In this document: positions 1-64,000 of the stretch, in pieces
Position numbering within the stretch: position 1 is the first letter of the stretch
Layout: the number at the start of each line of letters is the position of its first letter
Assembly: GCF_964355755.1 (NCBI RefSeq)
Contig: NC_092671.1
Coordinates: 3,731,001 to 3,795,000 of the forward strand
Direction: 5' to 3'
DNA from: Antedon mediterranea
Lineage: Eukaryota > Echinodermata > Crinoidea > Comatulida > Antedonidae
DNA length: 64,000 bases
Program-made: the position numbers and the translations under genes
The notes under the pieces: generated by a model
Databases searched by the model: none
What the model was told of the DNA's origin: nothing
What the model saw: only the letters and a program-made list of their open reading frames with translations

Positions 1-39
1 TAGCAACTTTTCTAATAATATTATTTCAACTTTATTTAG

Positions 40-261
40 ATTGCAAATCGTTGCCTCAGTCCCATTTATAACGAGAAATTTCTTTTCAACATTCCAAAAG
101 CTGAACTGGACTATCGTGCTCTTCGTTTAGTTGTCTTAAGCTGTGATCGATTTTCGCGAATAGGAATGCTAGGCGTTTGCAGACTTCGATTAAGCGACCT
201 CAATCTCGTACCAAACCCATTCACCGCTTGGTTAGACCTAGCTGAAATGTCGGATGATGAG
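40..261 (+). CDS. Synaptotagmin exon: end of C2A
   Basis: The exon follows a TTTATTTAG acceptor and ends at GAG|GTAAGC; it is 74 codons, phase 0 at both ends. It covers C2A strands from PIYNEKF to the linker AEMSDDE. Of the usual loop-3 aspartates only the D of CDRFSR remains. Confidence 0.85.
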
Positions 262-3200
262 GTAAGCACTCTATAGGCCTACTTAATTAAGTCATGTTAC
301 GATAATTGGCCTTATATTTGGCATTGCCATAAACGCGAAAGCGCAACACTAAGCTGGAATGGCCTACTTAATGTACATTAGTAGCCCACAGTACAATAAC
401 CTCCACTAAAAGTACACATAACTATTCCGATACAATCATGTATAATGTAAATATCTTACTACGGCAATGCATTTCATTTTTTATTATTAATATAAACATT
501 TCGCTACTGAGAAATATTGTAAACAGCGCCACCAATTAATTAAGTAATTCTTAACTATATAACAATGAGACATTTATCTGAAACTTGGAGGGATAATAAT
601 AATAATAATAATAATTTATATAGCGCCCTTTTCATGAGTGATCATGCTCAAAGGTGGGACAAAATCAATGTCTTAACCATGGCAATACAAAATTAATAAA
701 TTAAATAAATGTTTTTTTGACATTATTTGTCTCACTCCCTTTATTGGAAAGCAAATTGTTTTTTTTTTTCTTTCTAATCGAAAACTAGTTAGCTGATGAT
801 TTTGGCAAATTACTGTTTTATTGCTTGCGAATAAACGATTTTTTTCACAGAAAAACACAAGAAGGCCGAGCTAAACTATTATTTTTTTCCCTACAAAATA
901 ATATGCTTTATTAATAAAATTAGTTATTTTAATGCTATGTCTACACTCTCAAACTTTATATGACAAAAAAATGTGTCCAAATATTTTTTATAAATATAAC
1001 GTTTAGAATAAAGATAGAGCTGATATAAAGAACACAATCGTTACGGCTCGTAGGATATTTTTGGTATGCACTTCCAGGGTATAACATTTAATGTATTAAT
1101 TTAATTAGGCTAAGTATTATGATAACATTTAATTTAATTTATATCTTAGACTACCATGGACTTAGGAGATGTATTGATATCGCTGAGTTACCTACCGACG
1201 GCAGCCAGACTAATGGTAATAATAGTTAAGGCGAGAAACCTAAAATGGACAGACCAAAAAGAAACCGCAGGTGAGTGCTTTGACTGAAAGTCCGGTTCGA
1301 ATCGTAAACCAACCTAATATTTACAACAACAAAAAACAAATTATCTCACGTTATGAGTGTTTTTTCTTGCTAATAAAGTTAGGGTTCGAATCCCAAACCA
1401 ACCTTATAATTACAAAATTAAAAGTGCCTTCACATGAGTGTTGTTCTTCTTACTAAAGTGTGGGTTCGAATCCCAAACCAACCTTATAATTACAAAACAA
1501 AAATTGATTTCACGAGAGTGTTGTTCTTCCTACTAAAGTTAGGATTCGAATACCAAATCAACTTAATATTGGGTCACTGGACCAGATACGAAACTCTATG
1601 ATAGTATAAGTATACGTTGTGAACGCTAATTCAGGCAAATTTCTCCATTGCGTAAAATTACTGGTGTTTAATAATTAATCGTATAATACCGTATGTTAGC
1701 ATTACAAAGCTTGTCTTCGACTAGACAACAGGTCCTGTGGCCCAATGGATAAGGCATCTGACTACGAATCAGGGGATTCCAGGTTCGAGTCCTGGCAGGA
1801 TCGGATTTTTTAAATTATCTTACAAATATGAAATAAATAAATGAATTTTTAAAAAATGGAATTCGAATGATACAGTGGTTTTACCACTAAATTGTAACTG
1901 CTCGAAACCTACAGAAACCTACAGATCTAGAATACAATTTACCAAAATGGATAAATATGTTGAAATGCATTAGGCTATAATTTACTCTCATGATAAATAA
2001 ATAAACACAAACATTGTGCAACAGTAAAAAAAAAAACACGATCCTGCCAGGACTCGAACCTGGAATCCCCTGATTCGTAGTCAGATGCCTTATCCATTGG
2101 GCCACAGGACCAGATACATAACTCTATGATAGTATACGTTGTGAACGCTTACTCAGGAAAACTTCTCCATTGCGTAAAATTGGTATTTAATAATTAATCA
2201 TAATACCGTTATTACAATGCTAATATTATTAGCATTGTAAAGCTCGTCTTCGGCTAGACAACAGGTCCTGTGGCCCAATGGATAAGGCATCTGACTACGA
2301 ATCAGGGGATTCCAGGTTCGAGTCCTGGCAGGATCGGATTGTTTTTATCTTAAAACAAAATTGCAATTCAGAATAATAAAGATGAATGTTTAATTTATAT
2401 TTATATTTATTAGTAATATTCATTTTTCTGTCAGACGATGACTTTTTGTTACATTTTTACCGTTTAGGTTGTCTTTGTACTGTATTAAGTAAAATCATTA
2501 TTTTTGGTACGTTGGAAGTGATTGCCTTTATTTTAATCAAACTGCAAAGGACATTTTTCTGATTTTATTATTCATTTTATTTTATTTATAATTTTTTCAT
2601 GTTTTTGGGGTACCAACATATATGAGTGTGCGCAGCAGCTTCAGTGGCTAACCTAAAACACAGAAGAAAAAAAAATCATGCGATCCTGCCAGGACTCGAA
2701 CCTGGAATCCCCTGATTCGTAGTCAGATGCCTTATCCATTGGGCCACAGGACCAGATATATCTTAAACTGATTAGATATTCTATGAAAGCTGACTTGATT
2801 TATGGTACACGTTAAACATTAATTAGGCAGCACGTTTAGAAGAAATATGATACCATTTATTTATTATTTCTGTGGGTGCTTGAATATAAGCCGCTAATTA
2901 AGTCACAAGAAACCATGCCAAATAATGTATAATGAGGGTAGATAAATATAATTGACTCAAACAATGGTAAATAAAAAATGTATACCTTTGTTTGTTTGTT
3001 TGTTTGTAATACCGAACCATAGTGAAAATGTAATTATTCACCTTAAAATACCATGCGTAAATACCATGCGTAAATACCATGCGTAAATACCATGCGTAAA
3101 TACCATGCGTAAATACCATGCGTAAATACCATGCGTAAATGATATATAAATAAAACATAAACATATTAAATGCCTCGTTATAGTCATCCTAACTCGCAAG

Positions 3201-4339
3201 TTTGGTGGTATTATTCATGATTTATAAATATATGTACATAAAAATATTGATCCTGCCAGGACTCGAACCTGGAATCCCCTGAATCGTAGTCAGATGCCTT
3301 ATCCATTGGGCCACAGGACCAGTTACGAATCATACGGGGAAAATGGCTGTTAACCACATGATCGAAAATCACATACCAGTCATACACCACGACCGTACGA
3401 TTATTAATTTATCTGCCTCTTGTAACACTTTTCAAATGAATTTTAAAACAAATTACGTGTGTATTTGTTGTGCTTTTTTGAATACAGATCCCTTTGTGAA
3501 AGTATATCTGTTACAAGATGGAAAGAAGATTAGTAAAAAACGAACGTCGGTTAAGAGATCAGAATCTTGTCCTATTTATAATGAAGCGATGATCTTCTCG
3601 GCTCCACCATCACTCCTAGAGGTAAGGGTATAACCATTTACTGACTATTACAACCTTCTCATATCTGGCTGGAAGGATATTACGGATATTTGCCTGTCTG
3701 AGTTATAAATCGTTACATGTTAAAATAGGCCATTTACTAATGCACCGTTCTTAAAAACGTTATGCCACGTCTCTGATAAAACCCACAAGATTGGAAAGGC
3801 ATCACAATCACTGCAATACATTCTGTATGTATAGGGATCTCTCCCTAATAAAGGGAAACCTCCTGAAGGGACACTTTCTCGTGAAACGAACATAGGAGAT
3901 ATATATATATTTTAATACAGTATTTTAATACAGTATATAACACTCTATATTCACGGAAACCTCAATTCAGGGCGGCCAGGCAACCTCATATTCAAGGGAA
4001 ATTCCTCTTCAGGGAGAGCCCCTATTTCAGTGAATACCCCTATTCAGAGAAAGCTTTGTTAGGTTCCTAGGTGTGAATAACAAGGATTCTAGTGCAACCA
4101 TATTATCTAGCGTTTAATATTGTTTTTCCAGAAAGTATTAATATAATAATCATTATTTTTTTAAGGCATTAACTATTCGCATTACTGTTGCTGAAAATAT
4201 ACTTTCAAGTAAAGCACCAAGTGTTGGCCATGTTTTGATTGGTCCATCATCTAGCGGCGCTGCGCTCGTTCATTGGCAACAAATGATGTCATCACCTAGG
4301 AAACCAATTGCAATGTGGCATCCTCTACAAAGATATTGA
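40..4339 (+). CDS. Synaptotagmin, calcium-ligand-poor (SYT12-like), 5' partial
   Basis: This is the C-terminal part of a synaptotagmin, a family of membrane-anchored C2-domain proteins that work in vesicle exocytosis. Four exons join in frame (40-261, 1150-1270, 3488-3621, 4166-4339), each with AG/GT borders, giving 216 residues and a TGA stop. The first exon gives the end of C2A (PIYNEKFLF, DRFSR, then a TAWLDL strand). The others give C2B: SLSYLPTA, a lysine-rich strand (KKISKKR), CPIYNEA, and the family ending WHPL near the C-terminus. The acidic residues that bind calcium are mostly missing: C2A loop 3 reads LSCDRFSRIG and C2B loop 3 reads VAENILSS. That pattern and the ending AMWHPLQRY suggest a SYT12-like, calcium-independent member; the subtype is an inference. 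The N-terminus and transmembrane segment lie outside the window. Confidence 0.85.
597..615. repeat. ATA/AAT trinucleotide microsatellite
   Basis: A short run of AAT units lies inside the first synaptotagmin intron. The rest of 262-1149 shows only AT-rich intron sequence. Confidence 0.8.
1150..1270 (+). CDS. Synaptotagmin exon: start of C2B
   Basis: The acceptor is ATATCTTAG and the donor is CAG|GTGAGT; the exon is 121 nt and ends one base into a codon. It encodes the first C2B strands (VLISLSYLPTAARLMVIIV, KARNLKW), typical of synaptotagmins. A tandem repeat starts directly after the donor. Confidence 0.85.
1275..1566. repeat. Tandem repeat, about 80-bp unit, with tRNA T-arm-like core
   Basis: Three and a half diverged copies run directly from the splice donor at 1271. 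Each carries a GGTTCGAATCC-like core (at 1294, 1383, 1463 and a decayed one near 1542) followed by CAAACCAACCTTATAATTAC. Spacings are 89, 80 and 79 bp. The core matches a Pol III B box and T arm, so the unit may come from a tRNA fragment; that origin is inference. Confidence 0.75.
1568..1583 (-). pseudogene. Relic of a tRNA-Arg(ACG) 5' end
   Basis: Sixteen bases match the 5' end of the local tRNA-Arg on the minus strand (GGTCC at the start, CCCAAT at the end). The DNA after it (1584-1730) matches 2112-2263, so this is what is left of the minus-strand partner of a duplicated divergent tRNA pair. Confidence 0.6.
1731..1803 (+). tRNA. tRNA-Arg(ACG)
   Basis: This 73-nt tRNA has a full cloverleaf: acceptor GGTCCTG pairs with CAGGATC, the anticodon stem is TCTGA/TCAGG, and the loop CTACGAA puts ACG at 1764-1766. 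The A box (TGGCCCAATGG) and B box (GGTTCGAGTCC) are intact, and a TTTTTT terminator follows. There is no intron. It reads CGU, and by A34-to-I editing also CGC and CGA codons. It lies in a synaptotagmin intron. Confidence 0.97.
2039..2111 (-). tRNA. tRNA-Arg(ACG)
   Basis: The sequence is identical to the copy at 1731, on the opposite strand, and a run of ten T follows its 3' end. It forms a divergent pair with the copy at 2264, sharing a 152-bp upstream spacer. Confidence 0.97.
2264..2336 (+). tRNA. tRNA-Arg(ACG)
   Basis: Identical to the copy at 1731. Its upstream DNA matches that of the 1731 copy, including CTAGACAACA next to the gene. The terminator is TTTTT. Confidence 0.97.
2681..2753 (-). 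tRNA. tRNA-Arg(ACG)
   Basis: Intact 73-nt copy on the minus strand with a long T run 3' of it and intact A and B boxes. Its 5' flank begins with the same TGGTCC-proximal bases as its neighbours and then diverges. Confidence 0.97.
3045..3140. repeat. 13-bp tandem repeat, 7 copies
   Basis: The unit TAAATACCATGCG recurs at a strict 13-bp step, with CCATGCG at 3051, 3064, 3077, 3090, 3103, 3116 and 3129. The copies are perfect, so the array is young. A short TGTT run lies at about 2990-3006. Confidence 0.97.
3248..3320 (-). tRNA. tRNA-Arg(ACG), variant copy
   Basis: This copy differs from the others at two positions: loop position 38 is T instead of A, and the discriminator base is A instead of G. 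The stems, the ACG anticodon and the A and B boxes are kept, and a TTTTT terminator follows. About 65 bp of its 5' flank is shared with the copy at 57717. Confidence 0.92.
3488..3621 (+). CDS. Synaptotagmin exon: C2B middle
   Basis: The acceptor is AATACAG and the donor is GAG|GTAAGG; 134 nt, entering in phase 1 and leaving in phase 0. It encodes DPFVKVYLLQDGKK, the basic strand and CPIYNEAMIFSAP, the centre of C2B. It lies about 170 bp past a tRNA-Arg gene in the preceding intron. Confidence 0.87.
3830..4075. repeat. Dispersed repeat with GGGACACTTTCTCGTGAAAC core
   Basis: A diverged, moderately repeated sequence inside the last synaptotagmin intron, rich in short CCTATTCAGGG-like blocks. 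Related stretches occur near 4870-5030, 28660-28830, 33470-33600, 45400-45510, 49020-49175 and 53170-53560. I see no ends or coding potential. Confidence 0.5.
4166..4339 (+). CDS. Synaptotagmin last coding exon
   Basis: The acceptor is TTTTTTTAAG. The exon gives 57 residues and TGA: ALTIRITVAEN, GHVLIGP, a helix with HWQQMMSSPRKP, then AMWHPLQRY. The SPRKPIAxWHxL signature is diagnostic for the C2B end of synaptotagmins. No AATAAA is seen in the next few hundred bases; ATTAAA at 4703-4708 is the nearest candidate. Confidence 0.87.
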   Translation, partial: ALTIRITVAENILSSKAPSVGHVLIGPSSSGAALVHWQQMMSSPRKPIAMWHPLQRY

Positions 4340-5709
4340 TATGTCATTTGCAGACAAGGAATTTTACAAAACACTGTGCCGTAAACTCAGATAAACGTTA
4401 TAATAGAACAGGGAGGGGTGGTTGGTAATTATGAGGAGAAAAACTGATTACTGAATTGTGCACTTTGGTAAAGTTGGCATCACCACCAGCCTGTCTTCGA
4501 AATATTGATGTATTTATATATTTTAATATATTCTTTGCTACAGAGTTTTATTTATTTGTTCTTTATGTGTAATATAGTTACGGAACGACTCTTGTAACAC
4601 ATACCGAGTGTCAGTAATAGGTTTCGTAATGCGTAATGCGTCACCATATCGGAAAATGAAGACGCGTTTATATCGATGTTTACTTAATTTGAACGCGTTT
4701 ACATTAAAAAAAAAAGGTAAAACTGCGCTAAATGCAAACAAATGTTGTGATGTGTGGTTTTTTAATTTAGTTCAAGCAATATTTTGACATTTTCACAAAT
4801 TAAACGTCAAAATGTGTTTAATAGTATGTGTACGGGGTAAACTTCCATCAATAACAGTAGAACCACATATTAAGGTGACATTCAACAAACGGTACCTTTA
4901 TTAATAAGGGTGTATACCTCGAATAAGAGATGACTGTAATGCTATCATAAATATCTCCGCTTGTTTATTTCACGAGAAAGTATGTCCTTAATTGGGGCGT
5001 TCAAATTAAGGACTCCAATGAAAGGATTCTACTGTGTATACTTCGGTTACAAAATTCCAATACAACAAACACAAAAGCTGACGACAGGTCTACCTCCAAC
5101 ATCAATTTGACATAAGCTAATGTTTAAATTGAACACTAATTAAAAAGAAATATAAATGAGACTATAGCCCTACGTAATAGAGTATCAGAGGGACGTTGTA
5201 ATAGAATTAATGAACAACTGTTAAGGTAACCATTAATTTTTCTTTAAATCACAGTAGTTACGTCACAGTATGTTAACATGTAATTATAAACATTCATGTT
5301 AATGTAGGTCTACTTATTAACATATAATATCATACAAAAACATATAAATGAGTTATTGTTATTTTTCTTCTGAAATAAAAGGTCCCGATATTGTTCTAAA
5401 GTCCAGGTGCTCGGTATGAGTAGTTTGAAAAAGCTTTGATTTGAAACATAACGTATAGAACGCTGTACTGTTTACGGTTCGTACACAATAGGTGGCACGT
5501 GTGCTTAGACTCAAGGACGTCTCGCGGCACACATAGCCCAACTCCCGTCACAAATACTTCCTTAATAACCAAATAAATAGGCCTACAATACGATAATACG
5601 TGTACGTTTTAAAGTGAATATTACACAATAGAGATCAATACCGTTAGAGCAAACACTTTGGAAACTTCAGCTCAATTCTTTAAAGTTAATGTTCTCTTTA
5701 TTAGGCATA
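4340..5709. other. Region downstream of synaptotagmin, no gene seen
   Basis: It should contain the synaptotagmin 3' UTR. A related copy of the dispersed GTGTCCC-type repeat lies near 4870-5030 (CACGAGAAAGTATGTCC). I see no conserved reading frame. Confidence 0.6.
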
Positions 5710-6910
5710 CTAGATGGTACGCTCGCTTCGCTCGCGTACCATCTAGTTCGTGCCCACAGATGGTTCTCGAATACATAGTAATTTCAGCGTAAAAAAACTG
5801 GCGATTTTAAATGTACGTACGGCAGGACTATAAAACATTGTCGTTTACAGAAACAAATAAGTAGACACAATGATTTATGTAGTCAACCAAAATTAGCACC
5901 TAGAAACTTGTCACAAAATGAGTCGAAATTTGTTATTTGTACTCATTTAAACAAACCCGATTTTGGTAAATTATTCTTTATATTTCTTTATTATCCAATC
6001 ATTAACGAAATATTTTTTTTATAGGCCTATAAATATTATACCACTAAATAGAGTAAAACATTTCCGATTTAATACTTTATTAAAACTGTCACTGTCTCAT
6101 GGTCAATTGAAATAGTAAAGTACATTTAATGACCACTAATACATTTATATTTTTGTAATTATTAATTAATACAAACGCTGAGAAACAACTGACGGTAATA
6201 AAGTATTATATTATTATGTGTTTATAATCTAAAAGCAGGGGCTACCCACACTCACAGTGATAAAGTTTATTAGTATTTTTGTTTATATTCTATCTAACAG
6301 TACCAACACACTTTTGATTCAAATAGCGATCGAAAGTGGTAATACCTATTTGCAGTATTGTATAGCATTACAATACTATTTCTGTTTATTTTCCAAGGGT
6401 CTATAAATTTACCTACTTGTGTTAAACCATGGAGGTATGCAATAATTTGGAATGTTCCATTCATTGCAAATCAATACATTTCTATAAACGTATATTAAAT
6501 CTATCAAAATAGTATTTTTTAAAGAAAATCGGCCTGTCTTCAACATTATGATGCTGTACTCTAGCTGTTCAACCGGTTTTCAGCTATTAAAAACAATTAT
6601 CGTAGGAGGAGATAGGAAAATGCGAAGCCTCCTCGCATTTTTGTGGCGGGTATTTTTCAAGATGGACATCCATTAGACAGTGCATACCACGATCGAAAAA
6701 CACCCCTATTTGGGGCAAATCGTTGAACCTAAATTCGTTTTAATCGTCAATAAATAATTATCTAACTTAATTTAATTAGTAAACAGGGTTACATCAGGTG
6801 GTTAAAATCAGTACCGAAAGTACGAACCAACTTTATATACCATCGAGTAAAAATTCTAGAAGTAAAGCGCGATTTACCGAATTTTGCCCTTACGTAAATT
6901 TATATATAGA
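5710..6910 (-). mobile_element. Helitron-like non-autonomous element, copy 1 (full length)
   Basis: Read on the minus strand, the element starts TCTATATATAA and ends in a 37-nt hairpin whose last bases are ACCATCTAG. The flanks are A before TC and T after CTAG, the AT target that Helitrons use. The hairpin (5710-5746) has 13-bp arms CTAGATGGTACGC/GCGTACCATCTAG. The element is about 1.2 kb and has no long reading frame, so it must depend on another copy for movement. A copy at 42537-43859 has the same two ends, which fixes the borders. The Helitron class is inferred from the ends; no Rep/helicase gene is present. Confidence 0.7.
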
Positions 6911-9324
6911 TTATATAGGCTAGCAAATACATTATAACGAAACGATTGAAAGGGAACGTATAAGTCGCGGGTATACCTTGTCTGCGAGTAAATAGTAGGC
7001 CTATAACATACAAATAGGAAGAATAGTATTGTAAAGCTCAAGTCACGTTTTTAGTTAAGTTAACAAAGCACACATAAATACACTAGAAAGAATAGATTTT
7101 TTTGGCCGATTTTAGTATGCTTTAGGAGGTGACATCACGAAGTTGACGCGAGCGTAATAAACTAACGCCAATATTTTGTATCAAAGTTTGTACGCGCGCG
7201 TACTAGCACGGGACTTCATTGAGTCACCGAAACAGCAAACTTTTTTTTCGAAAATCTTCACAAAATGTTCAAAGTGACTTACCTGGTGTGAATGTTGCTG
7301 TGTATAGAATGACGAAGCAGCAGGAATGTGCAATTCTAGTCTAAAACAAAAAAAAGGAAACAAAATTATTCGGACTGGCAATTATTCGTCTTTTTGCTCA
7401 ATTTATACAATCCATTTACAGTATCAAACCATGGACCTCATAAATTAAAACAACCAAATTATGTTATTATAAAAAATGATGTCTTAAATCCTAAATTTAA
7501 AGATGCTATCAAAAATATTATCAACATTTAGGAAAAGCATATTTTCTTACGGTTGTTATTATATAGGTCTGGCTGAAAAGTCTTATAAACAATGATTGAT
7601 TTAAAATCAATGGCAGAACTAGTAGTAATGTTAATATTGTGTTGTGGTATTCATTATGACAATGGGCTTTCAATTTACAGAGCTTTGTTCGATAATTGTG
7701 ATCATGTTGTATTATATATCAATATATTTCTATTTGTATTTTTTTGTGGAGATGGAATTAAAATTATACTGTACAAACAATGGAGATGTTATGTCATTTT
7801 TTACTGTGTACAAATGTGTGTACAAACAACTTTTCAAATCCAAACAGTTCGGCCATTCACCATTCTCTCATGTCTACTATTAAAAGTTTGAATATCTTTA
7901 GGAAAACTTGTAAATTATCGTACTCAACTGGTTTGTTTTGTTTACTATTTTTCCTTTGAATTTCGTATGAATGGTATAACGAAAATTCTACGAAAATCAA
8001 CGAGCGCAGATTGTCAGTATGGTAAAGAAAGTAAAAATGTATATAGCGCCCGCTATGAATCAGATGAAGACCAATGAGTTTCAGTCAACTTATAAAAAAA
8101 ACCTTGGCAACAATAACGAAATAGGTATTGGCAATTTCAGTGAAATTCACTGCTATGGTCGATATTGAGAATAATGAGAATATGGAGATGCTGAATCAAA
8201 ATATTTCTTTTTTCTATAACACACAAAATATCAAAAAATGTATTAATCATCACAATAGGAAAATTGATTTAAACAATTTTTGGTTGAGATTGTCATGACG
8301 ATAAATCGATAAATAAATTACATCAATTCCACCCTGTTATGGTTAACCAATCATTTCATATTTTTAGGCTAAATTATTTTCCATAATTGTAGCAGTGGGT
8401 AGTGGAGTTAATAAATCATAACATAACATAGCTTATCCATCCTGTTAGCGAGTTGCTCGCTGTTGAATGAAATAAAAAGTAAATATTAAAAGCCCTGCCT
8501 GCGTATACAAGTTAACCTAAAATTACGGGGTGCCAAAATATACAGTACCTCCTGTCTTACAATGTAAGAATATATAAGAATATGTAATGTTTCGGAAGGC
8601 GCCCCGTATAATACTCACGGTAATATTGAATTAAACAAACATCTTTACAAACCAGTCAACTTAAAAATTAAGCTTGAGCGTGGCACGTGTGGTGTGTAAA
8701 TGGAGAAAGTCACGTGTCTATACATCATAGCGTTCACACGCTAATTTATTTATAATCACGTATCTCAAACCAATCAAACAGCTATCATGCAAGTAGTGGT
8801 TAACAAATTCAAATACGTTAGAATATTGATTAGCGTTATGTAAATATTCTTTCAGGTTTTAAATTTCATTATTGTCGCGTAGACGTAAACTATAAAAAAA
8901 ACCGGTCTTTGACTCTTGTTCATGTAGCGTCGCACGTGCTTAAGAAAGTATGTTGACTCTCTAAACGTGACGATTTGCCAGTACTAGGTACTAGAGTACT
9001 GATAGTGGTATGAGATATAGACTGATAATAGATCGGATCCAACCAAGACGCGCAATGAAATTCATTTGACCAATCACAATCGAAAATCAGTATGATATGA
9101 GCCACTGTGATTGGTTAATATACTTTCGTTGCATATATGCTCGCCCCTTTCGTTGCAATCAAACTCACAGAATTTACCTCCTCTAAAAATGTGAAAAAGA
9201 TTTGTTATTTATTTAAAAGACAAAAAAGAAAAATAGATAGACCTAGCCTACACTAATCAACATAGTCAGATATTAGATAGATAGATTATGATACAATAGA
9301 TACTGAGATTGGTTCCGTCCAAAA
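6911..9324. other. Intergenic, no gene recognised
   Basis: AT-rich sequence with no recognisable coding exon. A GTACGCGCGCGTAC palindrome lies near 7190. A CCAAT box (about 8770) and an ACTATAAAAAA stretch (about 8889) followed by a more complex sequence could be a promoter, but no exon follows that I can support. Confidence 0.5.
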
Positions 9325-9606
9325 TGCGTAAAGCCTGGTTTCCATAAAATCGTTACACGACAGAGCGTAGCGATTCTATGGAAACGCTAGAATTTATCGG
9401 GGATCTAGTACGCGAGCACTAAATATTCTTTGGTACGCCTATACGATTCATCGCCGACACAATCGGCAAAGTTGAACATGGTTGAACTTTGCCGATTTGA
9501 CTGCGATGAATCGGGGAGCCTTCCCGATTGCGTCGGCGACATCTGCGCGTGTAGCGATTTTAATGGAAACGCTGTAACGATTTTAATGGAAACAAAGCTT
9601 AACGCA
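9325..9606. mobile_element. MITE with about 33-bp terminal inverted repeats
   Basis: The left end TGCGTAAAGCCTGGTTTCC and the right end, read in reverse (TGCGTTAAGCTTTGTTTCC), pair for about 33 bp with few mismatches. A second, inner inverted repeat is centred near 9481: a CGATTCATCGC ... CGGCAAAGTT arm faces its near-complement. The whole 280 bp can fold on itself. It has no reading frame of interest. The superfamily is not clear, as I see no sure target duplication. Confidence 0.75.
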
Positions 9607-10084
9607 ATCTATTTGATCAATCACGGGACAATTATGATGATCCATTACAACTAATTTTGCAAATTCTTCCATCAACATTTTGAAAAGCCTGTTAAACATA
9701 TTATTTACATTTATCCAGTACTGCAGGATAGAAGAAAGAAGCTTGTAGTCGCGCAAAGTCCCAATCCCATAATAATTATTACTGGGTGAGGTCATGTGGT
9801 CGAGTCAGTACAATGTGAGGGCGGTATATTAATGTCATTTTAAGTTTTGCAAACAAAAATAAATGGTTTTCTAGAGAAACATGATGCGGTCAAAGCTTGT
9901 CGTTATAATCCGTATTAGATATTATCTAGAATATTTTAAAATACAATGTTATGACAAGGATTAAACAGAGAACTGTCTCAACATGGAGATTTAAAACTAC
10001 GAGACATGCATACGAGTGAACTATGTCTGTTTGTTCAGCAAGCAATTTACCATTTAAAGGTTACACGTCAATCGAAAAATTGAC

Positions 10085-10316
10085 TGTGCTGTGGTTTAGT
10101 CGCTCGGCTACCGATTCTGGGTCTTGGGTTCAAATCCTGTCAGATGCCAGGTTTATTTTTTCTCATGACAGGATCAACTCCACTCTCAGAGACTTATATT
10201 TAAGACTTCGTTTGTGTAGCATCTTGTGTATAATGTTTGTCTTTGTGACTATCTGGCCTCTCCAGGAGACTTGTCTCCATATTGTTAATAAAAAAATACT
10301 TACTCCTTTTTAATCA
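10085..10316 (+). mobile_element. tRNA-derived SINE
   Basis: The head has a Pol III A box (TGGTTTAGTCG) and, about 33 bases on, a B box (GGTTCAAATCC) in tRNA spacing. A tRNA-unrelated body of about 170 bp follows, with CTCCAGGAGACTTGTCTCC near the 3' end and a short A-rich tail. The 96-residue open frame across it is chance. The right border is approximate. Confidence 0.65.
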
Positions 10317-13300
10317 ATAATTTTCTTTCTTTTAATTATGGTTATTGTAAAACCCCTCAATTAACTTCTCATAAAACGAATTATGAGGGGAAATATTATT
10401 TTTTACTACTGTACGACTATCCTTTATTCACACCTCTGATAAGTAGAGCACACTTCGTTGGGTCTCGGTGTTTCCCTATAGAAGGGATCTCTGTATTTTG
10501 GTCTCTTTGAAATTTGTCCGTTTCTTACTATTCAAATATTTGCTTAATCGATTAAATTGCCACAAACGACATGCCTAATTGCTATAATGAACAATTAAAG
10601 AAATAGCCGAAACAAAGTGAAAAGCATTTTCAATTTAATAAATAATAATACAAATTGTCATAATTATTATTTTAAATAATAATTACAGCAATATTAATAT
10701 AAGTTCAGATTCTCAAAAGCAACGCCTATATTATATACAAAAATAAATTTCGTCAACCGAAATTAGTGCATTGTTGCAGTACATTTATTTCTAAATCCGC
10801 ATAGTTCCAAAAGACGATGTTTATCAACAAGTCGGAACATCTCAACCTCTTACACCGGATACTGATATTAGGGCTCTGATCGCAAATTAACATAGTATTA
10901 TTTACATTTAGTGCTTGATATTTTTGAAAAACAAATGCATTTTAGCAATCAGTGTTTGTTTTACTCAATTGCATGCAATCATATCGGTGGTTGTTTTGCG
11001 AGACATTGGCAAGATGGGCCTGGCTGAGTATACTGGTTCAGTTCAGTTGGGTTTGAATGTATTTAATATTGTACTTTCTGATCCAACATTTCACGTGTAG
11101 TAATTGTCACAATGCTTACATTATATTAATCAGGCCTGTTTTTGTCATTTCTCTGTCTGTACTGTCTCTTAACCATATATACCGAAATCTGAGCTCAATG
11201 ACATGAATCTAACGCAATTGTTGACGCATAAAAGATATCGTCATTATCTAATCACCAATATCGTGGATGTGTAAACTCAAAGTTGAAGAAAAAGACAGGA
11301 TATCTTCCTTACACACAATGCCCTTAATGCGTCGACGCAAATGTTGACGCAAAAGAGTGGACATCTTCCTGGACTTAATTAATTACATAATACCAAGATT
11401 TTTCAATGTATCAATGTTGACGCAATATTAGTTAACAGCATAATATCGACACTGTGCCAACGCAATTTGTGACGCCATTTTCGGCAAGCGGTACGATAGT
11501 GCCTGTTGTCTGTAAAGTATAGTTTAATACACATATGGAGTTCCAGCATCATTGTAGTTAAAATTACGATTATTCTGTAAGACAAAAAGGGTAAGACGTC
11601 GTTAAAGAAAGCTAATTATGAATTTAACAATAGCATACATTATCATAGATGGTACTTTGCGTTACATTCTGACGTAGCCTATAACTTAAGAGGTACAATA
11701 ATCTTGTTTGCATTGCATTGGCTTCGTAGCATGCTTCGTAACACTTTTGGTACTGGTTTTATAAAACCTTGAATCCTATCACCTATTTCTGTAAAATAAT
11801 TCGTTTATGTAAGTACAGAGTACAGAGCAAAAATGGAAAAGGTTTCGAAATTATGAGGAACCACTTAGACATCGGCATATTAATGTTTTCAATTGTAGGC
11901 CTAATCTGTTTCTATTAAAAAAATAAACACTAATCGGTATAAAATCAATTAATGATAATTTTGGCCAAAGTATTAATTATGTTTTATTAATCAAAATGTA
12001 ATGTGTTTAATTTATTTCTATCCTTGGCTCGGATTCCTTTTTTTGGTCACAAGATTTTCTTCTTTTTTTTTTTCTTCAATTCCAATGTACCTCAATTACA
12101 ATCAAATGGAGATTTGAGAAATGAACTGGATAAGAAACATTATGTTAATGAGCTAGCTGATGCAATTGTTCACTATTTCAATTATTATTATTCAACATTT
12201 CTTTGAGATTTCAAAATGCCATCGCAATATTTCCTGTTCACCTGTCCTCAAATCCGTTCTTTGTAAATCAAGACTGCTTAGGTTATCAAACTATTTCAGT
12301 AAAATTATAATAAATTAAGCGAATACTGAGCGAAAGCATTAATAAATGCAGATAACAAATGGCTAACAACCATTAATAATTTGGCAACATCATGTTTTCC
12401 TCTTTTTTCTGTATAAAAGATTGTCACGAGATAAGTTTTTTACTTTCAATCCTTTAAACAGTTCATATCTTATACTTTTAGTTAAATTGTAAATTGCTTT
12501 GTGATAATAAGTACGGTATTGTAATAATTAATAAATACGGTATTTAAAAAAAAAAAAAAAAAAAAAATACACTACCTCAAATATTATAATATACTTGGGG
12601 TGTGTAGAAGTGATATATGCCAAACATGCTTTATCATATCATATGTTTTTTTAAATCATGTATAAATTTGGGGAGAAAATATAATATTTGACATACATTT
12701 TACCGATGTATGGGAATTGCGAATAAAAGTTATTAATAAACGGAAATATTTCGTATAACATTACATAAAGTGTTAGTTTCTCCATGCCAAAAGATAAGCA
12801 ACCAATACCTCAATAACATGCCACAGAATTATCGCACACACCTCTACTATAAGTAATGGTGCGTGCTAGTGACACGGTACAGAAGTATTGCCGTATTAAA
12901 TACAATAGTAATTTTACAATAAAAGATGTTTTTTATAATAATAACTAGGTCTTTCATTCAACATGAATATCTGACATGAATGTAAACATCTATTATTCGT
13001 AAGCCTGAGAAATAAGATGTTAACAAAGCTCCAAGTAAACCCTATTACGTTCATTTATCCTGAACGTGTGGAGGGCCATTGTAACCCACACGACGACGCT
13101 TGAAACGCTGCGTCCCTGGACAAAATCCAAAACAAATACTCGGCCTAGGACTAGATATGAAACCGTGCTTAAGTTATATTATTGAATAAAGCGAAATCCG
13201 TCAACCATGATTTATTACAACTCGTGGCTTAGCATGCAGGTGTCCGCGGCAAAGACCATCTTTTTATTCTTGTTTATTGAACCACCCTAGAAAAGGACAA

Positions 13301-13842
13301 AAGGCGTTTTTTTTAACTTGTAAATTCAACGCAGCCAATCGTATATGCTTTCTAACCAATTTCCAATGCATACCCCAACACTCAATAATGTTGAAACCAA
13401 TCACTTGTTACTGGAATTATAAAACTTGTTGATGGGATTCGGTTAAACAATAAGAAGAAATCAGTCACTCACAAACTAATGATCGCGAACGTACGTTCAT
13501 TATAATAACACTGCTTTGTATGCTTTAAAATGTGATATTCGATAAACTTATCAAATTAGTTTTCTTTAGAAGTTATTGAATTACCAGTCAATGTGTCTAC
13601 GGTGTCGAAATGTTGAAAGATCCGAGTGCTGGTACCAATTATAAAAGGGATAGATAAAAACAAAAACCGCTGGGTTTTCATTCATTATCTTTTATTAATT
13701 TATTTTATTGGATGAATATTTATTGGGGTCTGTGATCTCTTTTCATTGAAAGTATGTTGCTTTACGCAATAGTTTTATTTAATACATCCAAATTTGTGGA
13801 TAGTTTCGCATCTATCGATAAATTGAAAACGCCGAAAAATTA
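10317..13842. other. Intergenic, no gene recognised
   Basis: This stretch has a block at about 11220-11470 in which TTGACGCAA-like words recur, a 22-base poly(A) run at 12546-12567, and a promoter-like patch at 13330-13440 (three CCAAT boxes, then ATTATAAAAC). None leads to an exon I can support. Confidence 0.5.
12546..12567. repeat. Poly(A) run
   Basis: Twenty-two consecutive A follow AATAAATACGGTATTT. It could be the tail of an old retroposed copy, but the sequence before it is not recognisable. Confidence 0.8.
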
Positions 13843-13935
13843 ACGCACGCGTACAGAAGTCGTGACGCGCGCGTACACAAGTTATGACGCGCGCGTACTA
13901 AGTCGTGTCGCACGCGCACAAAGTTCGCGACTCTC
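13843..13935. repeat. 22-bp tandem repeat with CG-rich core, 4 copies
   Basis: Units of about 22 bp carry ACGCGCGCGTACACAAGT and variants. They alternate CG and AT bases strongly and stand out in AT-rich DNA. The same motif in reverse orientation occurs at 24772-24845. Confidence 0.8.
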
Positions 13936-14017
13936 GCATTTAATAAAAAAAATGATGAGCACGTTATGTTTGTGTCTCTTAGTGAAAAATTAAAATTTAT
14001 AAAGATCACACATTTAA

Positions 14018-15068
14018 CACTTTGACTGCCAAACACGAAGATCTTCGTTTTTGGAAACACAACGTTTGACTGCCAAACACGAAGATCTTCGTTTTTCGCG
14101 TTTTTTTACGAAATCCGGTAGATAGGTTAATTATTGGTATATACTATAAATATGAACACTATATTCGGTCTGGACCGTCAATATTTTACAATTTGAAAGT
14201 AACTAATCTGGTTACGAACGATTGTCAAAATGGTACCTGTCGAAATAACAAACACCGCGCATCACAGTAGCGCGTAGAGCGATGGCTTGGCGCATTGTGT
14301 ATCGGTCGCGCGCTAGCTATGCCGCCGAAGCATTACAAAGGTTTTGTGGATTGACATGTTTGTTTGTTATCTGAATAAAAAATAATGGAGTCATTTTCAA
14401 TATGAAGTCTTTAATTTTATTATTGTATGTATACCCTAATTGTTTTGGTGTTTTACTGAAAGTGACCGAGTTTCACGAAACAAACTTGTTTTGAAATGGT
14501 ATGGATATTATCATCAGTTTACTATCTAGGCTAGGCTAGTAGTACTAGGCTAGCCTAGGCCTAGGCCTAGTCGTAAAACGGTTCCGGACCAACTTTAGGC
14601 CTGGTTAACTAGGCCTGGTGTCTTTACTATGTGGATTTTGGCGAAACATTGATATAAGATTTATGATTTATAAAATGTAATACATTTTTCGATAGTGATA
14701 ACTTATTTTTATAGGCCTATCGGTGCCGTGTAAGTAACTTTTTCGTTGTTTGTTGATCTCACCGGGCGATATTTTCATATTGTAATGTCTTGCACAAAAT
14801 CGCGAATATCTCGACTTTCTTGCGCGAAACTACGAAAAACTCAAAAAGTGGGTTACTTTCATTTTACTATTACGATTTACATATTGTGATTTAAAAATCG
14901 TTCTTGATACCATTGTAAAGCTAAAATGTTTATGATTATTTTAGTCTAAATTAAATATAAATCAGATCACATAAATGGTTTCAATCAGCTTTAATATAAA
15001 CATCGAATTGGGCTAAAAACGCTGGCGGTGGCAGTTTCTAACTTGAAAAACCTCTGGCAGTCAAAGTG
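14018..15068. mobile_element. piggyBac-type non-autonomous element
   Basis: TTAA at 14014-14017 and again at 15069-15072 flanks perfect 14-bp terminal inverted repeats (CACTTTGACTGCCA / TGGCAGTCAAAGTG). A TTAA target and this kind of end are typical of the piggyBac superfamily. A 32-bp direct repeat near the left end (14021-14052 and 14065-14096) contains the palindrome ACGAAGATCTTCGT. There is no transposase frame, so this is a deletion derivative or MITE of 1051 bp. Confidence 0.82.
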
Positions 15069-15072
15069 TTAA

Positions 15073-17042
15073 AACCATTATTAAAATTATTTATTTTTCT
15101 TTTTGTACTGTGTTCTGTACAGTTTGTCTTTTTGTTTATTGAATAAAAGTGATTGAAACAAAATTATGATTTACTTATTCTTATACTTAAAATAATATTA
15201 ATGCATCCTAGACCCATAGTGAATCTGAAATAAACTTGTTAACTGTTGTTTGTATTTATTGTAATACAACAAGAGTGGGAAACTTAATTAATTAGACTGG
15301 GCGTCGGCTTCTTTCAAAAGCTAAAATCTTTTCGTTTTCCTACAGTATTTAATGAATCAATTATTGTTTAATTAAAATACTTATTTATGAGGAATGTGCA
15401 GATTTAGTGTCAACTTTTGTAACCTTGTATCATGACAAACGAACGAAACAATTGCTTTTTTAAGAGACAATTTCTTCACTCTTCTCTTCTGTAATGTTTG
15501 TTTTATGCGATTTTTGAACTGACGCAATGAAACAAAACATTTCTGGAATAAACATAGAAAGCCACATCGTGAAAAACGGTTTAGTCATTCCGTACTTGCT
15601 AATTATAATTTACAAATTAGGTTTTGGTAAATACTAGAGCTGAGTTACCGACAGAACAGGAAACCATCAAAGTAATAGTCTTTTAGTTTTAAGACTATAG
15701 TTAATCCATTATTTTATCAATTCATTTACACCATTTTTTTTACGACATGTATTTATTTTTCTTCCGAAATCTAATTACATCTTCGGGGTTGTTTTCATTT
15801 TATTGCTGTTTTGTCTGAATCCTATGATCGCTGTGAATACCGTATTGTTGACCGACAAGCACGACATAAAAGGCGGCACGCGCGAGTGTTTTTGTTTCTC
15901 TTTTATTCATTGGATCGTATAATCTATTAATTGAATGAAGAGTTTTTAGTTTCTTGATTTGTATGAAGCAAAGAAACTAGCGATGTATTTCCTAGGTGGG
16001 GAGTCGCATTGTTTCTTTCTACTCTCGTTATATTGTCTAGGTAGGGGTCTTGATTGTAAATTATTATTGTTTCTACAAGATAATTAATCGCGTGTACTGA
16101 TGGATACAATTCGCGTGGCTTGGCGGACATTCAACAATAAAACTATTTTTCATGTATATTGCATCATTTATATAATTTACGAAACGATAAACAAGTTTTG
16201 TTCAACTAAAAAAAAACAGGTCAATGATTTCAATCAACCACCAGTTTGAAGGTATACTGTAGTAGAAAATAAGTAAAATAAATAGTAAAATTTAGGCCTA
16301 GGTAAATTTATTTGATAAAAGAAAACATGCTTTTAATAATATCACTTTACAAACAAAGATATTTTTATTTGAAAATTGTATTTGATTGTGTTTTAAAATC
16401 GCTACAGTTATATTTTAGTAATGAATGTTTTATGCATTGGCAACTTTTAGATATTGACACTTATCTTGTAAAATTGTTTATTGTATTGTGGTTTGTGAAA
16501 ATAGTTTTCAAATAAAGTGGATCAATAAATCTTTACTCCGACCATTTAAAACAATATTTTTAAATCGCTTATTCATTTTGGATTGTTTAATGTAAATTAT
16601 AAAGAAATACTTTAGTAATTGAAGAAAACATCTTAAATAAAAAATGTAACTATGATCTATTCTTTGTTGAAAATGTGTGAAATAAATTGTATAAAACTGT
16701 ATTATACATTATTATATTATAGAAACATAGAAAAATGTGGTTAGGCCTACACACTGGAAACAAAATTAAATTGATATGTTTACCTAATAATTCGTTAAAT
16801 CTGTTTCGTTTATTTGAAACATCAAACAGATTCTTTAATATTTTGTAAATAAAGTGCAAGGCATAGTATATCAAAGATAGTATTGTCTCCCAAAAATATA
16901 AAAAAAGATTGATAAAAGCAGACATTGAATATTCCACTTTGCCGTGTTAATCAAGTTATTAACTTCCATTAAAAAAACGAAAAAATAACGATTTCACTTA
17001 AAAAATTACAAAATAAACGGTTAGGCCTAAACTTAACCAAAC
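15073..17042. other. Intergenic, downstream of the ASC-like gene
   Basis: AT-rich, with no recognisable exon. If the ASC-like gene at 17217-17741 has a second exon it should lie here or further left on the minus strand, but I cannot identify it. Confidence 0.45.
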
Positions 17043-17148
17043 AAAATTGGACCAAAACAATTATTTTCCTGAAAATAAAATAAGACAATTTTGCTAGTTA
17101 AAAAAATTACATTTATTTTCAGGAAAATAATTGTTTTGGTCCAATTTT
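17043..17148. repeat. Perfect 37-bp inverted repeat with 32-nt loop
   Basis: The arms 17043-17079 and 17112-17148 are exact complements (left arm begins AAAATTGGACCAAAACAATT). The structure lies at the 3' side of the minus-strand ASC-like gene, about 70 bp past its splice donor, so it is probably transcribed within an intron or alternative 3' end. It could be a very small foldback MITE or an RNA hairpin. Confidence 0.9.
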
Positions 17149-17216
17149 TGAATAAAAATATGTGTCATTAAAATGTCATATTCAACAACAGAAATAAAAG
17201 AAAATATTGTACATAC

Positions 17217-17741
17217 CATCGAATGTAAGTTGTAATGGTTCCAATTATTATACATCGCGTGTTGATGTTGTTGTTGTTGTTGATGTTGCTGGTGTTGTTG
17301 ATGTTGTTGTTGTTGAATCTCCTGCAACGCCCGTTGTCTCTCGTTTTCTTCATCAACCAACTGTTGCAAATGTAAGATATAATTTATTGCCGAACGTAGA
17401 GTTTTAACTTTGGAAAGTTTCTTATTTTTAGGCTCTGTCGGGATCTTTTTTCTAAGCCGTAAGAAGCCATCGTTGACGAGCTGAACACGTCGCCGCTCGC
17501 GTGCGTTTCGCCTAGCGACCAGGTGTGGTTCTTTATCCTTAGCACTCGTTGCCGCTGCTGAAGATTTCTTTTCAACATTTTCGTTTCGATTGGATTTGCG
17601 ACGTAGTTTATTCATCGAAGATGTTTTTGTTGATTGCTTTACTGTCTTTTCGATGGAAAACACTTCGGTTGTAAGTTCGTTTTCGCGTGAATTTAATTTG
17701 ACTTCAACGTTACCATTTACCTTCTCGATGGCCATTTTCAT
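17217..17741 (-). CDS. Achaete-scute-family bHLH factor, diverged, first coding exon
   Basis: This encodes a class II bHLH transcription factor of the achaete-scute family, expected in the nucleus as a dimer with an E protein on CANNTG sites. From the ATG at 17741 the exon gives 175 residues. The bHLH lies at about residues 76-130: basic region [14 protein letters not shown], then helix 1, a loop with [13 protein letters not shown], and helix 2 [16 protein letters not shown]. The E and R that contact the E-box are kept. A Gln/His tract follows (about residues 142-161). The frame stays open to 17094, but after HSM there is a good splice donor (ATG|GTATGT at 17216-17211) and the open tail beyond it is not protein-like, so the coding sequence probably continues in an unseen exon. 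It is less like ASCL1 than its neighbour and may be an ASCL3/4/5-type paralogue. No in-frame ATG lies upstream within the open frame; the ATG two codons on (17735) has a better context. Confidence 0.85.
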
Positions 17742-17960
17742 TCGATGTATATCGCTCGCAACTTTCTCCAGATAAATCAAAACAGTATTACCGATAGTCT
17801 TTAATGCGGATAATAATTTTCCATTACACCTATCAATGATTTTAATTATGAAAATCGATAAAACAATATCTTTACCTAACACAAATGTTTGCTAAATCTT
17901 TTAGGTATACGTTTACTGTGGATTCTCGTCGCTTACTGGCATTTTGCGCAAATTTCCGCA

Positions 17961-17970
17961 TCTTTATATA
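17961..17970 (-). promoter_or_regulatory. TATA box of the ASC-like gene
   Basis: On the minus strand this reads TATATAAAGA, a strong TATA box, 220 bp before the ATG at 17741. It predicts a start site near 17935 and a 5' UTR of roughly 195 nt. A CCAAT element at 18023-18027 is about 90 bp upstream of the predicted start, a usual spacing. Confidence 0.6.
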
Positions 17971-18022
17971 CAACGGTGTCAATAAAAATATCTTTAAGTT
18001 TCAACAGGCGATTTTATGGTCG

Positions 18023-18027
18023 ACCAA
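18023..18027. promoter_or_regulatory. CCAAT box upstream of the ASC-like gene
   Basis: CCAAT on the plus strand (an inverted CCAAT for the gene) lies about 90 bp before the predicted start. NF-Y sites work in either orientation. Assigned by position only. Confidence 0.4.
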
Positions 18028-19989
18028 TGATGGCATTCAGTTTCAGAAAACTCGTTGAAATTGTTTCTAATTGTGCCGTTCCCGACATCCTTCGTTTCCT
18101 GAATAAATCACTAAACCTGGATGATTTTAATTACTATATCTCAAATCAGGCAAGGGTTAATTTCCTAAAGTTTTTCATTGATACAATTGCTGTTTTGGTG
18201 AATCTATTGTTATCATTGCCATTCACACATTATTTTGAACTGGTTATGCGTGCGCACAAAAGCGCTTAAAACATCACATGTATAGTAGAACAATTGTAAT
18301 TAGCCCAACGGCAAACTTAACTCCCCTCTGATTCGCTTAACACTGACGGAAATTAGACGGCTTAGTGAGAGAGTGTGTATATTCGAATTAATTGATATAA
18401 ATACATAACGGCTCACTAGCTTGTTGATACATTGCCAAACAGGTTTATTGAAAATGTATAAGAAAACCAGAGATACCAACTTAGAACTTCTAATTACGAA
18501 GTATTCGGATTGTTAGCCGGTTAGATGCAGTATGCGACAGTAATTTGCAGGCTTGTAAGTGCGAGGGTATGCATGAACTTGGCGAGTCGACGACAGGTGC
18601 TTTTATTCAGAAAAGAATCTGATTTCTTTAGCTTTAACGATAGGTAACCTTGCAAAAATAGATGTCATTTCCTCTCTACGTAAACCTAAACAAATAATTG
18701 ATAATACTTCGAGTCGAAATCATCTGCTTCTTTATGATAAATACCTTCATCAACATTTACACGCAAACTAAGACGCAGCGAGCTATCGTCTGCAATAAAG
18801 AAAATATTTTAATACACGGCATAAAACAAATTATTACAATTCTGGAGTATTAATACAATTTAGAAAATGTAATGTATCACCTGTTCTAATAAAAGTTCAA
18901 GAAACTTCGTTTTCACTGAATTCATTTTCTGTATTTGTGACTGGCCATTGACTGATTTATTCGGATAATTTATGAAAACGCGAATAGTAAATACAATTAT
19001 GAATAGAAATTCATTTGGGGGACTTAGACTTGCCCCAAGTCTGTAGTTTTTTTTATGTTAGTTCACTAGTCGGATTTTTGATGTTTGAAAACTACAGTTC
19101 AATCTCAAGTAGTATGTAAGAAACGCCATATAAAAAACGCTATATAAAAATTGATCTTTTTACTAATATTATAAACTCCGCCTAGAACCCAGAATAGTGG
19201 GGTGCTGTGTACTGCCTCGGAATACGACTAATATTGTCTACAGTGTTTAGCAGGTACCTCTTGGTTTAAACTTACGTAATTAGTTATTTTTAGAATGTTT
19301 AGTACCTTGACGATAGCACCATCGGATATCCGATTCTCAGTGATGTATCTCCACGTTGCGCAATACATCACCTTTGTGGATCACATGATTATGGTTAAGA
19401 GTCTATGATACATCATATGTGATGTTGTATCAAGGAATTTGACTATGCAACTGAGTAGAATACCGAGAATCGACTACGTCGACAGCACTGAAGCTGTCGC
19501 GTGTCGTCAAATAATTCTAAAAATATTAATGCTACAGGAATATTACAGATACTGAAATCGACCTATAATATAAAATGGGGTTCATATTACAAACGTCTTC
19601 TAGGTTCAAATGTACTAATATCTTTGCCTTGTTTTTATCCTAGTTTCGGCATCAATTTCTAACAAAAATAAAGCCAACCCTTAATACTGATATTCCCTAG
19701 TGGGATGGGGCACCTTTCAAATCTTTGTATATACAAATTAATGGAAGCAAACTTTCCAACAATATTTAGGTCACGTTACTGTTTTCTGCTCTATTTAACA
19801 CAAGTCTTTTTCAATTTACAAAAAAAACGTCTTAAAGAGTTTTGTAGTTTATTTAGTTTGTTGGTACAAAAACTAGGCCTAATTGCCGAAAGCTTAATAT
19901 TTAAAATTCTTAACTTATGTGACCTGAAAACCAAATTGTAATGATGATACGACAGGTTGGTTAGCGTTTTCGGACGAGGAGAATGTTAG
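18028..19989. other. Shared upstream region of the two ASC genes, left part
   Basis: There is no coding exon. This DNA probably includes regulatory elements for one or both bHLH genes. A weak inverted repeat (TTATTTTTAGAAT at about 19286 against ATTCTAAAAATATTA at about 19513) with GATGTATC/GATACATC words between suggests a decayed 240-bp MITE. Confidence 0.4.
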
Positions 19990-20175
19990 GCTCTGACCAG
20001 GTAAAATGATTATCCAGCTTCGGCGATCACCCTTGTCAGCGACCTCTAATAATCGGCCACCTCTCGTAAGAGATAGCTTCTCATAATCGACCACATTAAG
20101 CGACGACCACCTCTCTTAAACAACCACTATCATCTCTTGTATCGACCAGACCACCTATCGTAAGCGACCATTTTA
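19990..20175. repeat. Degenerate tandem repeat of CGACCACCTCTCGTAAG-like units
   Basis: About eight imperfect copies of a roughly 20-bp unit with CGACCAC and TCTCGTAAG words run through this stretch. A similar but weaker run of CGACCA words lies at about 58290-58375. Confidence 0.65.
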
Positions 20176-22915
20176 TGTAAGGAAAAAAAAATTATCAGTC
20201 AGAATTAAAAAGTACTTAAGTGCATGAATGATGCTTTATTTATAAAACTGGTTCTTGTCTTGTCATCTTATGTGACGGACTTGTTTGCTTATTTTTCTTT
20301 GGTTTAAACTTGTTTTTGAAACAAGCTCAATCGATCCAACCCCTGGAAACTAACCTGCTTTATGATATCATTAGATACATTACTATAATACGTTCGATGC
20401 TGCAATACACTGCTAAAATAGCCGACAATCAGTATTACTTTTATAAATACAAATAAGCCAGCACATTTTGTTCAGATGTTTTATATTTGTTTCTGTTGTG
20501 TTCAATACGTAAGGTACGAAGAAAAACCGATGCCTCGGCCAAACATGTTTTCCCATATGAAGTTGACACGGGTACCGTAATAGAAAGTACCTTGTAATTG
20601 GGACTGTACGATCTGGGGACGTTGAGCCGTTGGTTAAACATAAAGCTCCAATTATAAAGAACCGAATATAAATACATTTGACAAGAAACACAAATACACT
20701 TATAAAATCTCAGGTTTTTCGAAATCACCACCACCAGAGACAATAGGCTTTTGTCACTAAGACATTCAACCTATACAAACAATAGACGAAGACGTGATTT
20801 GAACGAACAAACAGAAGATGTGCGCACAAAGGCGTAAAATACACATTTTATATAAAAAGCGGGAAAATATTATATCTTAAGCAAACAAAGTCAAGGTCAT
20901 TAACACTTATCATATGAAAAACATGCATTCTTCAAGATCAAAATATCTATTTAATTTTTTGGATAATTCATGGCTTGTGATTGGTCAAAATACTTTGGAT
21001 GCGCTGTCGTTGCATCCAAGTGGAAATCAGTGGTATGCCCCCCCCCCCCCCATCTCCCGTCTTTCTTTCTCTTTTTATTATAAATATTTAATCTTATCTT
21101 GCTAATTTTCTAACGTATAAAGTGTATCCATGTTTATGCTCTGTTTTGTCACGTTTGACTTAATAGATGAGAAAACCCGGATGTAAACTGTAATATACCA
21201 CTTACATTTATTTTTTTCAATAATATATTCAACCCTAAGCATAGTCACTTAAATTTTACGTAATACTGAATTAATGCAACCTAGCATTGTATATTAAGGT
21301 GCACTTGAATGGAACAATTATATAGGCCAACTAACATTGTTAAAACACTGCTTAAATTGTATTGGTATTTTGTTGTGCATAAGGCAGAACAACGACATGT
21401 TGATCTGGGCCTCCGTGGTTAAATAAAGTTGAATTGAATTACAAATTGCGATCGGTCACTGAGAGACTACAAAGTGTCTGTTTAATTTAGGAGTTTAATC
21501 AAACGATATCAAACAATTAATTGAAAATATACCGTACGGGAATTTACAAGGTTTTGCTTAAATTATAAATTACAGGACAAAAGTGAATGCTAGAAATAAT
21601 GAAGTTCATTTTTTGTAATTTTTATTTTTAAAAGCAGTTGGGTCAACAGCATTTGAGGTTTGCTGCACTATACATTATCCACCTCGGAAATCGTACGATA
21701 TTATGTATAACAGACACATATTCAACTGTACTCAAAGTAGTTTTTAACTTTAGTAATTTTTTTCTCCCATGTCTTTGGAAATTACTATTTTAAAACGTTT
21801 ACGGATTACCCTGAAGAAGAAGATATCTGGCAAACTACATAATTATAATTTCAATGTTGAACATTTTGTTCTTTTTTTATTTACATTTTGTATTTTTATA
21901 TATTTTTTTTGTATTTTGATATGTAGCCACCACTTAGTTTTCCACAATGAGGGATGAATAACATTTTACTGTAACTTTGATTTGTTGTTCATATATTGCT
22001 GTTTGTAACTTTTTTGCCAAATAAAATAAAGTAAAAACAAGACCTACAGTTTCGTGTCTCTCAACTGCAACCGTTCTCCCTCGCATGGGTTTACTGTTCA
22101 TGTTATGCATATAAATATTTCAATCAAATATTTAATCCAAACTTTAATAGATAGGAATTCTATTATCATTTATTTAATTATTAATATCACTTTTTATTAT
22201 TTAATGATTCTACTAAGGTACAAAACATACCTAAAAATTGTAAGATTTTGGCAAAGTCTTGTATCTATCTTGTATCTTGTAAATCCAATGATTATTAGTG
22301 TGTTTTTTTTTTACCATTATACGGGTGTTGTTCTTAACCGGTATGTCTACCTCGCTAGATTTTAACAACTGAACCGTTCCTGAGGGCCAATCTTACAACT
22401 GTGTGACTCGTTCAAACATCAGTGAAATGTCTTGATAAAAGAGCTGGTTCCACGTGCCTGTATTGTTCAAGGCACGCTTACACTAACGTCTCATTGTGTG
22501 TCCAATTCAATAGTACAACAAAATACCCTACTTTCATGCACTTAATGACCTAAAATCCCCAGTCAGGTAGCCTAGCGAAATACTGAGACCGCGTTTAGTG
22601 TCTCACAAAGAAGGTAATACTATACGCAACAAAATGTATTAAGAATAAGTAACCCATAGTAACTTTCCCAACACTTTCACAACAATGATCTCCATAACAG
22701 TTTGATGACTCTATTTTTTTATTTGAAATTTAAAAAATAAACAAATAAAAGCAATTCAGTTCTGTATTACTTTTAATATTTAGTAATACTTCGGTCGAAG
22801 TTTTCTTGTTTATTAATTTTGGTTAAATATCACTTTCATGAGAAAGCGTACCACTGTTAAAAAAAAAAAATTATTGATTTTATAATCAAAATGTATGAAA
22901 GTGGATCCGGCGATT
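20176..22915. other. Between the ASC genes, no gene seen
   Basis: AT-rich sequence with a poly(C) run of 12 near 21038-21050 and a retroelement-type 3' tail at 21399-21441. There is no supportable exon. Confidence 0.45.
21399..21441 (+). mobile_element. LINE/SINE 3'-tail fragment
   Basis: The sequence TGATCTGGGCCTCCGTGGTT followed by AAATAAAGTTGAATTGAATT resembles the 3' ends of CR1/L2-type LINEs and the SINEs they move, which close with AATAAAG and short TTGAA repeats. The 5' border is not visible. Confidence 0.45.
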
Positions 22916-23225
22916 CTAGAAAAAAAAAAAAGAATTATAGATGAACGGTAAAATAATTGAATTGAAGGAGTGTGGATCGTGCGAGAAGAAGGAGATACAT
23001 AATATGGAGGACAAAAGATGAAACGTATAGTATAAACAGTGTGGGGAAATAAAACAACAACATGAACAAAAAAATAGAGTGAGGAAGAAGAGAGAAAATG
23101 AGCAGAAGAAAGAAAATGGAAGAGTGAAGAAAAGAGAGAGAAAACAAGCGGAAGAAAGAAATGGAAAAAGTAGGAGAACAATCGAGGAGTGAGTTTTGGG
23201 AGAAAACAGTAAAGGAGACAAGATG
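22916..23225. repeat. Purine-rich tract (GAAGAAAGAAAATG-type)
   Basis: About 300 bp is almost only A and G on the plus strand, with repeated GAAGAAAGAAATGGAA words. The Phe/Ser/Leu-rich open frames on the minus strand are a by-product of this composition. Such tracts can form triplex DNA. Confidence 0.75.
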
Positions 23226-26200
23226 AGGTATAATTGGCGCTAAACCCGACTGCGGCTCGTGGCAGTTAACGGTTACACCGTATTGTCATCGTCAATTAAT
23301 GTATTCGAATTGGATAATCCTCTTAATGTATTTTGGCCTATTGTCAAATTTAAGGTGCTAAAACTTTAATTTTAGCACCTCATAGATTTCTAAAACACTT
23401 TCTGTTTAATAAACTCCAACCTGATTTTAAAATGTGTAATGAAAACAGGTAACCACCATTTTAATAATCTATAGGCCTAAGTTATTGAGAAATTGGATAA
23501 ATCAGCTGTCACAAGATAGATTCTAACTAACTATCGCAAGTCATCTGTTGAAACTCTCGCTGTATTAAATACTTTTACTACATGTAAGGATAAAGATGTT
23601 TGTGTTTAATAGTTATTTTATTATAATATATTAATATAGGGCCTATTATTTTTTATATAATTTTGGTGCAGTTGTTATAGTACGGTAAAAAAAACCATAG
23701 GCCTATAATAATAGGCTACACTCTTTTGATGCATCATTTGCATTACGACAATTGTACACTGGCCAAACGACAATAAATGAATAATATGATGCTATTGATA
23801 GTATTGTAAAAATGTGTTTTATAACTTTATATTTAGGCCTAACAGTGGTAGGTTGCGTTACACTATATAGGCCTATAGAACGAAATCGTATTTTTAAAAA
23901 CCATAATATTATAGCATTTAACGGTTACAAACAAAGAAGAACATAAAAAAGTCAACTTGAGATTAAAAAAAATATATAAAAGAAGTGACAAACATGATGA
24001 CTGAATTATATAAATGGACGTTAAGCCGAATATGAATGAATTAAATGGTTATAAAGGAGGAAAATCGGCTTATCGCGTGCCGGGATTTAATTACAAAAAA
24101 CACACAGTAAAATCCCTATCCTTAAGTGCAAAATAAAATAATAAAATGTAGTGTTTAAAACACGTCTATTCATTTGATTAGTTTTATTGAGTGGTTCATT
24201 TAGTTGGCATTTCGAAAAGAACCGCTCAAATCTTAGCTTGTATTATTGTTTTTGAGGATTAAAAGAAAACCTAAGCTTGTGAGGCTTATGAATGGGGTTT
24301 GTGATTGTGGACATTGGGATCATCGTTTCCAAAACGAGCCTCATTAGGAGACAATGCGCCGTTTAACAGAATAAAGATGACCCGCATACAGAGCTCACGA
24401 AGAGTAAATTAGTTCTATTATATTTTGGTCTAATGAACCCATAAAGCGAGCTAATTAACATGCCGTTCGCGCGTCGTTTTATTTATTAAAGGACCCCGCT
24501 TTTTTGTAGATTTGTTGTGTTTTGAATTTTGTAGGAGTGTAAGGTAAACCATGCTATCAGCGAGGAGTATAGTCTGCTCCATTGTTAAAACACGTGTACT
24601 TTGATTATACGATAACTGTTTTTCATATAAAAATAAGTACAGTTATGAATCAAGTTGTACTTCTACACACCATGACAGTATACACAACGTAAAGTACGTG
24701 GAACTAATACGCCTACAATCAAGTATTTTAGGCTCTACAAAAAAGTCAGATTCTGATAAATACGGTACGTCACGACTTGTGTACGCGCGCGTTCATTATC
24801 TGATATATACGTTACGATTTTTGTACGCGCGCGTTCAATATCTGAGAACTATTTCTTTTTGTTTTAATGCTGAAAATATTTCTTGTTTAATTTCTTGTAG
24901 ATTTTGTAATCGTAGTTCGTAACTAATTTTTTTATTTATCTCTTTCGGATCGACCAACTAGTATTTTTCGTATCTGTGTTGCCTCGCCTTGTCCTTTATA
25001 TCTGTTTGTTTTGTTTAGGCCAAACATTTAATAAAGAATGAAACAAATTTTGGTTTGTGTTATCAAAAAGTTATATCAATAATACTTAGTAATAAATTAC
25101 AATTAATTGGTGCCTTGATCATTTTGTATGTGGATAAATGGATTGCGCCCTCTATCGAATACATTATAAAACACTTCATTCAAACTCATGGAGGTGTAAG
25201 TTAGGTAAACAACAGTTTGCTCTATTGTTTAATATTTAATCAACTAAATTTAAATGAATGATCAAGCAACACAAACAACAATTACCGGTGTAAAGAATTA
25301 TGAGTATAAGATGGAGTATAGCGTGGTCTAACACATAAGAGGCATAAAGAACACAAACACATAATACAAACAGTACAAAGTTTTTGGAATATGATCTCAT
25401 AACACAAATAACAAAAGTTTTGGTAATAAATGGCCTTTAACTAATAATAAGTGGAATGTGCCATACACGAAGTTATATTGAAATCACTGTATACATAACA
25501 TATATTATTTCTCAAAAAAAGTACCGTAAGACATACTATATTTTTTGTTATATTTCTCAGTTCTTACGATTCATTTGTAACTTATATATATTTTTTATTT
25601 TTAACATTTTCTATTAATTTGAACACACTATTATTAAGAGATTTATTATTAAGGTATAGTAAAGGAAACTTAGAGCGGCGGAGGCCTAATAAAAAGAGCA
25701 TTGGTTCTTTATTTAAAGAACCGGGAGGTTTTGACAAACGGCATGACTTATTATTTTTTATTCAAACACAAAATAAGACTAGAATTTTTGATATTTTTAA
25801 AAAATTCATAAATATTTAAATTAGTTTGTTTTTTCCTATCGAATAACCAAACATGCAAGAGCTTTGTTGCAATGTAAACGTTAAAGTTATTGAACTTGTG
25901 TTTTGAGCAACAAGTTCAAACTCATGTTAAGCCATGGATAACCCATTGGCCATTTCTCGACGGGTTTTGGGGGGTGCGTACGGTCCTGGATTACTGGCTT
26001 CCTGAATTAAGACCAGGGCAAGAAAAGTGGTGATGCTAGATCAGGTTACTAGTTATACTACGCATGTATAGTGCTAGAAACAATCGGCCTAAGTACAACG
26101 CAAATAACCTACGGCTGATTAGTTCTTCCAGAACGCTTAACCTTTCTGAAATCCTCCTGAATGACAGCCCACCGTACGCTACAAAAAAAAAAACATTACG

Positions 26201-26290
26201 GAACAATTGTTAACGATTGATGTCGAAATAAATCAATAGGCCGTGGTGGGACGCAAGCCTCTGCACCAGTAAACTTCCACAATTAATAGT
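23226..26290. other. Upstream region of the ASCL1-type gene
   Basis: No coding exon is recognised. TAGGCCTA words are frequent around 23.4-23.9 kb. A hairpin GGTTCTTTA/TAAAGAACC lies at 25703-25722. Proneural enhancers would be expected in this stretch, but I cannot point to one from sequence alone. Confidence 0.4.
24772..24848. repeat. 42-bp duplication with GTACGCGCGCGTTCA core
   Basis: Two units with the core at 24781 and 24823 are followed by ATATCTGA-type DNA. The stretch ACGACTTGTGTACGCGCGCG is the reverse complement of the repeat unit at 13865, so the same motif family is present on both sides of the ASC-like gene. Confidence 0.7.
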
Positions 26291-26294
26291 CTGC

Positions 26295-26344
26295 CACGCG
26301 AACGGTGTTCGCTGATTGGTTGATAAGTACAAAAGGGCGGGGCG
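26295..26344 (+). promoter_or_regulatory. Candidate promoter of the ASCL1-type gene: CACGCG, inverted CCAAT, GC box
   Basis: Within 50 bp lie CACGCG (26295-26300), ATTGG (26315-26319) and GGGCGGGGCG (26335-26344). There is no TATA box in the expected place. CACGCG is the class C site bound by Hairy/HES repressors in achaete and ASCL1 promoters, so Notch-dependent repression here is a fair guess. The start site would fall about 26360-26400. Confidence 0.5.
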
Positions 26345-26346
26345 TC

Positions 26347-26397
26347 ATGGTTCGGCACGCTTTCTCGTACCTGAATACCCCGAAATGCCTTTATTAA
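26347..26397 (+). other. Possible upstream ORF (16 codons)
   Basis: An ATG just after the GC box opens a 16-codon frame closed by TAA before the main start. It matters only if transcription begins upstream of it. A second ATG at 26385 opens a frame that runs to 26540 and overlaps the main start in another frame. Confidence 0.3.
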
Positions 26398-26493
26398 TCG
26401 AAGATCTTTCAAGAGTTACCATTTTCAAACTTCAACAAGTTAACTTCGGTTTTACCTCTGCGACGTCCCAACTGGGAACAATTCTGAAACAAA

Positions 26494-27024
26494 ATGGAAA
26501 TGGAAAATTCAACAGTAAAACTTCTTGCCGCAAGTTGTAAATTTTTAGCAATGAACGCAACGAGACGTCCTACAACTGTAAAACGGTTGCAGAATCATCC
26601 TGAAGCACATCATACCGAGATGGTTAGATGCAAACGAAGATTAAATTACGGAGGAATTAACTACACCATGTCACATCAACAAACGGCATCCGTAGCAAGA
26701 CGAAACGAAAGAGAACGAAATCGTGTTAAGCTCGTTAACACCGGATTCGACACACTTCGTCAACAACTGCCGAACGGTTTGGAAACGAAGAAGATGAGTA
26801 AAGTAGAGACATTGAGATCTGCAGTAGACTACATTAGACAACTCCAGCAATTACTCGACGAAAACGACGCCGTCAATGCCGTATTCAATCCATCGTCGGC
26901 ATCACCGCCAGATTCGTCCGTAGGCAGTGCATCACCGGCGCATTCGTACGTTTCGGATCACGAAACTGGACCGTTAACACCAGAAGAAGAGGAACTTATG
27001 AGTTTTGCAAGTTCTTGGTTTTGA
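26494..27024 (+). CDS. ascl1: Achaete-scute homologue, ASCL1-type proneural bHLH factor
   Basis: This 176-residue protein is a proneural transcription factor. Family members bind CANNTG with E proteins, start neurogenesis and act with Notch in lateral inhibition. The bHLH spans about residues 68-122: basic region [15 protein letters not shown], helix 1 [11 protein letters not shown], loop GLETKKMSK, helix 2 [20 protein letters not shown]. The C-terminus [20 protein letters not shown] and the ending FASSWF match the conserved tail of vertebrate ASCL1, which also ends in a TNWF-like motif. The N-terminal stretch [12 protein letters not shown] is also ASCL1-like. The ATG at 26494 has a strong context (A at -3, G at +4). 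The coding region has no intron, but a donor (AAAAG|GTGAGA, 27041/27042) follows 17 bp past the stop, so there is an intron in the 3' UTR, as in vertebrate ASCL1. It is divergent from the ASC-like gene at 17217-17741. Confidence 0.96.
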
Positions 27025-27041
27025 ACGAGTCTATCCAAAAG

Positions 27042-27573
27042 GTGAGAATTTGTTTCATTATAATTTAATCAAATTAATCATTTTTAAAGATATCAACATT
27101 TTGTAAAATATGCTTTAATTCGTTTACACTTAAAATTATTTCGTTACGTTCTATTTTCAAATATAATTTTAAAAGTGAAACGTTACTTATTTAATCCGTT
27201 AGAAGCATATTATTAATAACTATCAAAGTGGAAAATTTAAGAATATGCGTACGGTTTAAACGAAAACAAATTTCTTTAAGTAGGTTCTTTGAAATAATTG
27301 GTTGATTACACGTGTAAATAAGAATTGCTAACACAGTCACGAATTCAGTTCACCGGAATTTACACATTAATTTGTACCTTAATCTAAAATTCAAATTTCG
27401 TTGAAAAATAACTTTCTGTCATCACAGACGATAAAAGATTACGTATAATTTTCTAACAAATTTAAAATTACTAGTAAAAAAAAATCAATTTAATAATTAA
27501 AAAAAATGAACAGAAACATAATATTTAATGCAATTTTTATCTAAATATATTTCTTTTTTTTCTTTGTTTTCAG
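27042..27573 (+). other. Intron in the 3' UTR of the ASCL1-type gene
   Basis: The donor GTGAGA lies 17 bp past the stop and the acceptor is a pyrimidine run ending TTTTCAG at 27573. The 532-bp intron is too close to the stop to mark the mRNA for nonsense-mediated decay (well under 50 nt). Confidence 0.75.
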
Positions 27574-28178
27574 GACAAGTTTGTGTACTTAGTCCCTGGG
27601 TAAGAAGTTAAGCCGCCGTCGCGCGTACACTACGTGGTGGGCGTGGCCTCGCAGCTCTAATGATCACGTGAGGTAGATGATCAACGAGGACAAAGCAATG
27701 ACAGGCCGAAGAAGATAGCTGATCAACCAATCAAAATCAGCCAAGCGAACAAAGAACTTAAACAATTAAGTTTTACTATTGTTACGCGCCAACTTCAGTT
27801 ATTTTTTATTAATACGAATTAAAGTTATGATTTAAAATCATCTTTAATGAACAATAAAAAGTAAATTAATTAAAATAAACAACGTCAAATCAAAATGTAT
27901 GTTAAACATTTAATTTAGAGATCCAAATGCGAATCTTAAAAATACGCTATTGTAATTACTGTGCTAAATTGTGGTATTCATATTTTTTTCATATACTCTT
28001 GTTATGTGTTTGGACTCCTTAACAAGGTCACTTACTTAATTTTTGTTTTGTATTTTTACTATTAACTACTTAGTACTTGCTCTATGCAATAATTAACTAT
28101 TCAATCACTTTCTTCCACCTTACTTTTTAAAAGTAACTTGTAAATTTAAATCTTTTATCTATGTTAATTTTTAACAGT

Positions 28179-28195
28179 TGTAAATATTGTACATA
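28179..28195 (+). promoter_or_regulatory. Two adjacent Pumilio response elements
   Basis: TGTAAATA (28179-28186) and TGTACATA (28188-28195) both fit the PUF-protein site UGUANAUA and are separated by one base. They lie in the predicted 3' UTR on the sense strand, which suggests repression of the mRNA by Pumilio. Confidence 0.55.
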
Positions 28196-28387
28196 ATAAT
28201 ATATTTTTTTGCTATTTCTATAACAAGTATCGTTGTGATGATGAACTGATAATTAAGGTACTTAATATGCTATATCTGTCTTCTAAATTATATAAGATTA
28301 AAATCTAAGATTTCTACTGCGGGCAGATATTAGACAAAAGAATTTAATCACAGAATGGTACTTTTGTATTTTCATACAATCAGAGAA

Positions 28388-28393
28388 AATAAA
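28388..28393 (+). terminator. Poly(A) signal of the ASCL1-type gene
   Basis: AATAAA, with a GT-rich downstream element (TGTTTGTATTTTTG and TGTGTGAGTTGTGAG) at the usual distance. Confidence 0.6.
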
Positions 28394-28419
28394 TTTATAC
28401 AAAATACATTAAAAAACTG

Positions 28420-31052
28420 TTTGTATTTTTGTCGAATGTGTGAGTTGTGAGAGAATATGACTGACAGATGACGAATGAAAAAAAGACTGAGAAAGAAACT
28501 GTTTAGAACGGTGACTATATTATAATATATATGGCATATTACAGCAGTTCATTGTCTATTAAGACAACAGTATGATTATCGGATGGAGAAAGCATGGCTG
28601 AATTTAAAACCTGAGGCAACAATAACATTTGGATTTATCATACATAATAACCCCTCCTTTTGAAAAGTCCTATTCAGGAGCTATTTAGGCCAGCCTCTAT
28701 TCAAGGAACATCCCCTTTCCCGTGAAACGAGCGTGGAAAAATAGCCCTGTGTGTTAACACTTAAAAGGCAAACCCAGTTTTAGCCCGAAGATGTCCCCTT
28801 AACAGGGGTTCTCATGTGTTGTGAGACACTACAATGTTGATATAAACATAAATAAACGAAACTTTCATATATTATAATATAATGTGTTGAGAGTACACAG
28901 GGAGGAAGCGGGTTTTCAAAATTACTATAATGATTCGAATAATTAAAAATTGATTAAAACTTTTTTAGATTTCTTGGAAAGACAGCTCCCATTGAATTAT
29001 AAATCATCATTTTGAAAAATGTTACAATTAATTTGTATCACTCTCTAAATTTATATATATTATTCAACATGCTATATTTATATGCAATGAATTTGCGAAA
29101 TAAAAGTTTATATAGGCATTTATAGGCCTATATATTAAAACGATAGGCATATAACATGACGAAAGGATTTCCCCTGTATAGGGGTTGTTCGTGGTAGTGT
29201 GTTATCATAATTCAGTATTTCAGTACTGATAGACTATATTATGAATGAATTATAAATAAAATATTAAAGATAAATTGTTTATTTTTTAATTTTAGAGGAT
29301 GGAGTATGCGGGTAAAAGTACAGACTCTTCAAAAACAGCGGGTAACGCCTTCCGTATTATGGTATTGTACGGACGGTCGGTGGGTGGACGCATCGTTGTA
29401 AAGGGACGCCTCCTAATGTTTGTCGGCGCGCGGTATGTGGGTAGGTAACACCCATTTTATTTCTGTTACTACGACCCGCCTTTCCGCCGGCAAAGTGATA
29501 CCGTATTCCGTTAGCTGCCTTCCGCTAAGTTTTTGCGGGTATAGGTTAATCCATAGAAAAAAGTTTCTCCGCATGGTAAATATTGTATATATGGCATACA
29601 CTTCTTCATAAAGATAAAAAATTGCAATAAAGATGGATTTTTAATAGAAAATTGAAAAAACACAGTTCAACGGAGTTTATTTACTCACGAACGATCAAAT
29701 TAGTATAATTTAGCTGGAAATAATTTCAACCGTGGTAAAATGTGACCGAAAACAACACGAACAAAAAAAAATATTTCTCAATTAAAGCAAAATCGATAAT
29801 ATCGTTTTCTCATTATATGTCCTGTTATCGTTAACCGGCAATCGATATCATAACGTTTGGCGCCATGTCACGTGCACGGTATTGTTGATATTGTTGTTTG
29901 GTTGACTGGAAAAAACGTGAACGAATATAGATGCTTGTACAGCTCTGTTATGCTAAACAAAATATTAAATTAAAAATAAACTATCATGACTATTTATAAC
30001 TATTTCAAACTGTGTTATATGCCTATGCTCTTAAAACAATAAATCTGCCTTTTTAAATATAATATTAATTTTAGTAGGCTATTGGTTTGAAGGAAATAAA
30101 TATACATTCATATTCCTCATTGGGATGTCAAGAACATGTATAGGCTCTCAATAGTATTTTTATCATAAGGACCTCCATATGCCTAAATATAAGCCCTAAT
30201 ATTTTTCATTTAGTCCTACACAATCATTAAGGAGGGCTTGGTAAGTAAGTATATTCTTTATACTAACCTCCCGTAACCTAGAATTTTCTAAATTTCTCGA
30301 AGCTCGAGTCGAGTGTGAAAATGAATAACCCAATAGTAACGAATAGGCCTAGTGCACAGAATAAATATTGAATATGTCCGTGGAAACTAATCCACGCTGG
30401 AAGGGCCTCACGGCTGACTTATTGACTTACAGATTAGAAAAAACTAATAATAAAGGAATATAAATGGCACTCTGCCAACGAATAACAACTTTATTGATTA
30501 AAGATATTGTTTGTTAAATTATAAATGAACTTTACTCCGAGTCTTTGTTTATGCGTGGAGAGTAAATAAGGAAATGGTTTACATTTTAATTTTTCTACTT
30601 CTTCAAGATAATTTTTTGTTGGATAATAAAAATGGCCTCTCATCGTTTATTGCACCCATAAATATGAAAGATAAAGATGAATACAAATTCAATTTTGAAT
30701 AGGCCCCTTTTTAAAGTATAAATTTAGTTAGTTACTCAAAATAACGTTTAAACCCACAAACTGTACTTCCAACCGGCTTCCGGATGAGCATTAATTAATC
30801 AGTACCTGGTCCAATTGAGGTCAAAAACTATTACTGTGGCATAAAATGTCCTACGTAATAATGTTGTTTTTAAGGGGACAATATCAAAAGATGTGGACAT
30901 TATTAGAGAAGCCTATTCTTATTAACAACAAATCAGCAACATTATAAGATGGATTTTGTAGATTTAATTAAGAGGTTACCTTTAAATGTGATTTGATTTT
31001 TGTATTTTTAATTGATTATTACTATGTATATTTGAAAATGTATTTTCAGTCT
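28420..31052. other. Intergenic, with a CG-richer patch at about 29295-29580
   Basis: Mostly AT-rich. A copy of the dispersed GTGTCCC-type repeat lies near 28660-28830. From 29296, after an acceptor-like TTTTTTAATTTTAG, the base composition turns CG-rich for about 280 bp and one frame is open for 50 codons to a TAA at 29446-29448; its product is not recognised. Confidence 0.4.
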
Positions 31053-31098
31053 TTGTTGAAATTGCCCCACGTGGGATGAATAAAGAATTTGAATTGAT
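31053..31098 (+). mobile_element. LINE (CR1/L2-type) 3'-end fragment
   Basis: The stretch TTGCCCCACGTGGGATGAAT then AAAGAATTTGAATTG matches the style of L2/CR1 LINE 3' ends, which have a GGGA(T)GAATAAAG block followed by short tail repeats. Only the tail is recognisable. Confidence 0.5.
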
Positions 31099-34000
31099 GC
31101 AACCTATCAAAGAAAAAAATGTTCAATAATGTGTATATTATATGACCGGGTGCCAGTATACCGTCATTCCACACCGTGAAGTAGCCGACGACATGATGTT
31201 ACTGACGTCACGTTCACTCAAATTGCAACCAACATACATTTAATATTTATAATATAATCGAAAAATACCTGTAACTGTAACAACAACGAACCTATATTAA
31301 TTAATAGTATTATACATTTTCTAAGAATTGTTTCGACATTGTATTATTGTTTATACGGGCCCATAAGTTCGTATTAAAATGATTGGTCTAAGTTCTACTT
31401 AGAATCGCTGTAGTTTACTGCAGTACGAACAATCCTCAATCGATGATATATTGGTTTTCTTCCAGGTTCACACGACCTTGTTAAGCGGAAATGCGATGAA
31501 GTATATAATTTTAGTACCCTTATTACGAGAACATTAATTTCATAATTCAATTAGGCCTAGACCACTCACTTTATATAAACTAATATTAGGCCTATCAGCA
31601 TTAAAACCGTATCAAAAACACGAACGGGTATTGGATGAATTTGAACCAACCAATACTAGGCAGTGTATAGTAATTAGCCTACCGTACAGATTTGAGTAAC
31701 CAGGTAGGTTACTACTGCATAGCTAAGTTAACGAATTTTCATCCCAATAAAAGTATCATGAACTATTATTTTGTGAAAAATACGTGTATTAAAGTGGCAC
31801 AATATTTTAAGTTTAAAAAATGTGATAACAAAATAAATCTTCCTTAAATTATAGTGATATAGTAAATGGGACAATGTTTGTGTATTAGATACAGATATTT
31901 GAGTTTCAAATGTATATAAAATTCAAAGTCCTCAAAATTAATAATTTATGGTAAATCGGAGAAATGGCTATAATAATTTAGTGAGAAACGGGAGCAGTTT
32001 GTGTTAGGTTTACTACCCACTACCACCTATCCACATGGATTGAAAAAAAGGTATATGTATATACATTATTTTTATATGTCTGAGTACAACACATGAACCT
32101 CGATATTGCATTTACTGGCATTTATTATTATAACGAAAGCCGTTCGTGTGGACAACTGGAATGACTGTATGTGGATTCCTTCCTTACGAATTGCGTGCCA
32201 CGGTAGCCACGACGTGTAAACGTATAGCCTATTAATTGATATAATACTTTATTTTGCAAACTCCGCGAAAGAGAAAAAAAAAACCTTTACTTTATTTACT
32301 CTAGTTAAAACTTACGAAGGTACTTAACATCAAAACCAGGGTAGCCTACTTTCTCCCAATGTATCTACCCCTCTGGTTGTTTCTTTTATAACGGTTGTTT
32401 GAAAAAGTTGAGTTCATGTCATAAAAAGCGAGAAGAAATCAAGGGTTTGAATACGAGCCTTCAAATCTTTAATTGACAGACATATCGTATTTTCTTAATA
32501 TACATTCTTTTCAAGAATAATTCTGGCTTACATTTCCAGAATAATCTTGTCCCCAAGGAAGCGAGGGTAGAGAAACGCGAGTCCTGGATAAGCCACGAGC
32601 GATGTAAGACAAAGAGACGCTAGAGTCAGCGCCAGTAAGGTGAACTTTGGATGGGATTGTAGCGTCCTTTTGTATTTGCTTAGCCTAAAGTGAGGTACCT
32701 CTTGAAGTGATAGGAAAGGTACATACCCTTTGATAAAACATCATAGACATACATTGGCACGCGTGTACACGTGGCATAAGCAAATACTGCCTCTACGACA
32801 GGTTAGCGTTAGGTATCAATTTTTTGATGGACAAACTTCTCGTGGTTATACCTTGTTGATAAGACTCTTTTGATCTCACCGCATAGCGTTGAAAATCAAA
32901 TATGATAAAATCGGTGACACCCAACCTCCATACATAACAACACTGGGCGGAGTTATAGTTCATTCAGCACGCGCCCGCTATAACGCCGCGCGGCGAAGAG
33001 TTGAACCCCTGAAATGCACACGCTCCTGGTACACTACCTGCAATGAGGGACGCTACATTTATGCAAATGTAGAACGTTAACTATTAATTATTATTATCAT
33101 TATTTTAATCGATATACTTTGATGCAGGTATATATTTCTAATGAAACTGAATTGAAATAACACAGAGAACAATTTCAGGTTTCTTTTATTATGGGCCTCT
33201 AGAGAGTGTCACTATATAATTGAGTGACGTAAAAAAAAGAGAAAAAGTGACAATTTTGAAATGCTGCTCTCAATGTTGCTGTAACGATTGTGCACGTGAA
33301 GAATGAGCTAAACAGAGAATTGAACCTCGAATTTTCTTATTTTTCAAAACCTCTAAATATTTTCATATTAAAGATTATATTATTGCCATATTACTTCATT
33401 CATAAAATTTTGGTTGAATTATGTTTGAAATACATACCTTACTGTGATGTATTATTTTTGCAGTGGAGTCCTCCTTGGGAGACCCCGAATAAGGTGACAA
33501 TTTCTCGCAAAAATGAAGGACAGTATTAATGATGTAGGCCTATGACCATTTCAGGGGACACTCCTAATAAGAAAACACTTTGTTGTGTCCCGAGAATCAA
33601 ACTGTATTACAATAATAACTAAAACTATAACTATAAAGCAGTACGTGATTTTTATAAAAATAAAATCTTTATTTAAAAATGTGTTCTTTATTTTGTGCCG
33701 ATTTCAGAAAGTTGTTAATTAGAGTCATTTTCTTTGTGTGGAACTGTTATCAAAATATCTTTATGAAATCGGGAGCTTTTCATAAAATAATATCTGAAGG
33801 TCGAGGTTGACAGGGACGTGCGTCAGTCACCTTAGAAATGACGATGCTTCGGGCTCTGTCATTACTAAACTCAGGTTAATTTCAAAACCATTCGTTTCGA
33901 CAAATTGATGAGTTTAACAAATGACAACGTTTAATCGAACGGTACCTTGTCATTACATATTAGGCTTAAATCATCTTTTAGCGGTTTTTTTTCTTCTAAT

Positions 34001-36228
34001 GTCTCCAATAATAGACAAGAAGCATAAATAAAATTCTATTCAGAAATAGTGTATGTTATTATATATCATTTACATTGAAAAACAGGACGGTAAATTGTTT
34101 GATGACATTTTTTTTCCCGGTTTTTTTTTACTTTAAAGATTTATTGTATATTATATTCACCCATCAAAATTCTTATATATTTCTTAAATACTCACTAGTA
34201 CGGTAATTTATTGAAGTCATAAAGATTTTCTCAAGTATTACATTAACTTTTTAAAAAAGAGTAGGCCATAAGTTTTTCACTTAGCCTCACTTATAAGTGA
34301 ATGGTGCAAATAAGAATTTCTCTTGATTTAATGTTTTTAGTGTTTTATTGAAACTTCTACTATTAAAACATGAACGGATTGGTTAATGAAACTGCTCTTA
34401 AAGTAAGTGGGTTTATACACGGTATGCCTACTATGTAAGAGTTACATACTTCGAGGCTGTGTATTGTCTCTAGACGAGAACAGGCCCAGAAATATCACTG
34501 TTGATCATTGTAACGGTAACAATTCATACCAGGGCACAAGCATGTGTTGAGATTCATACTATTATAATATTGCTAATAGTAATAGTCAAATATATCCAAC
34601 TAGCCTAATTTAAAAGAAGTTGAGGTAGGGGTCAGGTACAATGATTTATGTTTCACGTGGAGGTGACATGAACATCATACGCTAAAAGCAATTGTTTGGC
34701 AATAATCATAATAATAATTTTGACGTAGGCCTATGGGGGATTATTGAATAATAGATCGTAAGAATATTACCTACCCAGCTGCAGTGTGACAAAGTTTAGC
34801 AAGTGAATTAGTCGAAAGTGTTTGTTTTCGCTAATTAATCACGCTTGTTTTATTCATTTGTTTACGTTATAAGGACTCCTTGACGTTTCGTAAGCGTGGT
34901 AGCGGATTTGATTTTTGCGTATGGTCTTGTGTTGCTAGGAGACTTATTATTATTTATTCTGTTATTCATATTACATCACACAGCACTGCACAGCACAAAA
35001 GTTTGTGGACAAAAAAAAAAACAACTAAAAAACAATGTACTTTTTATTTTTCTACACTATCAAACCAGATTGACAAAAAAAGTGTGATATACCCAAATAT
35101 GGAAGTGGTATCCCATTATAGTAGTGATAGGCTTATGACATCGTCATGTACAATATGGACACATCATATATTTGGTTACATAACGTTTAATAAATCGAAT
35201 TGAGAAAGCCTTGCACATTGATTGTAAGTCTACAATTTAATTAGACATTTTCTGATTTTATGCAGTGTTGATAAACAAAACAAAAAACTATAGGCATACA
35301 TACGCCTATTGTAAATCGTTTGAAGTTTACTTACGTACTTTTATTTTATTATTTTGTAAGTAGAACAACTTATTGCCAAACATATTTGCGTTTAGGCCTA
35401 TCGATGTAGAAATAAAATGACCTATTGATGCCTATTGATTTTCTACGAAATTAAAAAAACTATCGACATTAGTTTAAAGAAGTCGACAGGTTGTCGACAA
35501 GACGTCACTTATTTTAGTTATAGAAATGTATGTTGGAACCAGATAAATTGATTTAATGTATGATGTATGAAATGTTTAAGTTATAGGTTTCTAACTTTTA
35601 CAGCATTATTGGTTCATAAACTTTACTTTATGACTGTCGTAAATCTGAGCAAGATCTTTCGCAGCTGCCGCCACGCGAGCGATTATCAATTAGTAGAATT
35701 AAGATTAAATATCATTTGTCTTAAATTAATAACCGTTGGGCGTAGATCAAGCGTGAAATATGATTTAGTGGGAGGTTCTTAGATTAACGCTGAACGTGTA
35801 ATAAAATCGTTTTTGTTTTTATTTTTTAAAAGATTGTGTTACTTTAAATTTGATACATTCATTATTATTCTAGAACCTACTTTTATTTATCTTGTAGAAT
35901 GTTTCGTCATCATCTTCACATTGAGTTTGACTTTATAGTTAGAGTAGTAGCCTATACCCCACCTTCAGGACCCAACGATGTGACGTCCCTTTTTAATGAG
36001 GAATTTCCTGATAACTGGGATTGGCTTTAGTGTTTAAACATAAATGCTCTTGTTCATTTTACTGAATAGGAGTCACAACGGAAAGGTTTACCAATATTGA
36101 AATTTGTATAACATATAAGAAAAACTCTTTATTATAGTAATATATTTTCTAATGAAGTAAAAAAGTGAAGTGAAAACATTATTTTAAATAAATAAATTTT
36201 GATTAGCACTTTAATCAAGAAAAAATAT
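31099..36228. other. Intergenic, no gene recognised
   Basis: Five kilobases without a supportable exon. A CG-richer unique stretch lies at about 32550-33070, and a patch near 35660-35720 has CAGCTG and CACGCG close to TAAT-type homeobox words, which might be an enhancer. One dispersed GTGTCCC-type repeat lies near 33470-33600. Confidence 0.45.
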
Positions 36229-36301
36229 CGATCCTGCCAGGACTCGAACCTGGAATCCCCTGATTCGTAGTCAGATGCCTTATCCATTGGGCCACAGGAC
36301 C
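36229..36301 (-). tRNA. tRNA-Arg(ACG)
   Basis: Intact 73-nt copy, identical to those at 1.7-2.8 kb, with a T6 terminator. It starts the second cluster and diverges from the copy at 36658. Confidence 0.97.
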
Positions 36302-36657
36302 TGTTATTTCATTATACTATTATTTACTTATTTTTTCTTTTGACTGGATTGCCATTTCAATAACGTATAGTACTGCTTTTCAAAACGGCCCAGTTACACG
36401 ATTTAGAGTTAAAAGTAATTAAAGTAACGAATGTTAAAACATACATAATGAAAAAGAAAAACTCGAAAATATATAATTGGATAAATATCCAGAAAAAAAC
36501 AACGGTTTGGAAAACTGTGGAGTTCCTTGGCTAGGTCATGAACTCTGCTTAATCAGACAACGTCTAACCAAACTGTCATGAAATTACTGGTAATTAATTA
36601 ATAATTAATTTCTTTAAATCCCGTATATTGACATTATAAACCTCACTGAATACAACA

Positions 36658-36730
36658 GGTCCTGTGGCCCAATGGATAAGGCATCTGACTACGAATCAGG
36701 GGATTCCAGGTTCGAGTCCTGGCAGGATCG
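36658..36730 (+). tRNA. tRNA-Arg(ACG)
   Basis: Intact copy followed by a run of eight T. Its immediate 5' flank is ACAACA, as for the copies at 1731, 2264, 37111 and 37557. Confidence 0.97.
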
Positions 36731-36899
36731 AATTTTTTTTCTCTAATTATTCCATACCAATAAACTGCATTGGGTATTAATCCAATAATGTGGCAATGGT
36801 GTGGACCACACATAATTTTGGGCACCATTGAAGTGCAGTAATCTTCGAGTCTTGCAGTTTCAGCCACAGTTCCTTTTGCGAAAAAATGCCAAAATCTTG

Positions 36900-36972
36900 C
36901 GATCCAGTCAGGACTCGAACCTGAAATTCCATGATTCGTAAATCATATGCATTATTTATTGGGCCAAAATAC
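36900..36972 (-). pseudogene. tRNA-Arg(ACG) pseudogene
   Basis: A decayed minus-strand copy. The T arm (GGTTCGAGTCC) and the ACG anticodon loop remain, but the 5' acceptor half (GTATTTT) no longer pairs with the 3' half and the D arm is altered. It cannot fold as a tRNA. Confidence 0.85.
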
Positions 36973-37110
36973 ATCACATCGTGATTAAATTACAGTACGG
37001 TAATACAATGAATGCTGACTGTTTCATAATATTAAAAGTTAAACATTAAACACATTTTAAATTGGTAATGTCAATTAATAATTGACATGTGTGTAAATTA
37101 ACCCACAACA

Positions 37111-37183
37111 GGTCCTGTGGCCCAATGGATAAGGCATCTGACTACGAATCAGGGGATTCCAGGTTCGAGTCCTGGCAGGATCG
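37111..37183 (+). tRNA. tRNA-Arg(ACG)
   Basis: Intact copy. It shares about 22 bp of 5' flank and about 57 bp of 3' flank, nearly base for base, with the copy at 37557, so the two are a very recent tandem duplication. Confidence 0.97.
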
Positions 37184-37236
37184 ATATTTTTTCTTTCTCT
37201 AATTTACTGTTAACAATTTGCAAATAAGTATGTATG

Positions 37237-37530
37237 TTAAAGATTTATTGTCCCCCTAAAAAAATATTTTTTTTAAATTTTTTTGTTGAATATGTTATTT
37301 TAATGTCACATAATAGTTATTCACTCTCACAAAATATTGGGTCTGAACAACATTTATTTACCTGAGAAAAATGTAATTTAAAGCAAAAAATGGTCAAATT
37401 GTCAGAAAGACAATGAGTTTTTGGGTAATTTAACTGTTTATTTTGTCTTTTTATAGGTGAAATAATTTTGTCCCCCGTTTTTTTTCTTATGGAAGTGAAC
37501 AACTTCATTAAAACTGCAAAATGGCCTATT
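37237..37530. mobile_element. TTAA-type MITE, truncated, between two tRNA copies
   Basis: TTAA followed by AGATTTATTGTCCCCC matches the end of the MITE at 49178-49426. The other side has the same inner sequence in reverse orientation (AACTTCATTAAAACTGCAAA) but has lost its terminal repeat. It separates the duplicated tRNA genes at 37111 and 37557. Confidence 0.6.
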
Positions 37531-37556
37531 CAAAGTGTGTAAATTAACCCACAACA

Positions 37557-37629
37557 GGTCCTGTGGCCCAATGGATAAGGCATCTGACTACGAATCAGGG
37601 GATTCCAGGTTCGAGTCCTGGCAGGATCG
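37557..37629 (+). tRNA. tRNA-Arg(ACG)
   Basis: Intact copy with terminator TTTTTT. Its flanks repeat those of the copy at 37111, and the match ends at TATGTTAA on the 3' side, exactly where the MITE begins in the other copy. Confidence 0.97.
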
Positions 37630-38298
37630 ATATTTTTTCTTTCTCTAATTTACTGTTAACAATTTGCAAATAAGTATGTATGTTAATGGTATGCTGATGT
37701 TTAAAAACCATTGCATTTTTTATTTAATTCAAATACATGAATAATAACAATGGTCTGTACAGACACATGCCTATCGATTTACTTTCACAAACTCTCAGAA
37801 GTTATTTATGCATCCCAGAAAAAATACGCGAACAATTTCATATATTTCGATATAAAATATTAAAATGGTTCGGCCTGTGTACAGAGAATAATTACTTATA
37901 TCGTTCATCTCCCTCTTCCTGTGGTAAACGTCTCATCATAACTAGGCCTACATAATATTATTATAAAATTATTGTTTATAACAACCTAACAACTTAATCT
38001 TCAGAGCGCGTGTTGACTTATTAAAGGTGAAATAATAATACTAAGTATTAATCTACTTATTGACTTCTGCAGATCTTTATTTAAATCTAATCTTTTGACG
38101 GTAGATTTCTTTGATCAGGCCTGTAGATCATTATCGAAATTATTCATACGTCATTAAAATCCTGTCACGTGTTTTTTTTTAATATTATAATATATTGTAT
38201 CATTTTATATTCCGGTTTAACTGCGTTCAAAAGTGTAATCATAGGTCTATCTCTAACATCTATCGGAAGACCAGTTTTGTCGTAGTTAACGACTAGTT
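37630..38298. other. Spacer between tRNA cluster and foldback element
   Basis: The first about 57 bp is the duplicated tRNA flank. The rest shows no gene. Confidence 0.5.
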
Positions 38299-38423
38299 CG
38301 TGTGAACACATGTATTCGTTCTACGACCGGAAAATCAAGTGCGGCAGACACCGATTAGGAGCAGGATTAACACTATACGGCCTATAAAGGTCAGCTCAAC
38401 GGTTCTAAGCACGTCGTTTAACT

Positions 38424-39233
38424 CTATAGTATGGAACGCCGTTTACGCAACATTTCGATGATATGAATTTTATGACGCGATATGTGAATGAAATGCATCG
38501 ATATGAATTAAATGGTGCGATATATGAATGAAATGTTTTGAATTGAATGCTTTGAATTGAATATTTTGAATGAAATGTTTTGAATGAAATGTTTTGAATG
38601 AAATGTTTTGAATGAAATGTTTTGAATGAAATGTTTTGAATGAAATGTTTGAATTGAATTGAAAAGTCAAACTATTGGTGGCGTATGTCATTCTCGCTCG
38701 CGATTATTTTCTCAACCTCTTAGGCCTAACTGGGTACCCTCATCTCCTTTCTTCCACGCTGCCTTTACAGAGAATCCTAACATACCTGGGTTCGGAAATA
38801 TGTATTCCAATGTTTCAGGTCTGTTAGGGAGTCTCTCTGTAAAGGATTCATATTGATGACAGCGTTGAAAGGAGATGAGGGTACCCATGAAGTTAGGCCT
38901 ATTAAGAGGTTGACAAAAAATCGCGAGCGGGAATGACATACGCCGCCAATAGTTTGACTTTTCAATTCAATTCAAACATTTCATTCAAAACATTTAATTC
39001 AAAACATTTCATTTCATTCAAAACATTTCATTCAAAACATTTTATTCAAAACATTCAATTCAAAACATTTCATTCAAAACATTTCATTCAAAACATTCAA
39101 TTCAAAGCATTCAATTCAAAACATTTCATTCATATATCACGCCATTCAATTCATACCGATGCATTTCATTCACATATCGCGTCATAAAATTCATATCATC
39201 GAAATGTTGCGTAAACGGCGTTCCATACTATAG
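38424..39233. mobile_element. Foldback element, about 810 bp, with tandem-repeat arms
   Basis: The ends CTATAGTATGGAACGCCG and CGGCGTTCCATACTATAG are inverse copies and pairing continues through nearly the whole length to a small centre near 38780-38835. The arms contain short tandem repeats (GAATGAAATGTTTT on the left, the complement on the right), a known feature of foldback transposons. About 65 bp of related sequence lies in direct orientation outside both ends (38299-38365 and 39239-39303; CGTGTG...ACGACCGG). There is no transposase frame; the open frames in the arms are repeat artefacts. Confidence 0.8.
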
Positions 39234-39303
39234 TGTACGTGTGGACAAATGTATCGTTCACGACCGGAATATCTAAGCGCGGAAGACACATATTAAGGGG
39301 GCG

Positions 39304-41241
39304 GCATGGTAATAAATACAAGCATGTAGACCTAAATTGAATATATACAAACAATTATACACTAGACCTTGTACTTGTTTGTGTAAATTGAAATTAGTTA
39401 TGTAAACATACTTATTATAATAAGGCCTCCCGACCAGGATAACTAAGCCCCTTAAAATGATCCCGAAAGATATACAGTACCTCATCAGAGAGTTGTTAGG
39501 CCTACATTGTCTACTATACAAATATAGACGATGGATAAGAATATAGACACATCCACAATCAACCAAATCGATTTTATTGTTTAGTGTTTAGTATGTCTAC
39601 CTTAAAAATTAACGTTATGAATATCACATGTGATGTCCGTATCATAAGATCACGTGACGTTATATTTATCCTATACCCGTATTTTTTACAAAAAACGTGA
39701 CGTGTGACGCACATAGGCCCCTATGACGTTGTATCATCATGACATATATATAAATGATACTGAACAAGTATTTATAAAAAAAAAGCCAATTTCATGATGG
39801 TGACCCAATAATACCCTTTTGTTGTACATCTACATTGTAGGAAAGGTCTACAAATTATCCTCCAATCTAAGTACTAAAATTATAACTATATATTTACTAC
39901 TACAGTCAACAATTACAACAAACTGCAAAGGGTTGTTTTTGATAACGACCACTTGAGTACGTATAGAAGCATTTTCAGTTTATCACTGTTCGCGTGGCTT
40001 CTTGATAAGCCTGACGCTTTCAGTACAATAGGGCAATATCTAATGGTGTTTGCGAACTGACGATGCCGACAAAAGACAAACAAAACGCAAAGACGAACAA
40101 AGAGAGACTAAAAAGTCAGGTAATATTATTTATTTAATAATGTTAAACCCTAAATTCCACAAAAGCAGCAGGTAATGTGAAAACCCCCAAATAGGCCTAT
40201 ACATATTGTTTTCTATTTCCAAAAAAACCAACATGACATCACACCGTCAATGATGTCGTCATCATCACCACGCCTGATTCACTATCACTGGTTGCTAGAA
40301 TAATGGCCACGTGATTACGTGTACTTGGAAGGGCGGTCCAGGACTTTGAAATAGTGGTGGGGTGGGAGGAAGGGCATAATGCTATATCATTTTAATTCTT
40401 AAAAATCCGCCTATGTTGCATATTGTCACCCTACCCTAGTATTCCAGGCACCACTTTATAAAGTAAATATTGAACGTATCACATTAATATTCAACAGTTC
40501 AACTGCACTTTTTAAATTCCTATAAATTCTCAATTATCTAAAGAGATGTGCCGACTTTTTTATGAATATTCATCGTTTTCCCAGGTCAACATTAATATAA
40601 AAAACCCCGAAAAAACGGTATGATCACAGAGAGAAGTATAACAAAGGTTTGAGCCTAGCGAAGTCCTGATTCCTAGGGAACCACGAGTGCATAATATCAT
40701 AAATCGATAAGACTAGAACACCGGAAATAGTACATCAATAGAAATTGACCTTAACCACAATCATTGACCCCGATGAGGACTAATTATGATGTTGTTGAGC
40801 GAGTGTTGTGTAAATCGTGCTAATCCGTAGGTTTGTGTTTAAACCATTCAATACGTCGTAAATGTGCTTTAACCACGGCTTAATTATACTGGCACGTGCG
40901 GCGCGTTATTTTTGTAAAATCCTATTTAACAGAGGATGTAACGGCCTGATTAAACCACCGCCTGTAAATTAAGAAAATAAATTCATAACGTAGTTTGTTG
41001 ATTAAATATTTATCAAAATATGCAATACAGAAGATGATCATTTATGATGATTATCGGAACATCATGTCACTATTAAAGGGTGAAGATCAAACAGGATACT
41101 CAAACTATCATTTAAAATGTATTAAATATTAAATCATTTTATTTAAATGTTATGAGTGACTTGGGAAATTATGTTGCAATAATTACAAATCAGTTCCCGA
41201 ATTATAGTAACTTACTTGCGACTTAAATAAAATTATATATA
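39304..41241. other. Intergenic, with one possible short 5' exon
   Basis: No gene family is recognised. At 40063 an ATG opens 19 codons (MPTKDKQNAKTNKERLKSQ) ending at CAG|GTAATA, which could be a first coding exon on the plus strand, but a tiny upstream ORF (40043-40060) sits just before it and no following exon is found. Confidence 0.35.
40063..40119 (+). CDS. Possible first coding exon of an unknown gene
   Basis: Fifty-seven bases from ATG to a CAG|GTAATA donor encode a basic, hydrophilic 19-residue peptide. The composition differs from the AT-rich surroundings. I do not recognise the protein and see no partner exon, so this may be chance. Confidence 0.2.
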
Positions 41242-41844
41242 CTAGATGGTACGCTCGCTTCGCTCGCGTACCATCTAGGTCGTGCCCACAGATGGTTCTC
41301 GAATACATAATAATTTCAGATGCGATTTCAAATGTACGTACAATAATACATGTCGTTTACAGGAACGAATAAATAGACACTGATTTATGTACTCAACTAA
41401 AATTAGCACCCTGAGAATTACTTCCGAAAGAGAAACTTGTCACAAAATGAGACCAATTGTTTAAGTCAAATTTAAACAAACTTAATTTGTGTTTTGTATG
41501 TAACATTAGGGGTGAGGGATGGGGAAGAGGGTGGGTGCAAAGAGAAACAATTTTTAAATATATTAAATATATTCTTTATCCATTTAGTAACGAAATATTA
41601 ATTGTTTTCATGTTTTACAAATAATATATCACTAAACACAGTAAAACATTGCTATGTAACACTTTGTTGAAACTATCACCGTCCTAGTCGATTGAAATAG
41701 TACAGTACATGTAACGATACATCACTACGACGTGTATGTTTATATAATGTAAAACAATTTGTGAAAACCACCTCTATTCGGGGAAAATCATAAAATCGAT
41801 TTAATCGTCAATAAAAATTAAATTATCTAACTCAACTTTATTAG
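41242..41844 (-). mobile_element. Helitron-like element, copy 2 (deleted)
   Basis: It carries the same 37-nt terminal hairpin (41242-41278) and following 400 bp as copy 1. It then jumps to the block around TTTAATCGTCAATAAA, missing about 500 bp, and breaks off after TTTATTAGTA, so the TCTATATATA end is lost. A T follows CTAG on the element strand, as in the other copies. Confidence 0.7.
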
Positions 41845-42536
41845 TAGGCCTAATGGTTTTCAATTGTTTCTTAGAGCCAATCTTTTCTTACAATATGGTC
41901 GCTTAATATCAGTTTGTTGATCAACAAATTTAGCCGCACGCGACATGAATTGTTATAGTAATTCTTCAACGGTTAAACAAGACTAAATAATTGTTCTATC
42001 CTCAAGGTTAACTGGTCCTAAATGCCTGTCTCATCGTTTAAGTCCTAGGTCTCTTGGGACGCGGTTCAAAATTGGGCCTCACCTCTACGCAGAAAAAAAT
42101 CTTATCGGTGCTGTATCTTAAAGGTCCGCTGAATCTTATTTTTCTATATATGTATATGTGTCCTTGGTAGTTTACTGTTGCGGAGATCCAAAGGCAAGGT
42201 GCTCACAATAGATACATAATCATTATATAATTGGTTTTGATAAAAAAAAAGTGATTGATGTGGCAGGGTAGCCATGTCGGGAAATGATTACGAAATATGT
42301 AATTTGTGTCAAGTTAAAAAATTATGTGGTTATGATAATGATTTTGTGATGATGACGGTGATGATGATGATGATTGAAATATATATTTTGTTGTTTTAAG
42401 GGGTAAAGAAATGATGCAAGCTTATTTTTTATTTATTTGTGAAAAACAACACAAATGTTAGTGATAGTGATTGATACGATTCATTGAGGAAGGTGGTGGA
42501 TGAGAAATTATGATAACATGCTGATAATTATAATGA
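41845..42536. other. Spacer between Helitron-like copies
   Basis: No gene. A short GAT repeat lies at about 42345-42377, a smaller version of the large array right of the next element. Confidence 0.5.
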
Positions 42537-43859
42537 CTAGATGGTACGCTCGCTTCGCTCGCGTACCATCTAGGTCGTATCCACATATGGTTCTCGAATA
42601 CACAGTAATTTCAGCGTCAAAAATGAACGTACCGCAGGACTATAGTACATTGTCGTTTACAGAAACGAATAAAAAGACACGATGATTTATGTAAAATTAG
42701 CACGCTAGGAATTAGGCCTTGTCTTAAAATTGAGTCCAATGGGGAAGAGGATGGGAAGAAAAATTTTTAAATATATTCTCTATCCACTCAGTAACGAAAT
42801 ATTGTTTTAAATGTTTTATAGGCCTATCAATATTATACCACTAAACACAGTAAAACATTTACGATTTATAATACTTTTTTAAGACTGTCTCTGTTATAGT
42901 CGATTGAAATAGTAAAGTTCATTCATTCATTCATAATAACATTTATTTCTTATCATTTCAAAGTAAACAAAATAACAATTTAAATATAAATAATTAAGAG
43001 GCAACACCCAGAAAGTAATAAAATTTGGAGGTTTCCCTCCAAAAAAGTACTTGTAACGATACACCACTACGACGTTTATATATTTTATAATTATTAATTA
43101 ATACAAAAACGTTGAGAAGCAACTGTCAGTAATCTATCCACAGTCACAGTAATAAATGTTCTTTGTATATTTTGTTTATATATCTAACAGTAACCGGGCA
43201 GTAACCACATTCACAGTAAGACAATTTCGATTCAAATGGCGACCAAAAATGGTTAATACGTACAGTATTTACAATATTGTCAAAGTATTGCAATACTATA
43301 TATATAAGTTTTATTCTCCAAGGGCCCATAAATTTACCTACTTGTGTTAAACCAAGGGCTCATTAATTTACCTACAAACTGGGAGTCTGAAAGATTGGAA
43401 TGTTCCATTCATCGCAAATCAATACATTTGTAAAAACGTAAATTAAATCTATCAAAATAGTATTTTTTTAAGAAAATCGGCCTGTCTTCAACATTATGAT
43501 GCTGTACTCGGGCAGTTCAACCGGTTTTCAGCTATTAAAAACAATTATCGTAGGAGGAGATAGGAAAATGCGAAGCGTCCTAGTATTATTGTGTGCGGGT
43601 ATTTTTCAAGTTGGACATCCATTAGACAGTGTATACCACGATCGGAAAACACCCCTATTTGGGGCAAATCGTTGAACCTAAATTCGTTTTAATCGTCAAT
43701 AACTAATTATCTAACTCAATTTAATTAGTAAACAGGGTTACATCAGGTGGTTAAAATCAGTACCGAAAGTACGAACCAACTTTATATACCATCGAGTAAA
43801 AATTCTAGAAATAAACCGCCATTTATCGAATTTTGCCCTTACGTAAATTTATATATAGA
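42537..43859 (-). mobile_element. Helitron-like element, copy 3, with nested insertion
   Basis: Both ends match copy 1 (hairpin at 42537-42573; TCTATATATAA start on the minus strand at 43859), and the A/T flanks are again present. It is interrupted by a 125-bp insertion at 42919-43043. Without that it has about the same length as copy 1. The left part has lost some sequence. It ends directly against a GAT/GAC microsatellite. Confidence 0.75.
42919..43043 (-). mobile_element. Short retroelement nested in Helitron-like copy 3
   Basis: This segment is absent at the matching place in copies 1 and 2 and is flanked by the 5-bp duplication AAAGT (42914-42918, 43044-43048). Read on the minus strand it ends AATAAATGTTATTATGAATG plus more GAATG units. 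Similar tails occur at 57270 and 63853, so it is probably a SINE or a 5'-truncated LINE. Confidence 0.7.
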
Positions 43860-44410
43860 TGATGAAGATGGCGAGTACTATATGATGAGGTTGATGATGT
43901 TGTTTATGAGATGATGATGATGATGATGATGATGACGACGATGATGATGACGACGATGATGACGACAATGATGATGACAATGATGATGACGACGACGATG
44001 ATGACGACGACGATGATGATGACAATGATGAAGATGATGATGACGATGATGATAACGATGATGATGATGACGATGATGATGATGACAATGATGATGACGA
44101 TGATGATGATGATGATGACAATGATGAAGATGATGATGATGACGATGATGATGATGACAATGATGATGACGATGACAATGATGATGACGACGATGATGAT
44201 GACAATGATGAAGATGATGATGATGACGACGACGACGATGAGGACGACGACAACGATGACGATGACGACGACGTTGATGATGACGATGACGACGACGATA
44301 ACGACGATGATGATGACGATGGTGATGATGAAGACTACGAGTACGAGAATGAGTTTGGAGGGAGTGGTGATATTGTTTATGATGATGGTGATAATGACGA
44401 TGATGTTGAT
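43859..44410. repeat. GAT/GAC trinucleotide microsatellite, about 550 bp
   Basis: An imperfect array of GATGATGAC-type units, starting where the Helitron-like copy 3 ends. All phases lack stops over long distances, which creates Ser-rich, Ile/Val-rich and Met/Thr-rich open frames that are not genes. Confidence 0.95.
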
Positions 44411-47079
44411 GTTAATGATAAGTTTTATTGTTTTCACATTCAGGAGTTTACTATGTTTTTTAAAGGTTTACCCTGAAATGTGGTATGCATTTCTAAAATG
44501 CATATTTTCAATTGTCCTACAAAACAAAATACACTTGGTCATGACGTTTATTCTTTTATATTTCACAATAAAAAAAAGTGATGCTCACATTTTAAAATCA
44601 CGATACGGACATTCACATCTAAGCCACAACAAAGGTACTTGTAATCGCGTAGGTGTAGGTTCACTATTTTTACATTAGCTATGCCTTTGTTATTACTATG
44701 TACTAAGCGAGTAACCTAACATCATTAACAAAAACTTGGTATTAAAATCGGCACACGTTGATTCGCGTACGATTTCTTGAAATCGGTCTTGATACGATTT
44801 ATTCATCTCATTAGTGCAATCAATCGAGTACCCTTCATTTGTAGAAATTCACACCGTATACCGAGGTGTTATACAGGTGCTATACAGGTATTATTAAACT
44901 ATCTAATTAGGTGTTAATTGTCTATTAAGACAATCAAAATTAAGAGGATAAAAAAACAAAAAATCGTGATCAGATTTTACGCGGGGAAATTGAAGGGGCA
45001 GCTGCGCGTAGAAATACAATATGACACGCGTGTCTAAAAAATAATACTGTGCTTAGTACGGTACTTGTAAATCGTATCAAGTGCTTTAAGCCAAAAGAAC
45101 ATTTAAACAGTCCGTGAAGCAGTGTGAATGCATATACCGCCCTGGAGAAAGTAGGCCTACGTAATATAACCAAAACTTCAATTGAATATCAGGTTTATGA
45201 TACCATCACTACTTTGATTTGATGATATACCGTCTGATACTAAACGTACTGTTTGGTTTAAAATAAAGTTTAAAGCATCGGCCTACAAACACGAATCATG
45301 ACATTTTATTTATCTTAAGGTGAATGTGCAAAAAATAATATTGTAATACAGAAAGCATGTACAGTTGACACATTTAATACCAAACAAAGTTCCACTTCAT
45401 AGGAGTGTCCCCTGATTCATAGTGTTAAAGTATATTTTCCCCCGTTCGTTTCACGGAAAGGTTTCCCCTCAGGGTGTCCTCAATAATAATAGGTGTCCAT
45501 ATAATATGATTACAGTGTCTATGTTTTCGTTGTGTGGTATGTAGGCCTACCTCATAAAGGGCTTTTTTTAGCGCCGCACGAGCTTGACGAATTTGTCATT
45601 TTTTCCAATAGGCATTATCCCGACAATTAAACAAGCCACTGTAATACACAGTGCCGTTTTGTATTTAGCCTTTGTTTTTCTTTAAAAATAGTGGAAACTA
45701 ATCAATATGCCCCATTGATAATTCATACTGTACACCATCTTCCTTTGTAGATTACTTTATTACTGTAACATCCGTATTGAGAAACTATCAATGGCTTTGC
45801 TAATCCGGTGATAACGCACCATCCACGCGACTTGATCACTCGCGACCTCCCTATACAGTAGGCCTACAACAATCGATATCAAACACAACAAATAATGATC
45901 GATTTAATTGTCCTAAATCTCGTATTTTAATCCAGTAACCATATTAGGCCTACTGATCAGTGTTTTTTACGTAACTCCATATTTTCAGGATTATATGAGT
46001 TTGGTAAAGAAAGGAATGGTCACGCAAGGGTAAAAAGATCGATGAAAAGGGTTCACAAATCGCCAAAATACCCCCAACTTGAATAAAAACAAATTAAATT
46101 TGGACAATAGACTTAGGCCTACGGATATAGGTAAAACAAAAGCCTGTTTTCTATTTACTGTTTCTATTGATATACCCGTCAAAACTTCTTTATGTTTTTA
46201 AAGGCATGAATAAATTAGACTCGGGTAAAACTAAGTAAGATTTAGGTTAAATACCCATGGAATCTATCATAGCACTGGATGAAGTGCACACAAAAGATAC
46301 ATCGTATTTTGACGTTAGTGCTATTAATACTGTGTGCAAATAAACTTAATTTGGTATGAGACGCCGCAAGCTTTTCTTAAACAATTCTAGAACCAATTGA
46401 CTTTTTTAAAGTGATAGTGAATAGGGGTTGTTCCAACTACCCCATGGCTGAGATCATTGTATTCAAAGATGGCCAAAGACAGATGTAAACGAAAGAAATA
46501 TTTGAATGGATTACAAGCGAATAACATAGAAAATAGAAATCTTGCATATTTTGTTCAATTTGTAAAGGCCTTCTTTAATCCGCGAGTTATTTCGGTAAAA
46601 CCGTGTAAATAGTTAAGCCGCCTTAAACGATATTTTCTTTGACTCTGTCCTATATTTTGGTCTTAGGATCAGGAAAACAAGAAAGAACGCGTAATAGATG
46701 CTGGGTCTTATTTATAAGTAGTGTTCGATCAAAGAAAATGCATGTCAAGTTGACAATGCAGTTGCACTATAAGACTTAAAAATACAAGAGAGGCTCCACC
46801 CACTTTGGCGACAACATTAAATTATGAACTACTTTTTATATTTGTTTTGGACAGACTATTAATATTTCGGTATACTTTAGCGCTCCCCGTTAAAAAAAAT
46901 CCTGGATCTTCCGCTCTCACGTCATAAGTTATTTATGGTAGTTATTTATTATTATAGGCCTATTACTTATGCAAATATTTTACACAAAAAAGGACTGAAT
47001 ACAGATAACTCGATCTTTTTCAAATTATGTTACTGGGTTTATAGGGAAGAGTAAAATTAGTTTACTCTAAAACAAAGTG
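44411..47079. other. Intergenic, no gene recognised
   Basis: AT-rich with several TAGGCCTA words at 45.1-47 kb and one dispersed GTGTCCC-type repeat near 45400-45510. Confidence 0.5.
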
Positions 47080-47480
47080 AGGTGAGGCGTGACTTTAAGA
47101 GCAAAGCTAGTTTACAATGAAAGGCAAAAATAATTTTAACTTGCAGGAAAATAACTATAAATAGTTTTATTTCTTAATGCAATTAAATATTAGTAATGCT
47201 GTTATAGTTAAAAAACGGTTTTTATGTTTGTTTACTTTGGCAGGACAAAATACGTTAGACAAAGATATAATAAAACACAATAAATTAAATTAATTGAGGT
47301 GAGACACTGTACAAAAAGCAACAATTGAGAGAAAAGCAAATACATTTAGCTTGGGAAAAATAATTATATATGTAGTGTTATTTTATTAACGGTACTGTTT
47401 TGGTAAAACGTTTTCCGTTTACTTTAGGGAGAAATACGTTAGACAAAGAATATAATACTAAACACAAATAAAACCCGCTA
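47080..47480. repeat. Diverged tandem duplication, about 190-bp unit
   Basis: Two and a bit units with the landmark AATACGTTAGACAAAGA near 47250 and 47441 and AGGTGAG(G/A)C near 47080 and 47295. Each unit also shares GGAAAATAA and a TTTTATTT block. Function unknown. Confidence 0.6.
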
Positions 47481-49177
47481 TTTGAATCTAAAGAATAATT
47501 ATACTGTAAAATCTAGGCTGGTATTGTACAAAGTTGTATAAGTATTTTAGTCGCAGACTGTCGCTATTTTATTACCAATACCATGGGACTATGAATATTG
47601 ATGCGCGTTATGACATTGGCCTAAACTCGACTGTGAAGCTACAATCAATTATACAAAAGAAATAGGTTTTTACAGTGTAAACATTTGTTTTTGCCATTTC
47701 GGCAAGTTGTAATTGTAAAACACACACTATTAATATCATTCGTGGTCGCGTGTATTATTCCTTGTAAATAGTTTTTCTTTGACCTTATCAGAGAGGTCAG
47801 CAATCATCGGTGATTTCCAGACGCGAAATATCCGTTATTGGAGTTTATAAATATTTTAATATCATCATAAATATATTACCACGTGATTCAATCATCCATG
47901 CGTAACATTTCATATTCGATGTTTTCAGTAAACCTTTTTGTTTGGTAGAAACAAAGTATTCATTTTTGGAGGGAAAGTTTGGCGCATCTTTATTTCTTAA
48001 AACGAATGGAAAAATATTTCGAACAAAGTAGGCATAATGCTTATCAAATTGAAATGTATAGTTATAGGTGTAAGTTTACAATTTACTCTATGTTTAACTT
48101 GGTGTATTAAATTCACTTGCCATGTATATATAATTAAATTATAAATGGTGGTTAGTAAGAATTTAAATATTTGTTGATAGCACATATTACAAGGCAACGA
48201 GAGAAAAAATATTGAATTATAATATTAACGATATAAAAGACGTTATTTGTTTAAGTTTAAATCGATTTAGAAGGCCTAGAGCGGAATGGTTGTACATAAT
48301 AAGGTGGCTAGTTGAGTACCTATATCCTAATCCTACCCAAGTGAGTGTCGACCACTTATTCGTTTATTGAATACCTTGTCGCGTGCCGGCTTTGTTCAAA
48401 ATGTGTTTGCCAAGTATACAGAAAAGGCAATTGATGGTTATCAATCGACTTGTCGACTCTGTTAGCGTCGTCGTACCCCTTACTGCAGGATTTTCACGAG
48501 GGTTAAAATGGCTCCACCGCCGCCTCGATATATCTCAATATCCCGATAGTGTGCTTGTTTATGATAGTATCGTAATGGTAAACCTCTAGCTGTATACATA
48601 ATTATATGTAACATAATATCATAGAATACGCGCGTGTAGATATTATCGAAGGTTTTATCTTCTTAAATTATGTGTAATGCTGCAGATTTGTATTATACTA
48701 TATAGTTAGTTGTTTTAAACCCTTAAATTATTTTTATGATGGAGAGATAAACATAAGATTAACATGGTTTAGGCTGACGGATCGAGGGTCATCTGGAGGC
48801 CAGGTTAACTTTGCACTCGGACTTTCAGAACAAAGCTCTAAAATCTGCGAAATAAATTAGGACTAGCTCAAAACGACACGCTAAGGATAATTCTAAAATA
48901 ATTATTAATTTTTATAAAAATACTATAGAAGAAATACTATGAACTATTATGATTGTTAATGCTTAGCCTAATATAAATTTATTTCAAAATTTAATGGTGA
49001 AGATCTTTTATGTTATAACGTCCTTAGGGGAATCCGCATTAAGGGCATATTCTGTCGAAACGAACGAAGGATAATGGTTTAACACTTACGGCCAGGCTCC
49101 TATTCCGAAGGCCAACCCTATTCAAGAGATACCCGTATCAGGGGATCCATAAAGGGTTTAGCTCTTAAGGTGTCCCT
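47481..49177. other. Intergenic, no gene recognised
   Basis: A 68-codon open frame at 48383-48589 has no family features. The dispersed GTGTCCC-type repeat appears near 49020-49175. Confidence 0.45.
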
Positions 49178-49426
49178 TTAAAGATGTATTGTCTCCCCAA
49201 AACATGAAGATTAATAATAAAAAGAAAATTTTGCAGTTTTAATAAAGTCAATCACCTCCGTAGAAAAAACCCCGAAAAAAACGTTTTGACTTATATAAAG
49301 ACAAAATGAACGGTTAAATTCAGTCAAAAACCCATTGACTTCCAGTCAATTTGACTTTTTTTCCGATACCTATTTTGGTCAAATGTTTATGCGACATTTT
49401 TTTTCACGGGGTCAATACATCTTTAA
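49178..49426. mobile_element. TTAA-flanked MITE, complete
   Basis: TTAA at 49178-49181 and 49423-49426 flanks terminal repeats AGATGTATTGTCTCCCC and GGGGTCAATACATCT. It is 241 bp between the TTAA sites with no reading frame. Its inner sequence recurs in reverse at 37480-37520. The TTAA target again suggests the piggyBac group, but the ends differ from the element at 14018, so it is a separate family. Confidence 0.8.
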
Positions 49427-52400
49427 CTATTTCTACTGCCTTCTGTAAAACTATATTAGTATAATTTTACAGAGAAAAACATTGGAGTATTCACTTCCAA
49501 CTGCACATTTCAACTGGATTACCCAAATAATAATAAAAACCACTTATTATTTACAAATTTGCGGCACAGTTAATGTGGTTTTTATTTTGGTGACTTTGGG
49601 AAAGGTGTGATTTTGGAGTCGGCTAATTCTTTTAAGTTTCCAAGCTCCGTACCCGTCTCCAAGTCGGCATGTAGACAGGATCGATCTGGCGGTTGGCGGG
49701 GCGTACGCTGTTGATATGTCGATAAGATATAATCTAATTTCGCTTAATACCCAGACACGAATAAAAGAAGTCAACTAATCTATAACTTTAAAGAGAGACC
49801 CTTTAATTTTTATAAAATAGAAAGTGGAAAAAATGAATATGGACTTTCGTTATTCTCTATATTTTGCTTCTTCTTTTTTTTAATATAAAAAATGTGTAGG
49901 CAAATTGCCAAGGATAGGCCTAACCATAAGCGAAATCATTCACTATTCTTCTTAAAGGTGGCAATCCTGTTCACAAGACACACATTATACACAAGATGCT
50001 CTATGCATACCCTTCAATTAAAATACATAAAAAGATTTTAAAAGAATATCTGGATAACCCCATAAATTGACATTAAAATTAAGTGACCGATTTATTTCCA
50101 ATGGGGTCTATTTTTGTGTCGTTTTTGCAACAGTAGACCTATAATCAGTTCATTAGGCCTAGATTAGGAATCTCTGACGACTTCTTTAAAAATACCATAA
50201 CTCTCGCAAATTCATTATTTTAGTTTGTTTTATAATTCTGGAAATGTATAGGTTCTCCTATTTTTCGGAGTTATATAAACAAATATTATAGCTACGTTGT
50301 AATGACAGGTCTATTTACCACAATCATACCTGCCAAAAAAAGTCTAATGCCCTCAGGATAGTAAAAAACCAATCGACTGAGAGGTAACCATCGATACAAA
50401 ACACTGTCGCGTCCGCTTCTTTTATATTAAAAGCCGTAGACTAAAGATATATTTTCCAGCAATTGGCTGTGTTGATATAGAGAAGTTCGTTGAGCGTAAA
50501 CTTAAGGCTAATAAATGAATTCAAGTTAAGTAAACCAACTAAAAGTGCGTAAAATTACAACCTCACAAACTATAACGAGTCATTGTTTTTCGCAAGAGGG
50601 CGTACTATTCATTATGCGAAACATCTCAACCGGAAGATTGTCGTTCTCGAGGTTTAGTTCCGACTGTAAATTAATTACCGTAACTTTAAGAAGTGGGTTT
50701 AGGCCTAATACTTAAATAATGTATTTTTATTTAACACTGACTTTAATATGATAGTATTATAGTTCCTGACATCGTGAATTAAACTGATAATGGTATTATA
50801 TGTTATTATCAATCTCTATTAGGGCTTCATAAATTTCACATAAGGCCTAGGCCTAATTTTACAAAAGTCTACGAAGAAAAAAACAATTCTGATAAAATTC
50901 GTTTTGATCTTTAGTGTCGGTTTCTACTGAATAAGAAAATATGGATTTGAATACCGTATTTAGAAAAAACGGTATTTTCTTGCCAACAACAGCAACGGGT
51001 TTAAATATATTAAAGAACCGATAAATTTTATTTTATAACCCCAAATCGATTCCGGTTTTAAAAACGGTTTCCGTGGAGCAACTCATTCTTTTCTAGAAAC
51101 CCGTTATTTTGAAATTTTAAAATATCAACAGGTTCTTAGACTAAGACTAAGTTGGTATCATTACGCTTTAAAAAAACACAAAAGTGCTATCGGTATAGTT
51201 ATTGCATCAATGTTAACTTTTAAAAGAGGTTCCAATACCAACCACGTTGATTTTAAACAAATAATTGTGTAGGTTATTGATAACGAAAATTGCGATCAAA
51301 AAGTATTTATGAATCAGTGTATTTTGCAATTACTAACATCAATTTAATACAGTACGGAACGTTATGATGACTAAATCGGCGGGTATTATATTAATAATAA
51401 GTCACCATGCCGACGTTACTTTTATTGAGTTTGCAACAAAAAAAATTATCATGAATCAATGTATTTTGTGATTATTGGTATCAACACGAAATCACCTGAA
51501 TGCTATTGTAATTATTTTCAACCTAATTAAATAATTATTATACAAGTTCAGCAGACACGGTGGTACTGTACCTTGGCTTTTTAGAACAAGTTAGCCATAG
51601 TGAACTGGAGTTCCGTGTTAACACGTCTATCGACAACTCGAACGGAAATACTTTTTTTCTCTTTAAAAAAAGTATTTCTTATTCACAATAACGTAACGTA
51701 AAAACTGTGTTTGTTATTATTTTGTATCGTTATAAATAACATCTAGACAAACACACACACACTCTGGTCCTAGACCAGTCATCTTGAAATAACCGGTTCT
51801 TTTATAAGCGCTCGCGTGGCCGTCAGATATGTTTTGAAATTCGCGCTACCTTCAGCAGCTTGGCGAGACCTAGGGCAATGATTAGAGGTCTTATAAAAGA
51901 ATTTGGACCAGGCGGTGCAGATCCGCTTAATTTTAGGCGTAATCAACCGCAAATCTTTTGGAGTCAGAAGATTATGCATTAAGAAACAGTTAAATTTGCT
52001 GACAGGCACTTTGTTTACTCCGCTTTATATTTACACACAAGACGACTTCAAAACAATAACAAAATGTATTGATAGTAGACCGTTTTCCTGTCTGTATAAG
52101 TAAACAGTATCTTGAAAAAATGCTGGTCCTGTGGACATCCCCTCTGATAGCGCTATTGTTCTTTGGTCGAAAATGGGAGGAAATACAACTTTCAATCAAT
52201 GTCAATTATATGGCAATCAAACATTTTGGCACATCAATCAATCGGTCATAAAACAAGATGGGTTGATCATAACTAACGTTTATGCCTTACTGCAACATAT
52301 TTATTTAGGCCTATTCAATTTAAATAGTTAAAATATAATGAGCATTATATTCCTATGGTAAAATTAAATTATGATGTGTTTTTTTGTTAGCAGCAATGTT

Positions 52401-53169
52401 GAGATTGAACATAATGTATGTACGATTTATAGAAAAACATTCTTATTTCAGTTTTAACACTTTAAAAAATACCGATTTTAATTCCTGACATGAAGATAGA
52501 CCCTGACAATAACTTTTTATAATGACATTACACGTTAACCACCAAGCAACGGCTCAACTAGCTTGGGTATGGACACGGTGGTGACCTATCTTTGAACTCA
52601 TGTACTGGACATTGGTCAGAAGTTTAAAGTTTTATTTTACTTTTAGTTTTTAATGGTTTTAATGCTACACGGGTAAAAAAATCACCGAAATGTATAAAAA
52701 ACCTAAGCTATAAATATTATATGTATAGGCCTATTAGAGAGAAATAAGTTTATTTCTCAATGGTATTATAGTAAGAACAAGTTGGTTAGATGAGGTTATC
52801 ATACCGACAATTCATGCAAAAGTACTTTTCAAAACATAAATTAGAAGATTGACACGGTATACTAAAAATATACTATTTATATATTCAGTATACTGAATTA
52901 TTAGTTTTGTTGTAATTTCAATCTTTGATTGGGCCTAACTGAATGTTTAGGAAATGTACAAGTGTCTATTGAACCTATTATTATAGCTTCCGATTATCCT
53001 TCCTTATAGCGCCAGCCACTTAATTATCCATGTTATTGTAAGCACCTGAGATAAAACACAGGACATTAAAACAATACAGTAAAGGTACATTTACGGACGG
53101 ATAACAAAACGTGTTGTTCTTTTTGCAACCCAAATAATATAATTAAAAAGTTTTTTAATGTACTTTAGA
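49427..53169. other. Intergenic, with a possible divergent promoter at 51.8-51.9 kb
   Basis: No exon is recognised. TATAAAAG occurs on the minus strand at 51799-51806 and on the plus strand at 51892-51899, facing outward across 85 bp of CG-richer DNA. That layout could be a bidirectional promoter, but no gene follows on either side that I can support. Confidence 0.35.
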
Positions 53170-53560
53170 ACTTAACAAAGTGTCCCTTAATAAGGGAATG
53201 TAGTATTGATTGGCCGTGTTGTTAAACCGTGAGCCCATCATTTTTGTTTCATGAGAAAGTGTCCCCCACTCTTAGTGACCCTCTGAATGGGTTGGCCGTG
53301 TTGCTAATATTATTGCCCTGGTCTGTTTCATATATAGAGTGCAGCCCCTCTTCAGGATGTCGTCTCGTCCATGGGAAACTGTCCCACATTGTGTCCCCCT
53401 GATGGTTAGGTTGTTATGTTGCTCGTTTGTTTTTCACGAAAAGTTTTCCACATTTGGGGTGTCCCTTAATATGGGTTGGCCGTGTTGCTATAGCTCCTCG
53501 GTTGTTTTTTTTTCACGGGAAAGTGTACCCCTGAGTGTTCCAAAGGAGGTGCTCCTCAGT
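53170..53560. repeat. Tandem cluster of the GTGTCCC-type dispersed repeat
   Basis: Four or five short units with GAAAGTGTCCC, TGAATGGGTTGGCCGTGTTGC and GTTTCACG words in a row. The open frame at 53339-53578 is made of these units and is not a gene. Confidence 0.6.
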
Positions 53561-54080
53561 GTAAGAAATAAACTGTAGGCCTAGAACTTCAACATTAGTG
53601 GTGGATGTTCACCAGACAGGTAGGCACCGGGTTTTTACACCCGTAACTGTTGCGAATAAAAGAGCCTTAGGCCGGTGAACTAATCCATAATTCGCCTATT
53701 TCCTGCAAGATTTGCACCCTTTATGACAACAAACCACACTGAAGAAAACCAACACTCATTATTAACATCAAAAGGATTTTTGACCATACATAATAACGTT
53801 TTCCCGCCGTAGGGGCAGTACTGCATCCACCCAAGCATAATGTAACACAAATGTATTCAATTTAATAATACTTACAAACTTGAATCGGATTATCGGGACA
53901 ACTTAGGCCTTTAAAATATTGGCCTATTGAAAATATCCCCAGGTGATGGAGATGAAGACGTTTTTTTCATGAGTGAAATCGCGTCAAAACACATCACTGA
54001 ATTTGAGTTGAAATAAGGTTCGCGAAATAGGATTGGGGTTAGGATTTCGTGCTATATTTTGGGGAGTAATAATAATAAAA

Positions 54081-54435
54081 ACAGTGACGTATTTGCAGTA
54101 CTTTATTATTTTGTTACTGCTGTATAACTAACATGCAGTTACTGACACACCCCTTATTTGCATAAAGAATAGAATAAGAAAAGTACAAAGTTGACATTCA
54201 GTATAATGACCTACTTATAACTAAGTTCTTCACCACAATTTATATTATTTGTTAAATTAAATTCGTCGTATATTATCAACGTAACGAATAGAATACAGTG
54301 ACGTATTTGCAGTTATACTTTATTATTTGGTTCCTGCTGTTACTATTACTAACATAGTGCAGTTACCGACTCACTACTTATTTGCATAAAGAATAGAATA
54401 AGAAAAGTACAAAGTTGACTTTCAGTATAATTACC
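54081..54435. repeat. Direct duplication, 214-bp period, with POU octamers
   Basis: The stretch starting ACAGTGACGTATTTGCAGT at 54081 returns at 54295 with few changes for about 140 bp. Each copy holds ATTTGCAT (54156-54163, 54380-54387), the binding octamer of POU factors, followed by AAAGAATAGAATAAG. Confidence 0.8.
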
Positions 54436-54639
54436 TACAACTCAGACATATTCAACGGAACTATTTTAAAAGCCCTATAAAGATACATAATACAAGCAAA
54501 GCAATAAATAGAATGTCTCAACAAACGTCAACAAAATGATGAAGGAGATAGTTTAATTACAAGAAAGGGGTAGTCACTGAAACCGAAAAAAATGTATGCA
54601 AATCTCATATTGGGTTGATCCCCATGCACCACAGCTCAC

Positions 54640-54655
54640 CCCCCCCCCCCCCCCA
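54640..54655. repeat. Poly(C) run
   Basis: A run of about 16 C followed by ACC units; simple sequence. Confidence 0.85.
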
Positions 54656-54659
54656 CCAC

Positions 54660-57269
54660 CTCACCAGTAAAGTCGGACAATTGTACCGCATAAATTATCA
54701 TGATAGACGATTATAATTTGTATATCAACTAGGCCTACTATGATTTATAGTCATGATACAGCATACATGATCTTTACCAGTCTTACTTAAAACAACTGTT
54801 AATGTTTAGTCTATTAAAGATTTCTGTTTTTAATTTTAAATCGATTCGATCGTTATTTATTGATATATTAGGCCTACGTCTAAGCAAGACGTTTGGGGAA
54901 TATAACACACTATACAATGGGTGATAAACGTAAGTGTATGCCTAATGTTTTAGTCGCAAAAGTGTACCTCAATGCAAAGTTTAGCTCTATGTATTACTGC
55001 AGCAGCAAACCGTACCCTTGACGATTCGTCTAAAAAATACCCCATTAGATCTACCCTATAAAATCATCTTATAACTACGCTACTTTAGGACCTGTTAAGG
55101 GGATGTAAAACTGAAGGCCTAAGGTACTTGAAGAGTCTGTTCTATCCTATACCCGATAAAATATTATAACTATTAACTTAAGTATTAACAAATAATATAG
55201 ATCTGTATTATGTAACAATTCCAAGCACTGGTTGTGATCGAAGTTAAACTACAGGTGACCTCTCGATAGCCGGTGTGACCAGGTGGTTTCTTGGTACCAG
55301 ATGTTCAGTTCTCTTAAAAATCAACTAAGTTCCCCAAGTCTATCTGAAGAACTGCCAATATCGAATGACTTTTGGCTGAAAAGTCCCACGGAAATCAATC
55401 AACCAGAACCAGGTACATTAAACAACTCGAGAGCGTCCCTAGCAACTTTCTCACGGTCCTAAAACAATCTAAACCATAAAAGCACGCCACCGTTCGCTTG
55501 GGTATGGGACAATAGTATTCTACTTCTGTTTAATGAGGCATATAACGATACAATAATGTTAGTGGCTTCATCACACTATGTTTCTTATGTATAGGAATTA
55601 ATTGTTTTGTGTTGGTTCATTTGTCGCGAACTATAGCGTATTTTCCACCTCTTATTAGGTTAGATGACGACACAGGCAAGAGAGGGAGTCCTTTCCCATG
55701 GCGCTCAGCCAGGTGAGTGGTTGCTTGACAATGGAATCTTCCAGGTGTAAACGCACCTTTTGTGATGTCATCCCGTAGTAAAAGCAAGCCAGCGCACAAT
55801 TTGTGCATCGCTATTCGGACCTGTTCACGCGATTAAAAGGCAACCGCGTCCGCTCATTACCATTCCCACACACTTGTAAAGAACTGAAAGCTAAATAATT
55901 TGTGACAACTGCACACGAACCGACGGTATAATTTTCGTATGCCCATCCCACTCCCATTATCGATTGTTAGTTTAAGATGACAAAAATAATACTTGTATGA
56001 CAGACCTGTTTAATAACAAGACAATACTGATCTTTGATTTAACAACTAGGCAAAATAAATCCCTTTATTTCATCATTTTTGGAGTTGTATGATTTGTCAT
56101 CAAAATTGCAAGTGACTAACAATTTCTTTTTATTTAACCGTTTATTTTTATTGAACCATGTTTTATGAGGGTAGACCATTCAGCAAAGCTGATCATTGGG
56201 GCCCTCGACAATACAATACAAACAAAAACACGTTATCATAAAAAATTACTATATAAATATAAAAAATCGATACAATTGTTTAAGTTCTTTCTTTTTTGGC
56301 CATTAAAAATCATCTAGAGAAATTGACAGATGAATAGTGATATTAGAGGTCGAGTCAATTATTTATTATATTATGTGCATGTTCATTGGCTTTGAGTGGG
56401 TCTATTTAAAAATGTACATGTTTTGCGTAGGTTCACGATCCTACTTGGCATTACCTGGTTTGATATTATTATTATTGATTGGCCTGACTCCACACCGACA
56501 CATTATAATAATAATTCAACATTTATTAGTTTCTATCAATGGTAAAACAATACAATAAAAAGGAATGATACATACATAAACCATTAGGCCTACCTATATT
56601 GCGCTTTATAAAAAAGCGCGCATTACAGACAACTAAACTAAATGTTAAGCAGCAAAGTTATGAAAAAGTATGATTATATTTCTTAACTTAATGGGATTTG
56701 ACGCCTCACGAATGCGCAATACGAGGGCCGGCGACATGGATGGACTGTGTTTCCCCGTATAGCCCGTGACGCCCACATTATTAATTGCCATGCCCCGGGA
56801 ATGTAAAGTTTCACTGAAGAGTGAAAGGGGTGTTATATCTTGTTTGTAATAAGGTAAAATAAAGAAGGATATTTTTTATTCAACATAAAAGCAACGCCCT
56901 ACCGTAGTCGTCTTGACTGTAGGTCAACGTAAGTAGCCTCGGCTAGGCTAGACTCGTAGTAATAAATAGTATACAGGCCTAGGCTAGCCTATAGGCTAGG
57001 CGGCCTACCTCGGACAACCATCACAACTTCCTTAGTTTTAGCGAGGATATGCCTAGAGATATTAAAGTCCTCCTTAAAATCCAGTACATTTTAAATGACA
57101 AAAACTCTACATTATATACGAAATATATGATTTGATTTCCGACAGACATGAGTCAAATTTGTCTTCAAATTTACCGGCTTTTTTACATCCTGAAATCGTC
57201 TGTTCGATATCTAGCGCCCTCAGTATACAATTATCTAAACAGGTTTTTTTTTCCCCAAATATTTTGATA
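54660..57269. other. Intergenic, no gene recognised
   Basis: A more complex patch at about 55660-55880 has two CAGGTG E-boxes and GATTAAAAGGC and might be regulatory. A TAGGCCTA/CTAGGCTAG-rich patch lies at 56940-57010. Confidence 0.4.
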
Positions 57270-57370
57270 TTCAATTCAATTCAATTCAAATAAACATTTA
57301 TTTCTTTCATATTCATATTTGAGTAAAACATTATAATTTCTGATATTTTATATATATTTTTTTAAGAGTT
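57270..57370 (-). mobile_element. Retroelement tail fragment with TTCAA repeats
   Basis: Four TTCAA units followed by ATAAACATTTATTTC match, in reverse, the 3' tail of the elements at 42919 and 63853. The far border is unclear. Confidence 0.45.
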
Positions 57371-57716
57371 ATAATACAGTAAATCATAATGTATGAAAAA
57401 GGTGATTCAGTTATATTAAAATGAAAGAGACAAAAAAACCCAAGAAAGTATCAAATCAAATTCTTTTTTAACCTTTAATGCTATAAAGAAAATTTCCTTC
57501 ACAGTAACTATTATTACAAAAATAATGTACAGTTTTTAAAGTATTTATTCTTTTTCAATTCTAGGCCTACTGGAAAATACAGGCCTAGACATATTATTTC
57601 CCATAACATCTTCGGTAAAATGGATTTAAAAAACAACCGATTACACGATAGCGGTGTAAAACATATAGAAACACATAATTTGAAAAAGTTCACAAATTAA
57701 AAAAATTAAAAAATTT

Positions 57717-57789
57717 CGATCCTGCCAGGACTCGAACCTGGAATCCCCTGATTCGTAGTCAGATGCCTTATCCATTGGGCCACAGGACC
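57717..57789 (-). tRNA. tRNA-Arg(ACG)
   Basis: Intact isolated copy, identical to the main sequence, with a T6 terminator. Its 5' flank (57790-57853, ATCATACGGGG...CACATGATCGAAAATC) matches that of the copy at 3248, so it was copied together with flanking DNA across about 54 kb. Confidence 0.97.
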
Positions 57790-57853
57790 AGTTATGAATC
57801 ATACGGGGGAAATGGCTAGTTAATCACATGATCGAAAATCACATAAGACATAT

Positions 57854-59440
57854 GATTATAATCTAGGTAATTGTCTCAAGAAAAATATTTGTATCTACCA
57901 TATTTAAATACTAAGTTAATGATTATAATAGAAACCTCTACAATGAAAAAAGAAACGATAATAAATTATAACTTTATCGAAGCATGACGTCATAGATTGT
58001 TGGGATAAAACTATAGAGGGGGTATATCCAATTTTTGTAAACGCCAGGAGAAGATTCAATGGCGAATGCAGCTAGCTGACATGATTACTTAATGTACTGT
58101 AAAGTGCGTACAGAGGTAGTCATCATTTCCACACAAAAACAATCAGCAGTAGTGATGATATGATATTAATTTCGATTTCTAGGTTCGATTTTCGAAAAAT
58201 TAACCGAAAATTATTACAAATAAATTTAGGCCTACGTTAACAGTGTTCACTCTATTCACCTGATACAATTAGGTTTAGCGTATACACCAACGACCAATGA
58301 TAAACCAAGAAGTCACCGATAAATTGACCCTTTTACTGACTGACCACCACTGACCACAAACGACCAAACTACAAAATGCGTTTGATTTTTTTATGATTCT
58401 GAACAGTAGGCCTACTGTTCATTTATCCAATATATAAAAACAATTTGCTTTAAACACGCAAAACAATTTACAATGTCATAGAAAAAATATCCCGTTTTTT
58501 TTATTACGCTATAAAATCCCACTTAATGTTTGCTTTTAAAGGGTTAATTAACTACCGGTAGATCTTAGGTAAAATATTTACAAATGTGTAACGTTAGAAT
58601 GCCATTACCCTCTGTATTTAGTTCAAGGACATAGTAATTATTATATTATATTATGACTTCCTCATACCTTGGACCATGGAGAAATCTCCATGCTTGGACG
58701 AACCTATGTTCTTAGCATAACACGTTGCATACGTATATACACGTACTTGTCTAGCTCTAACACTCTTAATACTATAAATAAACCCTTCTATGATACATTT
58801 TAGTTCAATTCTAGATGATAGAGCGAAGCGTCGTGTAATGTGAAGGAAACACCGGGGAAGGGTCCATCATCCCGACAGAGACATTTGTATTTTTACTGTA
58901 CTGTAACTTCAACGTTTCATTTATATAAAATAGGCTATCTATAGCAACATAATACCTACAATCACCAAGAATTTAATTTCTGATAACTTAATATTTCTTA
59001 TTTTCAACAACACAAACCAGAGATAATCGGGAAATAAGTGAACTAAATCTTCAGCAATATTGAATACTGAACAACAATGTAACATACAATGTAAACACTG
59101 GATAATACTATAATATTCGGAGATATGCAAAATAAGTAAAGAAGGATCTACACGCGCTCTGGACAAACATATACAACATTACCGCACAATACAAATGTAT
59201 TGTTTACTTAAGTCTTCTATATAAACAGAGAGGATGCTGATTGGACAAAAGTTTATAAAGCGTAAAGCCATTTGGTTGGTCAACACGTTCACGTGACTAT
59301 TGTATTGACTCAAGGCCAATCAAATGCCACGAATGAGTTAAAGACCACCTCCCGATCGTCATCAAACACGTGCTTTCACTGCCTATCAGCTGGTAAACGG
59401 AATTTGTAAGACCACCAGCATTTACACTAAACGGGTCATC
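57854..59440. other. Intergenic, no gene recognised
   Basis: AT-rich, with CGACCA-rich DNA at 58290-58375 and CCAAT boxes near 59250-59325. Confidence 0.45.
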
Positions 59441-59524
59441 AGTTTCGATTTATACAGCATCGTTTATATAGGACTTTGTTCCCACGACTGATCCCGTGAT
59501 AAAATACCTTGTACATACTGCCTG
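59441..59524 (+). promoter_or_regulatory. Possible promoter and non-coding first exon
   Basis: CCAAT (about 59321), CACGTG (about 59370) and TTTATATAGG (59463-59471) precede a sequence ending at CCTG|GTGAGT (donor at 59525). This would suit a 5' UTR exon of a plus-strand gene whose later exons are outside the window. No coding sequence supports it. Confidence 0.2.
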
Positions 59525-62500
59525 GTGAGTGACGCAGGGCCTAGCTACTAGGCCATGCTTTATTGTTCTCTAGGCTAGCGTTAATATTCCTTTCTCCACT
59601 CATATCCCTGTCTCAGTTTGGTTTTTTTGTGTGTATGCAGGTTTGTACACAACAAGCTGTCGGTAGGCCCACAAGAACAATCAATATTTTTTTATTCTAA
59701 TATTTTTTTTAATTTTTAAAGACAAATTTTAATTATTAGGTTTAGGCCTAGACTTGAGTAATATTTTAATCTTATGTATATCAAACGGTAGTTCTGTAAA
59801 TATGTTCAGTATTATTATTGTATTAATGTACCACCCAAAGAGTATAAAGACGTGCGCACGACGCACGTGTGTTGCACAATCAATGCTCTGACAATAGACA
59901 AACATTTATAGTATTACTAGCTACTACTATACTAAGGCTAGGCCTATGTCTGTATTTGGGGAAAAAGAAATAGAATATTATTATATAGACACTAAATTGA
60001 AACTAATTGTAGGTTTCCCAATTCAATAGATGAAATAATAATAATATATATATAGGCCTATGGTTTCGGAACCATTTCTTTTGGTTTAATTAATAATAAA
60101 ATGGAGTGAGTTTCGCATCATCATTTTCTTTAGGGGCCAGGCCCTCAGTCTCAGGCTCATCAAGAAATATGTCTAGATGTCCAGAAATATGGTAATATCC
60201 AAGGGGTTGTGCTTGGGGCGCCATACTCTTTGATGTTTTTTTAATAGGCTATTATTTATATTATTATTAATTTATAATTGTGTTAGTGCTTTCCTGTTTT
60301 TTAAATCCTGGACGATAACAAAACACAAAAGTGCATTGCGTTTTATATCTATCCAATAAATTATTGTAATATTAATTTAAGCACTTCCAAGTGGCATACT
60401 TTAAAATACATGCCTACTGTATAATTATTGTTAGCAAAAATAAGTTTTAACCTTTTTTGGTTGCAATTTAGATATTATTTGCAATGTATTTATGAACAGC
60501 TTTAGTTTAGTTTCTGTCTGTTTTCTTAAAAAAGTGTTTGAATAAGATATAAGCATGAGGATTTGGGTTGGTTGCCTTTTGGTAGGGTAGAAAGGTTCTA
60601 AAATAAATCAACAGGTCTAAGATATTACAGATTGGTTACCCCACCCACATTATGCCCAGTATTATAATGGTAAATATCTCTAGTAATTAGTAATGATTAG
60701 TTATAATAGGCTTAGGAATAACATTTTCTATTGACTGTCGGCCCTTGTCGCTTTCATTATTATTAAAGCAGCTTTTTATTAGGCAAGCATTTCAAGTAGT
60801 TGTGTTTGCATTTAATGAATGGGATCTTATTATAGAAGGCCCAGCTTTTATCAATGTATTGGGCTTGACATACTTAACCAATTGGTGTACCTTTATTATG
60901 GAGATCAGTTCTCCATAAAGCCTTTGAAAGTTTTCTTAAGAGATCAGGGAATTGTATTTGTAGAGTTGAGTTATTTCTTCCATGCATACCTCCATTTTGG
61001 AACTTTCAATTTCATTTTTACAGAATACTGTACATAGACCTGATTACCTTATCAATTGTTGTTATCATTATCAAAACTACTTTTGCCTTTACTGGGAACC
61101 ACCAGAAAACAGAAATAAACACACATGAGATATAAATATTATTAATGTTTAACATTTTTTAAAAATCCCTGACTACAAGTGTACTGATTAAAAAATCATG
61201 ATTTATTTCATTCAGGCCAACATCCAATTTTATTTCGCCTCCTTAGATCCCCACACAACAATATAATCAACAGAGAGCAGATTGATTTTGTGTAATTAAA
61301 TATAAAATAAATTTTGAATTGACTTCTGAATTGCCATACTAAATGAAGACATTCTTGTAGTTTCAAACAGAATCATTTTCACTGTATAAATACTGTATAA
61401 CTATAGTGTTTTTTTTAATTGAATTGTATCAAATTTGTTACAGTGGGTGGATTATAAAATCAACTGGCAAATATAAGGGCATATTACAGTACTTAATGTA
61501 TTACTGTAGGTAGGATAATTTTTAATTTACAAGACTAACCAACCTTCAACCATTTTTCAAAATAACTTAATAATAAAAAGAAGTCCAACTTCTGACTAGC
61601 TCAACTATATTGTGTTGTTGTTGATGGTTTCATTAAATTATAATTTATTTATTAAAATTATTGGAGGTTGATTAGGATTTGCTGTAATATTGTTGCACGA
61701 TTATAAATAATAACATTTATATTTTTTCATAATATTAGTTTTTTTTAGTAAAATAATAATTCCACAGGAAATTTACAATTAAAACAGAATGTAAATTACA
61801 GGCCGAAGCTGGTAAAGAACTAAATCAAGCGAATATAACAGCACTAGTATCAGATGCAATGAGAACTCTGCCTTAAGCAGGTTTCCACAAATACTCACAA
61901 TTTTTTAAATGCATTGCAGTATGAATAAAGTATAAAACTTAACACAATAACACAACAGATCGGTATGGGGGATTATTAATTTTAACAAAAGAACAATGAT
62001 TTTTGTTAAAAATAATAAGAAAAAAACTTTTACCCATGCTCAGGATCAATAAACTTATAAAATCTAATATTTATAGTTGGCTTCTTAAAATCAAAAACTT
62101 CTTTAAATTGTAATGTTTTTCCACATGTTGGCTCTGTCTCTTCACCTAAATCCCACCCCAGTTCACTGTAGCTTTATTATGAGCTGCATCAACACACCAA
62201 GAGTCGTCCAAAAACTATTCTTCCAAAAATGTATACCTTTATTTTTGTTGAAATTAAGTTATTTTACCCAAAAATGGTGACATTTTTTAGTTGCAATTAC
62301 AAAGGAATTGCTAAACCACTGAGTTATATTGGCTTTTGTTTTTCCTGACCTGTTATTTTTGTTTTTTATTTGGTCAAATAAATATGGTAAATGAAGAGAA
62401 TTCAGCCAATCAGAAAGCAGAAAATGTTAAGTTTAATTTTTACCATAAACCTATTTTTTACATGTTACATTTATACAAGACTTTTTATTTTTATCCTACA

Positions 62501-63852
62501 GTACAAGAATTCTAGTAAAACCTTGTATTATTATGTTATTATGTAATACTGTATTAATAACATCATTTTCATAAAAGAAAAACGATGTTGCCCTCATAAA
62601 ACTTTGGGAGAAACAAGGTTTTGAAAGAATAGATACAATACTGTAGGTGAATATTTTGCTGTGAATATTTGTTGCTTCTATTAAACTGTACCAATCAACT
62701 ATCTGAGAAATTAACAAAATGTAAACACTCCAAAAACCAGAATTCCCTAAAATGTTTTCTTATTAATATTTACAATTTATGAACACCTATTCCTTTGAAT
62801 AAGCCTTAAGATTTTGGTTTGGAGAGTATACTTTTTCATGATTAACAACACTTATATTATAAAAAAAGTATTATTGGCCAAACAAAATAACAAATTTAAG
62901 ATGTAAAGTTATACAGTAGTTCTGTCAAAAAATAAAAAACATTAACTTGTTGCTCTGCTGAAGGCTAACAACACATTGTAACAGATATTTAAACACTACT
63001 AAATGACCGATAACAATAACGAGTTGAGCCCCAGAACTGGGGGATTGGAAGGTATGCACTTTACTGATATACCACAATAAGTGCTGATGTAAAACCTATT
63101 CTACTTAAAAAAGATCTAGATTATGTAACTGATTAGAGTCAGAGATGAATCCCCAGACTTTGGTATTGGGAAGCATGCACTTTGCTGATAATATACCAGT
63201 ACCATACTATACTATACTATTACTAATGTAAAAATCTACTGTACTAGTTAGTACAGTTTAATCGTGGAGGACTAAGTTACTCCATGGTTTAATACAACAC
63301 ATGTTCCTCTTAAAATTAGCACAATATGATTTTTCTTGTTGTTTTAATGATGATTTATTGCTCAATTAGTTAGTTTGGTTTTACTGATCTTAAGTAGGTT
63401 CCACAAATTATTCACAATGTTCCTCAAGAGAAACATTCAAACAAAGAGAATATTTTAAAATCAGGAAGTTGGCAGTAAAACTTATCCAAACAAAGAAACA
63501 CATTACAGTTGGTTTACTTCATCATGAGGTTCTTTTAGGGTTTTTTTTTGGTCTTCTTTTCCAAAAAAAACAATTTTTGAATACTATACTAAGTTTATTT
63601 TTATAATAAATAAGATTGTATTGCTGTATGACAGAGTTTAGTCTACAAAAGTTGGCAAAGATTATTTTACTGGGATTTACCAAATGTGTCTGTATGATAC
63701 AGTAATAGCAAGCTTTTAAAACAAGTGGCGCAGTGCAGCGTGTACGACGACGTGCAATCTAGTATGCAATTTACAGGTGCATAGGGATACAATAAACTTC
63801 AATGTACCGTTGCCTGGAGGGAGTCAACGCAAGGCAGTTTGTGTAGGTACTT
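59525..63852. other. Gene-free right end (possibly intron)
   Basis: No supportable exon. TAGGCCTA, common elsewhere, is absent after 60060. Two short duplicated blocks occur: CCCCAGA...GCATGCACTTT-type DNA at about 63029 and 63152, and CTTAAG(C/T)AGG...CCACAAAT at about 61873 and 63389. Confidence 0.4.
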
Positions 63853-64000
63853 TTCAATTCAATTCAATTCAAGGAACATTTATTCACGTCCAAAAGACAA
63901 AAGTAACATAAACAAAATGGCAAGTGATAAAACAAGAAAATGGACGAAGGCAAATCCCAAAAAGATTACAATCTTGTGACGGGATTGCCTTTACAAAATA
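63853..64000 (-). mobile_element. SINE/LINE 3' end with TTCAA tail, cut by window end
   Basis: Read on the minus strand this ends GACGTGAATAAATGTTCC then TTGAA units, like the insertion at 42919. A GGCAAATCCC...GGGATTGCC pair lies inside. The rest runs out of the window. Confidence 0.5.

Follow-up and report, generated by a model that had tools for sequence, protein, structure and literature searches.

A small achaete-scute complex of two divergent genes in the crinoid Antedon mediterranea

Were proneural genes already clustered in early bilaterians, or have such clusters arisen repeatedly by independent duplication? Achaete-scute complexes have been described mainly from insects, and crinoids are sister to the remaining living echinoderms. 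A pair of genes in the crinoid Antedon mediterranea provides a concrete locus for this question. The window, by which we mean the whole 64,000-nucleotide stretch of DNA analysed (C2:3731001-3795000, C2 being the contig, in an assembly of 354 Mb that lacks COX1), has a GC content of 33%. A preliminary description had read in it two achaete-scute genes lying head to head. Both genes are present where they had been placed (Table 1); they are transcribed divergently and their starts are separated by 8.75 kb, in agreement with the 8.8 kb of that description. The presence of two or more linked achaete-scute genes in a non-random arrangement is itself observed, so that the small achaete-scute complex is real, and it is a fairly ordinary developmental gene cluster. 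We propose that the divergent pair originated by local duplication, that the plus-strand gene is of the ASCa type and the minus-strand gene a fast-evolving paralogue, and that both encode group A bHLH neural activators. To this reading as a whole we assign a probability of about 0.78.

Table 1. Features of the divergent pair and its surroundings (window positions; contig positions in brackets)
Feature	Position	Strand	Remark
Copy of a high-copy dispersed repeat	16870..17208	.	begins 8 bases after the predicted minus-strand exon end
Perfect 37-bp inverted repeat, 32-nt loop, within the dispersed repeat	17043..17148	.	sequence
Predicted coding exon of a divergent achaete-scute-family gene, 175 codons	17217..17741	-	ends at a GTATGT donor
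Gln/His tract of the minus-strand gene	17259..17315	-	sequence; CAA/CAT repeats
bHLH domain of the minus-strand gene, loop PTEPKNK	17364..17516 (C2:3748364-3748516)	-	PF00010; trees
Interval between the two start codons, common to the pair	17742..26493	.	8.75 kb; no other gene seen
ASCL1/2-type (ASCa) gene, single coding exon, 176 aa	26494..27024	+	ORF, PF00010, ASCL1 match, tree
ASCL1-type motif 5' of the bHLH, plus-strand gene	26620..26670	+	aligns with human ASCL1 LMRCKRRLNFSGFGYSL
bHLH domain of the plus-strand gene	26695..26847 (C2:3757695-3757847)	+	PF00010
C-terminal tail of the plus-strand gene	26974..27021	+	resembles LSPEEQELLDFTNWF of ASCL1
Probable 3' UTR intron of the plus-strand gene, AAG|GTGAGA ... 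TTTTCAG|GAC	27042..27573	+	predicted from sequence

Judged by its sequence, the plus-strand gene is the ASCa (ASCL1/2) gene of this genome. Its product matches PF00010 with an E value of 5e-18 and aligns with human ASCL1 (PDB 8ubk, 8ubk_O) in one unbroken stretch, residues 37-176 (E 8.9e-45), which takes in the CKRRLN motif, the bHLH domain and the WF tail to the last residue. This full match bears out the earlier description of an ASCL1-type gene with a WF tail. Identity with human ASCL1 in the bHLH reaches 78% over 65 columns. Trees were built from two sets of bHLH domains. The first, reference-only set joined the genome's PF00010 matches with ASCL1, NEUROD1, TAL1 and TWIST1 as found in solved structures. 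The second was enlarged by human ASCL2-4, FIGLA and the four fly AS-C proteins, whose sequences are not database records and serve as leads. In the reference-only tree the plus-strand gene groups with ASCL1 at 98/83. The likeness to vertebrate ASCL1/ASCL2 thus extends over the bHLH, the CKRRLN motif and the WF tail, and we know of no vertebrate ASCL1 or ASCL2 with a divergent achaete-scute partner 9 kb away. An intron in the 3' UTR is probable, with a donor 17 nt past the stop codon and an acceptor 532 bases further, both of them good; human ASCL1/2 are presumably alike in this respect.

Does the minus-strand gene belong to the same family? It lies in an open reading frame at 17891-17094 with its first ATG at 17741. 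Its protein matches PF00010 with an E value of 4.6e-18, ASCL1 is its best PDB match (E 2.7e-17), followed by TAL1 (4.5e-10), and the DNA-contact pattern RRNxRERxRV is intact in both proteins of the pair. In the reference-only tree, the minus-strand gene is sister to the plus-strand gene and ASCL1 together at 94/84, with an ASCL3/4-type gene, L013, joining next (95/76), while an 11-member ASC clade that includes both window genes is recovered at 99/97 from the enlarged set. Constrained trees that place it with TWIST (p-AU 0.004) or with TAL (p-AU 0.025) are rejected. A bHLH with an intact basic region and monophyly with achaete-scute proteins identify this gene, too, as an achaete-scute family member. 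The assignment of both proteins to the family, for which a bHLH phylogeny had been suggested as a check, is therefore upheld by these trees and by the PDB matches; the outcome named beforehand as refuting it, a minus-strand protein falling beyond the family, did not occur. The strong divergence claimed between the two proteins is equally apparent (55-57% identity in the bHLH), and the changed loop and Gln/His tract are confirmed in the sequence. The WF tail and the ASCL1-type flanking motifs are absent from the one identified minus-strand exon.

The adjacency of the pair goes beyond chance. A whole-genome profile search returned 46 PF00010 matches in 354 Mb; under random placement one would expect about 0.057 bHLH neighbours at distances of up to 10 kb, against the two observed (P 0.002). 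When the genome is searched with the plus-strand protein, the best other match is the minus-strand gene, at 57% identity; L013 follows, and then the bHLH genes at C2:3686103 and C2:3662292. Every one of these matches is on contig C2. That an adjoining gene should also be the best relative in the genome has a chance probability of about 5e-5, and it is this coincidence of position and kinship that speaks against a chance neighbourhood. Two unrelated bHLH genes that happen to lie side by side are thus an extremely improbable explanation: several other linked bHLH pairs exist in the genome, so that linkage alone is not unusual, but here the neighbour is the closest relative genome-wide and the clade is supported. 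Duplication would be the origin of such a pair. No convincing DNA repeat connects the two genes, and a recent duplication with common flanks was set aside. The preliminary description had called the duplication old, a claim that the trees do not sustain, since a sister pair of plus- and minus-strand genes is not rejected (p-AU 0.35-0.37).

Placement of the minus-strand gene within the family is broad: p-AU values are 0.42 for ASCa and 0.30 for ASCb or unforced, with an overall range of 0.30-0.43, and none of the subfamily placements (sister to the plus-strand gene, ASCa, ASCb) is rejected. After long-branch rows are dropped, the gene joins the ASCa set at 96/97. It may, somewhat doubtfully, be an ambulacrarian member of another ancient clade, either ASCc or a copy of ASCb, and the pair a relic of a pre-bilaterian achaete-scute/FIGLA array. 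This possibility is favoured by the position of the gene outside ASCL1 and the plus-strand gene in the reference-only tree, and by its branching before all ASCa genes once the long rows are removed. A third metazoan clade, ASCc, has been named beside ASCa and ASCb (PMC7489019). Moreover, L013 (C2:14424072-14424221) and two FIGLA-like genes share the contig with the pair, and the FIGLA-like genes bring to four the bHLH genes within 96 kb, an arrangement with P of about 5e-5 under random placement. These two genes, tentatively named (L014, C2:3662292-3662450; L023, C2:3686103-3686267), share a strand, with 24 kb between them, and are located 86 and 62 kb upstream of the minus-strand gene. They carry NARERERVSNLNSGFENLR, are mutual sisters at 98/89 in the reference-only tree, group loosely with FIGLA at 92/88, FIGLA being one of the sequences of the enlarged set that are not database records and lying on a long branch (1.53), and stand next to ASC at 88/73. 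In both, the exon stops at a likely phase-1 donor a short way past the bHLH. Weighing against an ancient clade, the sister pair survives the test given above, a fast copy could be driven outward by its long branch, and the ASCb slot of the genome is already taken by L013. The latter (ASCL3/4/5, ASCb; C2:14.424 Mb) is of the same family and chromosome as the minus-strand gene and 53% identical to it, but carries the EPSFIRRRNERERERVRCVNEGYARLRE signature, which the minus-strand gene lacks. It is unlikely that the pair, together with the ASCL3/4 gene of its chromosome and the FIGLA-like genes within 96 kb, is what remains of a tandem array of achaete-scute and FIGLA genes in the bilaterian ancestor, the minus-strand gene being ASCc, a third ancient lineage; were this the case, clustering of achaete-scute genes would go back to that ancestor and would not have originated with insects.

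We retain local duplication, with the minus-strand gene as a fast-evolving paralogue that keeps its DNA-binding and dimerisation domain intact. The 3' end of this gene deserves separate consideration. The mechanical reading frame continues for 40 codons beyond the GTATGT donor at 17217, but since the sequence from 17208 to 16870 is a dispersed repeat, the last ~35 codons are repeat and not conserved coding sequence. The repeat has 846 candidate places genome-wide, of which 40 were scored; it is ~340 bp long, and two further partial copies occur in the window (37263-37539 and 49180-49316). The inverted repeat inside it has a predicted fold of -49 kcal/mol (z -9.9). A candidate second exon at 17068 falls inside the repeat and was discarded. 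Most simply, the exon would end at 17217 with the repeat lying in an intron, so that a spliced C-terminus is likely. Of the spliced C-terminus proposed earlier, the donor after codon 175, with repeat beyond it, thus stands, whereas within 9 kb downstream no convincing second exon was found, the candidates having no ASC-type or WF tail. The same facts could be taken to describe a recent lineage-specific copy that is decaying towards a pseudogene, its 3' end truncated by the insertion of a repeat only 8 bases past the predicted exon end; the missing downstream exon and tail would agree with this, and so would a relaxation of constraint, to which the Gln/His tract and the altered flanks point. 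We consider such decay very unlikely. The bHLH is uninterrupted and scores 69.2 bits against PF00010, compared with 67.5 bits for the plus-strand gene, and a plausible donor at the exon end accounts for the repeat as intronic. Furthermore, every basic-region residue has been kept despite a divergence of ~45% from the plus-strand gene, which implies purifying selection over a long time.

How might the pair be regulated, and what might it do? The preliminary description had suggested shared enhancers. This is not supported by motif content: the intergenic region has E-boxes, CAGCTG, Su(H) sites and N-boxes at background numbers, with no enrichment, and an excess of CACGYG, considered as a hint, is equally strong in control regions. 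The two genes may nevertheless share regulation over the 8.75 kb between them. Both basic regions are of group A, and the genome has an E-protein-like gene (L038), with an E12/E47-type gene at C2:36.72 Mb as the E-protein, and an Id-like gene (L034), so that the ordinary heterodimer and E-box mechanism can be taken as the default. Both proteins would most likely act as group A activators paired with an E-protein; by the family default, the heterodimers would bind CANNTG boxes and start neuronal or sensory-cell fates under Notch control. The plus-strand gene may serve as a general proneural factor, and the minus-strand gene may have a restricted or modified role. In the sea urchin, the serotonergic neurons of the apical organ depend on achaete-scute (PMC6371548).

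Along contig C2, the order is the two FIGLA-like genes (3.66 and 3.69 Mb), a synaptotagmin-like gene, the pair (3.748 and 3.758 Mb) and a CDK4/6-like kinase gene (3.797 Mb). The C2 domains of the synaptotagmin-like gene extend up to ~3.6 kb in the window, and a Pfam scan of neighbouring open reading frames returned C2 domains and nothing else. A long GAT/ATC-type trinucleotide microsatellite at 43849-44678 gives rise to spurious open reading frames in several frames.

The preliminary description had also seen in the locus a small parallel to the insect achaete-scute complex. This likeness is fair in layout, especially to a two-gene complex, and may reflect either common descent or convergence. 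The loop is short here and long in the fly; the flanking genes here encode a synaptotagmin and a CDK4/6 kinase, from which the insect neighbours presumably differ. An insect ur-complex of two genes has been inferred, comprising sc/l'sc and a highly diverged ase within 50 kb (PMC1310631), and both it and the crinoid pair thus combine one well-conserved with one highly diverged achaete-scute gene in close proximity. Nematostella has bHLH genes in tandem clusters of 2-5 (PMC1828162); these similarly reflect local duplication without intervening genes, but they are lineage-specific cnidarian expansions, while the arrangement here is a pair with looser neighbours. A linked achaete-scute pair in echinoderms or hemichordates was not found in the open-licence literature, an absence that proves little. 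Vertebrate ASCL1/2 are neighboured by aromatic amino-acid hydroxylases. Genes of this type (PF00351), apparently three, lie within 48 kb at C2:40276292-40323637; a link to the pair as in vertebrates is weak, since 36.5 Mb of the contig lie between them and the pair.

Linkage of bHLH genes is more frequent in this genome than under random placement, with seven pairs within 150 kb where 0.9 are expected. A second close pair is formed by L013 and the divergent L032 (C2:14417591-14417752), 6.3 kb apart on the same strand; L032 has no clear family, its nearest matches being at most 44% identical. Other linked genes, named from domain reading, are a paraxis-like gene and Twist (58 kb apart, C1:18331193/18389691), two Fer-like genes (126 kb, C1:7835595/7962230) and two MyoD-like genes (66 kb, C2:8437357/8503555). 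Contig C2 also carries a compact run of 12 Hox genes in 380 kb (C2:7827797-8206132), including Hox4 and Hox6, with names given from homeodomain sequence. Hox1 to Hox11/13a share one orientation, and the two outermost posterior genes are convergent, face to face. Together with the GC content of 33%, such a Hox run fits a crinoid best and, less well, a hemichordate. The Hox cluster of Anneissia japonica is reported to comprise 10 ordered genes and to differ from that of hemichordates in having two posterior genes that face each other, in a genome with a GC content of 33.2% (PMC7351957); the face-to-face posterior pair is found in both crinoids, and the GC content of the window is close to that value.
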